Of a stretch of DNA of 64,000 nt, positions 1-64,000 are shown in pieces; the first letter of the stretch is position 1, and each line of letters starts with the position of its first letter. Position numbers and translations under genes: made by a program. Source of the stretch: Haloprofundus halophilus (lineage in GTDB: Archaea; Halobacteriota; Halobacteria; Halobacteriales; Haloferacaceae); assembly GCF_003439925.1 (NCBI RefSeq), contig NZ_QQRR01000001.1, forward strand, positions 1,488,001-1,552,000, given 5' to 3'. Below the pieces are notes generated by a model that was not told the origin of the DNA, searched no databases, and was given only the letters and a program-made list of their open reading frames with translations.

Positions 1-452
1 ACGCTGGCGACGTTGACGAGCGACCCGCCGTCGCTCTCGGCGAGGTACTTCGCGGATTCCTGCGCGCAGCGGAACGCCCCGCGGAGGTTCACGTCCAAAA
101 CGAAGTCGTAGCCGTCGGGGTCGACGTCCTCCGGTCGGCCGAGCGCCGCGGCGGGGTTGACGCCCGCGTTGTTGACGACGACGTCGACGCCGCCGAACGC
201 GTCGGCCGTCCGCTCGAACAGCGCTCTGATGTCCTCGTCGTCGGTCACGTCCGTCGGGGCGACGAGGCTCTCGGCGCCGTAGGACTCGATTCGCTCGGCT
301 GCCGCTTCGACGTCCGACTCGGTTCTGGAGGTCGGAACGACCGTCGCGCCGGCGGAGGCGAGTCCTTCGGCGATGGCGAGGCCGATGCCGCGCGTGCCCC
401 CGGTGACGACGGCGACGCGACCGGTGAGGTCGAACTGGTCGAGGGCGTTCAT
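1..452 (-). CDS. SDR-family oxidoreductase, C-terminal part outside window
   Basis: Classical short-chain dehydrogenase/reductase, expected to oxidise or reduce a hydroxyl/keto group with NAD(P)(H). About 150 residues are visible. The N-terminus reads MNALDQFDLTGRVAVVTGG and continues into the TGGTRGIG dinucleotide-binding motif near residue 17; the NNAG motif lies near residue 98. The catalytic Ser and YxxxK lie beyond the window edge and cannot be checked. The ATG at 452 overlaps the TGA of the upstream acyl-CoA ligase (ATGA), so the two are translationally coupled. The context suggests oxidation of a hydroxyacyl or alcohol intermediate; the substrate is unknown. Confidence 0.9.
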   Translation of the reverse strand, partial: MNALDQFDLTGRVAVVTGGTRGIGLAIAEGLASAGATVVPTSRTESDVEAAAERIESYGAESLVAPTDVTDDEDIRALFERTADAFGGVDVVVNNAGVNPAAALGRPEDVDPDGYDFVLDVNLRGAFRCAQESAKYLAESDGGSLVNVAS

Positions 453-2023
453 CGGCTCACCTCCTCGGAGGTGGCGTCCGAATCGGACGCTGGCTCGGAT
501 TCGCGGTCCCAGTGGTTCACGCTCTCCTCCTTCTCCCGCGTCCGGAGCTTCTGTTTCTGTATCTTCCCGGTCGGCGTGTAGGGGAACTCCTCGACGAACT
601 CGATATATCGAGGGATTTTGAACGAGGCGAGTTGGTCGCGGCACGTCTCGACGACCTCCTCCTCCGTCAACTGGTGGCCCTCCTTGACGCTGACGAGCGC
701 CTTCACGACCTCCGTGTAGAACTCGTCGGGACTCGGGATGACCGCCACCTCGTCGACGGCGTCGAGCGCCTTTATCACCCCTTCGACCTCGTACGAGGAG
801 ATGTTCTCGCCCGCTCGCCGGACGATGTCCTTCTTGCGGTCGAGGAAGTAGACGAAGCCGTCCTCGTCGAGTTTGCCGTAGTCGCCCGTGTAGAACCAGC
901 CGTCGTGGACGGCCTCGGCCGTCTTGTCGGGTTGGCGGTGGTAACCGGCCATCAGCGCCGGGCAGTGCTGGATTATCTCGCCCTTCTCGCCGGTCGGGAC
1001 GGGGTCGCCGTCGTCGTCGACGACCTTGATTCGCTTCTCCGCCGGCGGGAGCCCGATGCTCCCGATGCGACGTTTCTCGGGGTCGGTCGGGTTGAGCATC
1101 AGAAGCGGGTCCTCGGTGAGCGAGTAGCCCTCGACGACGCGCAGGCCGAAGCGCTCCTCGAACGGTTCGATGAGTTCCGGCGGCGTCCCCGCCGAGAAGA
1201 CGAGTTCGACCGGGTTGTCCGCGTCGTCGGGCGACTCGGCGACGTTGTCGAGCATCTTCAGCATGCTCCCCATGGCGTTGAACTCGGTGACGCCGTGCTC
1301 GCGGCACCAGTCCCACCAGCGCGAGGAGGAGAACCGCTCGTAGATGACCACCTCCGCGCCCGCCGCCGCCGCGCCGAGCGTCGAGTAAATCTGGGCGTTG
1401 GCGTGAAACAGCGGCAGCGCGGTGAACAGCGTGTCCTCGTGGGTGAAGCCCATCCGCTTCTGGAAGTCGACGGCGCTCAGCGTCCAGTTCTCGTGCTGGC
1501 ACTCGACGGCCTTCGGCGGCCCCGTCGTCCCCGAGGTGTACATGTGGAGGCCGACCGAGCTCTCGTCGCCGTCGTGGGAGCCGACCTCGGTCGACTCGTC
1601 GGCCGAAAGCGCCGGCAGCGACTCGTAGTCGTCGACGGCCTCGGTCGTCAGGATTCGCTCGACCGAGGTGCCCTCAACGGCTTCCTCGGCGACTTCGAGC
1701 AGCTCGGGTGTCGTAACGAGCAACTCGGGCCGCGAGAGCTCCAGCGAGTGACGCAGTTCGTCGGGTTTGTACTCGGGGTTCGACGGCGCGGTGATGCCGT
1801 CGAGGTAGCCGTTCGCGAACATGAGAAACAGGAACTCGGGGCAGTTCGGCAGAAAGAGGCCGACCGCGTCGCCCGCCTCGACGCCGAGCGACGACAGCGC
1901 GTTCGCGTAGCGCTTCGACTCCTCGGCCGTCTCCTCGTAGCTGTAGCGCTCGTCGGGAAACGTCAGAAACGGCTTCTCCGGCGTCTTCTCCACCCGGCTT
2001 TCGAGCAGTGCTTCGATGCGCAT
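449..2023 (-). CDS. AMP-forming acyl-CoA ligase (ligase 1)
   Basis: ANL-superfamily adenylating enzyme that converts a carboxylic acid, ATP and CoA to acyl-CoA, AMP and PPi; cytoplasmic. 524 aa, the normal length. The phosphate-binding loop MYTSGTTGPPKAV is near residue 163, the GWFYTGD motif near 375, the hinge DRKKDIVRRAGENISS near 393, and the C-terminal catalytic Lys lies in the TPTGKIQKQKLR segment. The acid side chain cannot be deduced. It resembles the CaiC/fatty-acid ligase group by general motif style. The gene overlaps the downstream SDR by 4 nt and is divergent from the iron alcohol dehydrogenase at 2140. Confidence 0.92.
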   Translation of the reverse strand: MRIEALLESRVEKTPEKPFLTFPDERYSYEETAEESKRYANALSSLGVEAGDAVGLFLPNCPEFLFLMFANGYLDGITAPSNPEYKPDELRHSLELSRPELLVTTPELLEVAEEAVEGTSVERILTTEAVDDYESLPALSADESTEVGSHDGDESSVGLHMYTSGTTGPPKAVECQHENWTLSAVDFQKRMGFTHEDTLFTALPLFHANAQIYSTLGAAAAGAEVVIYERFSSSRWWDWCREHGVTEFNAMGSMLKMLDNVAESPDDADNPVELVFSAGTPPELIEPFEERFGLRVVEGYSLTEDPLLMLNPTDPEKRRIGSIGLPPAEKRIKVVDDDGDPVPTGEKGEIIQHCPALMAGYHRQPDKTAEAVHDGWFYTGDYGKLDEDGFVYFLDRKKDIVRRAGENISSYEVEGVIKALDAVDEVAVIPSPDEFYTEVVKALVSVKEGHQLTEEEVVETCRDQLASFKIPRYIEFVEEFPYTPTGKIQKQKLRTREKEESVNHWDRESEPASDSDATSEEVSR

Positions 2024-2110
2024 TCGTGGTCGGGGGTACGTCCATCCACCACATGTAGGTTGTTATTCGTGAACATTTGTCTTAGCGCGCGATCAAGTCA
2101 CCAGTCAACA

Positions 2111-2116
2111 TTTATC
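2111..2116 (+). promoter_or_regulatory. TATA-like box of the iron alcohol dehydrogenase gene
   Basis: TTTATC lies about 29 nt before the ATG at 2140, the spacing expected for a leaderless haloarchaeal transcript. The same 115-nt divergent spacer holds two similar decamers, AACATTTGTC at 2072 and AACATTTATC at 2107. They could be a direct-repeat operator, but that is speculative. Confidence 0.5.
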
Positions 2117-2139
2117 ACGGTTCGGCGTCCGGGAGTCGT

Positions 2140-3321
2140 ATGGTGCGCGAACACCGGTACGAGGCCGCTCGGTTCGTCTGGGGCGAGAACGCCATCGGAC
2201 GGCTGGACGACCTCTTACCGGAGGCGGGGGTCGAACGGGCGATGGTCGTCTGCGGCGAGCACGTCGGCGCGAACGAGGAACTGATGGGCGCAGTCGAGGA
2301 CGCCCTCGGCGAGCGTCACGTCTACACCTACACCGGTGCGCGAGGCGACACGCCGCTCCGAACCGTGGAGGCGGGTGTCGAGGTGTTCCGCGACCACGAC
2401 GCCGACGGCCTCGTGAGCGTCGGCGGCGGCAGCGCCAGCGACACGGCGAAGGCGATCTCCGTCTTCGCGGCCGATAACGACCGCGACCTCCACGAGATGA
2501 AGACGCAGACGACGGAAGAGGGGGAGTCGCACGTTCCGGAGCTCCCGGCGACGAAGGCGCCCGTCTTCGCGGTGTCGACGACGCTGTCGGCCGCCGAGGT
2601 GTCGAACATCTTCGGCGTCACCGACGAGGAGGCGGGGGACAAAGCCGTAATTCTCGACGAGAAGATTCGACCGCGAGCGTGCATCTACGACTCGGCGGCA
2701 ACGGCGACGACGCCGCCCGCCACCGTCGCCAGCACGGGGATGAACGCGCTCGACCACGCGGTGGAGATTCTCTACTCCGACGGCCACGCCGAGAACCCGT
2801 TCTACCAGGCGACCGCCGAGAAAGCCATCGACCTGCTCGTGACGAACCTCCCCGCCGCGGTCAACGACGGCGACGCCGACGCGCTCGTCGACGCCCAACT
2901 GGGGGCCGGCCTCAGCGGTCTCGGCATCGTCGGCGGTATCAGCATCAACCACGGCATCAACCACCCGCTCTGCGCTCGCCACCCCGTCTCGCACGGCGAC
3001 GGCAACAGTATCCTCCTGCCGCACGGCATCCGCTTCACGTACGACGCGGTGCCCGAGCGGATGGCGCGCCTCGCACGCGCGCTCGGGGTCGAAGTCGAGG
3101 GCGATTCGGCGACCGGCGAGGCGACGCTGGAGGCGATGTGCGACGTGGTTCGGGACCTGCAGGAGGAGATAGGCGTCCCGTACCGCCTGCGCGACGTGGG
3201 CGTCGACCGGGACGACTTCGAGGCGATGGCGAAGATCGCGGCGCACGACTCGGCGATGGCGAACAACCCGAAGCGGGTCACCGAGTCGGATATCGTCGAT
3301 ATCCTCGAAGCGGCGTGGTGA
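2140..3321 (+). CDS. iron-containing alcohol dehydrogenase
   Basis: Group III metal-dependent alcohol dehydrogenase that interconverts an alcohol and an aldehyde or ketone with NAD(P). 393 aa, typical length. The nucleotide-binding GGGSASDTAK motif is near residue 95. Metal ligands are expected in the GMNALDHAVE segment near 205 and the His-rich stretch NHGINHPLCARHPVSHGDG near 270. The ATG is leaderless by TATA spacing. It is divergent from ligase 1 and tail-to-tail with ligase 2 (30 nt apart). In this island it probably supplies the aldehyde or ketone that later feeds CoA activation; the substrate is not known. Confidence 0.9.
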   Translation: MVREHRYEAARFVWGENAIGRLDDLLPEAGVERAMVVCGEHVGANEELMGAVEDALGERHVYTYTGARGDTPLRTVEAGVEVFRDHDADGLVSVGGGSASDTAKAISVFAADNDRDLHEMKTQTTEEGESHVPELPATKAPVFAVSTTLSAAEVSNIFGVTDEEAGDKAVILDEKIRPRACIYDSAATATTPPATVASTGMNALDHAVEILYSDGHAENPFYQATAEKAIDLLVTNLPAAVNDGDADALVDAQLGAGLSGLGIVGGISINHGINHPLCARHPVSHGDGNSILLPHGIRFTYDAVPERMARLARALGVEVEGDSATGEATLEAMCDVVRDLQEEIGVPYRLRDVGVDRDDFEAMAKIAAHDSAMANNPKRVTESDIVDILEAAW

Positions 3322-3351
3322 GGGCGGAGTGACGAAGTCGAACCGAGTCGC

Positions 3352-4926
3352 TCAGATGCGTCGTTCCTCGCCCTCCCAGTACTCCTCGCGCAGTTCCGTC
3401 TTGAGCACCTTCCCGTAGGAACTCCGCGGGAGTTCGTCGACGATTTCGACCGACTTGGGTTTCTTGTACGCCGCCAGCGACTCCGCGCAGCGCGCTTCGA
3501 CCTCCGCGGCGAGCGTTTCGTCGTCGGTATCGGCCCCCGGCCGCGGTTCGACGACGGCCGTCACCTTCTCGCCCCAGTAGTCGTCGGGGACGCCGATGAC
3601 CGCGGCGTTCGAGACGGCCTCGTGACCGATGACGACCTCCTCGACCTCTCGGGGGTAGACGTTCATCCCGCCGGTGATTATCATGTCCTTCTTGCGGTCC
3701 ATGATGTAGAGGTAGCCCTCGTCGTCGACGCGGCCGATGTCACCGGTGCGGAGCCAGCCGTCCGAGAACGCCGCCTCGGTCTTCTCCGGGAGGTTCAGAT
3801 AGCCCGGGGTGACGTGCGGCCCCGTCACCACCACTTCGCCGGGTTCGCCGGGTCGGACGTCTCGGCCGTCGTCGTCGACGATGCGGACGTGCGCGATGTC
3901 GACCTCGCGTCCGGCCGAGGCGAGTCGCTCCCCGTCACCTTCGAGCGCCCGACGATGGTCCTCGTGGTCGAGCAGCGTCACCAACATCGGACACTCCATC
4001 TGTCCGTACGACTGGACGAACACGTCGCCGAGGCGGTCCATCCCCTCGGCGAGTCGCGCGGCGCTCATCGGCGACCCCGCGTAGTAGACGTTCTTCAGCG
4101 AACTCGTGTCGCGGTCGCCGTCGTACTCGTCGAGGAGTTTGTACACCATCGTCGGCGCGAGAAAGACGGTGTTGACGCCCCGGGACTCGACCGCGCCGAG
4201 GAATCGGTCGGGGGCGAATCCGTCTTCGAGGTGGTTCGTCCCGGCCGACAACACCGTGGATTCGACCAGAAAGCCCGAACCGTGCGTCAGCGGCGCGGCG
4301 TGCAGCGTCACCTCGCCCGCCCGCTGGTCGAGCGCGTCCCTCAGCCCGAGCGCCGTCGAGAGCCACGTCCCGTGGGTGTGCAGGACGCCCTTCGGCCGGC
4401 CGGTCGTTCCGGAGGTGTACATCACCGCGCAGGGATGGTCGAGCGACACGTCCGCGGGCCGGTCGGTCGGGTCGGCGTCCAGAAGCGAGTCGTACGACCG
4501 GACGTTCCCGTCCCACGACTCGTGGAGGGCCTCGTCTTCGCCGTCGACAACGACCGTCGCACGTAGCGACGACTCCATCGTCCCGCAGTGGTCGGCGAAC
4601 GACGTCTCCGTGACCAGCACGTCCGCGCCCGCGTCGTCGACGAGCATGTCGTGCTCTCGGGGGGTGAGCATCGAGTTCAGGGGCACTTTGCTCGCGCCGA
4701 GCCGGTAGAGCGCGAACGACGTCTCGACGAACGCGGCGTGGTTCTTCGTCAGCAGTGCGACCCGGTCGCCGCGTTCGACGCCCAGTTCGGCGAATCCACT
4801 CGAAAGTCGCCGGACTCGGACGGCTAGCTCCTCGTAGCTACGTTCACCGTCGACGCCTCGCCCCGACAGCGCGACGGCGTCGGGGTGGTGTCGCGCCGTC
4901 CGCTCCAGCGCGCGTGCGAGATTCAT
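3352..4926 (-). CDS. AMP-forming acyl-CoA ligase (ligase 2)
   Basis: A second ANL-family acyl-CoA synthetase, 524 aa from the ATG at 4926. A GTG 15 nt upstream (4941) is in frame but less likely, because a TTTAT box about 25-30 nt before 4926 fits a leaderless ATG. Motifs: VMYTSGTTGRPKGVLHTH near residue 168, GWLRTGDIG near 395, DRKKDMIITGGMNVYP near 410, and the catalytic Lys in SSYGKVLKTELR near the C-terminus. The MNVYPREVEE segment is typical of medium/long-chain and aryl-acid ligases. It is divergent from the MaoC-like gene at 5005. Confidence 0.92.
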   Translation of the reverse strand: MNLARALERTARHHPDAVALSGRGVDGERSYEELAVRVRRLSSGFAELGVERGDRVALLTKNHAAFVETSFALYRLGASKVPLNSMLTPREHDMLVDDAGADVLVTETSFADHCGTMESSLRATVVVDGEDEALHESWDGNVRSYDSLLDADPTDRPADVSLDHPCAVMYTSGTTGRPKGVLHTHGTWLSTALGLRDALDQRAGEVTLHAAPLTHGSGFLVESTVLSAGTNHLEDGFAPDRFLGAVESRGVNTVFLAPTMVYKLLDEYDGDRDTSSLKNVYYAGSPMSAARLAEGMDRLGDVFVQSYGQMECPMLVTLLDHEDHRRALEGDGERLASAGREVDIAHVRIVDDDGRDVRPGEPGEVVVTGPHVTPGYLNLPEKTEAAFSDGWLRTGDIGRVDDEGYLYIMDRKKDMIITGGMNVYPREVEEVVIGHEAVSNAAVIGVPDDYWGEKVTAVVEPRPGADTDDETLAAEVEARCAESLAAYKKPKSVEIVDELPRSSYGKVLKTELREEYWEGEERRI

Positions 4927-5004
4927 GCTATCCGCTAGCACAAATCGTGCATAAAGCTTCGCCCGGGGGAGCAGTTATGAGGTGTGTTCTCGTACCACGG
5001 ACCG

Positions 5005-5460
5005 ATGTCAGGACCGGTTCGCTACTACGACGACCTCTCGGTCGGCGACACCTTCGAGACCCGCGGGCGCACCATCACGGAGACGCACCTCGTCACCCAC
5101 GCCGGCAACACCGGCGACATGAACGAACTGCAGATGAACGCCGCCTACGCCGCCGACACCGAGTTCGGCGAGCGACCGGTTCACGCGCCGCTGACGTACT
5201 CGGTGATGGAGGGGCTCATCACGAGCGACTTCCGAAACGAGGCGTCGAACGTCTGTTACTACGGCCTCGACTCGATGCGGATTCCCGCGCCGACGTTCGT
5301 CGGCGACACCGTCTCCGTGAACCGGGAAATCGTCGACAAGCGCGACAAGTCACCGGGCGGCATCGTCGCGTTCCGCGACGAAGTGACGACCGACGACGGG
5401 CGGACGGTGCTCGTCTGCGAGACGCTGGAGTACATCCGAAGCCGGCCGGAAGGGAAGTAG
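5005..5460 (+). CDS. MaoC-fold hot-dog protein lacking the hydratase His
   Basis: 151 aa, a single hot-dog domain of the MaoC/(R)-specific enoyl-CoA hydratase family. The active-site motif normally reads D-x-N-P-x-H. Here the matching segment is TGDMNELQMN, so Asp and Asn are kept, Pro is Glu and the catalytic His is Gln. The hydrophobic helix motif PLTYSVMEGL is intact. The ATG at 5005 starts the conserved region; an in-frame GTG at 4984 would add only MFSYHGP. It may be a non-catalytic partner of the second MaoC protein at 5469, or use a different acyl-CoA chemistry. It is convergent with that gene. Confidence 0.85.
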   Translation: MSGPVRYYDDLSVGDTFETRGRTITETHLVTHAGNTGDMNELQMNAAYAADTEFGERPVHAPLTYSVMEGLITSDFRNEASNVCYYGLDSMRIPAPTFVGDTVSVNREIVDKRDKSPGGIVAFRDEVTTDDGRTVLVCETLEYIRSRPEGK

Positions 5461-5468
5461 GCGGCGCC

Positions 5469-5936
5469 TCAACGTTCGTCCGCCGACCGTCGCCGAAAGA
5501 AACTCGTGATTCGCAGCGTCAACACGGTTTCGTCCGCTTGATTCGAGACGGTCTGTTCGACGGTGACGAGGCCGCGGTCGGGCTTCGACGCCGACGCCCG
5601 TTTGCCGACGATTTCGACGCGAACCGAGAGCGTGTCGCCGGCGCGGACCGGCGCGAGGAAGTTCGCCTCCTCGATGCCGGTGCCGCCCATCACGGACGTG
5701 CGCGCGTAGAAGTCGTCGGTGACGAGACGGTTGGCGAGCGCTATCGTGTGCAACCCGCTGGCGACCAGGTCGTCGAACACCGATTCCTCGACGGCCTCGG
5801 CGTCGACGTGGAACGGTTGGGGGTCGTATCGGTCGGCGAACGCGATGATCTCGGCACGGGTCACGGTTCGACCGCCCGTCTCGAACGCGTCGCCGACGGC
5901 TAACTCCTCGAAGTGCAGCGTCTCCGTCGGGTTCAT
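5469..5936 (-). CDS. MaoC-fold dehydratase/hydratase
   Basis: 155 aa, from ATG at 5936 with a GGTG-rich segment just upstream. It is a single hot-dog domain with the canonical hydratase motif: ADRYDPQPFHVD keeps Asp, Pro and the catalytic His near residues 40-45. The helix motif SGLHTIALANRLV follows. Expected role is hydration of an enoyl-CoA or dehydration of a 3-hydroxyacyl-CoA. It follows the phosphotransferase gene on the same strand with only a few nt between them, so they are probably co-transcribed. Together with the His-less paralogue at 5005 it may form a mixed dimer (inference). Confidence 0.88.
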   Translation of the reverse strand: MNPTETLHFEELAVGDAFETGGRTVTRAEIIAFADRYDPQPFHVDAEAVEESVFDDLVASGLHTIALANRLVTDDFYARTSVMGGTGIEEANFLAPVRAGDTLSVRVEIVGKRASASKPDRGLVTVEQTVSNQADETVLTLRITSFFRRRSADER

Positions 5937-5940
5937 TCGC

Positions 5941-7008
5941 TCACCACCCCTGCGACCCGTCGATAACGTCGCGGGCGTACGCGACGAGTTTCGGCGTCCC
6001 CTCGTCCATGGCGGCGTACAGCGGGTCGTCGCTGTCACCGGCGAGGTGGCGCGCGTAGAACATCTCGCAGACCGCCGCCAGTTTGTACGTCGCCAGCGCC
6101 AGGTAGAACGTCGAGTGCTCGACGGCGACGCCTGAGCGTTCCTCGTAGCGCGCGGCGAGTTCGCGGCGGGTCGGATAGCCCTCTCGCGCCGTGAACGACG
6201 GCATCAGCTCGGGAATCGGCGGTTCCGCGTCGGGGTCGTCGTGCCAGAACAGGAGCATCCAACCTAAATCCGACAGGGGCGCGCCGAGCGTGCAGAGCTC
6301 CCAGTCGACGACGGCGGCGAGTTCCGGCGGCGTCCCCGGCGCGAGGATGACGTTGTCGAGTTTGTAGTCGCCGTGAACGAGCGTCTTCTCGGGCGATTCG
6401 GGCACGTTGGCTTCGAGCCACGACTCCACCTCCTCGCGGCCGGAAAGCCCCTCCGGGCGCTCGGTCCGACCGGCGGCCCACGCCATCTGCTTCTCCCAAC
6501 GGTCGACCTGTCGTTCGAGGTAGCCCTCGGGGCGGCCGAACCCGCCGAGTCCGACGGACTCGAAGTCGAGCGAGTGAATCGCCGAAAGCGAGTCGACGAG
6601 TTCGCAGCCGAGTTCCGCCCGCCGCTCCGGGGTCGCAAAGCGCTCGGGTTCGTCGAGTCGGACCACGTCGCCGTCGACGCGCTCCATGAGGTAGAACTCG
6701 CTGCCGACGACCGACTCGTCCTCGCAGTGCAGCACCGTCGGCGGGACGGGGACGTCGGTGTCCTGCAGCGCGTCCATCACGCGATACTCCCGGCCCACGT
6801 CGTGCGCCGTGTCGGCGGTTTCGCCCGGCGGCGGCCGTCGCAGCACGAGGTCGCGGCCGCCCCACGTGACGAACAGCGTCTCGTTGGAGTGTCCCTCCCG
6901 GTGCCACTCGACCGAAAACGTCCCCGCGTCGCCGAGTTCGGACGCGAGGTACGTTCGGAGCCGTCGTTCGTCGACGAGTCGCTCCTCGTAACTCCGCTCG
7001 TTGGTCAT
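5941..7008 (-). CDS. APH-type phosphotransferase (ACAD10/11 N-terminal-like)
   Basis: 355 aa kinase-fold protein of the aminoglycoside/choline phosphotransferase superfamily. The Brenner motif HGDYKLDNVI is near residue 214 and the metal-binding VVDWELCTLG follows near 236, so catalytic residues are present. In bacteria and eukaryotes this subgroup sits beside acyl-CoA dehydrogenases and is proposed to phosphorylate 4-hydroxyacyl-CoAs. That context suits this island of CoA ligases and MaoC proteins, but the substrate here is inferred only. A GTTTTA box about 30 nt before the ATG at 7008 supports the start. Confidence 0.85.
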   Translation of the reverse strand: MTNERSYEERLVDERRLRTYLASELGDAGTFSVEWHREGHSNETLFVTWGGRDLVLRRPPPGETADTAHDVGREYRVMDALQDTDVPVPPTVLHCEDESVVGSEFYLMERVDGDVVRLDEPERFATPERRAELGCELVDSLSAIHSLDFESVGLGGFGRPEGYLERQVDRWEKQMAWAAGRTERPEGLSGREEVESWLEANVPESPEKTLVHGDYKLDNVILAPGTPPELAAVVDWELCTLGAPLSDLGWMLLFWHDDPDAEPPIPELMPSFTAREGYPTRRELAARYEERSGVAVEHSTFYLALATYKLAAVCEMFYARHLAGDSDDPLYAAMDEGTPKLVAYARDVIDGSQGW

Positions 7009-7055
7009 CGGTAGCAGTTGACGAACGACCGCCTAAAACGCTCCGCCGGCGGCAG

Positions 7056-7157
7056 ACGAGTCGGTAGCGCGGATGAGTTGGTAGCGCGAATGAATCGAAG
7101 CGTCAGTCCGTAACGGCGGCGTCAGTCCGTAACGACGGTGTTACTCCGTAATGACGG
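7056..7157. repeat. short tandem repeats: 18 bp x2 and 19 bp x3
   Basis: Two copies of an 18-bp unit (GAYGAGTYGGTAGCGCG-like) span 7056-7091. Three abutting 19-bp copies follow at 7101-7119, 7120-7138 and 7139-7157; the first two read CGTCAGTCCGTAACGRCGG and the third is diverged. They lie between the phosphotransferase promoter and the 3' end of the HAD gene. Function unknown; replication slippage is the simplest origin. Confidence 0.75.
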
Positions 7158-7163
7158 CGGCAC

Positions 7164-7874
7164 TCAGCGCTCGATGCCGACGATATCGAGAATCTCCCGC
7201 AAGTCGTCGACGCGGTAGTCGACTGCGGGGCCGCCGTCGGCACCGTAGGCGACGGTCGACAGCCCGGCGTCGGCCGCGCCCCGCATGTCGTGTTCGTAGC
7301 GGTCGCCGACCATCAGCGCCGTCTCAGGCGGGGCGTCCGCGGCCGCGAGCGCCGCCTCGAACATCGCCGAGTCGGGTTTCGTCCGGCCGACTGACTCGGA
7401 GGTCGTCACCGAGTCGAAGGCGTCCGCGAGCCCGAAGATATCGAAAATGAGCCGCGCCTCGGCGGTGTCGATGTCGCTGACGACGCCGACGTGGCGGTCG
7501 GTTTCGGCGAGCCGTTCGACCGTCTCGACCGCCCCCGGATTCGGCCGGAGCGTCTCTCGCTGGACGCGCTCGAACGCGGGAAGCCACTCGTCTGACGGGA
7601 CCGAGTCGCCGACGACGGCGTCGACGGCGCGGCCGTATGCCGCGCGCGAGGACCGGAACTCGGTCCCCGCGCGTTCCTGGAAGTGGCGTCCGACTTCGGT
7701 TCGCCACGTCTCCAGCGCCACGTCGACGGACGTCGGGAGGCCGTGGGTTTCGTCGAGCGCCTCGACGAAGCGTCGATGCGATTCGCGCGCCGAGCCGACG
7801 TCGAGGAGCACTCCTCCGATATCCCAGAACACGGCCCGCCAGTCGTTCGTGTCGCCGTTTGGGTCGTCGTTCAC
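7164..7874 (-). CDS. HAD-superfamily hydrolase
   Basis: 236 aa, from a GTG at 7874. It is a haloacid-dehalogenase-type phosphatase or phosphoglycolate-phosphatase-like hydrolase. Motif I is FWDIGGVLLD near residue 16, with Asp nucleophile but Gly in the second Asp position, as in many 'D-x-G-G-V' HAD proteins. Motif III Lys lies in GRTKPDSAMF near 163, and motif IV is MVGDRYEHDMRGAADAG near 190. The helical cap lies between motifs I and II. The partner substrate is unknown; it may dephosphorylate the product of the neighbouring kinase (speculation). Confidence 0.88.
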   Translation of the reverse strand: MNDDPNGDTNDWRAVFWDIGGVLLDVGSARESHRRFVEALDETHGLPTSVDVALETWRTEVGRHFQERAGTEFRSSRAAYGRAVDAVVGDSVPSDEWLPAFERVQRETLRPNPGAVETVERLAETDRHVGVVSDIDTAEARLIFDIFGLADAFDSVTTSESVGRTKPDSAMFEAALAAADAPPETALMVGDRYEHDMRGAADAGLSTVAYGADGGPAVDYRVDDLREILDIVGIER

Positions 7875-7996
7875 GCTCGATAGGTTGGCGGGTCACCGCG
7901 ATGAACCCTCCGGCAGGCGCGTCGAAAGAGACGACGAGAGACGGACGAACGGAGGGCGACGAACGCTACCGGTGTCGGCAGAACTAATGGGGGTGC

Positions 7997-8015
7997 CTAC
8001 CGTCTGTCACGGTAG
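7997..8015. promoter_or_regulatory. perfect 7-bp palindrome abutting the start of ligase 3
   Basis: CTACCGT, 5-nt spacer, ACGGTAG ends exactly one base before the ATG at 8016. A CTAATG box near 7984 would put the transcription start inside the palindrome, so a bound repressor would block initiation. It reads as an operator; the regulator is unknown. Confidence 0.5.
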
Positions 8016-9683
8016 ATGATGTCATCCACGGAGCTGACCCTTCGCCCGTTCTTCTGGCGCGCGACGAGGCTCTTTCCCGAGAAGGAAGTCGTCTCGCGGG
8101 GCCCGGACGGGATGACCCGCTACACCTACCGCGAGTTCGGCGAGCGGGCGCGAAAACTCGCCGGGGCGCTGTCGTCGCTGGGCGTCGAATCGGGTGACCG
8201 CGTCGGCACGGTCGGGTGGAACACCCACCGGCACTACGAGGCGTACTTCGCCATCCCGCTGATGGGCGCGCAGCTACACACCGTCAACGCCGTCCTCCCC
8301 GACGACCACGTCGAGTACATCGTCGAGGACGCCGGCGACGAGGTGCTGCTCGTCGACCCCGGCGAGCCGTTCGAGACCGTCGAGCGACTGTGGGACCGCT
8401 TCGACGGCGTCCGCGAGGTCGTCGTTCTGGACGACCACGTCCCGGAGACGGAGCTCGACTGCGTCACCGCCTACGAGGAGCTCGTGGCCGACGCCGAGCC
8501 GATGGAGTGGCCCGACCTCTCGGAGGACCAACCCGCCGGGATGTGCTACACCTCCGGGACGACCGGGAAGCCGAAGGGCGTCGAGTACACCCAGAAGATG
8601 ATCTACAGCCACTCGATGATGGTGGCGACGCCGTCGGCGCTCGGCGTCGACGAGAGCGACGTGGTGATGCACGTCGTGCCGATGTACCACGTCAACTCCT
8701 GGGAACTACCGTTCTCGGCGGCGATGGCGGGCGCGAAACAGGTGTATCCCGGTCCCTCGCCGGACGCCGAGACGCTCGCGCGACTCATCGAAGAGGAGGG
8801 CGTGACGCTCACCGCCGGGGTGCCGACCGTCTGGATAAATCTGCTCGACTACCTCGACGACCACGACGTCGACGTCAGCAGCCTCGAACGCATCGTCGTC
8901 GGCGGCAGCGCCGCCCCGAGCGCCGTCATGCGCCGCTTCGAGGACGAACACGACGTCACCATCGAACACGCGTGGGGGATGACCGAGACGATGAGCATCG
9001 GCAGCGTCTCGCGGCCCAAATCGGGGATGCGCGAGTGGAACCGAGAGGAACGCTTCGAGAAGCGAGCCAAGCAGGGACTGCTCTCGCCGGGGATGGAGAT
9101 GAAACTCGTCGACGACGGCGGCGAGGAGGTGCCGTGGGACGGCGAGTCCGCCGGCGAACTGTACGTCCGCGGGCCGACGGTCGTCTCCGAGTACTACAAC
9201 CGGCCGGAGGCCAACCGAGGAAGCTTCGAAGACGGCTGGTTGAAGACGGGCGACATCGCCGTCGTCGACGAGGACGGCTACCTCGAACTCGTCGACCGGG
9301 CGAAGGACGTCATCAAGAGCGGCGGCGAGTGGATTTCGAGCATCGAACTGGAGAACGCGCTGATGGAACACGACGACGTGCTCGAAGCCGCCGTCATCGG
9401 CGTGCCGCACGAGCGCTGGCAGGAGCGACCGGTCGCCTGTATCCAGCCGAAACCGGGGGCGACGCTCTCGGCCGACGACGTGCTCGCGTTTCTCGGAGAA
9501 CGTTACCCGCGGTGGTGGCTCCCCGACAACGTCGTGTTCGTCGAAGAGGTCCCGAAGACCGCGACCGGGAAGTTCGACAAGAAGCGGTTGCGCGACGAGT
9601 ACGGCGACGCCGACCTCCCGCGCGCACCGGGTGAGAAGGGCGAAGCGGACGGCGACGACCGCCGTGGCGGCGACAACCGGTGA
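8016..9683 (+). CDS. long-chain-type AMP-forming acyl-CoA ligase (ligase 3)
   Basis: 555 aa ANL-family ligase. MCYTSGTTGKPKGVEYTQ is near residue 177, the ATP-binding GMTETMS near 325, GWLKTGDIAVVDEDG near 408, DRAKDVIKSGGEWISS near 427, and the catalytic Lys in TATGKFDKKRLRDE near 520. The W in the GGEWISS segment is typical of the medium/long-chain fatty acyl-CoA ligase group. The last 25 residues are a hydrophilic haloarchaeal tail. Two ATGs (8016, 8019) are possible. It lies directly upstream of the MFS carrier, suggesting uptake coupled to CoA trapping of the same acid. Confidence 0.93.
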   Translation: MMSSTELTLRPFFWRATRLFPEKEVVSRGPDGMTRYTYREFGERARKLAGALSSLGVESGDRVGTVGWNTHRHYEAYFAIPLMGAQLHTVNAVLPDDHVEYIVEDAGDEVLLVDPGEPFETVERLWDRFDGVREVVVLDDHVPETELDCVTAYEELVADAEPMEWPDLSEDQPAGMCYTSGTTGKPKGVEYTQKMIYSHSMMVATPSALGVDESDVVMHVVPMYHVNSWELPFSAAMAGAKQVYPGPSPDAETLARLIEEEGVTLTAGVPTVWINLLDYLDDHDVDVSSLERIVVGGSAAPSAVMRRFEDEHDVTIEHAWGMTETMSIGSVSRPKSGMREWNREERFEKRAKQGLLSPGMEMKLVDDGGEEVPWDGESAGELYVRGPTVVSEYYNRPEANRGSFEDGWLKTGDIAVVDEDGYLELVDRAKDVIKSGGEWISSIELENALMEHDDVLEAAVIGVPHERWQERPVACIQPKPGATLSADDVLAFLGERYPRWWLPDNVVFVEEVPKTATGKFDKKRLRDEYGDADLPRAPGEKGEADGDDRRGGDNR

Positions 9684-9732
9684 CGATGGAGGCGAGCGCA
9701 CCGTGCGGCCACCGCGAACGCTCCGCGCGTCC

Positions 9733-9739
9733 GGAGGTG
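9733..9739 (+). promoter_or_regulatory. Shine-Dalgarno site for the MFS gene
   Basis: GGAGGTG lies 7 nt before the GTG at 9747 and decides that start. It indicates translation from an internal position on a ligase 3-MFS transcript, unlike most leaderless genes here. Confidence 0.6.
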
Positions 9740-9746
9740 TGACCCC

Positions 9747-10991
9747 GTGTACTCGTGGGTGAAGCGTTCGAACGTCTACTACGGCTGGTTCGTCGCCTTC
9801 GCGTGCTTTCTCGGCGCGACGGTCGTCTTCGGTGTCTCGTACTCCTTCGGCGTGTTCTTCGACCGGATGCTCGTCGAGTTCGGCCGGTCGCGGGGCGAAA
9901 CGTCGCTCATCTTCGGCGTCCAGACGTTCGTGATGTACGTCGGCGCGGCCGTCGTCGGCGGGTTCGTCGACCGCCACGGGACGCGGCCGCTGCTGTTGGC
10001 CTCGATGGGCTTTCTCGCCGTCGGGTTGGGTGGTTTGGCGCTGAGCACGTCGTTTCTGCAGGTGCTCCTGTTCTACGGCGTCGTCACCTCGCTCGGTCTG
10101 AGCGTCGTCTACGTCGTCGCCTTCGCGACGGTTCCGCGGTGGTTCGAGCGCCGCCGGGGGTTCGCCGGCGGCCTCGCCAGTTCGGGCACGGGCGTCGGGA
10201 TGTTGGTCGCCACGCCCGCGGCTTCGGCGCTCATCGTCGCCGTCGGGTGGCGCTGGACCTACGGCGCGTTTCTCCTCGCCGCGCTGGCGATGCTCGCCGT
10301 CGCCGCCGCGCTCGTCGCCGACAGTCCGCGCCGCCTCGACGTGAACGCCGACGTGGAGTTCGACGGTGGCGCGCCCGTAGAGCGCGAGACGATGCCGTGG
10401 CGGACCCAGTTCCGCGAGACGGTCGCCGTCGCGCGCACGCCGGCGTTCCTGCTCGTGCTGTTCGGGTGGGTGTTCATCTACGCGTCGCTGTACGTCGTCT
10501 TCGCGCACCTCGTCGTCTACACGGCCGACGCGGGACTCGGCCGCGGCGTCGGCGTCTTGGGGCTCACCCTCGTCGGCGCGGCGACGAGCGTCGCCCGCCT
10601 CGGCATCGGCGGCGTCGCCGACAGACTCGGCCGGACGCGGGTGTTCGTCGCCTGTTCGGCGACGATGGGCCTGTCGACCGTCGTGTTAGCAGCGACGGAG
10701 TCCGCGGCGGCGGTGTTCGCCTTCGCGCTGGTGTACGGGACCGCCTACGGCGGTAACGGCGCGCTGCTGTCGCCGCTCACCGCGGACCTGTTCGGTGCGG
10801 AGAACATCAACGTCGTCTTCGGTCTCGTCTCCGTCTCGTTCGCCATCTCGGGGCTCTTGGCCCCGCCGTCGGCGGGACTCGCCTACGACGTGTTCGCGAG
10901 TTACGCGCCCGCGTTCGCCGTCTCGGGCGCGCTCGGCGTCCTCGGCGCGGCAATGGTCGGCGTCGCCGCTCGGTTGACGACGGACGCGTGA
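9747..10991 (+). CDS. MFS transporter (monocarboxylate/oxalate-formate antiporter type)
   Basis: 414 aa polytopic membrane protein with about 12 transmembrane helices in two halves, joined by a charged cytoplasmic loop near residues 195-225. The N-terminus, YYGWFVAFACFLGATVVFGV, is the pattern of the oxalate/formate antiporter and monocarboxylate-porter group, which have Tyr-Gly-Trp before helix 1. A DRHGTRP loop follows helix 2 and DRLGRTR is the matching loop in the second half. It starts with GTG behind a strong ribosome site. It probably imports an organic acid used by ligase 3; the substrate is not determined. Confidence 0.88.
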   Translation: MYSWVKRSNVYYGWFVAFACFLGATVVFGVSYSFGVFFDRMLVEFGRSRGETSLIFGVQTFVMYVGAAVVGGFVDRHGTRPLLLASMGFLAVGLGGLALSTSFLQVLLFYGVVTSLGLSVVYVVAFATVPRWFERRRGFAGGLASSGTGVGMLVATPAASALIVAVGWRWTYGAFLLAALAMLAVAAALVADSPRRLDVNADVEFDGGAPVERETMPWRTQFRETVAVARTPAFLLVLFGWVFIYASLYVVFAHLVVYTADAGLGRGVGVLGLTLVGAATSVARLGIGGVADRLGRTRVFVACSATMGLSTVVLAATESAAAVFAFALVYGTAYGGNGALLSPLTADLFGAENINVVFGLVSVSFAISGLLAPPSAGLAYDVFASYAPAFAVSGALGVLGAAMVGVAARLTTDA

Positions 10992-11108
10992 AGAAACTCG
11001 ATTCGGCCCGATTGTCGGCGTACGCGGCGCGAGCGTTTCGCGCTCGCTGTCAGATAGCAACCTATAGAAGTTCGACGGCACTACTGTTTCAGCAACGCGG
11101 GATTTTCG

Positions 11109-13754
11109 ATGCAAACGCAAGACAACTACGACCACGCGAAGATCGAGCAACGGTGGCAGGAGGCGTGGGCCGAGGCGGGCGTGTTCCACACCGCCGACGA
11201 CGCCGAGGACCCGACGTACGTCCTGGGGATGTACCCCTACCCCTCGGGGAAACTCCACATGGGCCACGTTCGGAACTACACCATCACCGACGCCTACGCC
11301 CGGTACCGGCGCATGCGCGGCGACGACGTGCTCCACCCGATGGGGTGGGATGCGTTCGGATTGCCGGCCGAGAACGCCGCCAAGGAACGGGACACGAACC
11401 CCCGCGACTGGACGCTCGACTGCATCGCGACGATGCGCGGACAGATGGAGTCGATGGGGTTCGGCTACGACTGGCAGCGGGAGGTCACCACCTGCGAACC
11501 CGAGTACTATCGGTGGAACCAGTGGCTGTTCGGCCGGTTCCACGAGGCGGGGCTCGTCGAGCGGCGCGACGCCGAGGTGAACTGGTGCCCCTCCTGCGAG
11601 ACGGTGCTCGCCGACGAGCAGGTCGAGGGTGAGGCCGAACTCTGCTGGCGCTGCGGCACGCCCGTCGAGCAGCGCGAACTGGCCCAGTGGTTCCTGAAGA
11701 TCACCGAGTACGCCGACGAACTGCTCGACGACATCGACGAACTCGACGGCTGGCCCGCCTCCGTCCGTCAGATGCAGCGCAACTGGATCGGCCGCCAGCA
11801 CGGCACCCGCCTCACGTTCGAGGTCGGAGGCCACGGCCCCGTCGAGGCGTTCACCACCCGCGCGGACACCGTCTTCGGCGCGACGTTCTTCGCGCTGGCA
11901 CCCGACCACCCCATCTCGCAGGAACTGGTCGCCGAGGACGCCGCCGTCCGCCGGTTCGTCGAGGAGGAGGCCGACCCCGAGGGCGACGAACCGAACGGCG
12001 TCGAGACCGGCCTCACCGCGACGAACCCCGTGACGGGCGAGGAGCTCCCCGTCTTCGTCGCCGACTTCGTGCTGTCGGACGTCGGCACCGGCGCGCTGAT
12101 GGGCGTCCCCGGCCACGACGACCGCGACCACGCGTTCGCCGAGAAGATGGGCGTCGAGATCCGTCCCGTCGTCGCCCCCGAATCCGAGGCGGGAGAGCCG
12201 ACCGCGCCGGACGTGAGCGAGTCGGCCTACACCGAGGACGGCGTGCTCGTCGACTCCGGCGAGTACAGCGGCCTCGACAGCGAGACCGCCCGCGAGCGCA
12301 TCACCGAGGACGCCGACGCCGCCGAGTTCACCACGCAGTACCGGCTGCGCGACTGGGGAATCTCCCGCCAGCGCTACTGGGGAACGCCGATTCCGGTCGT
12401 CCACTGCGACGACTGCGGGCCGGTGCTGGTGCCCGAGGAGGAGCTACCCGTCGAACTGCCCGAGTTCGTCAACACCACCGGCAACCCGCTGGACGCCGCC
12501 GAGGAGTGGAAGCGGACGACCTGTCCGGACTGCGGCGGCGACGCCGTCCGCGAGACGGACACGATGGACACGTTCGTCGACTCCTCGTGGTACTTCCTGC
12601 GGTACGTCTCGCCGGGGCTCGACGACGCGCCGTTCGACGTCGAGCGGGCCAACGACTGGATGCCGGTCGACCAGTACGTCGGCGGCATCGAGCACGCCGT
12701 GATGCACCTGCTGTACAGCCGGTTCGTCACGAAGGTGCTCGCCGACACCGAGGGCCTCGAACACCGCGAGCCGTTCTCGAACCTGCTGGCGCAGGGGATG
12801 GTCCAGCTGGAGGGCGAGAAGATGTCGAAGTCGAAGGGGAACGTCGTCTCGCCGCAGCGCATCGTCGAGGAGTACGGCGCGGACACGGCCCGCCTGTTCA
12901 TGATGCAGGCCGCCCAGCCGGAGCGGGACTTCGACTGGAGCGAGGAGGGCGTCGAGTCGAGCCACCGCTACCTGCAGCGACTCGCGCGGGCGGTGCGGAC
13001 GTTCGTCGAGACCGAGTACGACGGCGCGGAGGACGAGACGGCCGCCTACGTCGACCGGGAGATAGACGCCACCGTCGCGACGGCCCGCGAGGAGTTCGAG
13101 ACGCTGACGTTCAACACGGCGCTCCGCGAGGCGCGCGAGTTGACCTCGTTGCTCACGCAGTACCGCGAGACGGACGCACCGCACGGTCCGACCGTCGAGC
13201 GCGGTCTGCGGACGGTCGTCAAACTGCTCGCACCCGTCGCCCCCCACGTCTCCGAGGAACTGTGGGAGTCGCTCGGCGGTGAGGGGTTCGTCGTCGAGGC
13301 CGACTGGCCGGAGTTCGACGGCGACGCCGACGAGTTGGCGCTGGCGCGTCGACTGGTCGAGAACACGCGGTCGGACGTCCGCCACATCGTCGATGTCGCC
13401 GGCATCGACGACCCCGAGCGCGTCGATGTCGTCGTGGCGGCCCCGTGGAAGTTCCGCGCGCAGGAACTCGCCCGCGAGTCCGACGCCCCGAACGTGATAA
13501 GCGAACTGATGCAGGTCGACGAGATTCGCTCGCAGGGCGACGCCGCGGCGTCGTTCGGGCAGGACCTCCAGGAGGAGCGCCAGTCGCTCTCGGAGACGCT
13601 CTCCGCGGCGCAGGAACGGGCCGAACTGGAACGAGCCGCGTGGCTCGTCGAACGGGAGTTCGACGCGGAAGTACGGGTCCTCGGCGCGGACGAGGCCGAC
13701 GACGACATCGCGCGGAAAGCCAGTCCCGGTCGACCCGCGATCCACATCGACTGA
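11109..13754 (+). CDS. leuS: leucyl-tRNA synthetase (bacterial-type LeuRS)
   Basis: 881 aa class Ia synthetase that charges tRNA-Leu. The HIGH motif is HMGH near residue 49 and KMSKS near 571 (EKMSKSKGN). A Cys-rich zinc module (CPSC...CWRC) lies near 160-185. The CP1 editing domain spans about 220-400, with the T-rich TTRADTVFGAT segment near 245; a second CDDC...CPDC pair is near 440-480. This organisation is bacterial-like rather than archaeal/eukaryal, which is known for haloarchaeal LeuRS (family knowledge). A CCTATAG box lies about 45 nt upstream of the ATG, so a short leader is likely. Confidence 0.97.
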   Translation: MQTQDNYDHAKIEQRWQEAWAEAGVFHTADDAEDPTYVLGMYPYPSGKLHMGHVRNYTITDAYARYRRMRGDDVLHPMGWDAFGLPAENAAKERDTNPRDWTLDCIATMRGQMESMGFGYDWQREVTTCEPEYYRWNQWLFGRFHEAGLVERRDAEVNWCPSCETVLADEQVEGEAELCWRCGTPVEQRELAQWFLKITEYADELLDDIDELDGWPASVRQMQRNWIGRQHGTRLTFEVGGHGPVEAFTTRADTVFGATFFALAPDHPISQELVAEDAAVRRFVEEEADPEGDEPNGVETGLTATNPVTGEELPVFVADFVLSDVGTGALMGVPGHDDRDHAFAEKMGVEIRPVVAPESEAGEPTAPDVSESAYTEDGVLVDSGEYSGLDSETARERITEDADAAEFTTQYRLRDWGISRQRYWGTPIPVVHCDDCGPVLVPEEELPVELPEFVNTTGNPLDAAEEWKRTTCPDCGGDAVRETDTMDTFVDSSWYFLRYVSPGLDDAPFDVERANDWMPVDQYVGGIEHAVMHLLYSRFVTKVLADTEGLEHREPFSNLLAQGMVQLEGEKMSKSKGNVVSPQRIVEEYGADTARLFMMQAAQPERDFDWSEEGVESSHRYLQRLARAVRTFVETEYDGAEDETAAYVDREIDATVATAREEFETLTFNTALREARELTSLLTQYRETDAPHGPTVERGLRTVVKLLAPVAPHVSEELWESLGGEGFVVEADWPEFDGDADELALARRLVENTRSDVRHIVDVAGIDDPERVDVVVAAPWKFRAQELARESDAPNVISELMQVDEIRSQGDAAASFGQDLQEERQSLSETLSAAQERAELERAAWLVEREFDAEVRVLGADEADDDIARKASPGRPAIHID

Positions 13755-13759
13755 GCGAC

Positions 13760-13778
13760 GCTCCGCGGGAGCTTTTTT
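13760..13778 (+). terminator. intrinsic-type terminator after leuS
   Basis: GCTCC-gcg-GGAGC followed at once by six T forms a short hairpin plus T-run directly downstream of leuS. The T-run overlaps the stop codon of the convergent gene at 13777. Confidence 0.6.
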
Positions 13779-14247
13779 AAACGGTCTCGGTGTCGAACGC
13801 GGCGTCGACCGCGGACGGGTGGAGGTCGAGCGCGTACGGGATGGCGTACGCGGTCGCGACCGCGAGGCCGTTTGCGATAACGGGGGCGAACGCTTCTGCG
13901 GCGGTGCTGCTGCCGACGGGTGTGTTCGAGACGAGCCCGAGCGCGACGACCTGGAAGCCGAACCCGCAGCCGACGAGTAAGACGAGCGATTCGACGCGAC
14001 GCGCGTGCGCTCTCCGGTCGTGCGTTCGGGAAGGCGTCCGGCGGCGGACCCAGGCGACGCCGCCGACGAACGCCGCGAGCACGGCGAGTACGAACGACGC
14101 GGTGGGGTCCGGTCGAGCGGCGACGCCGAGCGTTCGGAGTCCGGTCGAGAGGCCGATAATCAGGAGCGTGAACAGAAACGCGGTAGTCGTCGCCCACTGG
14201 AGGCCTCCGACGAGTGCGGTTCGGAGCGACGGGCGGTACGAAGTCAC
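13777..14247 (-). CDS. small membrane protein, unknown function
   Basis: 156 aa with four hydrophobic segments: about residues 13-33, 45-62, 82-103 and 115-138. A basic loop RRRTPSRTHDRRAHARRVE lies between the second and third. No family is recognised. The GTG at 14247 is supported by an ATATAAG box 27 nt upstream, giving a leaderless transcript. It is convergent with leuS, with the leuS terminator overlapping its stop. Confidence 0.7.
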   Translation of the reverse strand: MTSYRPSLRTALVGGLQWATTTAFLFTLLIIGLSTGLRTLGVAARPDPTASFVLAVLAAFVGGVAWVRRRTPSRTHDRRAHARRVESLVLLVGCGFGFQVVALGLVSNTPVGSSTAAEAFAPVIANGLAVATAYAIPYALDLHPSAVDAAFDTETV

Positions 14248-14272
14248 GGAGACAGGTATGAGAAGCGTTCAC

Positions 14273-14279
14273 TTATATC
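14273..14279 (-). promoter_or_regulatory. TATA box for the membrane protein gene at 14247
   Basis: Read on the minus strand as ATATAAG. The distance to the GTG at 14247 is about 27 nt, so the transcript starts at or next to the start codon. Confidence 0.6.
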
Positions 14280-14463
14280 TCACGACTTGGAAAGTAGCTC
14301 CGAGCGAACTGTCGAGGTGAGGAGAGAGCGTACGACTGACCGGTGTGCGACCCGTTCGGAAACCGAAACAGAGCCGAGAGACGAGACGCGGGAACCGGGG
14401 ACCAAACACGAAAATCAGAGGGGAAAACGAGCGGGGGCTGAGAGGACCGGCCATCCGAGCGAC

Positions 14464-14907
14464 TCAGTCGATGTCGATTCGGTGGGAGTCGTCACCCTCG
14501 TCGACGGCGCGCTTCGGGAGGTGGACCGTGAGGACGCCGTTGGAGTAGGTGGCGCGGGTCTCGTCTTCGCGGACTTCCTCGGGGAGGCGAACGGTGCGGC
14601 TGACGGACTCGCTGCGGCGCTCGCGACGGATGTACTCGCTGGTGTCGTCGTCGCGGGCCATCTCGCGGGAACCGCTCAGCGTGAGGGTCCGTCCGGACAG
14701 CGAGAGGTCGATATCCTCCTTCTCGAAGCCGGGCATGTCGGCAGTGACGACGAACTCGTCGTCCTCGTCAGCGACGTCGACGGAGATGCCCGTGGTGTTC
14801 CACATCGGGCGGTTCTCCTCGAACTGTCGGTTCATCCCCTCGAACTGCTTGCTCATGCGCTCGAACAGGTCCTCGAACTCGTCGAACGGGTTGGAACGTC
14901 GCATCAT
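14464..14907 (-). CDS. Hsp20/alpha-crystallin small heat-shock protein (copy 1)
   Basis: 147 aa ATP-independent chaperone. An N-terminal Phe/Met-rich arm (MRRSNPFDEFEDLFERMS...) precedes an alpha-crystallin domain from about residue 42 to 132, with FVVTADMPGFEKEDIDLSLS and the closing GVLTVHLPKR (GxL-type motif). A C-terminal IxI/V motif is not obvious beyond IDID. Two ATGs lie at 14907 and 14904. A CTTTATATTCG box at 14941-14951 leaves a leader of about 10-15 nt. It lies 136 nt downstream of the second hsp20 gene on the same strand. Confidence 0.93.
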   Translation of the reverse strand: MMRRSNPFDEFEDLFERMSKQFEGMNRQFEENRPMWNTTGISVDVADEDDEFVVTADMPGFEKEDIDLSLSGRTLTLSGSREMARDDDTSEYIRRERRSESVSRTVRLPEEVREDETRATYSNGVLTVHLPKRAVDEGDDSHRIDID

Positions 14908-14940
14908 CTGTAATTCACCGACACCCTATGAGGCGTCCTT

Positions 14941-14951
14941 CGAATATAAAG
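14941..14951 (-). promoter_or_regulatory. TATA box upstream of hsp20 copy 1
   Basis: Minus-strand CTTTATATTCG lies about 38 nt before the start, so hsp20 copy 1 has its own strong promoter in addition to any read-through from copy 2. Confidence 0.55.
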
Positions 14952-15043
14952 ATTTCTGGAGCGGAGATAGCAGTTCGCACGATACGGGCACCCTCTACCC
15001 GCAATACCCCATTTTCCAAAAAATGACTCGTGAACGAATGGTG

Positions 15044-15463
15044 TCACTCGATGTCGATTCGGTGCCCTTCGTCGTCGTCGGAACGGCGTTGCTTGGGCAG
15101 TCTGACGGTGAGAACGCCGTGACGGTAGGAGGCGTCCGACGCCTCCTCCTCGACCGACTCGGGCAGGTGGACGGTTCGAGAGACGCTTCGACGGGTCCGC
15201 TCCCGCCGGAGGTAGGCGTCGTCGCGCTCCTCGGCGGTGTCGCTGTGTTCGGCGCGAATCGTCAACTGGCGGTCGCGCACCGAGAGGTCGATGTCCTCGG
15301 TTTCGTAGCCCGGGAGGTCCGCGGTGACGACGAACTCGTCGTCGCGCTCCTCCAGGTCGATGGAGACGTCTCTGAGCCTCGACATCCCCGACGACTCGAA
15401 GTTCCGACTCAGTTGGTCGAAGAGGCGTTCAATCTCGTCGAACGGGTTGTTTCGGTCCGGCAT
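15044..15463 (-). CDS. Hsp20/alpha-crystallin small heat-shock protein (copy 2)
   Basis: 139 aa. The layout matches copy 1: short N-terminal arm (MPDRNNPFDEIERLFDQL), alpha-crystallin domain with FVVTADLPGYETEDIDLS near residues 42-60, and GVLTVRLPKQ near 122. It is clearly a paralogue but not a recent duplicate, because many substitutions separate them. The ATG at 15463 is the first in the reading frame. Copy 2 lies upstream of copy 1, and the two may form mixed oligomers (inference). Confidence 0.93.
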   Translation of the reverse strand: MPDRNNPFDEIERLFDQLSRNFESSGMSRLRDVSIDLEERDDEFVVTADLPGYETEDIDLSVRDRQLTIRAEHSDTAEERDDAYLRRERTRRSVSRTVHLPESVEEEASDASYRHGVLTVRLPKQRRSDDDEGHRIDIE

Positions 15464-15571
15464 GACACGTGAGAGTGCGACCGCCGACAGTAAGAGTATT
15501 CTCCGTTCGGCGACGGGTCGTCCGCTCGGCGACTGACCGTCTACTCGGCGACGGACCGTCAGCTCGGGGCG

Positions 15572-16378
15572 TCAGTACAGCACGTGGCGGGTGTCGTACG
15601 ACCCGAGGCGGCGCACCCAGCCGTTCTTCGCAATCTCCTCGACGTCGGCGACGGCCTCCTTCGCGCGTTGCTCGTACAGTCCGGCCTCGAAGTCGAGGTG
15701 GAACAGGTAGTCGCCCAAGCGGTTCCCGCTCGGCCGCGACTCGATGCGCGAGAGGTTGATGTCGCGCTCGGCGAACGCCTCGAGCAGTTCGAGCAGGAGT
15801 CCCGGATAGTTGGCGTTGGGGTAGACGACGAGCGAGGTCTTCCCGCCCGCCTCCGAGCGCTCTTCGAGGGGGGCGACGACCAGAAAGCGAGTCGCGTTCG
15901 AGGACCGGTCCTGGATATCCTCGGCGAGCACGCGAAGGTCCGACCCGGCCGTGTCGGGGTGGGCGATGCCGGCGACGCGGGGGTCCTCGCGGGCGCGTTC
16001 GACGCCGCGGGCGGTGCTGGCGACGGCCTCCAACGACACGTCGGGGTAGTGCTCTTCGAGGTAGCCGCGGCACTGCGCGAGCGCCTGCGAGTGGCTGGCG
16101 ACCACGTCGAACGACTCGCCTTGCGCGACGAGCGCGTGACGAATCGGCGTGATGAGTTCGCCGACGACGCTCACCTCGCGCTCGGCGAGCGCGTCCAGAC
16201 TTTCGGTGACGCTGCCTTCGATGCTGTTCTCGATGGGGACGACGCCGCGCCGGAACTCGCCGTCGGCGACGGCGTCGACGATGCTCGCGACCGACTCGCG
16301 GAACTCCACGTCGTCGGCGACGGCGCTTGCGGCGCGATGGGAGTACGTCCCCGCGGGGCCGAGGGTGACTGCCTGCAT
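15572..16378 (-). CDS. pheA: prephenate dehydratase
   Basis: 268 aa. It converts prephenate to phenylpyruvate in phenylalanine synthesis. The catalytic PDT domain covers about residues 1-175, with TLGPAGTYSH at the start and the TRFLVV motif near 168. The regulatory ACT domain follows, with the Phe-binding ESRPSGNRLGDYLFHLDFE near 218-236. The reading frame stays open far upstream in overlap with hisH, but homology begins at MQAVTLGPAGTYS, so the ATG at 16378 is used. It is monofunctional, with no chorismate mutase part. Confidence 0.95.
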   Translation of the reverse strand: MQAVTLGPAGTYSHRAASAVADDVEFRESVASIVDAVADGEFRRGVVPIENSIEGSVTESLDALAEREVSVVGELITPIRHALVAQGESFDVVASHSQALAQCRGYLEEHYPDVSLEAVASTARGVERAREDPRVAGIAHPDTAGSDLRVLAEDIQDRSSNATRFLVVAPLEERSEAGGKTSLVVYPNANYPGLLLELLEAFAERDINLSRIESRPSGNRLGDYLFHLDFEAGLYEQRAKEAVADVEEIAKNGWVRRLGSYDTRHVLY

Positions 16379-16440
16379 TGCCGCGTTGTTGTCGGGAACG
16401 GGGGAAAAACGCGTCGGGTACGGCAGAACTGCCTTCGCGT

Positions 16441-17106
16441 CTACTGGTCGGCGCAGAACTCGACGAAGTTCCGCAGAATCCGCAGCCCCGTCTCTCCGCT
16501 CTTCTCGGGGTGGAACTGCGTACCCATCACGTTGCCCGCCTCGTTGGCGACGACGGCCGGGAACTCGACGCCGTAGTCCGTCGTGGCGACGACGGCGTCG
16601 TCGTCCTCGGGAACCGCGTAGTACGAGTGGACGAAGTAGGCGTACTCCCCGTCGACACCCTCGACGAGCGGGTGGTCGCGCTCGACGGAGAGTTCGTTCC
16701 AGCCCATGTGCGGCACTTTCTGCCCTTGCGAGAAGCGGACGTTCGTCCCCGGAACGAAGCCGAGACCCTCCACGTCGCCCTCGCCCGCGCGTTCGGCCTC
16801 TTCGCTCGTCGTCAACAGCATCTGCATACCGAGGCAGATGCCGAAGATGGGTTGGCCGCGGTCGTCTGCGGCTTCGAGCGCCTCTCGGTAGGGGTCGGCG
16901 TTCTCCATCCCCTCGCGGAACGCGCCCACGCCGGGGAGGACGATGCCGTCGGCGTCGGCGAACGTCTCGGGGTCGTCGGTGACGGTGACGTCCGCGCCCG
17001 CGCGTTCGAGGCCGCGAACTGCGCTGCGGAGGTTGCCGAGGCCGTAGTCGACCACCACGACGGAGGCCAGCGTCTCCTCGGGAGGCGTCGGCGATGTCGT
17101 ACTCAT
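16441..17106 (-). CDS. hisH: imidazole glycerol phosphate synthase, glutaminase subunit
   Basis: 221 aa class I glutamine amidotransferase. It hydrolyses Gln and passes ammonia to HisF in histidine synthesis. The nucleophile Cys is in GICLGMQML near residue 95; the catalytic His/Glu pair is in QFHPEKSGETG near 200. The N-terminal VVVVDYGLGNLRS motif is typical of HisH. About 14 hydrophilic residues precede it from the ATG at 17106. hisF is not in the window. The gene lies 62 nt upstream of pheA on the same strand. Confidence 0.95.
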   Translation of the reverse strand: MSTTSPTPPEETLASVVVVDYGLGNLRSAVRGLERAGADVTVTDDPETFADADGIVLPGVGAFREGMENADPYREALEAADDRGQPIFGICLGMQMLLTTSEEAERAGEGDVEGLGFVPGTNVRFSQGQKVPHMGWNELSVERDHPLVEGVDGEYAYFVHSYYAVPEDDDAVVATTDYGVEFPAVVANEAGNVMGTQFHPEKSGETGLRILRNFVEFCADQ

Positions 17107-17201
17107 ACACGAACGTAGGAGAGTGAGCGTCTAAGTGTGTTTCCGTCCGAGCGAGCGTGGCCGAGCGGAGACGTGAGAAGAAAAGCCGAGACAGCGAAAA
17201 G

Positions 17202-18233
17202 CTACTTCGTCAGCGACTCGGCCATCCGACGCGGGAAGCCGAGCAGCAGCGTGAGGAAGCCGTCGGGGCTCTCGTCGGCGCGGAGCCGCGAGCGGACTCG
17301 CTGGCTGAACATCTCGACGCTGATGATGAGCACGAGGATGACGAGGATGGTCGCCATCATGTTCGTGAAGCTCAAGAGGCCCTGCTGGACCGCCAGCACC
17401 TGTCCGAGGCCGCCGCCGCCGATGATACCCAGCGTGACGGCGATGCGGACGTTGATCTCGAAGATGTACAGCGTCCACGCGATGAACGGCGTCGTCACCT
17501 GACTCAGCATCCCGAAGGTGATGGTCTGCGGGCCGTTCGCGCCCGTCGTGCGCATCGCCTCGATGGGACCGTCCTCCACCTCTTCGAGTTCGTCAGTGTA
17601 GAGTCGGCCGAGGTTACCGATGGTGTCGGTGGCGATGGCTAACACCGCCGTCGCCGGGCCGATGCCGCCGAGGGGGACGTAGATGAGCGCCCACACCAGC
17701 GCCGGGATGGCGCGAATCGACGACATCACGCCGCGGAACACGAAGTTCAGCGGGAACGGCGTCACGCGCTCGGAGCCGAGGATACCGAACAGCAGCGCGA
17801 GCGGGAAGCCGATGAGCGTGCCCGCAAAGCCCATCGCGAGCGTGATACCGGCCTCGCCGAAGATGGCGAGCGGTCCGCCCGTGGAGGGGTCGGTGAGGCT
17901 CGCCTCGGAGTCGAAGATGAGGTTGCGCTCCTCGATGAACGCCCAGTACTCGGCGAAGCCGCTCGGGTCGAGGAAGGGGAACGCCGAGAAGTCGAGGAAC
18001 GGGAAGTAGTCGGTGAGCGCTTCGAGGAAATTCGGGAAGTAGCGCCCGAGGTCCGCCTGGAACATCTCGACGGCGTACAGCGCGTTGTAGAAGAAGAACA
18101 GGACGACGGCGACGCCGGCGGCGATGAGCAGCCACCTGACGCGACGGCCCCGTTTGATCTCGTCGAACTGCGCTTCGAGGCGCGAATCTCTGTCGGTTCT
18201 CGGCTCCGTTTCCGAGGGCGTGTCGGTGCTCAT
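17202..18233 (-). CDS. phnE: phosphonate/phosphite-type ABC transporter permease PhnE
   Basis: 343 aa inner-membrane permease with a BPD_transp_1 domain. The N-terminus is cytoplasmic and acidic, one helix lies near residues 34-52, a long extracytoplasmic segment (about 55-125) follows, and then about five more helices. The EAA-like loop is near residue 230 (EEVEDGPIEAMRTTGANGPQ). The final basic tail is PRRMAESLTK. The ATG overlaps the phnC stop (ATGA). With phnC and phnD it makes a complete importer for phosphonate, phosphite or phosphate. Confidence 0.92.
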   Translation of the reverse strand: MSTDTPSETEPRTDRDSRLEAQFDEIKRGRRVRWLLIAAGVAVVLFFFYNALYAVEMFQADLGRYFPNFLEALTDYFPFLDFSAFPFLDPSGFAEYWAFIEERNLIFDSEASLTDPSTGGPLAIFGEAGITLAMGFAGTLIGFPLALLFGILGSERVTPFPLNFVFRGVMSSIRAIPALVWALIYVPLGGIGPATAVLAIATDTIGNLGRLYTDELEEVEDGPIEAMRTTGANGPQTITFGMLSQVTTPFIAWTLYIFEINVRIAVTLGIIGGGGLGQVLAVQQGLLSFTNMMATILVILVLIISVEMFSQRVRSRLRADESPDGFLTLLLGFPRRMAESLTK

Positions 18234-19006
18234 TTCGTCACCGCCTTGCCGTCGGCGTCGTCGTCCGACGCCTCGAACATCCCCTCGGTGTCGATGTCGC
18301 CGTAAATCTCGTCGATGACGTCCATCGAGAACTCGTCGCGGTAGCCGTCGAAGACGAGTTCGCCGTCGCGGAGGCCGATGAACCGCTCGCCGAACTTCCG
18401 GGCGAGGTTCACCTGGTGGAGGCTGATAGCCGCCGTGAGTCCGCGCTCTTTGGCCGCCTGTCTGAGATACCGCATCACCTGCTGGGAGCTACCGGGGTCG
18501 AGGCTCGCCACCGGTTCGTCCGCGAGCAGGATGTTCGGCTGTTGAACCAGCGCGCGGGCGATGCCGACGCGCTGTTGCTGGCCGCCGCTCATCTGTCGCG
18601 CTCGCTTTCTGGACTCGTCGAGGAGTCCGACGGTGTCGAGCGCGTCGAGTGCGCGATACTTCTCCTCCGTGTCCTGTAACTGGAGGACGCTCTTGAGGAA
18701 GCCGGTTCGACTGAGCGACCCGGTGAGCGCGTTCGAGTACGCGCTTATCTGTCCGATGATGTTGTGTTGCTGGAAGATCATCGCGATGTCCTTTCGGGGG
18801 CTGTCTACCGGCGTCCCGTCGACGCGAATCTCTCCCTCGGTGGGACTGGTCAACCCGTTCATACACCGAAGGAGCGTCGACTTGCCGGACCCCGAGACGC
18901 CGAGCACGATGACGAACTCGCCCTCCGGTATAGAGAAGCTGACGTCTCTCAGGGCGACGGTGTCGCCGAACTCCTTCGTGAGCCCCTCTACAGTGATATT
19001 GCTCAT
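18230..19006 (-). CDS. phnC: phosphonate-type ABC transporter ATP-binding protein PhnC
   Basis: 258 aa ATPase. Walker A GVSGSGKSTLLR is near residue 36, Q-loop FQQHN near 80, signature MSGGQQQRVGIARAL near 140, Walker B ILLADEPVASLD near 160 and the H-loop ISLHQVNLA near 193. The PhnC-specific long helical segment lies before the signature. The start MSNITVEGL at 19006 is preferred over an in-frame codon 12 nt earlier. It is 30 nt after phnD and overlaps phnE by 4 nt. Confidence 0.93.
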   Translation of the reverse strand: MSNITVEGLTKEFGDTVALRDVSFSIPEGEFVIVLGVSGSGKSTLLRCMNGLTSPTEGEIRVDGTPVDSPRKDIAMIFQQHNIIGQISAYSNALTGSLSRTGFLKSVLQLQDTEEKYRALDALDTVGLLDESRKRARQMSGGQQQRVGIARALVQQPNILLADEPVASLDPGSSQQVMRYLRQAAKERGLTAAISLHQVNLARKFGERFIGLRDGELVFDGYRDEFSMDVIDEIYGDIDTEGMFEASDDDADGKAVTK

Positions 19007-19036
19007 GTTGCTGGTCAAAAATCGTCGATAATCAGT

Positions 19037-20098
19037 TTACGAAAGGTCTTCGAACTCGAGACCGAGTTCGTCGAGCACCTTCGCGATCGGTTCGTAGTCG
19101 TCGATGGTCCCCTCCTGGACGCCGGTGAACCACAGCGGCTCGCCGTCGTAGTCGTCGCCGTGGCTGAGGTCGTCCTCGGAGACGTTCAGGATGGCCTGTT
19201 CGACGTCCTCGCGGACGGAATCGTCCCAGTTGCTGCGCGAGACGAGCGGCGCGCGCGGCAGCGGGTCCGACACCGCGAGCAGGTTGAGTTCGGGGTCCTC
19301 GGTACCGGCGTTCTCGTACTCCGCGGAGATGTCGACGAAGTCCTGCGACATCTCGTCGAACTGCGCCTTCGGGACGTGCGCGGCCGTCGAGAACGCGCCA
19401 GTCGTCGCGGCGGCGACGTCGTCGCGGGCGATCATCTGTTCTTTCGCCGTCGTGTGGTCGGAGTACTCCGCGTCGAAGTCGGCGGCGTCACCGTCGGGCG
19501 CGTTGCCGATGTCGAGGCCGGCGTCCTTGAGGATGGTCAGGGGGACGAGCGTTCCGCTCACCGAGAGGATGTCGCCCATGTACACCTGTTCGCCCTGCAG
19601 GTCGGAGAGCTGACTGATGCCGCTGTCGGTCGTCGTCGTGATGAGCGAGAAGTACTGCGCCGCGCCGTAGGCGACGCGGATGCCGATGACGTCGACGACG
19701 TCCTCCCCGGCGATGGCCGCCGAGGGCGAGGTGTCGGCGATTTCGCCCTGGTCGTTTCGGATCGCCTGTAGCGTCGCGGTGTAGCTGTCCGCGCGCGACG
19801 GTTCGATGGTGACCGAAGCCTCGGATTCGAGGTACTCGAACATCGGCTGGTACTGTTCGGTGATCTCGACGTCGGCCTCGGCGGGGTTGAGGATGAACCG
19901 GACGACCGACTCCGAGTCGGCTTCGCCCGCCGTCGCCCCCGATTCGTTGCCGCCGGTCTGGTTGTCCCCGCCCGCGTCGCCGTCGGATCCGCCGTCGGTA
20001 CAGCCGGCGAGCCCCGCGATACCGGCCGCACCGGTTGCTTTCAGAAACGTACGTCGATTCGATGCCCAGCCGAACTTGTCGGACATAGAAGAGAACAT
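19037..20098 (-). CDS. phnD: phosphate/phosphonate-binding lipoprotein PhnD
   Basis: 353 aa substrate-binding protein. The N-terminus has a twin-arginine signal (NRRTFLKATGAAG) that ends in the lipobox LAGC, so it is Tat-exported and lipid-anchored, as is usual in haloarchaea. An acidic, Gly/Ser-rich linker follows, then the PhnD domain starts near RFILNPAEADVEI. Conserved S-rich pocket segments such as VSGTLVPLTIL are present. Start is ATG 20098 or ATG 20086; homology cannot decide. A TATATAT box lies at 20132-20138. First gene of phnDCE; no phn degradation genes are in the window. Confidence 0.93.
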   Translation of the reverse strand: MFSSMSDKFGWASNRRTFLKATGAAGIAGLAGCTDGGSDGDAGGDNQTGGNESGATAGEADSESVVRFILNPAEADVEITEQYQPMFEYLESEASVTIEPSRADSYTATLQAIRNDQGEIADTSPSAAIAGEDVVDVIGIRVAYGAAQYFSLITTTTDSGISQLSDLQGEQVYMGDILSVSGTLVPLTILKDAGLDIGNAPDGDAADFDAEYSDHTTAKEQMIARDDVAAATTGAFSTAAHVPKAQFDEMSQDFVDISAEYENAGTEDPELNLLAVSDPLPRAPLVSRSNWDDSVREDVEQAILNVSEDDLSHGDDYDGEPLWFTGVQEGTIDDYEPIAKVLDELGLEFEDLS

Positions 20099-20131
20099 CG
20101 AGTAACTGCATTTAGGAGTTTCTATGTTGTC

Positions 20132-20138
20132 TATATAT
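20132..20138 (-). promoter_or_regulatory. TATA box of the phnDCE operon
   Basis: TATATAT lies 34-40 nt before the ATG at 20098, giving a leader of about 10-20 nt. No phosphate-response operator was recognised next to it. Confidence 0.6.
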
Positions 20139-20189
20139 CGGCCAGTGTGAAAGACTAGGCAGCGAACGGCGGCCGCGACGGATTTCCGG

Positions 20190-20786
20190 TTAGAAGTCGC
20201 CGAGGCTCGACTGTCCGCCGTCGCCGTCGCCGACGTCGGCGATGTCGGCCGCACGGGCGATGACCTCCTCGAACGTCTCCTTCTGGCTTCGGTCGTACAG
20301 CGTCGCCGCCGGATGCAGACAGACGAGCGCTCGAACGGACTGCTCGCCGATGCGGACGTCCTCGACGGTGCCGGCCTCCTTCGTGACCGCGACCGACCGG
20401 TCGAGGAGATGCTGCGAGGGGACTTTGCCGAGCGTGACGACGAGTTCGGGGTCGACGCGCTGCAGTTCGGTCTCTAAATAGCCGCGGCAGTTGGCGAGCT
20501 CTTCCTTCTTCGGGTCTCGGTTCTCCGGCGGCCGACACCGGACGCAGTTGGTGATTCGTACGTCGGCGCGCGCGAGACCGACGTCGCGGAGCGCGTCGTC
20601 GAGGACGCTCCCCGACCGGCCGACGAACGGCTCGCCCTCGGCGTCCTCGTTCGCACCGGGCGCTTCGCCCAGAAACACCAAATCGGCGTCCTCCGGGCCG
20701 GCGCCGTTGACGATTCGGCTCCGCGACTCGACCAGTTCCGGACAGCGCGTGCAGTCGCGGACGCAGAGTCCCTCCATCTCGTCCAT
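20190..20786 (-). CDS. family-4 uracil-DNA glycosylase
   Basis: 198 aa base-excision-repair enzyme that removes uracil from DNA and carries a 4Fe-4S cluster. Motif A is GEAPGANEDAEGEPFVGRSG near residues 40-59 and motif B is the HPAATLY segment near 166. Cluster Cys candidates are the N-terminal CTRC pair, the Cys of TNCVRC near 81 and the Cys of ANCRGY near 100. The start MDEMEGLCVRDC at 20786 is close to the expected N-terminus. It is separated by 24 nt from the upstream DUF99 gene and may be co-transcribed with it. Confidence 0.93.
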   Translation of the reverse strand: MDEMEGLCVRDCTRCPELVESRSRIVNGAGPEDADLVFLGEAPGANEDAEGEPFVGRSGSVLDDALRDVGLARADVRITNCVRCRPPENRDPKKEELANCRGYLETELQRVDPELVVTLGKVPSQHLLDRSVAVTKEAGTVEDVRIGEQSVRALVCLHPAATLYDRSQKETFEEVIARAADIADVGDGDGGQSSLGDF

Positions 20787-20810
20787 AGCGTATCGGCGGT
20801 CGGCAGCGTC

Positions 20811-21437
20811 TTAACTCTCGGTCGTTTCGTCGTCCGCGCCATCGTTTCCGTCGCCCGTGTCGCTCGCGTCGGCCGACGCCGACGGGTCGACGGCCCACCG
20901 ACGCGCCCCGCGGGCGGCGAGGCGCGCGACGCGGACGGGTTCCGGCCGTCCGCCCTCGAGCGTGAACGCGCGGACGAGTTCGGCGGCCGCGTCGTCGTCG
21001 CAGCCGACGGCCCTGACGAACAGCGTCTCGTCGCCGACGACGACGCGGCGACGCGGCGGTTGCGCGCGGTAGATTCGCCGTCGCTCGGCGAGTGCTTCGC
21101 CCGAAAACTGCGCGCGGAGCGCATCGTCCAGTCCGGGGCTTCGCTCGAAGGAGACCGACAACACCGGTCGGGAAACGGCCCCGTGGAGCACTCGGAGGTC
21201 GACGAGGTTGAACCACGCGGGCGCGATGCCCGCGAGAACGAGAACGCGGACGTCTTCTCTGGCGAGCGACTCGCTCAGCGAGACGACCGCCGACGTCGCG
21301 TCCGTCCCGCCGACCGCGCAGGTCTCGAACGCGACGCCGTCGACGACGCCGTCCGCGCGCACGACGACGCCGCCGAGGACGCTCCGGTCGTCGCCGTCCG
21401 AGAACGCGAGGCCGAGCGCTCGCGCGCCGCGTTTCAC
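20811..21437 (-). CDS. DUF99 (UPF0215) protein, endonuclease V-like fold
   Basis: 208 aa archaeal protein of the DUF99 family, which is structurally related to endonuclease V. It begins MKRGARALGLAFSDGDDRS from a GTG at 21437 and contains FNLVDLRVLHGAVSRPVLSV near residue 113, the conserved core. The C-terminal 25 residues are an acidic, Thr-rich halophilic tail. Enzymatic activity is unknown. The GTG overlaps the TGA of the upstream DUF5786-like gene (GTGA), and the UDG gene follows, so a DNA-repair link is possible but unproven. Confidence 0.85.
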   Translation of the reverse strand: MKRGARALGLAFSDGDDRSVLGGVVVRADGVVDGVAFETCAVGGTDATSAVVSLSESLAREDVRVLVLAGIAPAWFNLVDLRVLHGAVSRPVLSVSFERSPGLDDALRAQFSGEALAERRRIYRAQPPRRRVVVGDETLFVRAVGCDDDAAAELVRAFTLEGGRPEPVRVARLAARGARRWAVDPSASADASDTGDGNDGADDETTES

Positions 21438-21610
21438 TCGCTCTTGATGTCTTTGAGGGTGTTCAGGAGTTCCTCGTTCGACGCACCGATCTCGAACTCC
21501 ACGCTCCCCTCGTGGTTGTTCTCACTCGTCGCAACGCCGTCTTCTTCGTCGAAGTCGGTGCTGTACTCCTGGTTCTCTTGTTCGGATTCGTCGTAGCTCC
21601 CAAAGCCCAT
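21434..21610 (-). CDS. small acidic haloarchaeal protein (DUF5786-like)
   Basis: 58 aa: starts MGFGSYDESEQENQEYS, then an acidic stretch, then a short predicted helix ending NEELLNTLKDIKSE. I recognise this as a widespread haloarchaeal small protein (DUF5786, named from memory) of unknown function. The strongly conserved MGFGSYDESEQ start supports the ATG at 21610. Its stop overlaps the GTG of the DUF99 gene, so they are translationally coupled. Confidence 0.8.
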   Translation of the reverse strand: MGFGSYDESEQENQEYSTDFDEEDGVATSENNHEGSVEFEIGASNEELLNTLKDIKSE

Positions 21611-21721
21611 GCACGTAAACTTTGCCGATTCACACTGAAAAAGCTCTCGGAATCAGTGAGACACAATGACAACCACGCCGAATTCACCGCTGTTTTCACC
21701 GTCGAAACCGAGAGCCTCTGT

Positions 21722-22348
21722 ATGGAACCGATATGCGTCACCAGCGACGCCGAGGAGTTCACCTGTAACGCGTACCTCGTTCTCGGCGAACACCCGACGC
21801 TTGTCGACGCGGGGACGATGCCGGGCGTCGTCGACGCGATTCGAGAACACACCGACGAACTCGACGCCGTCGTGCTCACCCACCAGCACACGGACCACAT
21901 CGGCGAACTCGACGCCGTCCTCGACGCGTTCGACGCTGACCTCTACGCCTACGGCGACCACCCGCGGCGGACGCACGCGCTCGAACCCGACGAGACGGTC
22001 CCCATCGGCGACGAGATGGCCGAAGTCGTCTACACGCCGGGGCACGCCTCCGACCACGTCTCGTTCGTCACCGAGACGAAACTGTTCAGCGGCGACGTCG
22101 TCGTCTACAACGACGGCGCGTTCGACGACGGGAGTTTCGGCCGCACCGACATGGCCGGGCAGTCCCGCGAGCGACTCGTCGAGAGCCTCCACGACCTGCT
22201 CGACCACCTCCCCGAGACGGTGACGGCGATGTACGCCGGCCACGGCGACGTGTTCGAGGCGGAAGAGGAGGGCGACGGCGTCCGCGACGTCGTCGAACGG
22301 GCGCTCGAACGAGCAGAGCGCCGCGAACCGAAGTACCCCGAGCAGTAG
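21722..22348 (+). CDS. metallo-beta-lactamase-fold hydrolase
   Basis: 208 aa. MBL-fold metal hydrolase of the glyoxalase-II-like group. The metal motif THQHTDHIGELD is near residue 54, GHASDHVSF near 108, the bridging Asp in FSGDVVVYND near 124 and the final His in YAGHGD near 174, so the full ligand set is present. Start MEPICVTSDAEEF at ATG 21722 fits the family; the open frame upstream overlaps the divergent small gene. The substrate is unknown; a thioester such as a lactoylglutathione analogue would be typical. Confidence 0.9.
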   Translation: MEPICVTSDAEEFTCNAYLVLGEHPTLVDAGTMPGVVDAIREHTDELDAVVLTHQHTDHIGELDAVLDAFDADLYAYGDHPRRTHALEPDETVPIGDEMAEVVYTPGHASDHVSFVTETKLFSGDVVVYNDGAFDDGSFGRTDMAGQSRERLVESLHDLLDHLPETVTAMYAGHGDVFEAEEEGDGVRDVVERALERAERREPKYPEQ

Positions 22349-22398
22349 CGCCCACTGCGACGACGGAGAGTTATGTCGCCGGAGCACCAGTATCGGAC

Positions 22399-22764
22399 AT
22401 GACGAACGCGCGGAACCGACGCGGCGACACCGTATCGCTGGGGAGATTGCACTACGTCGGTGTCGCGCTGGCGCTGATTACCGGTGTCATCCACCTCGCG
22501 CTCGGCGTCCCGAACGTCCCGAGCACGCTCGGCGTCCTGTTCGTGCTCGCCGGGCTCGGTTACGTCGGCGGCGTCGTGCTCTTGCTTCGCGGCGTCGCCA
22601 GACGACCGCTGTATCTCGCCGGCATCGGTATCACCGTCGTCCAGATTCTGGCCTACGTCGCGCTCAACGCCGGGGACCTGTTCAGTCCGGTCGCCGTCGT
22701 CGACAAGGTCGTACAGTTGGCACTCGTCGGCGCGCTCGTGGTGCTGTATAGAAGAGAGACCTGA
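22399..22764 (+). CDS. small four-helix membrane protein
   Basis: 121 aa with four hydrophobic helices: about residues 18-37, 42-62, 66-88 and 95-116. The N-terminus is short and basic ([19 protein letters not shown]). It resembles haloarchaeal DUF7475-type proteins (from memory). No catalytic residue is visible. It is convergent with rpl40e, whose stop lies 4 nt beyond. Confidence 0.78.
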
Positions 22765-22768
22765 GAGA

Positions 22769-22918
22769 TCAGGCGTTGCGCGGTTCCTTCGACTTCGGTC
22801 GAAGGTGCTTGTAGCCGCACTTGCGGCAGAAGTCCGTGCGCATCGGGTTGCGGGCGTTACAGCGCATGCAGATCTGTTTTTCCAGCGTCCGGTTGACGGC
22901 GTGCTCGAAGCTAGGCAT
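22769..22918 (-). CDS. rpl40e: 50S ribosomal protein L40e
   Basis: 49 aa large-subunit ribosomal protein. The zinc ribbon is [19 protein letters not shown] (two CxxC pairs), followed by the basic tail [14 protein letters not shown]. Length and sequence match archaeal L40e, which lacks the ubiquitin fusion of eukaryotes. The ATG at 22918 starts [15 protein letters not shown]. Confidence 0.95.
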
Positions 22919-23044
22919 GCAATCTGCTTCCGGTGCGAGTCGTATAACGCTTGCGAGAACGCGCTCCCGGGCGGAGCGTCGAGACTCAGCGTCTCTGCGT
23001 CGTCGCCTCGGTACGTGGTCGCCGAGAAACCGAGTGAGCGTCGT

Positions 23045-23311
23045 CTACGCGCCCGCTTCCTGCAGCGCCGCCTCGATGTCCTCGCGCTGAGTGACGCCGA
23101 CGAACCGGTCGACGACGCCCTCGTCGTTCTCGACGACGAGCGTCGGCAGCGAGCGAACCTGATACTGGTTGGCGACGTCCTGCTCCTCGTCGACGTTCAC
23201 TTTCTCGAAGTCGACGTCGGCGTAGTCGGCCTCCAGCTCTTCGAGAATCGGGTCCTGCGTCTTGCACGGGCCGCACCAGTCTGCGTAGAAGTCCTTGAGT
23301 CGAACAGTCAT
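23045..23311 (-). CDS. thioredoxin
   Basis: 88 aa thiol-disulfide protein. Active site [11 protein letters not shown] near residue 11 and the cis-Pro loop [10 protein letters not shown] near 53-62 define a minimal thioredoxin fold. The Trp before CGPC is kept. It is shorter than E. coli Trx (about 108 aa) because the first strand and helix are reduced, typical of archaeal small thioredoxins. The reductase partner is not in the window. A CTTATG box about 40 nt upstream suits a short leader. Confidence 0.93.
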
Positions 23312-23485
23312 GCTTTCCCGACACGGGGTTACCTATCGCCGCGCATAAGAGTTTCTCACCTGTTCGGCGACCGAACCCGAGCGCCGTCGGCCGACCGGAC
23401 TCGGTTTTCCGGACACCGCTCGCCGCGGAGACCGGTCGAACGCCGAGTCGAAACGTTTAGGCGGGCGACCGACAGAGGTGCCCCC

Positions 23486-23647
23486 ATGAGCAAGGGAGAC
23501 AACAGCGGCGGCCTGATGTCGAGTGCGGGGCTCGTCCGCTACTTCGACGCCGAGGACCGAAACGCCATCCGAATGAACCCCAAGACGGTGGTGGCGTTCG
23601 GTCTGCTGTTCGGCATCGGCGTCCTCGTGCTGAACCTCGTCGCGTAA
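23486..23647 (+). CDS. secG: preprotein translocase subunit Sec61-beta
   Basis: 53 aa single-pass membrane protein of the SecYE-beta translocon. The cytoplasmic N-terminus [20 protein letters not shown] precedes the conserved [16 protein letters not shown] and one transmembrane helix ([15 protein letters not shown]). It is the archaeal Sec61-beta type, not bacterial SecG. A TTTAGGCG segment about 30 nt upstream can serve as the promoter. Confidence 0.95.
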
Positions 23648-23714
23648 CTGCGCGCACCGCGCGCGACCGCCGCGACAACGCGTTCTTTTTCAGCGACACC
23701 CCCCAACGCAGCGT

Positions 23715-24311
23715 ATGCTCACCGCAGGCGTCGTCGCCGTCCAGGGCGACGTGTCCGAACACGCCCGCGCCGTCGAACGCGCCGCCCGCGCCCACGGCGA
23801 GGACGCGGAACTCGTCGAGATACGCCAGTCGGGGCTCGTCGCCGACTGCGACGTACTCCTCGTGCCCGGTGGCGAGTCGACGACTATCTCGCGGCTGCTC
23901 CGACAGGAAGGCATCGACGAGGAGATTCGCACCCACGTCGCCGCCGGAAAACCCGTTCTCGCCACCTGCGCCGGTCTCATCGTCGCCGCGCGCGACGCGA
24001 AAGACGAGCGCGTCCACACGCTTGACGTGCTCGACGTGACCGTCGACCGCAACGCGTTCGGCCGCCAGAAGGACAGTTTCGAGGCCCCGCTTGACGTCGA
24101 CGGGCTCTCCGACCCGTTCCCGGCGGTGTTCATCCGCGCGCCGCTCGTCGACGAAGTGGGCGAGGACGTGTTGGTGCTCGCGCGCTGGGACGACACGCCC
24201 GTCGCAGTCAAGCAAGGGCCGGTCGTCGCCACGTCGTTCCACCCGGAGCTCACCGAAGACGTTCGACTGCATCGGTTGGCGTTCTTCGAGCAGGCGGCGG
24301 CGTCGCGGTAA
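23715..24311 (+). CDS. pdxT: pyridoxal 5'-phosphate synthase glutaminase subunit
   Basis: 198 aa. Hydrolyses Gln to supply ammonia to PdxS in the DXP-independent vitamin B6 pathway. The N-terminal MLTAGVVAVQGDVSEH matches the family. The oxyanion-loop motif PGGESTT is near residue 52, the nucleophile Cys is in LATCAGLIVAA near 81, and the His/Glu pair is in TSFHPELTED near 174. pdxS is not in the window. It is followed 67 nt later by hisE on the same strand. Confidence 0.95.
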   Translation: MLTAGVVAVQGDVSEHARAVERAARAHGEDAELVEIRQSGLVADCDVLLVPGGESTTISRLLRQEGIDEEIRTHVAAGKPVLATCAGLIVAARDAKDERVHTLDVLDVTVDRNAFGRQKDSFEAPLDVDGLSDPFPAVFIRAPLVDEVGEDVLVLARWDDTPVAVKQGPVVATSFHPELTEDVRLHRLAFFEQAAASR

Positions 24312-24378
24312 GACGAGCGAAACGCGAGCATCGCCCCGAAACGCACGCTTTTCACCGTCGGCGCGCGTCCGCCCGGAT

Positions 24379-24711
24379 ATGAGCGATACGGACTCGGAGA
24401 CGGACGCAAGGGAGACGGCCGACGCCGACGACATCCTCGACGACCTCTTCGAACTCGTCGAACAGCGCAAAGAGGAACTGCCCGAAGACTCCTACACAAC
24501 GTCGCTTTTCACCCACGAGAAGGGCGAGAACGCCGTGCTCGAAAAACTCGGGGAGGAGTCCACCGAGATAATTCTCGCGGCGAAAGACGACGATACCGAC
24601 GAGTTGGCTCACGAGAGCGCCGACTTCGTCTACCACCTGCTGGTCCTCCTCTCGATGAAGGGGATGACGCTCGACGACCTGCGAGAAGAGCTCGCCGCGC
24701 GGTTCGGCTGA
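24379..24711 (+). CDS. hisE: phosphoribosyl-ATP diphosphatase
   Basis: 110 aa. Second step of histidine synthesis (PR-ATP to PR-AMP). It is an all-alpha MazG-like fold with the conserved GEESTEIILAAK near residue 60 and HESADFVYHLLVLL near 79, which carry the metal-binding Glu and Asp residues. An acidic N-terminal extension (MSDTDSETDARETADADD) is typical of halophiles. Start ATG 24379. A stand-alone HisE, not fused to HisI. Confidence 0.95.
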   Translation: MSDTDSETDARETADADDILDDLFELVEQRKEELPEDSYTTSLFTHEKGENAVLEKLGEESTEIILAAKDDDTDELAHESADFVYHLLVLLSMKGMTLDDLREELAARFG

Positions 24712-24735
24712 ACGTGTAGGGGCGACGGAACGCGG

Positions 24736-25143
24736 TCAGTCGACGAACTGCGCCAACTGCGGGCGACGGCGGTCGACGTCGAAGTGCGGTTGGACCGACC
24801 CCGCGGCGGCGATGCGGTCGAGCGTCAGCATCGGGTCGCCGCCCGCGCGTTCGGTCTCGTCGTACAGCGTCTCGATGGCGGCGCGTTCGAGCGCGAGCGA
24901 GTCGAGTTTGCCGAGCAGGAGCGCGAAGGCGACGCCCGCGCGGCCGTCGGGGAACGAGTCGAGCACGTGCGAGAAGTCGGCGGCGTCGGTCGGGGCGACG
25001 GAGTCGGCGGGCGACTCGCTCGCCTGCGTGCGTAGACAGACGGTACAGAGTTCGACGGCCTCGCTCCGCTCGGGGGCGTACTCGCGGAGGTCCTCGGGAA
25101 CGGCGAACGAGACGGTCGGCGACTCGCAACTCGAACAGACCAT
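24736..25143 (-). CDS. haloarchaeal zinc-binding protein (DUF6276-like)
   Basis: 135 aa. Two CxxC pairs, MVCSSCESP at the N-terminus and ELCTVCLRTQ near residue 34, form a probable zinc ribbon. A helical region follows that contains GVAFALLLGKLDSLALERAAI near 70-90, and the C-terminus is DRRRPQLAQFVD. It matches a halophile-only family (DUF6276 from memory) of unknown function. It is tail-to-tail with hisE, 24 nt apart. Confidence 0.8.
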   Translation of the reverse strand: MVCSSCESPTVSFAVPEDLREYAPERSEAVELCTVCLRTQASESPADSVAPTDAADFSHVLDSFPDGRAGVAFALLLGKLDSLALERAAIETLYDETERAGGDPMLTLDRIAAAGSVQPHFDVDRRRPQLAQFVD

Positions 25144-25294
25144 ACGTGACGCACGGTGGCCGTCCTCGAAAAGCCAGCGGCCCGCGGATCGACAGGTTGC
25201 CCTCGCGTGAGTTTCGTCGACGACCGCCCGACCGCCCTGCTGACGGAGGACGGCGAGAACGGAGAGAAGAGAACGGATATCGACGGCTCTGCGC

Positions 25295-25990
25295 TCAGTC
25301 GGCCGTGACGGTGCCGGGTTCCTTCGCGGCGGCTTTCTCGGCTTCTTCCTTTTCGGCCTTCTCCTCTTCTTCCTTCTTGGCCTTGATCTTCTTCATGCGG
25401 AAGATCTCCTCGCGCTCCTGCTCTTCGAGTTTCTGTTCGATGTACTCCTCGGCCTCGTAGAGGTCCGGAAGCACCTTGAACTCCAGCGCGTTGACGCGGC
25501 GCTTCGTCGTCTCGATCTCGTGGAGCATCTTCTTCATCGCCGTCTCGACTTCGGCGGCGAGGATGATCGATTCGAGCAGTTCCTCGTAGGCGTCCGCGGC
25601 CTCGTCGATGCGCGCGGAGGAGCCGAGCAGGCCGTAGCCGCGCTGGTCGAGGCTCTTTCTCACCCGACTGGACTCGATCTGCGGGACGACGACGCCCATG
25701 ATGTTCTTCGACTGGGTCGTGATCTCGGGGTACTCCTTCAGCGCCGCGGCCGCGCCGCGGACGGCGACGTCGCCCTCCATCGCGCGCGCCATGTTGATCT
25801 TGTGCTGGGCGCGCTCGTAGTCCTCGGACAGGCCCGACCGAACGTCCTGCGCCTGGTCGAGGATGTCCATGAACTCCATGATGAGACCGTCGCGCTTCTG
25901 TTCGAGCGTGTCGTGACCCCGCTCGGAGAGTTCGATGCGGTCCTCGATCTCCATGAGGTTCTTCCGGGTTGGTTTGACGTCTTCGGCCAT
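25295..25990 (-). CDS. atpD: A-type ATP synthase subunit D (central stalk)
   Basis: 231 aa. Subunit D forms the long coiled-coil central rotor axle that couples A3B3 to the membrane ring. It begins [19 protein letters not shown], has the family motif [13 protein letters not shown] near residue 178, and coiled-coil-rich ends. The C-terminal 40 residues are a Lys/Glu-rich tail. It is separated from atpB by 121 nt, more than other junctions in the operon, and an AT-rich AAAAAGGTTAACC segment there could be a secondary promoter. Confidence 0.95.
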
Positions 25991-26111
25991 CTGTTGTCGG
26001 AAGATTGCGGATGGAGGCGGTTAACCTTTTTCTGTTTTCCCGTCGCCGCAGCCGGCGCGCGAAGCGGTGCTGGCGCTACCGGTGGCGATAAACGAAGGAA
26101 AAGTACCGGGG

Positions 26112-27535
<1,424 letters not shown>

Positions 27536-27536
<1 letters not shown>

Positions 27537-29296
27537 TAGTAGAGCTCCCGGAGCTGTTCGGTGATGTCCTCTTTGAGCTCGGCGATGTACTCCTCCCACT
27601 CCTCCTGGACGCCGACGCGGTTGATGCGCGGTGCGGCGTCGATGGCCGTAATCTCCTCGACGGGGACGCCCGCTTCGAGCGCCTTGAACGCCTCGTCGTG
27701 GTAGTGGTGGATGGCAGTCAGGAGCAGGTACGTCTTCTTCGGCGGACAGTAGGTGTCCGTCGGGTGGAACGCGTTCTGCTGGAGGTACGCCTCACGCAGG
27801 TAGCGCGCGACGTCGAGCGTCAGCTGCTGGTCCTCCGGCAGCGCGTCCTTGCCGACCAGCTGAACGATCTCCTGCAGTTCGCTCTCCTCGTCGAGCACGT
27901 CGACGCCCCACTGGCGCTCCTCGGGCCAGTCGTCGGCGACGTTCTCGACGAACCACGGGTCGAGCTGGTTCTTGTACAGCGAGTACGACTCGCTCCAGTT
28001 GATCGCCGGGAAGTGCCGACGTTCCGCGAGGTCGGCGTCCAGCGCCCAGAACGTCTTCACGATACGCAGCGTGTTCTGGGTGACCGGCTCGGAGAAGTCG
28101 CCGCCCGGCGGCGACACCGCGCCGATAGCCGAGACGGAGCCTTCGGTCCCGTTGATGTTCTCGAAGTAACCGGCGCGCTCGTAGAACTGCGAGAGGCGCG
28201 CGGCGAGGTAGGCGGGGTAGCCCTCCTCGCCGGGCATCTCCTCCAGTCGGGAGGAGATTTCGCGCATGGCCTCGGCCCACCGCGAGGTGGAGTCGGCCAT
28301 GAGCGCCACGTCGTAGCCCATGTCGCGGTAGTACTCCGCGATGGTGATTCCCGTGTAGATGCACGACTCGCGTGCGGCCACGGGCATGTTCGAGGTGTTC
28401 GCGATGAGCGACGTCCGGGCCATCAGCGGGTTGCCGGTCGTCGGGTCCTCGAGTTCGGGGAAGTCTTCGATGACCTCGGTCATCTCGTTGCCGCGCTCGC
28501 CGCAGCCGACGTAGACGATGATGTCCGCGTCGGCGTACTTCGCGAGCTGGTGCTGGGTGACCGTCTTCCCGGAACCGAACGGGCCCGGAATCGCGGCCGT
28601 CCCGCCTTTGGCGATGGGGAAGAGGCCGTCGAGGATGCGCTGTCCCGACACGAGCGGGATGCGCGGGGTCTTCTTCTCCTTGGAGGGTCGGGCCTGACGG
28701 ACCGGCCACTCCTGGTGCATCGTGACCTCCTCGCCGTTGTCGAGTTCGACGACCGTCTCCTCGACGGTGAACGAACCGGCCTCGATGGCGGCGACTTCGC
28801 CGCCCTCGAAGTTCGGCGGGACGAGCACCTTGTGGTCGATGGTGACCGTCTCCTCGACGGTGCCGACCACGTCGCCGGGGGCGACCTCGTCGCCTTCGGA
28901 GACTTCGGGCACGAACTCCCACTGTTTGTCCATCTCGATGCCGGGCGCGTCGACGCCGCGGTCGAGGAAGGCGCTGTTCATCTTCTCTTCGAGTACGTCG
29001 AGCGGTCGCTGGACACCGTCGTAGATGGTGTCGAGCAGGCCGGGACCGAGGTCGACGGTCAGCGGTTCGCCCGTGTTCTCGACGGGTTCGCCGGGGCCGA
29101 CGCCCGAGGTCTCCTCGTACACTTGGATGGTCGTGGTGTCGCCCTCGATCTCGATGACTTCGCCCATCAGCCCTTCGTCACCGACGTACACGACGTCGTT
29201 CATCCGGGCGTCGAGGTCGACAGCGGTCACGACCGGACCACTCACGCTCTGAATTCGGCCGTCCTCTCGGACGGTCTCTTGTGTTGCTTGGCTCAT
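27536..29296 (-). CDS. atpA: A-type ATP synthase subunit A (catalytic)
   Basis: 586 aa. Catalytic subunit of the archaeal rotary ATP synthase. P-loop [13 protein letters not shown] is near residue 240; the catalytic-Glu segment [11 protein letters not shown] is near 265 and [16 protein letters not shown] near 330. The archaeal non-homologous insertion spans about 115-190. It has no intein, although some archaeal relatives carry one. Its ATG overlaps the atpF stop by 4 nt and its TAA overlaps atpB by 1 nt. Confidence 0.98.
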
Positions 29297-29625
29297 TGGT
29301 TCTCGTCTTCCATTAGGTCGATACCGATTGCTCGTTTGATCTGGTCACGCAGTCCGCCACCGCCCGCACCGCCCGCACCGAGCGTGACGAGCGTCGGTTC
29401 GATGCTCTGCTCGACGGACTTTCGGACGTTACGCGAGAGGTGCGCGAGGTCCTCGTCGTGCATCACGACGATGCCGACGTCGTCGTCGGCGAGCGTCTCT
29501 TCGACGGCGGCGTCGAGGCGCTCGTCTTTCTCCGACTCGGGGACGTTCTGGAACTTCCGAACGCCCGCCAGACGGAAGCCGGTGGTGAAGTCGGGGCTGC
29601 CGATGACGGCGATCTCCTGACTCAT
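29293..29625 (-). CDS. atpF: A-type ATP synthase subunit F
   Basis: 110 aa. Small Rossmann-like regulatory subunit that binds the central stalk. It begins [21 protein letters not shown] with the conserved GFRLAGV segment, and has the [11 protein letters not shown] core near residue 50. The Gly-rich stretch [20 protein letters not shown] near 81-100 precedes the C-terminal helix. It overlaps atpC and atpA by 4 nt each. Confidence 0.93.
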
Positions 29626-30668
29626 AGTATCACCAGTTCCTCTTCTATCTCGTCCTCTGAGAGCCCCGCTTCGCGTGCGCGGGCGATGGCGCGGATGTTC
29701 TCCACTTCCCGCTCCTTGGCGAGAATGTAGGAGATGATCGGCGACACCGACAGCGGGAACACGTGGCCGAGGGTCTTGGAGTACTCCAACAGCGCCGCTT
29801 CGAGCGCGCGCTCGAAGCCGATGAGGCTGTCGGCGCGTTCGAGGTCGGTCAGCGCCGCCGAGAGGCGGTCACCGTAGACGCTCTCGCGGATACGGGTCAC
29901 CAGCTCGTCGGGACTCGACGCCAACTGCGACAGTTCGGTCGCGCTGAACAGCCGACCGCCGTCGATGTAGTACTCCGAGGGGTCGATGTTCGCTCCGCTT
30001 CGAGCGAGTCGAAGCGCGTTCCGCGCGTTACGGAAGTCGATCTCGGCGTGCAGGAACTCGCGGTACTGCTCGGTCGCCTCGTTCGTGACGAGACCGCTGA
30101 GCAGGTTCTCGTAGAACGTGCGGTCGACGGCGTTCTCCAGCGGGACCAGCACGCCGGACTCCTCGTAGTCGTCGTACGCCGCTCGCAGCGGCGGGCCGTA
30201 GATGGTGCCGCTCAGTCGGTCGACGACCTCCTCGATGGTGGTCGCTTCGAGCAGCCGTTCGACGAGACGGTCGTCGAACTCGCCGGCGCGGATGAGGTCG
30301 GTCTCGACCTCCTCGCGCGGCGTGTCGGCGTAGATGCCGCGGATGATCGTCTTGACGTTCCACGCGTCGAACTTCCGGAGGTAGCGTGCGATGAGGTCGT
30401 ACAGTCGCCCGCCGGCCCAGTCGAGGATGTCGTTGAACTGCTTCGCGAGGCTGCGGTTCAGCGCGTACTCGATCAGGTCGACGCCCGAGAATCGGGCCCC
30501 GAGGGCGTTTATCTCCTCTTCGTACGTCGACTCCTCCATGAAGCGAGCGATCTCGGCGGGGCCCATCCGGAGGAGTTTGCGGTAGTCCTCGTCGTCGTAC
30601 AGTGCGCCGCGTCGCGCTCTGACGCGGGCGTTGACGTACTCCGGATTCGAGCTGCCGGTTGCGCTCAT
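29622..30668 (-). CDS. atpC: A-type ATP synthase subunit C
   Basis: 348 aa, all-helical. The funnel-shaped subunit sits on the proteolipid ring and couples it to D/F. It begins MSATGSSNPEYVNARVRARRGALY; the conserved VKTIIRGIYADTPREE segment is near residue 103 and the final LAKEREVENIRAIARA near 314. Length is typical. Start ATG overlaps the atpE stop (4 nt). Confidence 0.95.
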   Translation of the reverse strand: MSATGSSNPEYVNARVRARRGALYDDEDYRKLLRMGPAEIARFMEESTYEEEINALGARFSGVDLIEYALNRSLAKQFNDILDWAGGRLYDLIARYLRKFDAWNVKTIIRGIYADTPREEVETDLIRAGEFDDRLVERLLEATTIEEVVDRLSGTIYGPPLRAAYDDYEESGVLVPLENAVDRTFYENLLSGLVTNEATEQYREFLHAEIDFRNARNALRLARSGANIDPSEYYIDGGRLFSATELSQLASSPDELVTRIRESVYGDRLSAALTDLERADSLIGFERALEAALLEYSKTLGHVFPLSVSPIISYILAKEREVENIRAIARAREAGLSEDEIEEELVIL

Positions 30669-31246
30669 TGTTCGAACAGTCGGGCGCTCACGTCCTTCAA
30701 GTTGTCCTCCCAGACGGCGTCGAGGACCGAGTCGAACGTGTTGTTCACCCGAACGCGGGAGTTTCGTCCCTCGACGACGACGCCGCCGAGACAGTCGCGG
30801 TCGCCCGCGAACTCGTAGTCGTCGTAGTCGGCGAGAATCTCGGTGATGAGCGCCTCGTCGTCGGCGCGTCCGTAGACGAGCACTTCGTCCTCGTCTTCGA
30901 ACTCCGTCGACGCCGCGTCGAGCAGCTCTCGGGTGAGCGTCTCGCGGTCAGCACCGTCGAGAGCGACCAGTTCGGCCTCGACCCGCTCGTAGACGTCTTC
31001 GAGCACGTCGCGGCGGGCTTCGAGGCGCTGCTGTTTCGCCTGCAGTTTCGCGCTGGAGAGCGACTGTTCGCGCTCCTGTGCGATCGTTCGCTCGACGGCG
31101 CGTTCGCGCTCCTCGAGCAGTTCCTCTGCGTCGGCTTCGGCTTCGGCGACGATCTCGTCGGCACGCGCTTGGCCCTCCTCGCGGATGTTCTCCGCACGTG
31201 CGCGAGCGTCGTCCCGAATGTCCTCAACGACAGTATCCAAACTCAT
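30665..31246 (-). CDS. atpE: A-type ATP synthase subunit E (peripheral stalk)
   Basis: 193 aa. Pairs with subunit H in the peripheral stator stalk. The N-terminal half (about residues 1-90) is a long charged coiled coil, and the C-terminal globular domain contains LGGVVVEGRNSRVRVNNTFD near residue 150-170, the family hallmark. The ATG at 31246 is 20 nt after atpK. Confidence 0.94.
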   Translation of the reverse strand: MSLDTVVEDIRDDARARAENIREEGQARADEIVAEAEADAEELLEERERAVERTIAQEREQSLSSAKLQAKQQRLEARRDVLEDVYERVEAELVALDGADRETLTRELLDAASTEFEDEDEVLVYGRADDEALITEILADYDDYEFAGDRDCLGGVVVEGRNSRVRVNNTFDSVLDAVWEDNLKDVSARLFEQ

Positions 31247-31266
31247 GGTGGAAAGAGAGAGGTGGT

Positions 31267-31530
31267 TTAACCGAGGATGAACACGACGACGAGCGCGAGA
31301 ATAACGAGCGTCTCCGGCAGGACCGTCAGGATGAGGCCCTGAACGAAGAGGCTGTCGTCCTCGGCGAGAGCGCCGACTGCGGCGGCACCGATACCGCGCT
31401 CTGCGTAGCCTGCGCCGAGTGCGGCGAGACCGACCGCGAGACCGGCGGCGGCGGCGCCGTCGAGCGCCGGGCCGCTGGATCCTTCAGCCTGCAGTGCAAC
31501 GTTAGCGATTTCGGGTAGGGATTCGATCAT
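31267..31530 (-). CDS. atpK: A-type ATP synthase proteolipid subunit K (rotor ring)
   Basis: 87 aa membrane subunit with two helices (about residues 24-45 and 62-86), one hairpin per protomer. The ion-binding carboxylate is the Glu in VLPETLVIL near residue 73. The N-terminal segment MIESLPEIANVALQAEGSSG is extracytoplasmic or a short helix. It has a 186-nt upstream spacer with a TATA-like element, which may raise its expression to meet the ring stoichiometry (inference). Confidence 0.93.
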   Translation of the reverse strand: MIESLPEIANVALQAEGSSGPALDGAAAAGLAVGLAALGAGYAERGIGAAAVGALAEDDSLFVQGLILTVLPETLVILALVVVFILG

Positions 31531-31594
31531 GGTGAGTAGGTGTATGGTTCCGGTTAGTCGTCTCCGAACAGTTGGTAGTTGACCGTACTGCGGT

Positions 31595-31603
31595 CATAAA
31601 ACT
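31595..31603 (-). promoter_or_regulatory. possible internal promoter before atpK
   Basis: AGTTTTATG on the minus strand lies about 65-70 nt upstream of the atpK ATG, in the only long spacer of the operon besides the B-D gap. A start about 25 nt downstream would leave a 40-nt leader. Confidence 0.35.
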
Positions 31604-31716
31604 TCCCAAAGAAGACGGCCAAATCGCCCGCTGCGGCGTTTGCTACCCGGTGGCACACAGTGTAGAGAATTGTTACCGAGAGAGAAGAGAACCGAAGCCG
31701 ACCGCCGCGAGAGCGG

Positions 31717-33984
31717 TCAGTCTTCGGTGGTGTACTGGCGGTCGTAGCCGAACGGTTCGTACTCGCGGCCGCCGCCCTCGTAGAACTTGCCGAAGAACTC
31801 GACGTACTCGAGACGGACGGCCTGCAGACCGGCGCTCGTGATGCCGAGCGTCAGCACCAGCGCGTGGCCAAGGATGAGTACGACGATGCCCACGAGGAAC
31901 AGCGCCGCCCCGCCGTGGAAGAGGCCGCCGAACATGATGGCCTCCGCGCCGTACTCGTTGACGACGTACTCCGGTCCGTAGCTGGTGAGGAAGTGAATCT
32001 CACCGTCGTGCTGGTACGCGCCGAACACGAGCAGGTTGACCGCGAGCGCCATCCCGGCCTTCGCGAGCAGCACCGCGCCGATACGGGCGTACGACAGCAC
32101 GTTCACGAGCACGTTCAGGAACTCGACGACTTCGGCGAGGTCGGCGATGGCCAGGAACACGAAGCCGACCGCGAACGCCACCAGGCCGGCGATACCGACG
32201 ACGGCCGGGAAACCGTTGAAGCCGAGTTCGAACATGGCCTGCATGTACTGCTGGCTGGACTCCGGCGCCGCGCCGGTGCCGTCGAACAGCGTGAACAGGA
32301 ACGCCGGTTTCGCGTCGCCGTAGTGGAGACTGAAGATCCAGACCCACAGGCCGTTCATCATCAGCAGCCACGAGCCGCTCTCGAGGACCGCGTGCTTGAT
32401 GTCGTGGTGTTCGGCGACCTCGAAGAAGTCGAGGATCCACCCGATGTTGAGGTGGACGATGCCGACGAAGATGCTCACCACGAGCCAGCCGATCGCCCAG
32501 TAGATGCCGGCGGGCGAGAGACCTTTCTCCATCGGCGGGTGGCCGCCCCAGATGACCTCACCGAGCACGTGGAGGCCGAGGAACTCGCCGTAGAGGATGC
32601 CGAACAGCATCGTGAATCCGCCCGCGAAGAGCGTGATACCGCCCATGCTCTTGAACGCCGGGCGGTCCTCGAAGCGAGTGTAGAGGAAGTACCCGATAGC
32701 CGTGTAGAGAATCCCGTAGGCGAGGTCGCCGATCATGAACCCGAAGAACACCGGGAACGTCAGGAAGACGAACACCGACGGGTCGAACTCGCTGTACTTC
32801 GGCCGGCTGACCGCGTTGACGAGTACCTCGAACGGCTTGACCGCGCCGGGGTTGTCCTGGACGACCGGCGGGTCGTCGTTCCTCGTGACGACGCTTCCGC
32901 CGTCGGGCTTTGCCCGACGTGCTGCCGAACCCTGTTCGGCACCCCCGTCGGCGCGCGCCTCGGGTTCGTCCGCGCCGCCGTCGGCGGCAGTCGGTTCGCC
33001 GCCGGTGCCGCTCGGCACCTGTTCGCGGGTGGCTTCCTGTCCGTCGCTCTTGAAGCTCGCGCGTTCTATCTCCTCGACTTCGACGTGCTGTCCGACGTCG
33101 TCGCGGAGCGCGCTCGCGAACTGCGTGTATCGCTCGGTCGGAATCCAGCCCTCGGCGACGAAGGCGTTCTCCGTCGTCGCGAAGGCCAGCGGCGCTTCGG
33201 TCTTCTGGACCTCGATCGAGAGCTGTTCTTCGGCGGCGAGCAGGAAGCCCGCGGCGTCGAGTTTGACCTCTTCGAGTTCGTCGTCGACCGTCGCCAGCCG
33301 CGACTCCAGTTGCTGTTTGCGGTGGCGGAGTTCGCCGACGTACTCCTCGGGGCTCGACTCCGACTCGGGGACCTCGTACGTCGAGAAGTCGGTTCCGACG
33401 AGCGCCTCGTCGAGCGCGTCTTCGCCCGCGCCGTCGGCGGGGTACGCGAAGACGGCGAACACGTCGTCGCCCTCGTAGATTTCGAACGCATCGACGCTGT
33501 CGGCGTCGACGAGCGACCGTTCGACGTCCTCGCGGTCACCCTCGCCGACGGCGACCTGGAGCGTGTCGTAGCCCGAGAGCAGGTCCAGGTCGATGCCGAG
33601 GTCGGCGAACGGTTCGACGGCGTCGATGTCCTCCTGGACGCTCCGGAGTTCGTCGCGGAGTTCGTCGCGGCGGTCGTCGAGTTCGTTGACCTCCGCGCGG
33701 ACCTCCGCGAGCTCGGCTTCGAGCGCCTCGTCGGTGACGATGCGGGTCGGGCCCGCGTCGTCGCCGTCGACGTCGAGGATGCTCTCGAGCGAGCGGACGG
33801 TGACGAGTTTGTCCGACGCCTCCTCGGCACCTTCGACGGGCGTCCCGTGCGAGAACCCCTCCCAGGTACCGTCGTAGTCGGAGACGTCGAGCAGGTTCTG
33901 CTCGTGGGTCGTCTCGATGACGTCGTCCATGAACCGTTTGGCCCCGGTGACCGAGACCTTGCTCATCTGCTCAGGTCTGAGCAT
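31717..33984 (-). CDS. atpI: A-type ATP synthase subunit I (membrane stator, a-type)
   Basis: 755 aa. The N-terminal cytoplasmic half (about 1-420) is rich in coiled coils and binds the peripheral stalks. The C-terminal half has about eight helices, with the proton-channel region near VEFLNVLVNVLSYARIGAVL (conserved Arg in SYARIGA) near residue 640. A low-complexity Gly/Ala/Glu insertion near residues 325-385 is a halophilic linker. Two starts exist: ATG 33984 (MLRPEQMSKVS), which overlaps atpH by 14 nt, and ATG 33966. I prefer 33984 because related proteins begin MLRPExM. Confidence 0.95.
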   Translation of the reverse strand: MLRPEQMSKVSVTGAKRFMDDVIETTHEQNLLDVSDYDGTWEGFSHGTPVEGAEEASDKLVTVRSLESILDVDGDDAGPTRIVTDEALEAELAEVRAEVNELDDRRDELRDELRSVQEDIDAVEPFADLGIDLDLLSGYDTLQVAVGEGDREDVERSLVDADSVDAFEIYEGDDVFAVFAYPADGAGEDALDEALVGTDFSTYEVPESESSPEEYVGELRHRKQQLESRLATVDDELEEVKLDAAGFLLAAEEQLSIEVQKTEAPLAFATTENAFVAEGWIPTERYTQFASALRDDVGQHVEVEEIERASFKSDGQEATREQVPSGTGGEPTAADGGADEPEARADGGAEQGSAARRAKPDGGSVVTRNDDPPVVQDNPGAVKPFEVLVNAVSRPKYSEFDPSVFVFLTFPVFFGFMIGDLAYGILYTAIGYFLYTRFEDRPAFKSMGGITLFAGGFTMLFGILYGEFLGLHVLGEVIWGGHPPMEKGLSPAGIYWAIGWLVVSIFVGIVHLNIGWILDFFEVAEHHDIKHAVLESGSWLLMMNGLWVWIFSLHYGDAKPAFLFTLFDGTGAAPESSQQYMQAMFELGFNGFPAVVGIAGLVAFAVGFVFLAIADLAEVVEFLNVLVNVLSYARIGAVLLAKAGMALAVNLLVFGAYQHDGEIHFLTSYGPEYVVNEYGAEAIMFGGLFHGGAALFLVGIVVLILGHALVLTLGITSAGLQAVRLEYVEFFGKFYEGGGREYEPFGYDRQYTTED

Positions 33985-34303
33985 GCACCGCCTCCTCGAA
34001 CCGCTCTACCGTGTACTCTACCGCCTCCTCGACGTTCGACTGCGCCTCGGCGACGAGCTCCTCGCGGGCGCGCTCGCCCTCCTCGATGATCTCCTCGCGC
34101 TCGGCCTCGATCTCTTCGCGGGCCTCCGCGAGGCGGCGCTCCTCCATCTCGGACGCCTCCGCTTCTGCCTCGGCCCGAATCTGCTCGGCGCGGTCGCGGG
34201 CGTCGGAGATCAGTTCGTCGCGCTCGCGCTCAGCCTGCGCGATGATGTCGTCGGCGTCGGATTCGGCCGACTTGATCCGTTCGAGAACCTCTGGTCTCGG
34301 CAT
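33971..34303 (-). CDS. atpH: A-type ATP synthase subunit H (peripheral stalk)
   Basis: 110 aa, almost entirely one Glu/Ala/Arg-rich coiled coil (heptads from about residue 8 to 100) that pairs with subunit E. It starts MPRPEVLERIKSAESDADD at ATG 34303; an in-frame GTG at 34309 is also possible. First gene of the nine-gene operon H-I-K-E-C-F-A-B-D, the usual haloarchaeal order. A CCTTATACG box lies 33-41 nt upstream. Confidence 0.92.
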   Translation of the reverse strand: MPRPEVLERIKSAESDADDIIAQAERERDELISDARDRAEQIRAEAEAEASEMEERRLAEAREEIEAEREEIIEEGERAREELVAEAQSNVEEAVEYTVERFEEAVHAQT

Positions 34304-34335
34304 ACTCACTAATCGTTGGAACGTTGCACCACGGC

Positions 34336-34344
34336 CGTATAAGG
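34336..34344 (-). promoter_or_regulatory. TATA box of the ATP synthase operon
   Basis: Minus-strand CCTTATACG lies 33 nt before the atpH ATG at 34303, giving a leader of about 8-12 nt. It is the main promoter for the 9-kb operon, inside the divergent spacer shared with the methyltransferase gene. Confidence 0.6.
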
Positions 34345-34488
34345 TGTTTGCGGAAGCAATCGGGCGACTGGACGGAGTACATAGCTGTTCCGGCGGCGAC
34401 GGCCGGAGACGCCGTCGCCTCGGGACGCCGAACCCGTCAGTATCGGAGAATCCGCAGGATTATGCCCGCCGAGTTCGAACTGCCGGCA

Positions 34489-35112
34489 ATGGGTATCCTC
34501 GAGGACAAAGGACGGGCGCGGCTGTTCTACAAGTACCTCTCGAAGGTGTACGACCAGGTCAACCCGTTCATCTGGAACGAAGAGATGCGCGCGGAAGCAC
34601 TCGCGCTGCTCGACATCGAACGGGGCGACCGCGTGCTCGACGTCGGCTGCGGCACCGGCTTCGGTACCGAGGGGCTGCTCCAGCACACCGACGACGTCCA
34701 CGGTCTCGACCAGAGCGTCCACCAGATGGAGAAGGCGTTCCAGAAGTTCGGCAAGCGCGACAAAGTTCGCTTCTACCGCGGCGACGCCGAGCGATTGCCG
34801 TTCAAAGACGACAGCTTCGACGTGGTCTGGTCGTCCGGCTCCATCGAGTACTGGCCGAACCCCGTCGACGCGCTCGAAGAGTTCCGCCGCGTCGTCAAAC
34901 CCGGCGAGCAGGTGCTCGTCGTCGGCCCGAACTACCCGAAGACGACGGTGATGCAGAAGGTCGCCGACTCCATCATGCTGTTCTACGACGAGGAGGAGGC
35001 CGACCGGATGTTCGAGGAGGCCGGCTTCGAGGACGTCGAACACGTGCTGATGGGACCGTCGTACGACCCCGATATCGCCATCACGACGGTCGCCCGCGCA
35101 CCTGAAGAGTAG
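34489..35112 (+). CDS. class I SAM-dependent methyltransferase (MPBQ/quinone-methyltransferase-like)
   Basis: 207 aa. The SAM-binding motif VLDVGCGTGFGTEG is near residue 46, the acidic loop HGLDQSVHQM near 70, and the motif-II region FDVVWSSGSIEYWPNP near 110. The YKYLSKVYDQVNPFIWNEEMR start resembles plant-type MPBQ/MSBQ methyltransferases, so a role in menaquinone or other prenylquinone methylation is plausible but not shown. ATG 34489 (MGILEDKG) is preferred; ATG 34462 would add MPAEFELPA. It is divergent from the ATP synthase operon. Confidence 0.85.
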   Translation: MGILEDKGRARLFYKYLSKVYDQVNPFIWNEEMRAEALALLDIERGDRVLDVGCGTGFGTEGLLQHTDDVHGLDQSVHQMEKAFQKFGKRDKVRFYRGDAERLPFKDDSFDVVWSSGSIEYWPNPVDALEEFRRVVKPGEQVLVVGPNYPKTTVMQKVADSIMLFYDEEEADRMFEEAGFEDVEHVLMGPSYDPDIAITTVARAPEE

Positions 35113-35204
35113 CGGTCGACCGCAGTAGCGGGCGAGCTCGTCCCGGGAGCGACGAGACGACGGAGACAGTTTTCCACCGACCTGCGTCGTCGGACGGGTA
35201 TCGC

Positions 35205-35675
35205 TCATCGAACGATTGCCGAGAGCGTGACGAGCGGTCGCCCCTCGTACCGCACGTCGGCGGTCACCGACGACCCGACGGTCAGTTCCGGGTCGTTCGT
35301 CCCGGCGACGGCGACGGATGCCGTCTCGCCGGCGCGCCACTCGGGGCTCGCGGCGGAGTTGAACGGTCCGGTCGGCCCGGGCCGAAAACCACTCGCGGAG
35401 AAGAACGGAACGGGCGGGTGGTGTTCGAGCGGCTCTCCGTCGACGCTGACGCGCAGTTCGAGTCGCCGCACGTCCAGCGTTTCGCCGCCGCGGTGAACGA
35501 ACTGTAACGTCTCGCCAGTCGCGGTGAGCGACAGCGCTGCCCGCGTTCCGCCGTCGTCGACGCTCTCGGCGTGGTCGAGTGCGACGGCACCGACGCTGGC
35601 GGCGAGACTGACCGAGAGCAACAGCAACAGCACGACTCCGACGGCGGGAACCGAGGCGCGGGTGCGAGACGACAC
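35205..35675 (-). CDS. type IV pilin-like protein
   Basis: 156 aa. The N-terminus has an Arg-rich start followed by a hydrophobic helix RASVPAVGVVLLLLLSVSLA, resembling the haloarchaeal pilin N-terminal domain, which is cut before the helix by a prepilin peptidase and assembled through it. The rest is a beta-rich extracellular domain. The usual AVSPVxGV motif is altered to ASVPAVGV. It could be a minor pilin or a surface protein. A single gene with no pil assembly genes nearby. Confidence 0.7.
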   Translation of the reverse strand: MSSRTRASVPAVGVVLLLLLSVSLAASVGAVALDHAESVDDGGTRAALSLTATGETLQFVHRGGETLDVRRLELRVSVDGEPLEHHPPVPFFSASGFRPGPTGPFNSAASPEWRAGETASVAVAGTNDPELTVGSSVTADVRYEGRPLVTLSAIVR

Positions 35676-35746
35676 GCCGCGGAGTGGTCCCGCTATCGGT
35701 CATAAGGGTTCGGAGCGGACGGGGACGAGTCGCAGAGAACCCGACG

Positions 35747-37054
35747 CTACGCGTCAGCGCCGACGCGAGCGTGCGTCGGCGGCGGCGCGAGCGAGTCGTT
35801 CGGGTCGCTGACGTTCATCGGGTCGTCGGGCGTGAGTTCGATGGAGACGAAGGAGTTGCCGCGGATCGCCTGCACGACGAACTCGCCGTCGGGCGCTGGC
35901 GTCCAGAGGACGCCGTCGGCGTCGGTGCGTCCGAGGAACGTCGGCTGTTCGTTGCTGTCGGGGCTGCCGAGACTGACGTTTCCTTGGACGGAGTCGCCGG
36001 TGGCGGCGTCGACGAGTTCGATGCGGAGCGGACCGCCGGCGTACGTCGGGTGGACGCGGAGTTCGAGCCCCGAGCGGGTACTGTTGGTCGACTGTGCGAC
36101 GTGGGCGTTGTCGAGGGGGATACGCTGTATCTCTCTGAACACCTGCCCCTCGTCGCCGCGGTCGACGTACGCGGTGAGGTCGCCGCCGGCGTACCGAACC
36201 TTCCCGACGAAGATGTTGCTGGCCTGCACGCCGGTCGGACTGTTGAACTCGCCGCGTTGCATGATGACCGGGTACGCCCGCTCCATCACGTCGGGGAGTT
36301 CGCCGACCGTGATTCGGCCGGACGCGTCGGAGGTGCGCTTCGAGTCGTCGTACACCTCGCGGACGTAGACGCCGTCGTCTATCATGGAGAGGACGACGCC
36401 GTCGGTCGTCGTCTGCACGTACGTCCGAGTGGGGGGAGCGCCGCCGCGGAGGACCGCCGCGGCGCGCTCTCGAATCGGACCGCGCATCGTCTGGAGTTCG
36501 AGTCGAACCGATCCGACTCGCCCGTCGATGGAGAGGCCGTCGATGCCGTCGGCGGTCCGTTCGAGCATCGTGGCGTTCGCTCGGAGTTCGGCCGCTTCGG
36601 TGTGGACGTGCGCCAACCGAACCAGCAGTTGCGTGGCCGTTATCTCGCCGGTGGTGTGGGCGTCCAGAGCCGCCCGTTCCTCGGCTCGGAGGTCGTCGAC
36701 GCGGATTTCGAGTTCGGTCAACGCCCGCAGCACTGCCTTGCGGCGCTCGTTTTCGTTCTCCATCGCGGCGAGTCGCTGTCCGGTCGTTCGCGTCCGGAGC
36801 TCGGAGCGAACCCGCGTATCCCGAACCGCCAACGAGGCGCTCAGGTTCGCCGAAGGCGCTCCGAACGCCGTGTTGGTGTCGTCTTCGTCCAGCATCAGGA
36901 CGCTCGTCTCGTTGTCGATCTCGGCGAGCGACGACTCCGACTTCGCGGCCAGAGACGACGACTCCGCGGCGGACGGCGCCGCGACGACGACGCCGCCGAC
37001 AGACGAGACGAGGAGGAGGAGGGTAGTGGCCAAAGCGGCGGACTGTCTCATCAT
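35747..37054 (-). CDS. exported haloarchaeal protein (DUF7094/DUF7096-like)
   Basis: 435 aa. A Sec-type signal peptide (MRQSAALATTLLLLVSSVGGVVVAA) precedes an Asn/Ser-rich, acidic ectodomain. A helical region lies at about residues 60-160 (KAVLRALTELEIRVDDLRAEE), and the C-terminal half is beta-rich, with Gly-Arg segments such as TFLGRTDADGVLW that resemble Ig-like folds. The family name is from memory. The leaderless start at ATG 37054 (or 37051) follows an AATATTAAAA-type box. It is divergent from the winged-helix membrane protein at 37236, with which it shares a promoter spacer. Confidence 0.78.
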   Translation of the reverse strand: MMRQSAALATTLLLLVSSVGGVVVAAPSAAESSSLAAKSESSLAEIDNETSVLMLDEDDTNTAFGAPSANLSASLAVRDTRVRSELRTRTTGQRLAAMENENERRKAVLRALTELEIRVDDLRAEERAALDAHTTGEITATQLLVRLAHVHTEAAELRANATMLERTADGIDGLSIDGRVGSVRLELQTMRGPIRERAAAVLRGGAPPTRTYVQTTTDGVVLSMIDDGVYVREVYDDSKRTSDASGRITVGELPDVMERAYPVIMQRGEFNSPTGVQASNIFVGKVRYAGGDLTAYVDRGDEGQVFREIQRIPLDNAHVAQSTNSTRSGLELRVHPTYAGGPLRIELVDAATGDSVQGNVSLGSPDSNEQPTFLGRTDADGVLWTPAPDGEFVVQAIRGNSFVSIELTPDDPMNVSDPNDSLAPPPTHARVGADA

Positions 37055-37073
37055 CGGCGCGTACACAGTCATC

Positions 37074-37084
37074 ATATTAAAACC
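37074..37084 (-). promoter_or_regulatory. TATA box of the exported protein gene
   Basis: GGTTTTAATAT on the minus strand, 20-30 nt before the ATG at 37054, fits a leaderless transcript. Confidence 0.5.
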
Positions 37085-37235
37085 GGTCGCTGTAGAGCAC
37101 ACGACGGCTCGTCGACAGGAAACGGCGGAGCGTCGTCGAAACCGACACCGCTCGCCGCGGCGACGTCGGCGCAGAGCGCCTGTCGGACATCCGATGGAAA
37201 GCGTTTTGCCGTACCCCCGAGAGTTGGTGAACTGT

Positions 37236-38477
37236 ATGCGGTATGCCGCCCTCGTGCTCGCCTTCCTCGTCTTCTCAGCCGGCTTCGCACCACCGGCCGC
37301 CGCCGTCGTCGGAACCGACGACGGGCAAAGAGCGACGCTGCTACAGGCCGAGGAGCCGCCGGACACGCAACTCGTCATCGCCATCAAGCGCAACGGCGAC
37401 GCGAAGTGGTCGGTCGTCACGCGGTACCCGTTGAGCGGCAACAACAGCAGCGCGGCGTTCGAGCAGTTCGTCTCGGACCTCCGCGCCGGCGAGGCCAACG
37501 CGACGCTGGACGAGCGGACGTTCGAGCAGTTCGCCGCGCTCTCGTCGGAGGCGACGGGCCGCGAGATGGAGATTCAGAACGTCAGCTACCGAGGCACCGT
37601 AGAGAACGACACCGGCGTGCTGAACATGACGTTCACGTGGACGAGGTTCGCCTACCAGGGCGACCAGGACCTCAGAGTCGGCGACGCGTTCGAGACGCCG
37701 GACGGCGGGACGTGGTTCCCCCGCCTCGGGGCGAACCAGCGGCTCGTCATCGAGGCGCCCGAAGAGTGGAACTCCCAGGACGTGAGCTTCCCCGCCCGCA
37801 CCCGTAACGGAACGACCGTCATCGTCGACGGTCCCCGGGAGTTCACCGACCGCTCCGGAGACGGCAGCGTCATCGACATCTCGTACGACCCGCCAGGGTC
37901 GGGTCGAGACACGGGAACGGGCGACAGCGACGAACTCGCGCTCATCGCGGGCATCGGCGCAGTACTCGTTTTCGCCGCCATGCTCGCAGCGGTCGTCCTC
38001 CGACGCCGTCAAGGGTTCGAGGAGGTCGACGGAGAGGTCGTCACCGTCGACGGGCCGACGACATCACCGCCGCGTGCGGCCGGCGGCGGCGCGTCGGCCG
38101 TCGACCCACTGTCGTCGGAAGAACCGGAGGAAGAGGAGGAGGAGGAGGAGGAAGAGAACGACGACGACGTGGACCTCTCGCTGCTCTCGGACGGCGAACG
38201 GGTCGAGCACCTCCTCGAACACAACGGCGGCCGGATGCGACAGACGAACATCGTCGCCGAAACCGGCTGGTCCGACGCGAAAGTGTCGCAGTTGCTCTCC
38301 TCGCTGGCGGACGAGGGACGCGTCGAGAAACTCCGTCTCGGTCGGGAGAACCTGATTTCGCTGCCGGGCGAGAACGGAAACGGGAACGGAAACGGCGGCA
38401 GCGACGACACCAGCGGCGACGACGACACCGACGGCGACAGCAGCGACAGCGGCGACGACAGTAACGGCGACGGCTGA
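37236..38477 (+). CDS. membrane-anchored winged-helix protein (DUF7345-like sensor/regulator)
   Basis: 413 aa. Signal peptide at residues 1-24 (MRYAALVLAFLVFSAGF...), an extracytoplasmic beta-rich domain of about 210 residues with many Asn-x-Ser/Thr sites, and one transmembrane helix near 230-252 (LIAGIGAVLVFAAMLAAVVL). A cytoplasmic Glu run follows (EEPEEEEEEEEEEN), then a winged-helix domain near 320-375 (RVEHLLEHNGGRMRQTNIV...WSDAKVSQLLSSL). The last 35 residues are a Gly/Asn/Ser/Asp repeat tail. It would let an external signal reach DNA directly. Its target is unknown; the divergent exported protein is an obvious candidate. Confidence 0.82.
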   Translation: MRYAALVLAFLVFSAGFAPPAAAVVGTDDGQRATLLQAEEPPDTQLVIAIKRNGDAKWSVVTRYPLSGNNSSAAFEQFVSDLRAGEANATLDERTFEQFAALSSEATGREMEIQNVSYRGTVENDTGVLNMTFTWTRFAYQGDQDLRVGDAFETPDGGTWFPRLGANQRLVIEAPEEWNSQDVSFPARTRNGTTVIVDGPREFTDRSGDGSVIDISYDPPGSGRDTGTGDSDELALIAGIGAVLVFAAMLAAVVLRRRQGFEEVDGEVVTVDGPTTSPPRAAGGGASAVDPLSSEEPEEEEEEEEEENDDDVDLSLLSDGERVEHLLEHNGGRMRQTNIVAETGWSDAKVSQLLSSLADEGRVEKLRLGRENLISLPGENGNGNGNGGSDDTSGDDDTDGDSSDSGDDSNGDG

Positions 38478-38594
38478 GGCGCCGACTCGAAAGCGAGTCT
38501 GTACTCGAAAACGAGTACGAATTTGTCACACGTCGTGACGTACTGCCCTCTCGTTCCGAAAACGTTTACCGGCGAGTGGAGGTAGTGGTCGATG

Positions 38595-39389
38595 ATGAAG
38601 ATTCTCGTAACCGTCAAGGAAGTCGCCGAAGTCGAAGACGACTTCGAGATCGACGGGCTCGGAATCGACGAGGCGTACCTCGAGTACGACCTCAACGAGT
38701 GGGACGACTACGCCGTCGAGGAGGCGGTCCAGATAGCGGAGGCGGGCGACGACGTCGAGGTCGTCAGCGTCACCATCGGCCCCGAACGCAGCGAGGAGAC
38801 GATTCGGATGGCGCTCGCGAAAGGTGCGGACCGCGCGATTCGCGTCTGGGACGACGCGTTCGAGGACGTCCAACTACTCGACGTCGCCGCGAAGACGCGT
38901 CTGCTCGCCGCCGTCGTCGAACAGGAACAGCCGGACCTCGTACTGACCGGCGTGCAGGCCGCCGACGACGGCTTCGGCGCGACGGGCGTCTCCGTCGCCG
39001 ACGAAGTCGGCTTCGAGTGGGCCGCCGTCGTCAACGAACTCGACTTGGACGCCGAGGGCGGCGTCGCCAACGTCCGCCGGGAGCTCGAAGGCGGCGTCGA
39101 GGAGCTCACGGAGGTCGACCTCCCCGCGGTGCTCACCATCCAGACGGGTATCAACGACCCCCGCTACGCGAGCCTGCGCGGTATCCGGCAGGCCCAGCGC
39201 AAGGAGATAGCCCCGATGGGCCTCGACGACCTCGGTCTCGACGCCTCCGCGCTCGACAGCCCGATCGAACTCACGGGGATGCGCGAACCCGAGAGCGAGT
39301 CGGACGCCACTCTCTTCGAGGGCGACGCCGGGGAGACCGCCGCGCAACTTGCCGAGGTCCTCCGCGAGAAGGGGGTGGGCGCGCAATGA
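38595..39389 (+). CDS. etfB: electron transfer flavoprotein subunit beta
   Basis: 264 aa. ETF-beta/FixA binds AMP and, with EtfA, carries electrons from acyl-CoA or other dehydrogenases to the quinone pool. N-terminal MKILVTVKEVAEVEDD, LTGVQAADDGFGATGV near residue 118 and the family signature region near TIQTGINDPRYASLRGIRQA are present. The ATGs at 38592 and 38595 are both possible for a leaderless message (ACGTTTACC box about 27 nt upstream). It overlaps etfA by 4 nt (ATGA). Confidence 0.94.
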   Translation: MKILVTVKEVAEVEDDFEIDGLGIDEAYLEYDLNEWDDYAVEEAVQIAEAGDDVEVVSVTIGPERSEETIRMALAKGADRAIRVWDDAFEDVQLLDVAAKTRLLAAVVEQEQPDLVLTGVQAADDGFGATGVSVADEVGFEWAAVVNELDLDAEGGVANVRRELEGGVEELTEVDLPAVLTIQTGINDPRYASLRGIRQAQRKEIAPMGLDDLGLDASALDSPIELTGMREPESESDATLFEGDAGETAAQLAEVLREKGVGAQ

Positions 39390-40333
39390 CGGTGCTCGCT
39401 ATCGCCGACCACCGCCGCGGCGACCTCCGCGACGTGAGCTACGAACTCGTCAGCGCGGGCCGCCAACTCGCCGACGCGACCGGCGGCGACCTCCACGTCG
39501 CGGTCATCAGCGGCGACGTCGACGAGTTCGGGGAGAAACTGAACCTCGACGGCGTCGACGCCGTCCACACCGTCGCGAACGGCGAGGAGTTCAACCACGA
39601 CGTGTACGCGGGCGCGGTCGAAGCGCTGTACGCCGAGGTCGAGCCCGCGGTCCTACTGATGCCCAACAGCGTCAACGGCCTCGACTACGCGCCGGCGGTC
39701 GCCAACGCGCTCGACCTGCCGCTCGTCTCGGACGCGGTCGACTTCAGCTACGACGGCGGCCTCACCGCGACCCGCGAGATGTACGGCTCGAAGGTCGAGA
39801 CGACCGTCGACGTCGACGCGGAGCGCGTCGCCGTCACGATTCGCGGCGGCGAGTGGCCCGCCACAGCCGGTACCGGCGACGCCGAGATTTCGGCGTTCGA
39901 CTACGAACCCGACGGCGAACTCGGCTCCCGCGTACTCGGGTTCGAGGAGGTCGCCGGCGGCGACGTCGACATCACCGACGCGGACGTGCTCGTCTCGGTC
40001 GGCCGCGGCATCGAGGAGGAGGAGAACCTCGAACTCGTCGAGGAACTCGCCGACGCGCTAGGTGCGACGCTCTCCTCGTCGCGGCCTATCGTCGACGCCG
40101 GCTGGCTCCCGCCGAACCGGCAGGTCGGCCAGTCCGGGAAGGTCGTCACCCCTGACATTTACCTCGCGGTCGGTATCTCCGGGGCGGTCCAGCACGTCGC
40201 CGGGATGAAAGGCTCCGACACCATCATCGCCATCAACACCGATCCGAACGCACCCATCTTCGACATCGCCGACTACGGTATCGTCGGCGACCTGTTCGAG
40301 GTCGTTCCGGAACTCATCGAGCAGTTCAACTGA
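39386..40333 (+). CDS. etfA: electron transfer flavoprotein subunit alpha
   Basis: 315 aa. The FAD-binding partner of EtfB. Residues 1-190 are the N-terminal ETF domain ([20 protein letters not shown]), and the C-terminal FAD domain begins near residue 200 ([20 protein letters not shown]), with the signature [20 protein letters not shown] near 250 and [20 protein letters not shown] near 280. The frame continues upstream in etfB, but homology starts at ATG 39386. A strong hairpin repeat module follows its stop. Confidence 0.95.
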
Positions 40334-40335
40334 AC

Positions 40336-40460
40336 CTTTTGCGCTGCGGGGCGGCGTAGCCGCCCCTCGGCAAAAGCTTCACCAAAAGCACTCCTCCTTC
40401 ACTTCGCTCACTGCGTTCGCTCCGTTCAGTCGTCGGCCGAAAATCGCTCCGCGATTTTCG
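40336..40460. repeat. dispersed double-hairpin module, copy after etfA
   Basis: First hairpin: CTTTTGC (40336) ... GCAAAAG (40370-40376), with an inner perfect 8-bp stem GGGGCGGC-gta-GCCGCCCC (40348-40366). Then come the conserved ACCAAAAGCACTCCTCCTTC (40381-40400), a Tyr-less purine-poor spacer and CAGTCGTCGGC, and finally a perfect hairpin CGAAAATCGC-tcc-GCGATTTTCG (40438-40460). The same order of parts recurs at 47663-47793. It lies in the 261-nt gap between etfA and the prenyl synthase; nothing else was seen in the gap except a short GC-rich run-up to the next gene. Confidence 0.8.
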
Positions 40461-40594
40461 CACACGACAGAACCGCTGTCCGCGAGTGGTCCGCTCAAGT
40501 TCGCTCGAAAATCGACTGCGACCGACCCCCACCGCCGACCCCGTTTCTCCGCGTTTCGGTACGTACTTCCCTGACCGTCCCTACCTGTCCGATA

Positions 40595-41437
40595 ATGGAG
40601 TATTTGGAGCGCCGGGTCGCCATGGTCAACGACCGCCTCGAGGCGGTCGTCGAGTCGGTCGAACCCGACGAGTTGTCCGAGCAACTCGGCCACGTCTCCC
40701 TCGCGGGGGGCAAACGCGTGCGACCCACGGTGACGCTCCTCGTCTGCGAGGCGGTCGGCGGCGACCCCGTCGACGCCGTCGATTTCGCCGTCGGCGTCGA
40801 ACTCGTACACAACGCGTCGCTCGTCGTCGACGACATCATCGACCGCTCGGACCTCCGCCGAGGGACGCCGAGCGCGTGGGCCGAGTACGGCTACGGCCCG
40901 GCGATTCTCGCCTCGGACGGCCTGCTGGGCGAGGCGTTCGCGCTGTTCTCCGCGGAGGAGCAGGCGATGCAGGTCGTCGCCGAGTCGATGGTCGAACTCG
41001 GCGAGGGCGAGGCGACGGAACTCGTCGCCCAACCGACGAACGAGGAGGAGTACATGGAACTCGCGCGCCGCAAGACGGGCGCGCTGTTCCGCGCCGCCGC
41101 CGAGGTCGGCGCGGTGGCGGGCGGAGCCGACCCGTTCGCCGTCGAGTCGTTCGGCGAGTACGCCGAGCGCGTCGGCATCGCGTTCCAGATTCGCGACGAC
41201 GTGCTGGACGAGACGGCCGATTCGGCCGACCTCGGCAAACCGGCCGGCCAGGACGAGACGATGGAACGCCCGTCGCTCGTCCAGATTACGGACCTGACGC
41301 CCGAGGAAGCCGACGGCCGCGCCCGAGCGCAGTCGGACGCCGCGCTCGAGGCGCTCGACGCGACTGACATCCCCGAGTCCGACGCGAGAAAGTATCTCCG
41401 CGACCTCGCGGAGTTCGTCGTCGTCCGCGAGCGCTGA
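40595..41437 (+). CDS. polyprenyl (geranylgeranyl/farnesyl-geranyl type) diphosphate synthase
   Basis: 280 aa all-helical prenyltransferase that condenses IPP with allylic diphosphates. The first Asp-rich motif DDIIDRSDLRRG is near residue 79 and the second DDVLDETAD near 209. KRVRPT near 40 binds IPP. The residue before the first motif (LVVDD) does not define the product length. It is needed for archaeal lipid or quinone side chains. It shows no overlap with neighbours and is convergent with the DUF373 gene. Confidence 0.92.
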   Translation: MEYLERRVAMVNDRLEAVVESVEPDELSEQLGHVSLAGGKRVRPTVTLLVCEAVGGDPVDAVDFAVGVELVHNASLVVDDIIDRSDLRRGTPSAWAEYGYGPAILASDGLLGEAFALFSAEEQAMQVVAESMVELGEGEATELVAQPTNEEEYMELARRKTGALFRAAAEVGAVAGGADPFAVESFGEYAERVGIAFQIRDDVLDETADSADLGKPAGQDETMERPSLVQITDLTPEEADGRARAQSDAALEALDATDIPESDARKYLRDLAEFVVVRER

Positions 41438-41447
41438 TCTTCGACGC

Positions 41448-42605
41448 TCAGGCCGGTTCCGCGCCGGTCGGGTACTTCGACTCCGCGATAGCGAACGTGA
41501 GCGTGCTCAGCACGCCGAGCAGCGTCCCGCCCGTGAGCGCCAGCGCGAGGTCCGTGAGCGTGAGCGTCCGGACCAGCGCCACCGTCTCGCCGGCCGGGAG
41601 CAGTCCCGAGAGGAAGAACCCCGACAGCGCGTACAGGACGAGCGCGATGGCGACGACGTAGAACGGCGCGTTGAGGTAGCGCCACTTGAACTCGTCGACG
41701 AGATACTCGTCGGTCACCTGACCGAGGCTGCTCGTGACGCCCGCCGCGGCGAGCCACTGCACCGCGCCGTGGACGAACGCGGCGAGCAGTGCCGGGGCCG
41801 TGAGCGACCCCCCGACCGCCCGTTCGACCGCGTCGATGGTCTCGATTCCCTGTGCGCCGCCGACGATGATGAGCGCCGCCGCGACGACGTAGGTGATGAG
41901 CGTCACTCGACCGGCGTACAGGATGTTCCGCGTGCGTGTAGCCGCGTCGTCGACGAACCGCTCCAGCCCGAGCCCGCGAAACAGGACGTAGAGGCCGAGC
42001 AAGGCCGATATGAGTCCGAGAACGGTCGCCCCCTCGACGTCGAACAGCGTCGCGATGGTGACGAACGGGTAGATGAGCAGCAGGATGCCCAGCGGGACGA
42101 GAATCGTCCCCCGGGTCTCGGGGTCGTCGAGCACCTGCTTGATGGTGTAGTACATCGACTCCAGGTCCTGGGCCTGTCGAACGACGACCCGGCGGACGCT
42201 GTCGATGGGGACGCGAGAGCGGATGACCGGCAGAACCGACTCGTCCTGCGCGCCGTCGGTGATGACGACCGCGCGGACGTTCTCGCCGGTCTGGAGGCTC
42301 GCCAGCACCTCGTCAACCTCGTCGCCGACGGCGCGGTTAGCCTTCACGTCGTTGCCGTTGAGTCCGGTGACGGCCGCGACTTCGACCTCTTCGGCGTCGT
42401 CGGGGTCGCCGGATTCGAATTCCTCGACGAGGTCGTCGTGGACGTGGATTCCCTGAAAGAGGACGTTCACGTCGGAGTCCTCCGGGTCGGCCGTCGCGAG
42501 CGCCACCGCGGCGTCCTCGACGCTCTCTCGGCCGACGACCGGCGTCTTCATGCCGGTTTTGCGGCCGAGGTCGTCGTCGAGGTCGACACAGAGGACGAGC
42601 AGCAT
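41448..42605 (-). CDS. DUF373 family membrane protein
   Basis: 385 aa. Archaeal DUF373. A soluble N-terminal domain (about 1-165) begins MLLVLCVDLDDDLGRKTG and contains VVITDGAQDESVLPVIRSR near 115-135. About seven hydrophobic helices follow. The acidic VDLDDD start resembles a metal-binding or HAD-like site, but no activity is known. The leaderless ATG at 42605 is supported by a GCAAATATAGC box. It is convergent with the prenyl synthase (10 nt between stops). Confidence 0.85.
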   Translation of the reverse strand: MLLVLCVDLDDDLGRKTGMKTPVVGRESVEDAAVALATADPEDSDVNVLFQGIHVHDDLVEEFESGDPDDAEEVEVAAVTGLNGNDVKANRAVGDEVDEVLASLQTGENVRAVVITDGAQDESVLPVIRSRVPIDSVRRVVVRQAQDLESMYYTIKQVLDDPETRGTILVPLGILLLIYPFVTIATLFDVEGATVLGLISALLGLYVLFRGLGLERFVDDAATRTRNILYAGRVTLITYVVAAALIIVGGAQGIETIDAVERAVGGSLTAPALLAAFVHGAVQWLAAAGVTSSLGQVTDEYLVDEFKWRYLNAPFYVVAIALVLYALSGFFLSGLLPAGETVALVRTLTLTDLALALTGGTLLGVLSTLTFAIAESKYPTGAEPA

Positions 42606-42626
42606 CGTCAGCGGCTACGCCAGCAT

Positions 42627-42637
42627 GCTATATTTGC
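42627..42637 (-). promoter_or_regulatory. TATA box of the DUF373 gene
   Basis: Minus-strand GCAAATATAGC centred about 27 nt before the ATG at 42605; consistent with a leaderless transcript. Confidence 0.6.
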
Positions 42638-42844
42638 TTTCGGGAGCGTCGGCGCTGTCCGGTCGGTCTCCAGTCGGTCGGTTATCGCGCTTCGAGTCGC
42701 GGAGAGCCGACCGCAATCGGCGAGCGAAGGGTACGCACGTGTGACAGATGCGAACAGTCGGCGTTCGCGGACAGACGCCACACATCGACGAGAGACGAGT
42801 CGCACGCCTTTTGACGCTGCGCCGAATACGACGGTAACAAGCGA

Positions 42845-43840
42845 ATGATCTCGAAGGGCTGCGAACAGTGCGCCATGGGAGGGAAGATGGTACTCTTCGT
42901 CTACGGGTACTGTGACCAGCGGGACTGTTTCTACTGCCCTCTCGGCGAGAACAGAAAGAACGTCACCGACGTGTACGCCAACGAGCGCCTCGTCGAGGAG
43001 GACGAGGACGTCATCCGCGAGGCCAAGCGGATGGACGCGCTCGGCACCTCGATTACGGGCGGCGAACCGCAGGAAGCGCTCGACAAGACCTGTCGGTACC
43101 TCAGCCTGTTGAAAGAGGAGTTCGGCGAGGACCACCACACCCACCTCTACACGGGTATCCCGGGCGGGCGCGAGAACATGCGCCGCCTCTCGGAGGCCGG
43201 CCTCGACGAGATTCGGTTCCACCCGCCGCTGGAGCTGTGGGGCGAGATGCACGGCACCGAGTGGGAGGAGATTCTCTACGTCGCCCGCGAGGAGGGGCTC
43301 ACCCCCGCCTTCGAGATTCCCGGAATCCGCGCCGAGGAGGAGTTCCTCGAGTTCCTCGACGAGGGCGCGGCCGACTTCTGCAACGTCAACGAGTTCGAGA
43401 TGTCCGACGGGAACTATCGACGGATGCAGGAGGAGGGGTACGAACTGCAAGAGGGCCACATGTCGGCCGTCGACGGCTCGAAGGAGGCGATTCTGGACGT
43501 GATGGGCGACCACGAGCGCGTCTACTTCTGCACCTCGGTGTTCAAAGACGCTGCCCAGCACAGAAACCGCCTGAAGCGGATGGCCCGCAACATCCGCCGG
43601 GAGTTCGACGAGATAACCGACGACGGCACTCTGGTCTACGGCAAGACGTGGGAAACCGAAGCGCGCCTACAGGAACTCGGCGTCCCCGAGGAGTTCTACA
43701 CTGTCAAATCCGAGCACGTCGAACTCGCGTGGTGGCTTCTGGAGGAGATGATCCAGGAGGGCGACGTGGAGAGAGGCGAGATCGTCGAGCAGTACCCGAC
43801 CGTCGACGGGACCGTGGTCGAACGGACGCCGTTGGCGTAA
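42845..43840 (+). CDS. radical SAM protein (COG2108-type, Pfl-activase related)
   Basis: 331 aa. The N-terminus MISKGCEQCAMGGKMVLF has an extra Cys pair, followed by the 4Fe-4S motif in GYCDQRDCFYCPLGE near residue 23. The spacing is CX4CX2C rather than the usual CX3CX2C. TSITGGEP near residue 70 is the SAM-binding GGE motif. The fold fits the archaeal COG2108 family, described as related to pyruvate formate-lyase activating enzymes; its substrate is unknown. The C-terminal VVERTPLA coding sequence is duplicated 107 nt downstream. Confidence 0.85.
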   Translation: MISKGCEQCAMGGKMVLFVYGYCDQRDCFYCPLGENRKNVTDVYANERLVEEDEDVIREAKRMDALGTSITGGEPQEALDKTCRYLSLLKEEFGEDHHTHLYTGIPGGRENMRRLSEAGLDEIRFHPPLELWGEMHGTEWEEILYVAREEGLTPAFEIPGIRAEEEFLEFLDEGAADFCNVNEFEMSDGNYRRMQEEGYELQEGHMSAVDGSKEAILDVMGDHERVYFCTSVFKDAAQHRNRLKRMARNIRREFDEITDDGTLVYGKTWETEARLQELGVPEEFYTVKSEHVELAWWLLEEMIQEGDVERGEIVEQYPTVDGTVVERTPLA

Positions 43841-43946
43841 CGCGGCGGTTTTTTGGTCCAGATTTTTGTGCGGAGCGCGAGCGAAGCGAGCGCGACGAAA
43901 CAAAAAGGTGGGACGACACCGTGGTCGAACGGACGCCGTTGGCGTA
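43811..43946. repeat. 29-bp direct repeat flanking a hairpin element
   Basis: A 29-bp sequence starting ACCGTGGTCGAACGGACGCC at the 3' end of the radical SAM gene (43811-43839) recurs exactly at 43918-43946. Between them lie a T-run with TTTTTGGTCC (43850-43859), TTTTTGT (43862-43868) matched by ACAAAAA (43900-43906), and a GCGCGAGCGAAGCGAGCGCG palindromic core. It could be an insertion with target duplication or a tandem duplication, followed by loss of most of the copied gene. Confidence 0.8.
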
Positions 43947-43971
43947 GATTCGGTCAGAAGTCGCCGAGTTC

Positions 43972-44658
43972 TCAGACGTACTCGACGGTGAGCGCGTAGT
44001 ACGCGCTCGGGCCGAAGACGAGCGCCGCGGCGACGACGACCCACTCGTCGAGCGTCACGCCGAGGGCACTCCCGACGGCGAGCAGACAGACACCGGCGGC
44101 GACGCCGCCGAAGACGAACAGTCGGCGCGTCGACGGCGACGGAACGACGCCCGCGTGCGCAGCGTACAGACCGCCGGTGAGCGAGACGAGAAGAGCGTCC
44201 GCCGTCGCGTACAGCACGGTGTCGGCGACTGCGCCGAGACAGAGGAGAGCGACGGCGACACCCAGACAGCCGAGCGCCGTCTGCGCGGGCGAGAGCGGAT
44301 TCAGCGGCGACCCGTATCGGAGGTAGTAGGCCAGCGGCGGTAACAGCGCCAGCAGCGCCAGCAGCACGCCGAACGTGACCCCGGCCAACGGCGTCGAGGC
44401 CCGAACGCCGCCCAGCGTCGCCTCGCCGAGGAGAACCGCGCCGACGAGTCCGCCGAGTGCGAGCACGGCCGTCGGCGGGAGCACGTTCGTCGGGTTCTCG
44501 TCGTGGACGACGGCGTAGGCGACGAAGGGATAGCCGAGGAGGACGGCGACGAGCGTCGTCCGCAACACGTCGCCGGTGAGCACGAGCGAGGAGACGAGAA
44601 ACGAAAGCGAGAGCAACGTCCCGGCGACGAGTGCGAACTCCGGGACGCGTCGACTCAT
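43972..44658 (-). CDS. polytopic membrane protein, unknown function
   Basis: 228 aa from ATG 44658 (MSRRVPEFALVAG). About eight hydrophobic segments run from residue 8 to the C-terminus, with very short loops and few charged residues. The loop PSPSTRRLF near 177 is the most charged. No family is recognised. A longer frame from 44715 is possible, but the extra residues are not hydrophobic-membrane-like and overlap the promoter of the next gene. Divergent from the TRAM gene. Confidence 0.72.
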   Translation of the reverse strand: MSRRVPEFALVAGTLLSLSFLVSSLVLTGDVLRTTLVAVLLGYPFVAYAVVHDENPTNVLPPTAVLALGGLVGAVLLGEATLGGVRASTPLAGVTFGVLLALLALLPPLAYYLRYGSPLNPLSPAQTALGCLGVAVALLCLGAVADTVLYATADALLVSLTGGLYAAHAGVVPSPSTRRLFVFGGVAAGVCLLAVGSALGVTLDEWVVVAAALVFGPSAYYALTVEYV

Positions 44659-44747
44659 ACGTGGCGCTTCGAGCGGCGCGGCAAAACGGGTTTCGACCCG
44701 GTGAGCGATACACAAGCGTTTAGATGGACGCCTGAGTAGTCACGTTC

Positions 44748-45185
44748 ATGCCGGACTGTCCACTGGCCGACGAGTGCCCCAGTTTCTCCGAGCGAATCCA
44801 AGGGATGGGTTGCCAACACTACGGCGACCGCGGCGGTGCCGAATGGTGCAGCCACTACAGCATGCCCATCCGCGAACTGAAACAGCAACCGGTCAAACCC
44901 GGCGAAGAGGTCGTCGTCGAGGTGACCGACATCCACGAGAGCGGCGCAGGCGTCGGGCGGACCGAGGACGGGTTCATCGTGATGGTCGACGGCGTGCTCC
45001 CCGACGCGCGAGCGCTGGTGAAGATTACGCAGGTGAAATCGAGCCACGCACGCGCCGACGAGGTGGAGCGACTGCCGATGGAACCCGAGGAGGAAGAGCC
45101 CGAACCCGAGCGAAGCGGCGACGACGACGAGGGACCGAAGCGTCCCACGGCGCTCGGCAGCCGCGACAACTTCTGGGGAGCGTAA
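44748..45185 (+). CDS. TRAM-domain protein with N-terminal Cys cluster
   Basis: 145 aa. Four Cys residues (MPDCPLADECPSF, GCQHYG, WCSHY) in the first 36 residues form a probable metal site. A TRAM RNA-binding domain follows at about 47-105 (VVVEVTDIHESGAGVGRTED...), then an acidic tail EPEEEEPEPERSGDDDEG. Archaeal small TRAM proteins bind RNA and can act as RNA chaperones (family knowledge). It may act in translation or stress; no operon partner is seen. Confidence 0.85.
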   Translation: MPDCPLADECPSFSERIQGMGCQHYGDRGGAEWCSHYSMPIRELKQQPVKPGEEVVVEVTDIHESGAGVGRTEDGFIVMVDGVLPDARALVKITQVKSSHARADEVERLPMEPEEEEPEPERSGDDDEGPKRPTALGSRDNFWGA

Positions 45186-45273
45186 GCACCGCCCGCCGCC
45201 GAGGCGGCACCCACGGACAGTCCCGACTTTCGGTTTTCTGTAGCTTTTTGCCGACGGCGTTCGACGCACGCGT

Positions 45274-45735
45274 ATGGACGAGCAGGACGTGAACGAGATA
45301 CTCGAACAGGCGGGCTTCGCGCCCGACGAGAGCGTCCTGACGCGCCGACAGGCCGAGGTGCTCGCACTGCGCGAACGCGGCGTCCGTCAGTCTGACATCG
45401 CCGAGTTCCTCGGCACGTCGCGCGCGAACGTCTCCAGCATCGAGGCCAGCGCCCGCGGCAACGTCGAGAAGGCCCGCGAGACGGTGGCGTTCGCCGAGGC
45501 ACTGACCGCACCCGTCCGCGTCGACGTCCCCGAGGGGACCGACCTCTACGACGTTCCGAAGGAAGTGTACGACGCCTGCGACGCCGCCGGCGTGAAGGTG
45601 AACCACACCGCGCCCGACCTAATGAAAATCGTCAGCGACGCCGCGGGCGACGCCATCCGCGGGCGCGAGGTTCGGGTGCCGCTTCTCGTCGGGGTGACGA
45701 GCGAGGGTGCGGTGAGGGTACGGCGGTCGGCGTAG
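45274..45735 (+). CDS. Tfx family DNA-binding protein
   Basis: 153 aa. The N-terminal LuxR/sigma-70-like HTH (TRRQAEVLALRERGVRQSDIAEFLGTSRANVSSIEA) spans about residues 22-60; only key residues are quoted. The C-terminal Tfx domain continues from ARGNVEKARETVAFAEAL to VTSEGAVRVRR. In methanogens Tfx controls formylmethanofuran dehydrogenase genes. In a halophile the target is unknown. ATG 45274 lies after a CTTTTTGCC box about 28 nt upstream. Confidence 0.88.
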   Translation: MDEQDVNEILEQAGFAPDESVLTRRQAEVLALRERGVRQSDIAEFLGTSRANVSSIEASARGNVEKARETVAFAEALTAPVRVDVPEGTDLYDVPKEVYDACDAAGVKVNHTAPDLMKIVSDAAGDAIRGREVRVPLLVGVTSEGAVRVRRSA

Positions 45736-45791
45736 GCAGGAGCGTCCAGAGGCGTTTACGATCTGATTTCTGTGTGAGGAGATACAGATAG

Positions 45792-45800
45792 TATAATATC
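45792..45800 (+). promoter_or_regulatory. TATA box of the lipoprotein gene at 45824
   Basis: TATAATATC is 24-32 nt before the ATG, an almost ideal box for a leaderless transcript. The local sequence is clearly AT-richer than average for this window. Confidence 0.65.
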
Positions 45801-45823
45801 TCCACCTTCCTCAACTACGCCCG

Positions 45824-46231
45824 ATGGAGCGGCGTAGCCTCTTGGGATTGGTAGCCGCGTTCGCGCTTGCTGGTTGTTCCTCCAACGCCGAGCAGACGAT
45901 AGAGGTCTCGGGGCTGGTAGCACGGAACGCCGACGACACCGCTCACACCCTCGATATTGAAATCGTCGTCGACGACGAACTGACGTTCGAGGCGTCCGTC
46001 AGACTCGATGCTGCGGTGTACGACGGCGACCGTCTCGTCGACGATTCGACCAAAAAATGGCGCGACGTTGGTTCCGAATCCGAGCGGTATATCCTCCGAA
46101 CCAGAATCGACGAGAACGAGTGGTCCGAGACCGACTTGGCCGAGGCAGGGTTTTCGTGCGTCAATGTGGACATAGACATTCAGCTAGGCGGTGAAGAGAG
46201 AATTCTGTATTATCACTGTGAATCCGGCTAA
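45824..46231 (+). CDS. small lipoprotein, unknown function
   Basis: 135 aa. MERRSLLGLVAAFALAGCSS is a twin-arginine-like signal with a lipobox (LAGC), so the mature protein is probably lipid-anchored outside the cell. The ectodomain is beta-rich and acidic; it has one further Cys pair candidate (FSCVNV and YYHCESG near the end). No family is recognised. It is convergent with a second lipoprotein gene, with 25 nt between their stops. Confidence 0.75.
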   Translation: MERRSLLGLVAAFALAGCSSNAEQTIEVSGLVARNADDTAHTLDIEIVVDDELTFEASVRLDAAVYDGDRLVDDSTKKWRDVGSESERYILRTRIDENEWSETDLAEAGFSCVNVDIDIQLGGEERILYYHCESG

Positions 46232-46256
46232 AACCGTCGACGAGAGACCTAATCAC

Positions 46257-46742
46257 TCATCCCTCACCAATCTGGGTCACATTCAGGCCGAAATACTTCC
46301 CGACTCGAATCTCCGCTAGCGTGCAGGAGCGCGAGAGGTCCCACGTCAACGAATCCGAAAAGAGACCGGATTTAGCCCGAATTCGGTACCTGTTCGAGAT
46401 AGAGCAAACATCTACAATGGTGTACGTCGAGTTCGGTGCGAGGTCGTAGTCGGAAGAAGAGAGCAGTTCGTCGCTCGCTGCGTCGAATAGTTCGAGCCGT
46501 AAGGGAGCCCAGTCGGATTTCTCGTTGACGATTCGCAGATTGGATTTCGGGGAGTCGCCGCAGGTGAGAGGGTCCGGCGGGTCGCTGGAGTTGGTTCGCT
46601 CGGACTCCTCTGCGTTGTCGCACAGAGAGTCGCCTACCCCCGGGGGAACGTTGGGCGAGTCTGGTTCACGTCGGTCGGCCGAGAGACAGCCCGCAAGCAG
46701 CGGAACGGCGACGATAGCCCGGAGGACCGCTCTTCGTTTCAC
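46257..46742 (-). CDS. lipoprotein, unknown function
   Basis: 161 aa from a GTG at 46742: MKRRAVLRAIVAVPLLAGC, a Lys-Arg-Arg signal with lipobox. The mature part begins with a Pro/Ser/Glu-rich linker and includes three further Cys residues (SLCDNAE, LTCGDSP, VDVCSIS, with SCTLAE near the end). It lacks similarity to recognised families but resembles its convergent neighbour in layout. The GTG start is supported by a CTTATTCC box about 28 nt upstream. Confidence 0.72.
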   Translation of the reverse strand: MKRRAVLRAIVAVPLLAGCLSADRREPDSPNVPPGVGDSLCDNAEESERTNSSDPPDPLTCGDSPKSNLRIVNEKSDWAPLRLELFDAASDELLSSSDYDLAPNSTYTIVDVCSISNRYRIRAKSGLFSDSLTWDLSRSCTLAEIRVGKYFGLNVTQIGEG

Positions 46743-46875
46743 AATTCTCGATAACGACAACGCGGAATAAGCTTTCCGTGCGGACAATCACACTCGGGTC
46801 ACCGTCGAAATACCCGATATTGCACGTCTTGCCGACTTGAGAGATACTTTTGCGTGCACTGTCCTCGCACACCAC

Positions 46876-47661
46876 ATGGACCTCGGAGTATCCGGAGATG
46901 TAGCACTGGTGACGGCGAGTTCGAGCGGCCTCGGTCACGCGAGCGCCGAATCGCTGGCGGCGGAGGGCGCACACGTCGTCATCTGCGGCCGCGACGAGGA
47001 GCGCCTCGACGAAGCAGCTGAGGAACTCGACGCCGTCGGCGACGGCGAGGTGCTCGCGGTGCCGACGGACCTCACCGACCGCGACGACATCGCGGCGCTC
47101 GTGGAGGCGACCGTCGAGGAGTTCGGCCAGTTGGACCACCTCGTCACCTCCGCGGGCGGCCCGCCGAGCGGAAGTTTCGACGACATGTCCTCCGAGGACT
47201 GGTACGGCGCGTACGACCTGCTCGTGATGAGCGCCGTCTGGACCGTCAAAGAAGCCGAACCGCACCTGAAAGAGAGCGACGCCGGGACCATCACCTGCAT
47301 CACCTCGACGAGTGTCCGCGAAGTTATCGACGACCTCATCCTCTCGAACAGCGTCCGCCGCGGCGTCATCGGCCTCGTGAAATCGCTCTCGCGGGAGTTC
47401 GCTCCCGACGTGCGGGTCAACGCGGTGCTGCCGGGCGCGCACGAGACCTCGCGCGTCGAAGAACTGGTCGAGGACGCCGTCGAACGCGGCGACGTGGACA
47501 GCTACGAGGAGGGACTGGAGGGCTGGTCGAACGGCATCCCGATGGGCCGCATCGGCAAGCCCGAGGAACTGGGTGATACCGTCGCGTTCCTCGCGAGCGA
47601 CTGCGCGAGCTTCGTCAACGGCGTAGCCCTTCCCGTCGACGGCGGGAAGATGCGCTCCTAA
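46876..47661 (+). CDS. atypical SDR-family protein lacking the YxxxK dyad
   Basis: 261 aa Rossmann protein. VTASSSGLGHASAE near residue 12 replaces the TGxxxGIG motif, and TSAGGPPSG near 90 replaces NNAG. At the expected active site the sequence is ITSTSVREVIDDLILSNSVRR, so the Tyr is missing and Ser-Val-Arg-Arg stands where YxxxK would be. This fits a known group of SDR-like proteins without a perfect catalytic tetrad. It may bind a nucleotide without classic dehydrogenase activity. ATG 46876 follows an ATACTTTTG box. Confidence 0.85.
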   Translation: MDLGVSGDVALVTASSSGLGHASAESLAAEGAHVVICGRDEERLDEAAEELDAVGDGEVLAVPTDLTDRDDIAALVEATVEEFGQLDHLVTSAGGPPSGSFDDMSSEDWYGAYDLLVMSAVWTVKEAEPHLKESDAGTITCITSTSVREVIDDLILSNSVRRGVIGLVKSLSREFAPDVRVNAVLPGAHETSRVEELVEDAVERGDVDSYEEGLEGWSNGIPMGRIGKPEELGDTVAFLASDCASFVNGVALPVDGGKMRS

Positions 47662-47662
47662 G

Positions 47663-47713
47663 CCAGCTTTTACCGAGCGAGAGCGCTCGGCGCTCTCGCT
47701 CGGTAAAAGCTGG
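47663..47713. terminator. perfect 23-bp hairpin after the SDR gene
   Basis: CCAGCTTTTACCGAGC... pairs perfectly with its complement across a 5-nt loop CTCGG; the arms are 47663-47685 and 47691-47713. It starts 2 nt after the SDR stop, so it may act as a terminator or be the end of a mobile repeat. GGACCAAAAA follows at once. Confidence 0.7.
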
Positions 47714-47793
47714 ACCAAAAACACTCCTCCTTCGGTTCGTTCGCTTCGCTCACGTCCCTCAGTCGTCGGCCGAAAATCGCGGAGCGATTTTCG
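47714..47793. repeat. dispersed double-hairpin module, second copy
   Basis: ACCAAAAACACTCCTCCTTC (47714-47733) matches the etfA copy with one mismatch in 20. CAGTCGTCGGC (from 47760) and the hairpin CGAAAATCGC-gga-GCGATTTTCG (47771-47793) follow. The loop is GGA here and TCC in the etfA copy, i.e. reverse complements. Confidence 0.8.
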
Positions 47794-47803
47794 GGCACAT
47801 CAC

Positions 47804-48820
47804 CTAGAATCGCCCTTCCTCTCTCAGCACCGAAACCACCTCCCGAACCCGCTGGGCCTGTTCCTTCGGCACCACCAACACCCGGTCGTCGTAGGCGACG
47901 ACGGCCAAACCTTCTACGCCGACCAGCGAGACGTGTTTGTCGTCGCTGGCGACGACGTTGTCCGCGGCGTCGACGGCGAGAAAGTCGCCGAGCGCGACGT
48001 TTCCGTCGGCGTCGGCGTCGAGCACGCGCTCCAGCGCGTCCCACGACCCCAGGTCGTCCCAGTCGAACGTCGCGGAGACGACGGCGGCGTGGTCGGCGCG
48101 CTCCATCACCGCGTAGTCGACGCTCACGTCGTCGACGGCGGCGAACCCTCTCTCGGCGTCGCCCGCGTCGAGCGCCTCGACGAGCGGCGCGAGTTCGGTG
48201 TCGCGGGCGGCGGTGAGGAACGAATCGGGCGTCCACGCGAAGATGCCCGCGTTCCACAGATAGCCCGAGTCGACGTACTCGGCCGCAGTTTCACTATCTG
48301 GTTTCTCGTGGAACGCCGCGAGGTCGGCGTGCGGTTCGGGTTCGTCTCGCTTCTCGCCGGGTTCGATGTAGCCGTACCCGGTGTCGGGTCGAGTGGGTTC
48401 GACGCCGAAAGTGACGAGCGCACCCGTCTCGGCGGCGACGCGAGCGCCCGCGCGGGCGACGGGCTCGAAATTCCCGGAAACGGTGTGGTCGCTCGGGAGG
48501 ACGAGCACGACGCAGTCGCCGGTTTCTTCCTGTATTCGGTGGGTCGCGTAGGTCAGCGCCGGGCCGGTGTCTTTGCCCTCGGGTTCGACGAGTACCGTGG
48601 CCTCGGGGGCGTGGTCGGGAACCTCGTCGGCGAAGTCGGCGCGCGTGCAGACGAACAGGTGGTCGGCGAAACTCGCACGGTCGGCGGTCTGCGAGAGCAA
48701 CGAGTCGTCGTCGGAGTCCGAGAGCGAGAGGAACTGCTTCGGGCGGTGGCTCCGACTGGCGGGGTAGAGTCGGGTGCCGGTGCCGCCTGCGAGCACGAGC
48801 GCGACGAGCGGTCTGTCCAT
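47804..48820 (-). CDS. manC: mannose-1-phosphate guanylyltransferase
   Basis: 338 aa. Makes GDP-mannose from mannose-1-phosphate and GTP for surface polysaccharide or N-glycan synthesis. The nucleotide-binding LAGGTGTRLYPASRS near residue 10 and KQFLSLS near 28 are typical, and the metal/ sugar site FGVEPTRPDTGYGYIEPG follows near 144-161. ATG 48820 is the first codon of the conserved region. No second (isomerase) domain is present, so this is the single-domain type. Confidence 0.9.
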   Translation of the reverse strand: MDRPLVALVLAGGTGTRLYPASRSHRPKQFLSLSDSDDDSLLSQTADRASFADHLFVCTRADFADEVPDHAPEATVLVEPEGKDTGPALTYATHRIQEETGDCVVLVLPSDHTVSGNFEPVARAGARVAAETGALVTFGVEPTRPDTGYGYIEPGEKRDEPEPHADLAAFHEKPDSETAAEYVDSGYLWNAGIFAWTPDSFLTAARDTELAPLVEALDAGDAERGFAAVDDVSVDYAVMERADHAAVVSATFDWDDLGSWDALERVLDADADGNVALGDFLAVDAADNVVASDDKHVSLVGVEGLAVVAYDDRVLVVPKEQAQRVREVVSVLREEGRF

Positions 48821-48869
48821 AGGGTACCGAGTCGCGGAGGGGGGAAAGCTATCGTGGACTCGGCGCGCG

Positions 48870-49151
48870 TCACCACGTCTCGACGACGCCCGCGCGGACG
48901 TCCTCGGCGCAGCCCTGACAGTCGGGGTGGTCGGCGTCGAAACAGGATGGACGACCCTCGTCGCCGATGTCGACGGCTCGCCGTTCGGCGTAGCGGCGAC
49001 AGACGAGTTTGGCGCGGCCTTCGTCGTCGACGGGGAGCGCGTCGGGGACGCCGCCGGACTGCCCCTCGCGGTAGGCGCGCTTCGACTCGGCCCACTGCCG
49101 ACCCGCCTTGCGGAACGTCTGTCGGACGATGCGTTCGAGGCGCGGGTCCAT
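48870..49151 (-). CDS. small haloarchaeal Cys-containing protein, unknown function
   Basis: 93 aa. It begins MDPRLERIVRQTFRKAGRQW with a basic N-terminus, then an acidic middle, and ends with a Cys-rich segment (KLVCRRY, PSCFDAD, DCQGCAEDV), a possible zinc site. It resembles small halophile-only families (DUF7091-like from memory), function unknown. A GATTATT box about 30 nt upstream supports the ATG at 49151. Tail end is 49 nt from manC. Confidence 0.72.
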   Translation of the reverse strand: MDPRLERIVRQTFRKAGRQWAESKRAYREGQSGGVPDALPVDDEGRAKLVCRRYAERRAVDIGDEGRPSCFDADHPDCQGCAEDVRAGVVETW

Positions 49152-49357
49152 GCACTCGAATTGCGGCCGGGCGGTAATAATCCTCGTGGAGTCGGCGCGT
49201 TCACTTTCGCTCGTCGAGCGGACGTTCGGCGACTGTCGGCAAATACCTCCGCCAAATCGCCCGAAGACGAGCGCTCCGAGCGTCAGACGCGCGTCCGACG
49301 TAGACCGCCCCCAGCGGCCCCCACCCTCGGGATTTCACTTCCGTCGCGGTGCCGGAA

Positions 49358-49366
49358 CTTTTTATA
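49358..49366 (+). promoter_or_regulatory. TATA box of the rpa3 operon
   Basis: CTTTTTATA, with the start predicted near 49388-49390. This leaves a leader of about 40 nt, unusual here because most genes are leaderless. Confidence 0.65.
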
Positions 49367-49388
49367 CCAGTAGGAGCCAACGGGCGTA

Positions 49389-49418
49389 TGCCTCTCATAG
49401 AAAACCAGAGAAGAGGCA
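49389..49418 (+). other. leader hairpin in rpa3 mRNA
   Basis: TGCCTCT (49389-49395) pairs with AGAGGCA (49412-49418) across a 16-nt A-rich loop. The stem starts at the predicted mRNA 5' end and stops 10 nt before the ATG. It could affect translation or protect the 5' end. Confidence 0.5.
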
Positions 49419-49428
49419 GTGAGACCAC

Positions 49429-50364
49429 ATGACAGATTTGCGTACACACGCAGCGGAGATTGCGGAACAGTTCTCGGACCACCTCGACGTGGACGAAGAC
49501 GAGATCGAAGAGCGACTGGACAACCTCGTCAACGAGTACAAAGTGCCCGTGGACGAGGCGCGCCGAAGCGTCGTCAACCACTACCTCGACGAGGCGGGAC
49601 TCGAACGCGACGCGATTCGCGCCGGCGGCGGCGGCAGTCAGGCCGTCGAAGTCTCGGACATCGACGAGGACGAACAGTGGGTCGACCTCACGGTGAAACT
49701 CGTCGAACTGTGGGAGCCGCGTAGCGACTCCATCTCGCAGGTCGGCCTGCTGGGCGACGAGTCCGGCACCATCAAGTTCGTCTCCTTCACCACGTCGGAA
49801 CTCCCGGAACTGAAAGAGGGAGCGGTGTACTCCCTGCAGAACGTCGTCACCGACGAGTACCAGGGACGGTACTCGGTGAAGCTCAACCGGACGACGACCA
49901 TCACCGAACTCGACGAGGAGATCGAAGTCGGCGACGACTCGGTGAGCGTCGAGGGCGCGTTCGTCGACATCCAGAGCGGGTCGGGACTCATCAAGCGCTG
50001 CCCCGAGGAGGGTTGCACGCGCGTGCTCCAGAACGGCCGCTGCTCGGAACACGGCAACGTCGAAGGCGAGTTCGACCTGCGCATCAAGGGCGTCCTCGAC
50101 GACGGCAACGAGGTGCAGGAGATCATCTTCAACAAGGAGATGACCGAGGAACTCACCGGCATCGCGCTGGAGGAGGCCAAACAGATGGCGATGGACGCAC
50201 TCGACACGACCATCGTCGCCGACGAGATGGCCGAGGACGTGCTCGGGCGCTACTACCGCGTCTCCGGGCCGACGCTCGGGCGCTACGTGCTCGTCAACGA
50301 GTTCGAACAGCTCACCGGTCCGGTCGACGCCGAGGCCGTGCTCATCAAAGCGAGGTCGATGTAA
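49429..50364 (+). CDS. rpa3: single-stranded DNA-binding protein RPA (Rpa3-type)
   Basis: 311 aa. Binds ssDNA in replication and repair. An N-terminal helical segment (about 1-55) precedes an OB-fold near residues 75-150 (WVDLTVKLVELWEP...) and a zinc-finger-like segment CPEEGCTRVLQNGRCSEHG near 190, typical of haloarchaeal RPAs. The 311-aa size and the pairing with a COG3390 gene match the rpa3-rpap3 pair of Haloferax (from memory). ATG 49429 follows the leader hairpin. Stop and next ATG abut. Confidence 0.92.
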   Translation: MTDLRTHAAEIAEQFSDHLDVDEDEIEERLDNLVNEYKVPVDEARRSVVNHYLDEAGLERDAIRAGGGGSQAVEVSDIDEDEQWVDLTVKLVELWEPRSDSISQVGLLGDESGTIKFVSFTTSELPELKEGAVYSLQNVVTDEYQGRYSVKLNRTTTITELDEEIEVGDDSVSVEGAFVDIQSGSGLIKRCPEEGCTRVLQNGRCSEHGNVEGEFDLRIKGVLDDGNEVQEIIFNKEMTEELTGIALEEAKQMAMDALDTTIVADEMAEDVLGRYYRVSGPTLGRYVLVNEFEQLTGPVDAEAVLIKARSM

Positions 50365-50958
50365 ATGAGTCAATCCGCACCCACCCGCGAAGTCGCTCGA
50401 CGCGTCTTCGCCCAGGAGTTCAACGACGCTGCATACACGTTCAAAGAGTCCGACGACGAGCGCGCGCCCGTCTACCTGCTGCTGCCCTCGGGCGCGCAGG
50501 CCAACCGCGTGTTCCTCGTCGGCACGCTGACCGAGAAGGAGGACGTCGGCGAGGACAACGAGTACTGGCGGGGCCGCATCGTCGACCCCACCGGGACGTT
50601 CTTCGTCTACGCCGGGCAGTACCAGCCCGAAGCCGCGAGCGCCCTGCGCGACCTCGACGCACCCTCGTACGTCTCCATCGTCGGCAAGCCGCGAACGTAC
50701 GAGACCGACGACGGCACGGTGAACGTCTCGGTCCGTCCCGAGTCCATCAGTAAAGTCGACGCCGCGACGCGCGACCGCTGGGTCGTCGAGACGGCCGAGC
50801 GCACGCTCGAACGCGTCGACAGATTCGAAGAGGAAGGCAACGAGTACGGCCGGATGGCCCGCGAGCAGTACGACCTCCCGGTCGACAGCTACCGGCAGGC
50901 CGCCATCGCCGCGCTCCAAAGTCTGGAAACGACCGACGAACTGGAAGCCGAAGCGTAG
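50365..50958 (+). CDS. rpap3: RPA-associated protein (COG3390)
   Basis: 197 aa. Partner of the upstream RPA; these proteins associate specifically with their cognate RPA and form an OB-fold complex. MSQSAPTREVARRVFAQEFN starts it, an OB-fold core GTLTEKEDVGEDNEYWRGRI near residues 50-70 follows, and the C-terminal half is helical (DRWVVETAERTLERVDRF). The ATG lies immediately after the rpa3 stop, so the two are co-transcribed. Confidence 0.92.
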   Translation: MSQSAPTREVARRVFAQEFNDAAYTFKESDDERAPVYLLLPSGAQANRVFLVGTLTEKEDVGEDNEYWRGRIVDPTGTFFVYAGQYQPEAASALRDLDAPSYVSIVGKPRTYETDDGTVNVSVRPESISKVDAATRDRWVVETAERTLERVDRFEEEGNEYGRMAREQYDLPVDSYRQAAIAALQSLETTDELEAEA

Positions 50959-51226
50959 TCGCGTAGCCGCGTAGTCGGCTGACACCGCAAACGACACACC
51001 GTCGACCGCACTCCGGACCGACCGCGCACGCGTTCCCCCGGCGCGCGGTTCGGAGTCGCGGTCGTGACGCGGTGACTCGGTCGGAGTGGAACTGACGACG
51101 AAGTCGCACGGAGAGCGACAGCTACGGAGAGAATCGACGACAGAACGCCGCCCGGCACGGCGCGAACGGAAACGCGTCGGGTGTTGCAGCACCCGAACGC
51201 CGGGCATCCCTACCACGGAGAGCCCA

Positions 51227-51454
51227 GTGAGCACTGATAGCCCACTCTCACAAGAAGCTACGGAAAACGAACATAGACAGGAGAACGTCACCGGTCCGCA
51301 TCCCGCGTACGACGACCACGGCCGCCTCGACTATCGATACTGGCGCTGTGAGCGTTGTGGGTTCGAGAGTGTCGACCCCCGACTCCGCGACGGCTGTTTC
51401 CGCTGCGGTGCAGCGCCGTCGGGTGAAGACGAGGGAGGCGGCGATGCCGACTGA
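51227..51454 (+). CDS. small zinc-finger protein
   Basis: 75 aa from a GTG at 51227 (MSTDSPLSQEATENEH). The conserved YWRCERCGFESVDPRLRDG segment carries one CxxC pair and GCFRCG a second, together a probable zinc finger. It lacks a known DNA-binding helix. Its function is unknown; similar small proteins are common in haloarchaea. The 268 nt before it contain no other gene. The last 11 nt overlap the next gene. Confidence 0.7.
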   Translation: MSTDSPLSQEATENEHRQENVTGPHPAYDDHGRLDYRYWRCERCGFESVDPRLRDGCFRCGAAPSGEDEGGGDAD

Positions 51455-51656
51455 CCGCGACTCGCCGAGCGCCGACTGGCGGCGCGTCTACGCGGAGATG
51501 GGCGTCGACGCCGACGACGAGGGCGCAGCGGAAGCACGTCTCGGCGACGAACGGATAGACGCCTACGCGAGGGAAGCCGACTCGGAACCCAACGGCGACG
51601 AGACGGCCGCGCCCGAGTCCGAGAACGGCCCGACTCGTCGGGAAGGCAACGCCTGA
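51444..51656 (+). CDS. small acidic protein downstream of the zinc finger gene
   Basis: 70 aa: MPTDRDSPSADWRRVYAEMG..., very acidic and Ala/Glu/Asp-rich, with no predicted fold. A GGAGG site at 51434-51438, just before the ATG, is clear evidence for translation, and the reading frame overlaps the zinc-finger gene by 11 nt. Role unknown, possibly linked to the zinc-finger protein. Confidence 0.65.
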   Translation: MPTDRDSPSADWRRVYAEMGVDADDEGAAEARLGDERIDAYAREADSEPNGDETAAPESENGPTRREGNA

Positions 51657-51922
51657 TTCAGGGGTTCACCCGATTCGGCGGCATCGCGGCCCGACCTCCG
51701 CCGACAGCGTCGGCGTCGTCTACTCGGTAGTCGGCGTAAAGGGGGCAGTTCGACGGAGACAGCGCGCAGTTCGACGTAGACGACCACAGTGCGGAGACGT
51801 TCGTACGGTCGCACCCGAACCGACGGGTAGCCGACGCGAGATTCGGGCCGTGACCTACAGTCGAACAGACTGGTAACCCGTCTGACGAACGATTAAGTAG
51901 CACGGAGTCACAACTCAAGAGC

Positions 51923-52339
51923 ATGGGCAACAAGAACAAGACCATCTCGTTTCGCGTCAACGAGGACGCGTTCGAGACGCTCCGCGAAATCGCCGAGGAG
52001 CGCGATATCTCGCTCTCGGCGGTGTTTCGTGACTACGTGGACACGCTCGTTGCCCACGACGGCCAGGTGCGAGTCGTCCCCGAAAACGAGTTAGAACGGA
52101 GTCACGACGACGATACGGCCAGCTTTCCACCGACCGTCGAGGTACCGAAGAGCTTCATCCGCGAACACGAGCGCCTCGAACTGGAGACCGAACACCTCCG
52201 CGAACAACTCGAGGAACACAAACGCTACGTCAACTACCTGCGCGAACAGGTGGAGGAACTCGACGGCGACGACGAGGACGTGATCCAACTCGAAGAGTTG
52301 GACGGCGAGCGCGACGACCAACCGTTCCGTCTGGGCTGA
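51923..52339 (+). CDS. ribbon-helix-helix regulator with coiled coil
   Basis: 138 aa. The N-terminal MGNKNKTISFRVNEDAFETL segment (about 1-47) is a ribbon-helix-helix DNA-binding motif of CopG/MetJ type. It is followed by an acidic linker and then a coiled coil (ERLELETEHLREQLEEHKRY, about 85-115) that should give a dimer or higher oligomer. The Gly/Asn-rich start and a GATTAAG box about 35 nt upstream support ATG 51923. The target is unknown, with no adjacent toxin gene. Confidence 0.85.
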   Translation: MGNKNKTISFRVNEDAFETLREIAEERDISLSAVFRDYVDTLVAHDGQVRVVPENELERSHDDDTASFPPTVEVPKSFIREHERLELETEHLREQLEEHKRYVNYLREQVEELDGDDEDVIQLEELDGERDDQPFRLG

Positions 52340-52364
52340 CGGTTCCCCCGTTTTCCCGCCACGC

Positions 52365-52820
52365 TCACCGCGTCAGCGACCGCTTCGCCTCGGCGGATTG
52401 CTGCTGCATCTCCCGGTTACCGTCGACGGCGGCGAGCGACTCGACGGCTTCGAGCGTGCGCACCGACTGGTCGAGAAACGAGAGGACGTCGCCGGGGTAC
52501 GCGTAGAGCATGTAGTCGTCGGTCATCACGTCGACGATGGCGTCGGGACCGAGTCCCTGCGCTCGGAGCTCCAGCAGGTAGCTGACGAACTTTCGCTCCG
52601 GGTGGCCGCAGTAGGGGTTGGTGTCGCAGTCGCAGTCGAGGAAATCCTGCGCGAAGTCGAGCACCCGCTCGCGGGTCGCCTCGTCGAGTTTTTCGAGGCC
52701 GTCGCCGGTGTACAGCACGTCCAGCGTCGCTCCCTTGAACGCGCCCTTCGGGATGCTCGTCTCCAGTTGGGAGGCGATCTGGCGGTGGTTCTTCAGATAG
52801 ATTTTGTCCGTGATGGCCAC
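52365..52820 (-). CDS. conserved haloarchaeal Cys/His-cluster protein
   Basis: 151 aa from a GTG at 52820 (MAITDKIYLKNHRQIASQLE). The middle DCDCDTNPYCGHPERKF (about residues 69-85) carries three Cys and a His and is a probable metal site. The C-terminal half is helical, with VDVMTDDYMLYAYPGDVLSF near 105. It is conserved in haloarchaea as I recall, but no function is known. Convergent with the ribbon-helix-helix gene (25 nt apart), divergent from tRNA-His. Confidence 0.75.
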   Translation of the reverse strand: MAITDKIYLKNHRQIASQLETSIPKGAFKGATLDVLYTGDGLEKLDEATRERVLDFAQDFLDCDCDTNPYCGHPERKFVSYLLELRAQGLGPDAIVDVMTDDYMLYAYPGDVLSFLDQSVRTLEAVESLAAVDGNREMQQQSAEAKRSLTR

Positions 52821-52961
52821 TGTCGGGCGGTGATAGGCGGGTCGGCCCCAAAAGCGTCTCGGCTCTCGGAGCGGAGTCCAGGAGTGTGCGCCCTGTCGTC
52901 CACTGGCGAATCTCAAGCAAGTCGTAACGTATTTGAGTCGCAGCGGAGTACGATTGGATGT

Positions 52962-53035
52962 GTCCGGGTTGGGGTAGTGGACCATCCTTCAGCCTTGTGG
53001 AGGCTGAGACGCGGGTTCGATTCTCGCACCTGGAC
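52962..53035 (+). tRNA. tRNA-His (anticodon GTG)
   Basis: 74-nt cloverleaf. The extra G at -1 is encoded (52962) and pairs with C73, the identity mark of tRNA-His. Acceptor TCCGGGT pairs with ACCTGGA; anticodon stem CAGCC/GGCTG holds the loop TTGTGGA with anticodon GTG; T-arm is GCGGG-TTCGATT-CTCGC. CCA is not encoded. Its 3' tail is repeated three more times downstream. Confidence 0.95.
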
Positions 53036-53040
53036 CTTTC

Positions 53041-53160
53041 TGTCTCCGAGTAAAACGAGGAGACGAAGGTCCGTCGTAAGAGATCGAGCCACGAGAGTCG
53101 CAGCGCGAACGGAGTGAGCGACCGTCTCTCGGAGGTTCGATTCTCGCACCTGGACCTTTC
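53041..53160 (+). repeat. tRNA-His tail element A (120 nt)
   Basis: Composition: a small hairpin GTCTCC/GGAGAC, a degenerate antisense copy of the tRNA-His tail (GAAGGTCC...ATCGAGCC), a spacer GCGCGAACGGAGTGAGCGAC, and an exact 27-nt copy of the tRNA tail ending TGGACCTTTC (53134-53160). The antisense and sense copies form a long hairpin around the spacer. Confidence 0.85.
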
Positions 53161-53316
53161 TTGACGCGAACTACGCCACGAGCGACTGCACTCAGAGAGC
53201 GCGTCGTGAGTGCTCCGTGGGCGTCGAAGGTCATCGAAGAGAATCGAACCCTGCAAGGCGCGCGCAACGAAGTGAGCACGTCTTGCTCCGGTTCGATTCT
53301 CGCACCTGGACCTTTC
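53161..53316 (+). repeat. tRNA-His tail element B (156 nt)
   Basis: Same design as A with a longer first hairpin (GACGC/GCGTC ends). The antisense GAATCGAACC (53241-53250) pairs perfectly with GGTTCGATTC (53290-53299) inside the exact 27-nt tail copy at 53290-53316. The spacer contains GTGAGCACGTCTTGCTC. Confidence 0.85.
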
Positions 53317-53436
53317 TGTCTCCGAGTAAAACGAGGAGACGAAGGTCCGTTGTAAGAGAGCGAACCACGAGAGTCGCAGCGCGAACGGGGTGAGCGACCG
53401 TCTCTCGGAGGTTCGATTCTCGCACCTGGACCTTTC
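53317..53436 (+). repeat. tRNA-His tail element A' (120 nt)
   Basis: Near-identical to element A (4 differences in 120 nt), again ending with the exact 27-nt tail (53410-53436). Element copies repeat with a 276-nt period (A+B). Confidence 0.85.
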
Positions 53437-53500
53437 TGACGCGAACTACGCCACGAGCGACTGCGCTCGGAGAGCGCGTCGTGAGTGCTCCGTGAGCGTG
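53437..53500 (+). repeat. truncated tRNA-His tail element B'
   Basis: Matches the first 60 or so bases of element B with three substitutions, then diverges. It lacks the antisense and sense tail copies. This ends the array, 20 nt before the small gene at 53520. Confidence 0.75.
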
Positions 53501-53519
53501 TGCTCGCGTCGGCGAGAAC

Positions 53520-53711
53520 TCAGTACCCGCCCGCGTCGTCGAAGCAGCGTCCGCACCGGGACGCACCGCCGTCGTCGACGGCGTCGGCCAAGTCGACGAC
53601 TGACGTGGCCTTCTCGGAGACGTGGAACAGCGCCCCGCAAGCGGTGAGTCGGTGAGCGTGGTCGGTGGGCTTGTGAACGGTCTCGGTCTGCTCGTTGAGG
53701 ACTCCCCGCAT
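53520..53711 (-). CDS. small Cys-containing protein, unknown function
   Basis: 63 aa: MRGVLNEQTETVHKPTDHAH, then a C-terminal SRCGRCFDDAGGY with a CxxC pair and a further Cys in TACGALFH. The His-rich start and Cys pair suggest a small zinc-binding protein, like other haloarchaeal small zinc-finger proteins. Function unknown. A CGTTTTACTG box about 30 nt upstream supports the ATG at 53711. Its 3' end abuts the tRNA-His repeat array. Confidence 0.65.
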   Translation of the reverse strand: MRGVLNEQTETVHKPTDHAHRLTACGALFHVSEKATSVVDLADAVDDGGASRCGRCFDDAGGY

Positions 53712-54102
53712 TGTTTCTACGGAGGACTCGAGTACAGTAAAACGTGGTACCCGTTAACTACGGGAAACGGCAGTCATCGGACGCGTCTCGGATGGACGAG
53801 GCCTGTCGATACGGCCTCATTCGCCGCCACCGCGTGGAACGGGCCAGTCCTGGGAGGTCGTGAGAGGTACCGTACCGACACCGTGAGGGTGACGGCGTCG
53901 GCCGAGTCATCTCCACCGGAAGCGAAGGGGTTCGTCGAGGATTCGAGCGAAGAGGTCGCCCGGAGTCTTCGGCTAACTCGCCGCGGTTCGGTCCGTGGCC
54001 GAGGCGAGGTGTAAACCGAGCGTCGTCGCCGGTGCCGAGTGTCGGGCGCTCGACCGGCGAGAACGGCGTCGCCGCATCCACGGGTTGCGGCGTCGGACGC
54101 TC
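53712..54102. other. gene-free gap of 391 nt
   Basis: The only supported item is the promoter of the small gene ending at 53711. No conserved reading frame, tRNA or strong hairpin was recognised here. Confidence 0.5.
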
Positions 54103-55278
54103 TCAGAGCGACCCCGGCGGATTCGAGGAGCGAATCGAGCGGATGGCGTCCGGAGAACCGCTCGTCTGGATGATGTCGAACGCGGTCATCAGGTCTGTCC
54201 GCGAGACGATACCGACGATGTCCCCGTTGGCGTCGATGACGGGGAGGCGGCCGACACCGTTCTCCTGCATCAACTGCAGTGCCTCCATCGCGTCGAGGTC
54301 GGGGGTGACACTCGCGATATCGCGCGACATCACGTCCTCGACGCGATATGCGTCGCGTTCGACCTCGTCGACCGACCGGGCGTCGTTGAGTGTCACCATC
54401 CCGGTGAGGCGGCCGCCGCGCATCACCGGATAGCCGGTGTGTCGCTCCGTGAACATCCGGTTCATCAGTTCGGCGATGCTCGTGTTCTCCTCGACGGTGT
54501 GGAGGTCCTCCTTCCCCGTCATGATGTCGCGGACGGTCACGTCCTGGAACGCCGCCTTCATCACGGTCTGCTGGGCCTCGCTCGACGCGCCGATGTAGAT
54601 GAAGAAGGCGAGCGCGACGAGCCACAGGTTCGCGAACAGTCCGAAGATACCGAGCAGGAACGCGAACGCTTTGCCGACTTCGGCCGCAATCTGGGTCGCT
54701 CGGGCGTACGACCGGTCACGGGCCAGCAGCGCGCGGAGCACGCGTCCGCCGTCCATCGGGAACCCCGGGAGCATGTTGAACACCGCGAGGAGCACGTTCG
54801 TCAGCGCGAGGTAGCCGAGCACGAACCTGGCGGCGTCGAGACTCGCCGGAAGCGCGAGAAACGCGACGTAGGAGAGAACGCCGAGGGCGATACTGACGGC
54901 CGGTCCGGCGAGCGCGACGTTGAGTTCCTGCTTCCAGTTCTCGGGCATCTCGGTGAACCGGGCGACGCCGCCGAACAGCCACAGCGTGATGGATTCGATC
55001 TCGAAACCGTAGCGGAGCGCGACCAGCGAGTGGCCGAACTCGTGGAGGAGGACGCAGGCGAACAGTCCGACGGCGGCGGCGGCGCCGAGAATCCAGGGCA
55101 TCGCTCCCGCCGTGAGTGGCCCGGCGTCCAGCGACGACCCGAACAGGTCGTTGACGGTGCCTGCGAGCGATCCGACGTCGAGCCCGATGAGATACGCAAA
55201 GAGTGGAAGTACCAACAGGAACGTGAAGTCTAACCGGATGGGGATACCGAAGGCGCTCCCGATTCGAATGCCTCGCAT
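54103..55278 (-). CDS. site-2-type zinc metalloprotease with two CBS domains
   Basis: 391 aa intramembrane protease of the M50/SpoIVFB group. The zinc motif HEFGHSL is near residue 80 and the third ligand is in FNMLPGFPMDGGRVLRAL near 160. About five helices form the protease core. A C-terminal pair of CBS domains covers about residues 240-390 (DVTVRDIMTGKEDLHT and YRVEDVMSRDIASVTP), so it likely senses a nucleotide. It may cleave membrane-bound regulators; the target is unknown. Divergent from the cupin gene. Confidence 0.92.
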   Translation of the reverse strand: MRGIRIGSAFGIPIRLDFTFLLVLPLFAYLIGLDVGSLAGTVNDLFGSSLDAGPLTAGAMPWILGAAAAVGLFACVLLHEFGHSLVALRYGFEIESITLWLFGGVARFTEMPENWKQELNVALAGPAVSIALGVLSYVAFLALPASLDAARFVLGYLALTNVLLAVFNMLPGFPMDGGRVLRALLARDRSYARATQIAAEVGKAFAFLLGIFGLFANLWLVALAFFIYIGASSEAQQTVMKAAFQDVTVRDIMTGKEDLHTVEENTSIAELMNRMFTERHTGYPVMRGGRLTGMVTLNDARSVDEVERDAYRVEDVMSRDIASVTPDLDAMEALQLMQENGVGRLPVIDANGDIVGIVSRTDLMTAFDIIQTSGSPDAIRSIRSSNPPGSL

Positions 55279-55369
55279 ACGAGAGGTTAGGGTCCGGGCC
55301 TTCTTAAACTCGGGCGTGGCTCCGGCGGTGGCGGGAAACGCTTACACCCCGTGGGCCGTAGACGCGAAT

Positions 55370-55759
55370 ATGGAATCCAACGACGGTGACGACGGCGGGG
55401 CGGTCGTCAAGCGCGAGTCCGAAGTCGAGTACGAATCGGTCGGCGCGGCCGAGGGGATGAAGAAAGGTGTGCTCCTCAGCGACGCCGACGGTGCACCGCA
55501 CTTTGCGATTCGACGGTTCAGCCTCGACCCCGGAGCTTCGGTCCCGAAACACACCAACGAGGTCGAACACGAGCAGTACGTTCTCGACGGCGAGTACACG
55601 GTGGGCGTCGGCGGCGAGGAGTACGAGGTGTCGGCGGGTGACTCGCTTCTCATCCCCGCGGGCGTCGTCCACTGGTATCGAAACGAGAGCGACGAACCGG
55701 GCGCGTTCCTCTGTGCGGTGCCGAACGGCGACGACAGCATCGAGTTGGTCGAGGAGTAG
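55370..55759 (+). CDS. cupin-domain protein
   Basis: 129 aa single cupin barrel. The first motif is PKHTNEVEHEQYVLDGEYTVGVGG near residues 64-87, with His/His/Glu metal ligands; the second is IPAGVVHWYRNESDE near 100-114, with the last His. An acidic N-terminus precedes it. Many such proteins are isomerases or ligand-binding stores; the substrate is unknown. ATG 55370 follows a CTTACAC box for a leaderless message. Confidence 0.88.
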   Translation: MESNDGDDGGAVVKRESEVEYESVGAAEGMKKGVLLSDADGAPHFAIRRFSLDPGASVPKHTNEVEHEQYVLDGEYTVGVGGEEYEVSAGDSLLIPAGVVHWYRNESDEPGAFLCAVPNGDDSIELVEE

Positions 55760-55828
55760 GGAGGCGGAACCCGGGGGAGCCTCCGCGGAGTCGAATCCCT
55801 GAAATACCCCGTTCTCGTACCACTCGAC

Positions 55829-57889
55829 GTGTCTCAGCAGGTCGCGCAGGTCGACACGCTGTTCCTCCACGAGAGCGGCGGCCGCGACGATTACACCGTC
55901 GTCGCCACCCGCGACGGCGAGCGGCTCTTCCGCGGCCGACTCGGTCTCAAGGAGACGAACGCCGGTCCCCGACCCGGGAAGTTCCGCATCGTCGACGGTT
56001 CGGACGAGGTGCCGCGAAGTCCCGACCAGTTCGTCGAACTGGCCCGCCGAGCGTCGCGTATCCGCATCTCCCAACAGACCTCCCAGCACGGTCGAAGCGA
56101 GCTACGGGAGATGCTCGACGGCTACCAGCTCGACGCGCTCGTCGTCCGGACCTGCCGGTTCTGCGCCGACGGCGGCCGTTACTCGCCCATCACCGAGGAG
56201 ACGGCCATCAAGACGGAGCGGGAGTACATCTGTCCGGACTGCGCGATTCGCGAACTGGAGCGAGAGCTCTCGTTCAAAGGGAACCTGACCGCGGCGGCGC
56301 AGGACCGCCTCGAAGAGCTCCTCCTGGACGTACAGGACCTCGACCGCATCACGAACCTGCTGCAAGGAAATCTCGACCCCGACCTGACGAAGTTCGACGA
56401 AATCAGCGCGACCGTCGAAGACGTCGACCCCGTGCCGACGAGCAGTCTGAATCTGCATCCCGAGCTACAGAAGATGACCGAAGAGCGGTTCGAGAACCTC
56501 CTGCCGGTACAGAGTCTCTCGGTCCGAAACGGCCTCTTCGACGGACAGGACCAACTCGTCGTCAGCGCGACGGCGACGGGGAAGACGCTCGTCGGCGAGC
56601 TTGCCGGGGTGAACCGTGCGTTGGAGGGGAAGGGGAAACTACTGTTTCTCGTTCCGCTCGTTGCGCTCGCCAACCAGAAGTACGACGACTTCAGAGAGCG
56701 CTACGGCCACCTCGCAAACGTCACGATTCGGGTCGGGGCCTCGCGAATCAACGACGACGGCAACCGCTTCGACCCGAACGCCGACATCATCGTCGGCACG
56801 TACGAGGGAATCGACCACGCGCTCCGAACCGGAAAGGACCTCGGCGACATCGGCAGCGTCGTCATCGACGAGGTGCACACGCTGAAGGAGGACGAGCGGG
56901 GCCACCGCCTCGACGGCCTCATCTCGCGGCTGAAGTACTACTGCGAGGACCGCGCGGAACGCCGCGAGAACTACGGCGGGGCGCAGTGGATCTACCTCTC
57001 CGCGACCGTCGGTAACCCCGAGTGGCTGGCGCGGCGACTGGAGGCGACGCTCATCGAGTTCGAGGAGCGACCCGTCCCCATCGAGCGCCACCTCACCTTC
57101 GCCGACGGACAGGAGAAAGTACGAATCGAGAACAAACTCGTCCGCCGCGAGTTCGACACCGAGTCCTCGAAAGGCTACCGCGGCCAGACCATCATCTTCA
57201 CCAACTCGCGGCGGCGCTGTCACGAGATTTCGCGTAAATTGGAGTACGACGCCGCGCCGTACCACGCCGGGTTGGATTATCGGAGAAGAAAGAAAGTCGA
57301 GCGGATGTTCGCCAACCAGGACCTGGCGGCCGTCGTCACGACGGCGGCGCTGGCGGCGGGCGTCGACTTCCCCGCCTCGCAGGTCGTCTTCGACTCGCTG
57401 GCGATGGGCATCGAGTGGCTCTCCGTCCAGGAGTTCAGCCAGATGCTCGGCCGTGCTGGACGGCCGGACTACCACGACAAGGGGAAGGTGTACATGCTGG
57501 TCGAACCCGACGCCGCCTACCACGGGTCGATGGAGATGAGCGAGGACGAAGTCGCGTTCATGCTCCTGAAGGGCGAGATGGAGGACGTGGCGACGATGTA
57601 CGACGAGTCCGCCGCCGTCGAGGAGACGCTGGCGAACATCACCGTCGCCGGCAAGCGCGCCAAGCGACTGAACGACCGGATGCTCGGCGAGATACCGACG
57701 AAACACGCCGTCGGGAAACTGCTGGAGTGGAAGTTCATCGACGGCTTCGAACCCACCCCCCTGGGGCGGGCCATCACGCGACACTTCCTCGCGCCCGACG
57801 ACGCGTTCCGGATTCTGGACGGGATACGGAACGGACTGGACCCCTACGCCATCGTCGCCGAGATGGAACTGGCCGACGACGACTACTGA
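55829..57889 (+). CDS. Ski2-like DEAD/DEAH-box helicase with N-terminal haloarchaeal domain
   Basis: 686 aa ATP-dependent nucleic acid helicase. The N-terminal 210 residues (MSQQVAQVDTLFLHESGG...) include a zinc pair CRFCADG and CPDC near 113-145 and match a domain found fused to haloarchaeal helicases (DUF5814, from memory). Helicase motifs: I SATATGKTLVGE near 250, II VIDEVHTL near 346, III LSATVGNP near 392, and VI MLGRAGRPDY near 540. The GTG at 55829 is the first codon of the conserved region. It probably acts in recombination or RNA processing. Confidence 0.9.
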   Translation: MSQQVAQVDTLFLHESGGRDDYTVVATRDGERLFRGRLGLKETNAGPRPGKFRIVDGSDEVPRSPDQFVELARRASRIRISQQTSQHGRSELREMLDGYQLDALVVRTCRFCADGGRYSPITEETAIKTEREYICPDCAIRELERELSFKGNLTAAAQDRLEELLLDVQDLDRITNLLQGNLDPDLTKFDEISATVEDVDPVPTSSLNLHPELQKMTEERFENLLPVQSLSVRNGLFDGQDQLVVSATATGKTLVGELAGVNRALEGKGKLLFLVPLVALANQKYDDFRERYGHLANVTIRVGASRINDDGNRFDPNADIIVGTYEGIDHALRTGKDLGDIGSVVIDEVHTLKEDERGHRLDGLISRLKYYCEDRAERRENYGGAQWIYLSATVGNPEWLARRLEATLIEFEERPVPIERHLTFADGQEKVRIENKLVRREFDTESSKGYRGQTIIFTNSRRRCHEISRKLEYDAAPYHAGLDYRRRKKVERMFANQDLAAVVTTAALAAGVDFPASQVVFDSLAMGIEWLSVQEFSQMLGRAGRPDYHDKGKVYMLVEPDAAYHGSMEMSEDEVAFMLLKGEMEDVATMYDESAAVEETLANITVAGKRAKRLNDRMLGEIPTKHAVGKLLEWKFIDGFEPTPLGRAITRHFLAPDDAFRILDGIRNGLDPYAIVAEMELADDDY

Positions 57890-57990
57890 GGTCGAGAACG
57901 AGTCCAGAATCGGGGTCGACTGCACGGCCGACCGCCGCACCGCATTGCGAACACCTCACTCTTTTGCCAGCGCGGACCCTCTGGCCGCGC

Positions 57991-59841
57991 GTGGCAGCGA
58001 TAACACCGGGCATCGTCTTCGTCTCTCTCGTCATCCTCGCTGCGCTCGTACTCTTCGCGACGGAGCCCGTCCCGGTCGATATCACCGCGCTCGGGGTGAT
58101 GGTGACGCTGATGCTCGTGCAACCGGTGACGGAGGCGCTCGCGTCGGTCGGACTGCTGGCCGCACCACTGGTGATGATTTCGGTCGAACAGGGGCTGTCG
58201 GGCTTCGCGAGTCAGGCGACGCTCACCGTACTGGCGATGTTCATCCTCAGCGACGGCGTCCAACGGACCGGCGTCGTCCAGATACTCGGCGCGAAAATCG
58301 CGGCGGTCACCCGCGAGAGCGAGAGTCGCCAGCTAGGTGCCGTCATCGGCGTCGTCGCCCCCATCTCGGGCTTCATCAACAACACGGCGGCCGTGGCGAT
58401 TCTCCTCCCGATGGTGACCGACCTCGCCGAGCGCGGTCGGAACTCGCCGTCGAAACTGCTGTTGCCGTTGTCGTACGCGTCGATGTTCGGCGGGACGCTC
58501 ACGCTCATCGGCACGTCGACGAACATCCTCGCCAGCGATATCTTCGACCGTCTCGGCTACGAGCCGTTCTCGATGTTCGAGTTCACGGGGTTGGGAGTCG
58601 TCGTGACGCTCGTCGGAACCGCGTACCTGCTCACGGTCGGTCGGTATCTCACACCCGCGCGCATCAGACCGCAGTCCGACCTCACCGAGGAGTTCGAGAT
58701 GGCCGAGTACCTGACCGAGGTGCTCGTCCGGGAGGACTCCCCGCTCGTCGGCCAGCGAGTACAGGACGCACTGGTCGAAACCGCACTCGACGTCGACCTG
58801 CTCCAGTTGATTCGCGACGGCGACGTGTTCCTCGAACCGCTCGGCCCGAAGGAGATACAGGCGGGCGACGTGTTCGCCGTTCGGACCGACCGCGACACCT
58901 TGATCGAGCTGTTGGACGTGGAGGGGCTGGACCTCGTGCCGGTCCGCGTCGACGAGGAGACGCTGGAGGCCGGCGAGGGCGGACAGAACCTCGTCGAAGT
59001 CGTCGTCGCCCCGCAGTCTGCGCTCGTCGGCGAGTCGCTCTCCTCTATCGGCTTTCGTCAGCGCTACGACGCCACCGTGTTGGCGCTGCGGCGCGGCGGC
59101 GAACTCATCCGCCGACGGATGGACGACGTGGCGCTACAGGTCGGCGACACGCTGCTCGTGCAGGCGTCGACCGAGAGCGTCGAACGCCTCGACCGCAACC
59201 GCGACTTCATCGTCGCCCAGGAGGTAGAGCGCCGCGACTTCCGCGAGTCGAAGATTCCGGTCGCCGTCGGTATCGTCGCGCTCGTCGTCGCCGTCGCGGC
59301 GCTCGCGCCGATTCCCATCGTCGTCTCGGCGCTGGCGGGAGCGCTGGCGATGGTCGCGACGCGCTGTCTGAAGCCGACCGAGATATACGAGGCCGTCCAG
59401 TGGGACGTCATCTTCCTCCTGGCGGGCGTCATCCCGCTCGGCGTCGCCATGCAGGAGACGGGGGCGGACCAGTTGCTCGCCGACTTCGTCGTCGCCAGCG
59501 CCGCCGCGTTGCCCATGTTGGGCGTCCTCGCGCTGTTCTACGTCGTCACGGCGCTCTTGACGAACGTTATCTCGAACAACGCGAGCGTGGTGCTGATGGT
59601 CCCCGTGGCGGTGGAGGCGGCGACCCAGATCGGGGCGAATCCGCTCTCGTTCGTCATCGCGGTGACGTTCGCGGCGTCGACGGCGTTCATGACGCCCGTC
59701 GGCTACCAGACGAACCTCTTCGTCTACGGCCCCGGCGGCTACAAGTTCACGGACTACCTCCGGGTGGGCGCGCCGCTGCAGTTGCTGTTCGCCGTCGTCA
59801 CGACGCTCGGTATCACGGTGTTCTTCCCCGTCACGGGGTGA
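57991..59841 (+). CDS. SLC13-family transporter with two TrkA-C domains
   Basis: 616 aa membrane protein. About 11-12 helices in two halves (residues 1-205 and 425-616), with the GFINNTAAVAILLP and TNVISNNASVVLMVP re-entrant signatures that mark SLC13/ArsB-like carriers. The cytoplasmic insertion between them (about 225-410) holds two TrkA-C/RCK_C domains, which bind small ligands and gate transport. It probably imports a divalent anion such as sulfate or a dicarboxylate. The GTG at 57991 is preferred; a CTCTTTTGCC segment lies 28 nt upstream. Confidence 0.88.
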   Translation: MAAITPGIVFVSLVILAALVLFATEPVPVDITALGVMVTLMLVQPVTEALASVGLLAAPLVMISVEQGLSGFASQATLTVLAMFILSDGVQRTGVVQILGAKIAAVTRESESRQLGAVIGVVAPISGFINNTAAVAILLPMVTDLAERGRNSPSKLLLPLSYASMFGGTLTLIGTSTNILASDIFDRLGYEPFSMFEFTGLGVVVTLVGTAYLLTVGRYLTPARIRPQSDLTEEFEMAEYLTEVLVREDSPLVGQRVQDALVETALDVDLLQLIRDGDVFLEPLGPKEIQAGDVFAVRTDRDTLIELLDVEGLDLVPVRVDEETLEAGEGGQNLVEVVVAPQSALVGESLSSIGFRQRYDATVLALRRGGELIRRRMDDVALQVGDTLLVQASTESVERLDRNRDFIVAQEVERRDFRESKIPVAVGIVALVVAVAALAPIPIVVSALAGALAMVATRCLKPTEIYEAVQWDVIFLLAGVIPLGVAMQETGADQLLADFVVASAAALPMLGVLALFYVVTALLTNVISNNASVVLMVPVAVEAATQIGANPLSFVIAVTFAASTAFMTPVGYQTNLFVYGPGGYKFTDYLRVGAPLQLLFAVVTTLGITVFFPVTG

Positions 59842-59898
59842 GCGACGGGAAGCGTGGAACGAAACGCTTTACATTGGATGTCGATTTAGTACTGACGC

Positions 59899-59971
59899 GG
59901 GACCATGGGTTAGCCTGGTATACTTCGGGCCTTGGGTGCCCGTGACCCCGGTTCGAATCCGGGTGGTCCCA
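59899..59971 (+). tRNA. tRNA-Pro (anticodon TGG)
   Basis: 73-nt cloverleaf with acceptor GGGACCA pairing with TGGTCCC and discriminator A73. Anticodon stem CGGGC/GCCCG holds the loop CTTGGGT with anticodon TGG; T-arm is CCCGG-TTCGAAT-CCGGG. CCA is not encoded. A copy of its 3' tail lies 165 nt downstream. Confidence 0.95.
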
Positions 59972-60138
59972 CTTCTGACGCGAGTCACACACCGAGCGCC
60001 GCCGAGCGTCAGCGAGGCGTGTGCGAGGGACTCCGACTCGCGTCGAATGGGGCACCGGATTCGAACCCTGCGAGTCGCGCACAGCGAACACAGTGAGCGA
60101 GCACGTCTCGCTCTGGTTCGAATCCGGGTGGTCCCACT
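59972..60138 (+). repeat. tRNA-Pro tail element
   Basis: First hairpin: GACGCGAGTC (59977-59986) pairs perfectly with GACTCGCGTC (60035-60044). Then an antisense tail copy GGGGCACCGGATTCGAACC (to 60067) and a spacer with GTGAGCGAGCACGTCTCGCTC lead to an exact 24-nt copy of the tRNA-Pro tail (60115-60138). GGATTCGAACC and GGTTCGAATCC are perfect 11-bp inverted repeats. Same layout as the tRNA-His elements. Confidence 0.85.
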
Positions 60139-60290
60139 CCACCTTTTTACTTCGTCGGGTGCGCCTCCGGCGCACCACTCCTCGCAAAAATCTGTCTTCG
60201 CGAACGGAGTAAGCGAAGGCTCGTCAGAGCAAAGCTCTGACGGTGGACCAAAAAGGCCGCGACTCGCTTCACTCGTCGCGGTACGACGTG
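60139..60290. repeat. cluster of three perfect short hairpins
   Basis: GGTGCGCC-tcc-GGCGCACC (60158-60176), CGTCAGAGC-aaa-GCTCTGACG (60222-60242) and CCGCGAC-...-GTCGCGG (60257-60281). GGACCAAAAA at 60245-60254 follows the second, as in the dispersed module at 47.7 kb. The remainder of the gap to mcm (60291-60593) shows no gene; it holds the mcm promoter. Confidence 0.7.
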
Positions 60291-60593
60291 TTGAATCGTC
60301 GACGCGAATCCGTCGCTCCGCTCCGCCCCGGAATTGCGAGCGCTGCGCGAGGCAATCGACTGTCTCGGGTGAGCGGGCGTCCCAAGAGCCGCCGAAGGGA
60401 AATGGCCAACGACCGAATTCGGGCGTCTACGCCGCGCAGTCGGTAGCGCCCGTCGTTCGTCCCAGTCACGTGACCCGGGAGGCGACGGTGTCGTAGTTTT
60501 ACGTACCCTATCGAATTCGGCCGTCGGTCGGGCGAGCATCACTTCCACCCCGAGGCGATACTTCTTACACGGAGAGGAACTAAGCGTGTGTCA

Positions 60594-62699
60594 ATGGCGC
60601 AGGCATCGAATCAGGAGTTGACCGAGCGGTTCATGCAGTTCTACCGCAACTACTACCGGGACCGCATCGGGCAGCTCGCCCAGAACTACCCCAACGAGCA
60701 GCGCTCGCTCTTCATCGACTACGACGACCTCTATCGCTTCGACCCGGACCTCGCCGACGACTACCAGTCGCACCCCGAGCAGATGCGGGAGTACGCCGAG
60801 GAGGCCCTCCGCCTCTACGACCTCCCCGCGGACGTCAGTCTCGGACAGGCGCACGTCCGCCTCGACAACCTCCCCGAGAGCATCGCGATTCGCGGCATCC
60901 GCGTCCACGACGACCACGTCGGGAAGATGGTGAGCATCCAGGGCATCGTTCGTAAAGCGACCGACGTCCGGCCGAAAGTGACGCAGGCGGCGTTCGAGTG
61001 CCAGCGCTGCGGAACGATGGCGTACATCCCGCAGTCCGACGGCAGTTTCCAGGAACCGCACGAGTGCCAGGGCTGCGAACGACAGGGGCCGTTCATGGTC
61101 AGCTTCGACCAGTCGGAGTTCATCGACTCCCAGAAACTCCGCGTCCAGGAGAGCCCCGAGGGCCTCCGCGGCGGCGAGACGCCCCAGAGCATCGACATCA
61201 ACGTCGAAGACGACATCACGGGGAGAGTGACCGCCGGCGACCACGTCACGGTAGTCGGGGTGCTCCACATCGAGCAGATGAAGAACGGCCAGGAGAAGTC
61301 GCCCATCTTCGACCTCTACATGGACGGCGTCTCGGTGACCATCGAGGACGAGGAGTTCGAGGACATGGACATCACCGACGAGGACAAGGAGGAGATCGTC
61401 GAGCTCTCGACGCACCCGGACATCTACGACGAGATGGTCGCCTCCGTCGCGCCCGCCATCTACGGCTACGAGAAGGAGAAACTCGCGATGATCCTCCAGC
61501 TCTTTTCGGGCGTCACGAAGCACCTACCCGACGGCTCTCGTATCCGCGGCGACCTCCACATGCTCCTGATAGGCGACCCCGGTACCGGCAAATCGCAGAT
61601 GCTCTCGTACATCCAAAACATCGCGCCGAGGTCTGTCTACACCTCCGGTAAAGGTTCGTCCTCGGCGGGTCTGACCGCCGCCGCCGTCCGCGACGACTTC
61701 GGCGACGGCCAGCAGTGGTCGCTCGAAGCCGGTGCGCTCGTGCTCGCCGACAAAGGCATCGCGGCCGTGGACGAACTGGACAAGATGCGGCCGGAGGACC
61801 GCTCTGCGATGCACGAGGCGCTCGAACAGCAGAAGATTTCGGTGTCGAAGGCGGGCATCAACGCGACGCTCAAATCCAGATGTTCGCTGCTCGGCGCGGC
61901 GAACCCCAAATACGGTCGGTTCGACCAGTACGAACCCATCGGCGAGCAGATAAACCTCGAACCGGCGCTCATCTCCCGGTTCGACCTCATCTTCACCGTC
62001 ACCGACCAGCCCGACCCCGACCACGACGGTAAACTCGCCGACCACATCCTGCAGACGAACTACGCGGGCGAGTTGAACACCCAGCGGACGAACCTCACGA
62101 CGTCGAACTTCACCCAGAAGGAGGTCGACGCGGTCACCGAGGAGGTGGCGCCGGCCATCGAGGCGGACCTGCTGCGGAAGTACATCGCGTACGCCAAACG
62201 CAACTGCTTCCCGACGATGACCGACGAGGCGATGGCGACGATCCGGGAGTTCTACGTCGACCTGCGCGCGAAGGGGGCCGACGAGGACGCCCCCGTCCCG
62301 GTCACCGCCCGGAAACTGGAGGCGCTCGTCCGCCTCGCCGAGGCGAGTGCGCGAATCCGACTGTCCGATACGGTCGACGCGGAGGACGCCGAACGCGCGG
62401 TCGACCTCGCGCGGTCGACGCTGCAGGACATCGGCGTCGACCCCGAGACGGGACAGTTCGACGCCGACGTCGTCGAGACGGGTCAGTCGAAAACCCAGCG
62501 CGACCGGAAGATGAACCTCCGGAAACTCATCGGCGACATCGAGGGCGAGTACGACGGCGGCGCACCGGTCGAGGTCATCCTCGAAGAGGCAGAGGAGAAA
62601 CTCGGTATCAGCGAGCAGAAGGCCGAACAGGAGATAGAGGGACTCAAACGGAAAGGCGAACTGTACGAACCGACGCAGGGCCACCTCCGAACGACGTAA
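60594..62699 (+). CDS. mcm: replicative helicase MCM
   Basis: 701 aa hexameric 3'-5' helicase. The N-terminal domain (about 1-265) contains the zinc finger CQRCGTMAYIP...CQGCERQG near residues 135-160 and an OB-fold. The AAA+ core has Walker A GDPGTGKSQML near 325, Walker B AAVDELDKMR near 385 and the arginine finger region LISRFDLIFT near 465; a winged helix ends the protein. No intein interrupts the P-loop. ATG 60594 is preferred over the GTG at 60588; a CTTACAC box is about 30 nt upstream. Confidence 0.97.
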   Translation: MAQASNQELTERFMQFYRNYYRDRIGQLAQNYPNEQRSLFIDYDDLYRFDPDLADDYQSHPEQMREYAEEALRLYDLPADVSLGQAHVRLDNLPESIAIRGIRVHDDHVGKMVSIQGIVRKATDVRPKVTQAAFECQRCGTMAYIPQSDGSFQEPHECQGCERQGPFMVSFDQSEFIDSQKLRVQESPEGLRGGETPQSIDINVEDDITGRVTAGDHVTVVGVLHIEQMKNGQEKSPIFDLYMDGVSVTIEDEEFEDMDITDEDKEEIVELSTHPDIYDEMVASVAPAIYGYEKEKLAMILQLFSGVTKHLPDGSRIRGDLHMLLIGDPGTGKSQMLSYIQNIAPRSVYTSGKGSSSAGLTAAAVRDDFGDGQQWSLEAGALVLADKGIAAVDELDKMRPEDRSAMHEALEQQKISVSKAGINATLKSRCSLLGAANPKYGRFDQYEPIGEQINLEPALISRFDLIFTVTDQPDPDHDGKLADHILQTNYAGELNTQRTNLTTSNFTQKEVDAVTEEVAPAIEADLLRKYIAYAKRNCFPTMTDEAMATIREFYVDLRAKGADEDAPVPVTARKLEALVRLAEASARIRLSDTVDAEDAERAVDLARSTLQDIGVDPETGQFDADVVETGQSKTQRDRKMNLRKLIGDIEGEYDGGAPVEVILEEAEEKLGISEQKAEQEIEGLKRKGELYEPTQGHLRTT

Positions 62700-62700
62700 G

Positions 62701-62982
62701 ATGGACCGAATCTCCGCACTCCGGAACGTCGAGGAGGCGCTTCGGGCGTTCGAGGAGGGTGAGGCGGACCTCGAGAGCGCCGAGCGCCGCGTCGTCGCCG
62801 TCTTGCGGACGTACGCGACCGAGTTCGAGGTCGACGGCCTCTCGGCGTATCGCGCACGGGGCGACGACCGCGCCGACGGTCTCGTCGTCGTCGCCGACTC
62901 CGAACGTGAAGCCGAAGAACGGATTCGGTCGCTGCTCGACGACGAGGGCGGTCTCACGTTCGAGGTCGTCGAGACGAACTGA
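62701..62982 (+). CDS. small haloarchaeal protein downstream of mcm
   Basis: 93 aa, acidic and helical: MDRISALRNVEEALRAFEEG, with a beta-strand segment DGLVVVADSEREAEERIRSL near residues 60-80. It begins 1 nt after the mcm stop, which implies a shared transcript. No family is recognised with certainty. It may affect replication or only share the promoter. Confidence 0.78.
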   Translation: MDRISALRNVEEALRAFEEGEADLESAERRVVAVLRTYATEFEVDGLSAYRARGDDRADGLVVVADSEREAEERIRSLLDDEGGLTFEVVETN

Positions 62983-63112
62983 CCGTCGAGGGCGGTTCGG
63001 ACGTTCTCCGGGGGATGCGACGAACGAGAAGGGAGACGTGGGACCGATGTGCAAACACTTTAGTCTGTTGCAGCGATACATCAAAAGGACAACGTGAGGG
63101 AGACACTCAGTC

Positions 63113-63733
63113 GTGACAAGTGAGGAGACAGCCGTGGAGAGCGTGTTCGACGGAGCGTCGAGCGTGCTCCTCCTGTCCCCGTCGCTCGACGAAGGCGAGA
63201 GCGACGCGTGTATCGAGTTGCTGCACCCCGACGACGCCGACAAGAACGCGCTGTGGGTGTCGTACACCAAGTCTCCGGACGCGCAACTGCGCCGGTGGCG
63301 AACCCACAGCGAGCATCCGCCGGCGAACGTCGGCGTCGTCAGCGTCGGCGATTCGACGCGCTCCGTTGGCGCGCCTGCCACGGCGGGAGCGGACGAAAAG
63401 CAACTCGACACGGGTGTCAAAACCGTCGCCAACCCCAACGACCTCACGGGGCTCGGCATTAGTATCACCGAACAGCTGAGTCGCTGGCGGGACAACGGCA
63501 ACCGGACCGTCGTCTGCGTCGACTCGCTGACGGCGATGCTACAGTACGTCGAACTCCAGACGGCCTACGAGTTCCTCCACGTCCTCACCGGCCGGCTGTA
63601 CGCCGTCGACGCCGTCGCACACTTCCACATGGACCCCGGCGCGCACGACGAACAGACCGTCGAGACCATCGCCTCGCTCTGTGACGCCGTCGTCGAACTC
63701 CGCGACGACGGGCGACGCGTCAGGTGTCGATAA
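63113..63733 (+). CDS. RecA/KaiC-like haloarchaeal protein (DUF7504-like), probably no ATPase
   Basis: 206 aa from a GTG at 63113. The order of strands is that of RecA/KaiC-family P-loop proteins: VLLLSPSLDEGESDACIELL stands where Walker A would be, but no GxxxxGK[ST] is present, and TVVCVDSLTAMLQYVELQTA near residue 140 matches a Walker-B-like strand. It probably binds another partner or has lost ATPase activity. Such proteins are common in haloarchaea and some are linked to signalling. Confidence 0.75.
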   Translation: MTSEETAVESVFDGASSVLLLSPSLDEGESDACIELLHPDDADKNALWVSYTKSPDAQLRRWRTHSEHPPANVGVVSVGDSTRSVGAPATAGADEKQLDTGVKTVANPNDLTGLGISITEQLSRWRDNGNRTVVCVDSLTAMLQYVELQTAYEFLHVLTGRLYAVDAVAHFHMDPGAHDEQTVETIASLCDAVVELRDDGRRVRCR

Positions 63734-63742
63734 CTCCGAAGA

Positions 63743-63753
63743 TTTTAATTTTA
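63743..63753 (+). promoter_or_regulatory. TATA box of the last gene in the window
   Basis: TTTTAATTTTA lies 21-31 nt before the GTG at 63774, giving a leaderless start. Confidence 0.6.
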
Positions 63754-63773
63754 GAACGGTTACAGCTGTATTC

Positions 63774-64000
63774 GTGCTGCTGGTCGTCACGTACTCACAG
63801 GCCGCGCGAGCGACGCTCCGGAACGTCTGCCAAAGCCACGAGGCGACCGTCGTCAGGCGGTTCGGCCGCGCGGCGCTGTTCGAAGCGACCGAGTTGGGCG
63901 CGTTTCTCGCCCTCCGGTTGCGAGCGAAACACGGCGGTGACGTGCAACTGTCGCGGACCGAGCCGTTCAACGAGTTCGCCGAAGTGGAAGCGGATATACG
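63774..64000 (+). CDS. haloarchaeal conserved protein, 3' part outside window (DUF7855-like)
   Basis: 76 aa visible from a GTG: MLLVVTYSQAARATLRNVCQ, then SHEATVVRRFGRAALFEATE, LGAFLALRLRAKHGGDVQLS and RTEPFNEFAEVEADIR, open to the edge. It matches a halophile-only family as I recall (DUF7855). Function unknown. Confidence 0.7.
   Translation, partial: MLLVVTYSQAARATLRNVCQSHEATVVRRFGRAALFEATELGAFLALRLRAKHGGDVQLSRTEPFNEFAEVEADI

Follow-up and report, generated by a model that had tools for sequence, protein, structure and literature searches.

A class-wide family of palindromic, tRNA-tail-bounded units in haloarchaea, possibly cassettes inserted at the tRNA T-loop

Directly downstream of the tRNA-His gene of Haloprofundus halophilus, the 3' end of the gene recurs three times, and each recurrence is preceded by an antisense version of itself. 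Archaeal mobile DNA docks most often at the 3' ends of tRNA genes (PMC8371274), and this locus raises the question of what, if anything, has docked here. We analyzed the array within a stretch of 64,000 nt (positions 1,488,001 to 1,552,000 of contig NZ_QQRR01000001.1; hereafter the window), at the other tRNA loci of the genome and in other genomes, each species being represented by one genome.

Two tail-repeat arrays in the window

The tRNA-His gene (GTG) occupies positions 52963..53035 of the plus strand (3' end at 53035/6; ARAGORN and Rfam RF00005), and its nt 53-73 form the repeated tail, T. Three units follow, each made of a hairpin (Y), an antisense tail (T'), a palindromic core (C) and a copy of T, with T' on the minus strand and the other parts on the plus strand. 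Unit A, delimited by sequence and fold, comprises Y at 53036..53064, a degenerate T' at 53065..53090, C at 53091..53133 (tip GCGAACGGAGTGAGC, placed from sequence and tip statistics) and T at 53134..53155. In unit B, Y spans 53156..53225, T' 53226..53251 (recognized as a repeat pair), C 53252..53289 and T 53290..53311; its core is of the CTGCAAG..GTCTTGCTCC type, common to the tRNA-Pro unit described below (match C1:1548058-1548124). Unit C repeats the Y of unit A (53312..53340) and carries a core at 53367..53409, both in repeat family D1, with T' at 53341..53366 and T at 53410..53431. Beyond it, the remnant Y of a further, decayed unit (53432..53500, repeat family D2) repeats that of unit B. 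Each copy of T matches the tRNA at 22/22 positions, and a 211-nt block at 53014-53224 is duplicated at 53290-53499 with 95-97% identity.

A sequence-only reading of this stretch had described exact tail copies, each with a degenerate antisense tail ahead of it and folding as a hairpin. Our analysis agrees: the last 22 nt plus CTTTC start again at 53134, 53290 and 53410, an antisense tail lies ahead of each copy, and folding is better than in shuffled sequences for unit A (z -2.5) and strongly so for the entire array region (z -6.5). The perfect inner match that had been noted in unit B is likewise real, at a corrected length of 12 bp (53239-53250/53290-53301) instead of 10 bp. No tyrosine integrase (PF00589) was matched within the window, as that reading had also held. 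ORFs that span the arrays (52989-53279 and 53231-53566 on the minus strand, 59936-60496 on the plus strand) encode repeated peptides such as VRIRVVP and WDHPDSNRG, which are only translated tRNA tails and warrant no gene annotation.

The second array of the window lies behind tRNA-Pro (TGG; 59899..59971, plus strand; ARAGORN and Rfam RF00005). It has the same architecture as the tRNA-His array and a related core, but the tail is that of tRNA-Pro: from the sequence, Y is placed at 59972..60047, T' at 60048..60067 (minus strand), C at 60068..60114 and a 22/22 copy of T at 60115..60136. Behind this unit, positions 60137-60220 hold a terminator-like block, CTCCACCTTTTTAC..CGTCGGGTGCGC..GCGCACCACTCCTCGCAAAAATCTGTCTTCGCGAACGGAGTAAGCGAAGG, similar forms of which stand behind the tRNA at C2:864091 in the same genome and behind tRNAs of the related genome G032 (L097, L109); it is possibly a third class of tRNA-linked repeat. 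A further tRNA-Glu called by ARAGORN at 24457-24550 (minus strand) is not among the tRNAs that Rfam finds in this genome, and its sequence looks protein-coding; the call is most likely a false positive.

Anatomy and range of the units

To place the two arrays in a wider setting, we examined all 47 tRNA loci of the source genome, counting as an own-tail copy a match to the last 21 nt at 18/21 or better within 600 nt downstream. Such copies lie behind 19 of the 47 tRNA genes, and behind 22/42 and 19/42 in two sister species (G032 and G028), which were selected for being unit-rich. When the tails of other tRNAs served as controls, these three complete tRNA sets gave 0, 0 and 0.15; own-tail copies upstream were found at 1/47 genes in the one tRNA set tested. 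Locus sets picked by the strict pattern defined below favour units, and the three complete sets and the core scan are the less biased samples.

The strict pattern, an antisense T-loop followed after 20-50 nt by a T-loop, is present in 188 of 194 Halobacteria genomes, and the reversed control pattern matched in none. This is the opposite of the absence from close relatives that the earlier reading had set as its refuting test. A relaxed pattern recovered copies in three of the six remaining genomes, some with the usual cores. Outside Halobacteria, a sample of the phylum gave scattered strict matches in about 11 of 124 genomes, almost always one per genome and at a rate close to that of the reversed control, and the core motifs were absent from these matches, among those listed. 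Some relatives (L056, L057, L060, L066, L073 and L075) have no hairpin units and carry HNH- or zinc-finger-like genes directly 3' of tRNA-His, as if another class of element used the same site.

We also scanned 84,980 species with the TCAGGGA core, which gave at least 120 matching stretches. Among the matches listed, 80/80 are haloarchaeal and come from many genera; 76 of the 78 that could be assessed have a same-strand tRNA within 1 kb on their 5' side, at a median distance of 101 nt, and 13 isotypes are represented. In these 78, again among the matches listed, T equals the tail of the adjoining tRNA at 21/21 positions in 52 and at 20/21 or better in 61. With one unit of the source genome as query, the other places found at E<0.01 lie solely beside tRNAs, and this search found no off-tRNA parent copy in that genome. 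Plasmid and phage collections gave no match to the unit, and cassettes in free or circular form were not encountered. A short-pattern search of IMG/VR returned 16 contigs, all but one of them without unit structure; the exception, a strict-pattern match at 13744-13908 of provirus contig L081, is a tRNA-Glu followed by a unit at the contig's end. L081 carries tailed-virus structural genes, so that viral and unit docking sites adjoin. A viral origin was rejected, the collections yielding just this one structured match in a provirus adjoining tRNA-Glu.

Collected as tail-to-tail segments of 45-200 nt, a range too short for ordinary genes, the units number 147 unique sequences and are non-coding, with a length of about 70-180 nt. 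The parts run from the tRNA with its T through Y, T' and C to T, with up to five repeats. T corresponds to tRNA nt 52/53-73 and lacks CCA. Across 78 copies, identity to the tRNA rises from 0.27 at nt 51 to 0.90 at nt 52 and 0.95-1.0 at nt 53-73, and falls to 0.60 at nt 74; in a set of 126 units, 86 copies of T are identical at 21/21. T' retains the complement of the T-loop at eight or more of ten positions in 110/126 units and is degenerate elsewhere. Nevertheless, T' follows its host, with the acceptor part scoring 8.40 against the unit's own tRNA and 7.29 (sd 0.16) against other tRNAs. The base of T' opposite nt 57 tracks the tRNA in 56 T:A and 22 C:G pairs, with four crossed and one other (56+22 of 83; Fisher p=1e-15).

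By the letters that flank the T-loop, the cores fall into a few recurring types, such as TCAGGGA..GACCGTG and CCTGG..CTCCG. In 32 different 13-nt core hairpins, 146 of 160 pair cells are Watson-Crick, compared with 104 in shuffled sets (maximum 118), and most stem positions include paired changes. An Rfam search returned only the tRNAs themselves as significant, with no family for the units. Taken together, at the level of sequence these data establish the anatomy of the unit, its exact ends, a T' that tracks the host tail, paired changes in the core stem and a location confined to tRNAs.

Strand bias and turnover

The units are asymmetric. In cores, the tip motif GAnnGNAnnGA is present on the tRNA-sense strand in 76 cases and on the opposite strand in none, and the sense strand is predicted to fold better in 103 of 127 units (p=1e-12). 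The pair that closes the tip is C-G in 77/112 cases, giving a cGNAg triloop, and cUUCGg is rare. Triloops of this kind are exceptionally stable as DNA. Among the 13-nt cores, G.T pairs number nine and A.C pairs none; across all inner stems the figures are 28 and 22, with no clear bias. An attC-like palindrome with a one-strand bias is also present (hairpin z -3.6); the likeness is one of fold, and the boxes are not alike.

A second class of unit, which repeats only about nt 61-73 of the tRNA, carries antisense-strand tips: the seven pure class-2 units (680700, 1655358, 1375675, 6835, 1325407, L179 and L203) have no tips on the sense strand. As for the GTAG/GGAG tetranucleotide that marks the hairpin foot in REP/RAYT elements, inspection by eye showed GTAG..CTCC in several class-2 units and not in others, and it is not general in class 1. 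Between L179 (G032) and L203 (G028), which lie just behind a tRNA, both arms of the class-2 stem have been replaced in a coordinated manner, and the hundreds of bases beyond match. The bias of the fold to one strand hints that a recombinase would act on one DNA strand in its folded state.

The sister species G032 and G028 reveal rapid turnover. Of their orthologous tails, 40/42 are identical, and copy number is unlike at 20 of 27 arrays. Two tRNA-Glu loci provide pairs of filled and empty sites: 102 bp stand directly after nt 73 in L195 and none in L170, and 105 bp in L176 and none in L113, with the other flanks matching in both pairs. The new units of L195 and L176 are precise, and their Y is unlike the local flank. 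At new sites, the shared block is often just the 10-11 bp of the T-loop. Within existing arrays, C is replaced and Y kept between L168 and L115, Y is replaced and C kept between L182 and L206, and L101 contains near-identical pairs of repeated units. By comparison, whole units are gained or lost precisely, and the modules Y and C are swapped.

Relative to L214, L111 has one extra unit behind tRNA-Leu(TAA), and the T ahead of this unit agrees with the tail of tRNA-Leu(TAG) at 20/21 positions and with the host's own tail at 17/21. This foreign-like T stands at a site distal to the tRNA, where a wrong tail does no harm, and the host tail sits beyond it. A crossover in the 10-bp T-loop GTTCGAATCC predicts this order of tails. 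In L112, the copies resemble the tRNA tail of the sister species although the adjoining tRNA has itself changed; such fossil tails indicate that tails are not simply homogenised. A CRISPR-like polarity was not significant: the first tail copy exceeded the last by 14 to 6 in a biased set, but the complete sets gave 9 and 5 (p=0.42), and the idea of polar insertion was dropped.

Origin and significance of the units

The account that we favour, at slightly under an even chance, is that the tRNA-His array holds three copies of a cassette from a class-wide, non-autonomous family that inserts site-specifically at the tRNA T-loop. The cassette would run from the T-loop and acceptor part of a tail through Y and T' to C, and would enter by site-specific recombination, crossing over near nt 53/54 within the T-loop. 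The tail of the incoming cassette would complete the tRNA and the old tail would be displaced to the far end, each insertion adding one direct repeat of nt 53-73. At the tRNA itself only cassettes with a compatible tail would survive, since a wrong tail would break the tRNA, and this may explain why T and the host tail are nearly always the same. T' would let one strand fold back on T to form a duplex copy of the tRNA tail, and this folded single strand could be what the recombinase recognizes, in the manner of integron attC sites; Y and C are exchangeable separately. Insertion by T-loop crossover would account for the exact ends, the own-tail rule, the single distal foreign tail and the precise gain of units. 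The genome comparisons demonstrate mobility and precision; we infer a dedicated recombinase, a single-stranded substrate, the crossover point and a lack of host benefit. The proposal of the sequence-only reading that a tRNA-derived repeat spreads by tail recombination fits the tail-bounded, precise units, the sharing of cores by many tRNAs and the filled and empty sites of the sister species.

Several observations sit less easily with T-loop insertion. There is one clear foreign tail only, and its match of 10/11 in the acceptor part must be read against shuffles that reach 10-11 in about 0.25% of draws. The change at tRNA-Arg between L112 and L212 extends one base upstream of the T-loop and is no clean tail replacement. 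The tail repeat of the 54-kb tRNA-Arg element described below, limited to nt 61-73, also counts against this account. Gene content does not single out an enzyme: tyrosine integrases (PF00589) and Y1 transposases occur alike in unit-rich genomes and in those lacking strict matches, with PF01797 (Y1/RAYT) in 13/13 genomes including the latter, and these counts therefore discriminate nothing. Two other sources of tail copies were considered and rejected: tRNA-primed reverse transcription, as the copies stop at N73 without CCA, and random template switching as the sole cause, as the unit ends are uniform.

The main rival to T-loop insertion needs no dedicated enzyme. Once a few arrays existed in polyploid haloarchaea, ordinary homologous recombination between old repeats, by unequal exchange and ectopic gene conversion, could multiply and shuffle units. 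The tandem duplication in the window, the paired units of L101, the separate swapping of Y and C and the joint replacement of both hairpin arms between L179 and L203, in flanks that otherwise match, are all in its favour, and strong palindromes promote exchange. Such recombination surely contributes to shuffling. As the whole explanation we consider it rather unlikely: the shared blocks at new sites are often no more than the T-loop, the units end alike at nt 52/53 and 73 whatever the isotype, neither the 76:0 split of tips nor the excess of G.T over A.C in the 13-nt cores is expected of passive repeats, and the precise new units of L195 and L176 bring a Y that does not resemble the local flank.

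A second alternative, raised by the sequence-only reading, is a functional RNA, in which alternative hairpins of the trailer, T' pairing with its own or a decoy tail, would tune tRNA 3' maturation or decay. In its favour, units of the main class have their structure on the tRNA-sense strand, the 13-nt cores have G.T without A.C, and the copies finish at N73, the expected point of 3' processing. About half of the tRNAs and many orthologues, however, have no units, arrays turn over rapidly, class-2 tips are on the antisense strand, the tips are mostly cGNAg rather than cUUCGg loops, and Rfam has no corresponding family. One folded DNA strand would account for both classes more easily than a tRNA-trailer RNA, although this falls short of proof, and we regard a role in tRNA processing as improbable.

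The units might instead be deletion remnants of conventional integrative elements, proviruses or plasmids, that duplicated the tRNA tail. Tail repeats are a hallmark of tRNA-inserted integrative elements (PMC3119063, PMC8371274), unrelated and possibly mobile DNA lies behind tRNA-His of relatives, and the tRNA-Arg of a relative does bear such an element (G032:C1:1166485-1221300; L166, L104), about 54 kb long and with an integrase. An older hairpin unit has been pushed to the far end by this element, whose own repeat of the tail, however, covers only nt 61-73, suggesting that known integrases here may cut elsewhere, and whose left end has no hairpin. Remnants behind 13 isotypes, moreover, would not have the same palindromic cores, T' arms and tips in common, and the plasmid and phage collections gave no similar DNA; we consider this origin very improbable. 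A purely local scar of duplication at tRNA-His, to which the tandem duplication within the array might have pointed, is effectively ruled out by recurrence throughout the genome and the class.

Returning to insertion at the T-loop, the closest parallel is the integron. Integron attC sites are imperfect palindromes of about 60-140 nt that are used as one folded strand, vary in sequence and conserve their fold; they have a direct-repeat boundary at G-TT and form modular arrays with fast turnover. The haloarchaeal units share the imperfect palindromes, the one-strand fold bias, the direct-repeat boundary and the modular, fast-turnover arrays. Unlike integrons, their array head is a tRNA gene and they carry no gene cargo; unlike the RYYYAAC/GTTRRRY boxes of attC, their arms copy the host tRNA tail. 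IntI (TIGR02249) was found above the curated cut-off in none of 30 genomes. By analogy, our best reading is that the family may work like attC cassettes without being such. The further claim, of a class-wide integron-like system in which a recombinase captures and swaps cargo-free, one-strand hairpin cassettes with the tRNA as array head and can replace tRNA 3' ends, we put forward as a tentative and somewhat doubtful extension.

Other known systems share some of these features. Archaeal integrative elements and proviruses in tRNA genes, with integrases of the SNJ2, pR1SE and HSTV2 families (PMC8371274), likewise sit at the tRNA 3' part with a direct tail repeat (nt 52/53-73 in 78 copies of our units); unlike the units, they are kilobases long, encode an integrase and lack antisense tails and hairpins, and their repeats have other lengths, such as 13 bp in SNJ2 (PMC8371274) or nt 61-73 in the G032 element. 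REP/RAYT palindromes and the IS200/IS605-related PATEs (PMC3119063) are, like our units, short, non-coding and palindromic with stable single-strand hairpins, but have no tie to tRNAs and no host-matched arms; no target duplication is reported for the PATEs of haloarchaea (PMC3119063). MITEs and the SMR of Haloquadratum (PMC3119063) are also transposase-free repeats of the same archaeal class, but MITEs insert at scattered targets and end in inverted repeats taken from a parent transposon, whereas the arms of the tRNA units follow the host tRNA. As in CRISPR arrays, a constant direct repeat by a fixed leader alternates with inserts; here, however, the inserts are recurring, shared palindromic modules instead of unique spacers, the repeat is a tRNA tail and polarity is not significant.

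In the open-access literature searched, we found no description of such units, the closest being PMC3119063 and PMC8371274. Novelty rests on the anatomy, namely host-matched inverted arms, exact repeats of nt 52/53-73 and modular exchange, and the enzyme is only inferred. A small element on a large share of the tRNA genes of nearly every haloarchaeon seems to be undescribed in the literature searched. The fossil tails in its arrays are a record of old tRNA sequences, and the one-strand fold makes it possible to test for recombination on folded single-stranded DNA in a second system besides integrons. If entry at the T-loop is true, each proximal insertion would rewrite the tail of a living tRNA gene, and the invader itself would complete an essential gene.
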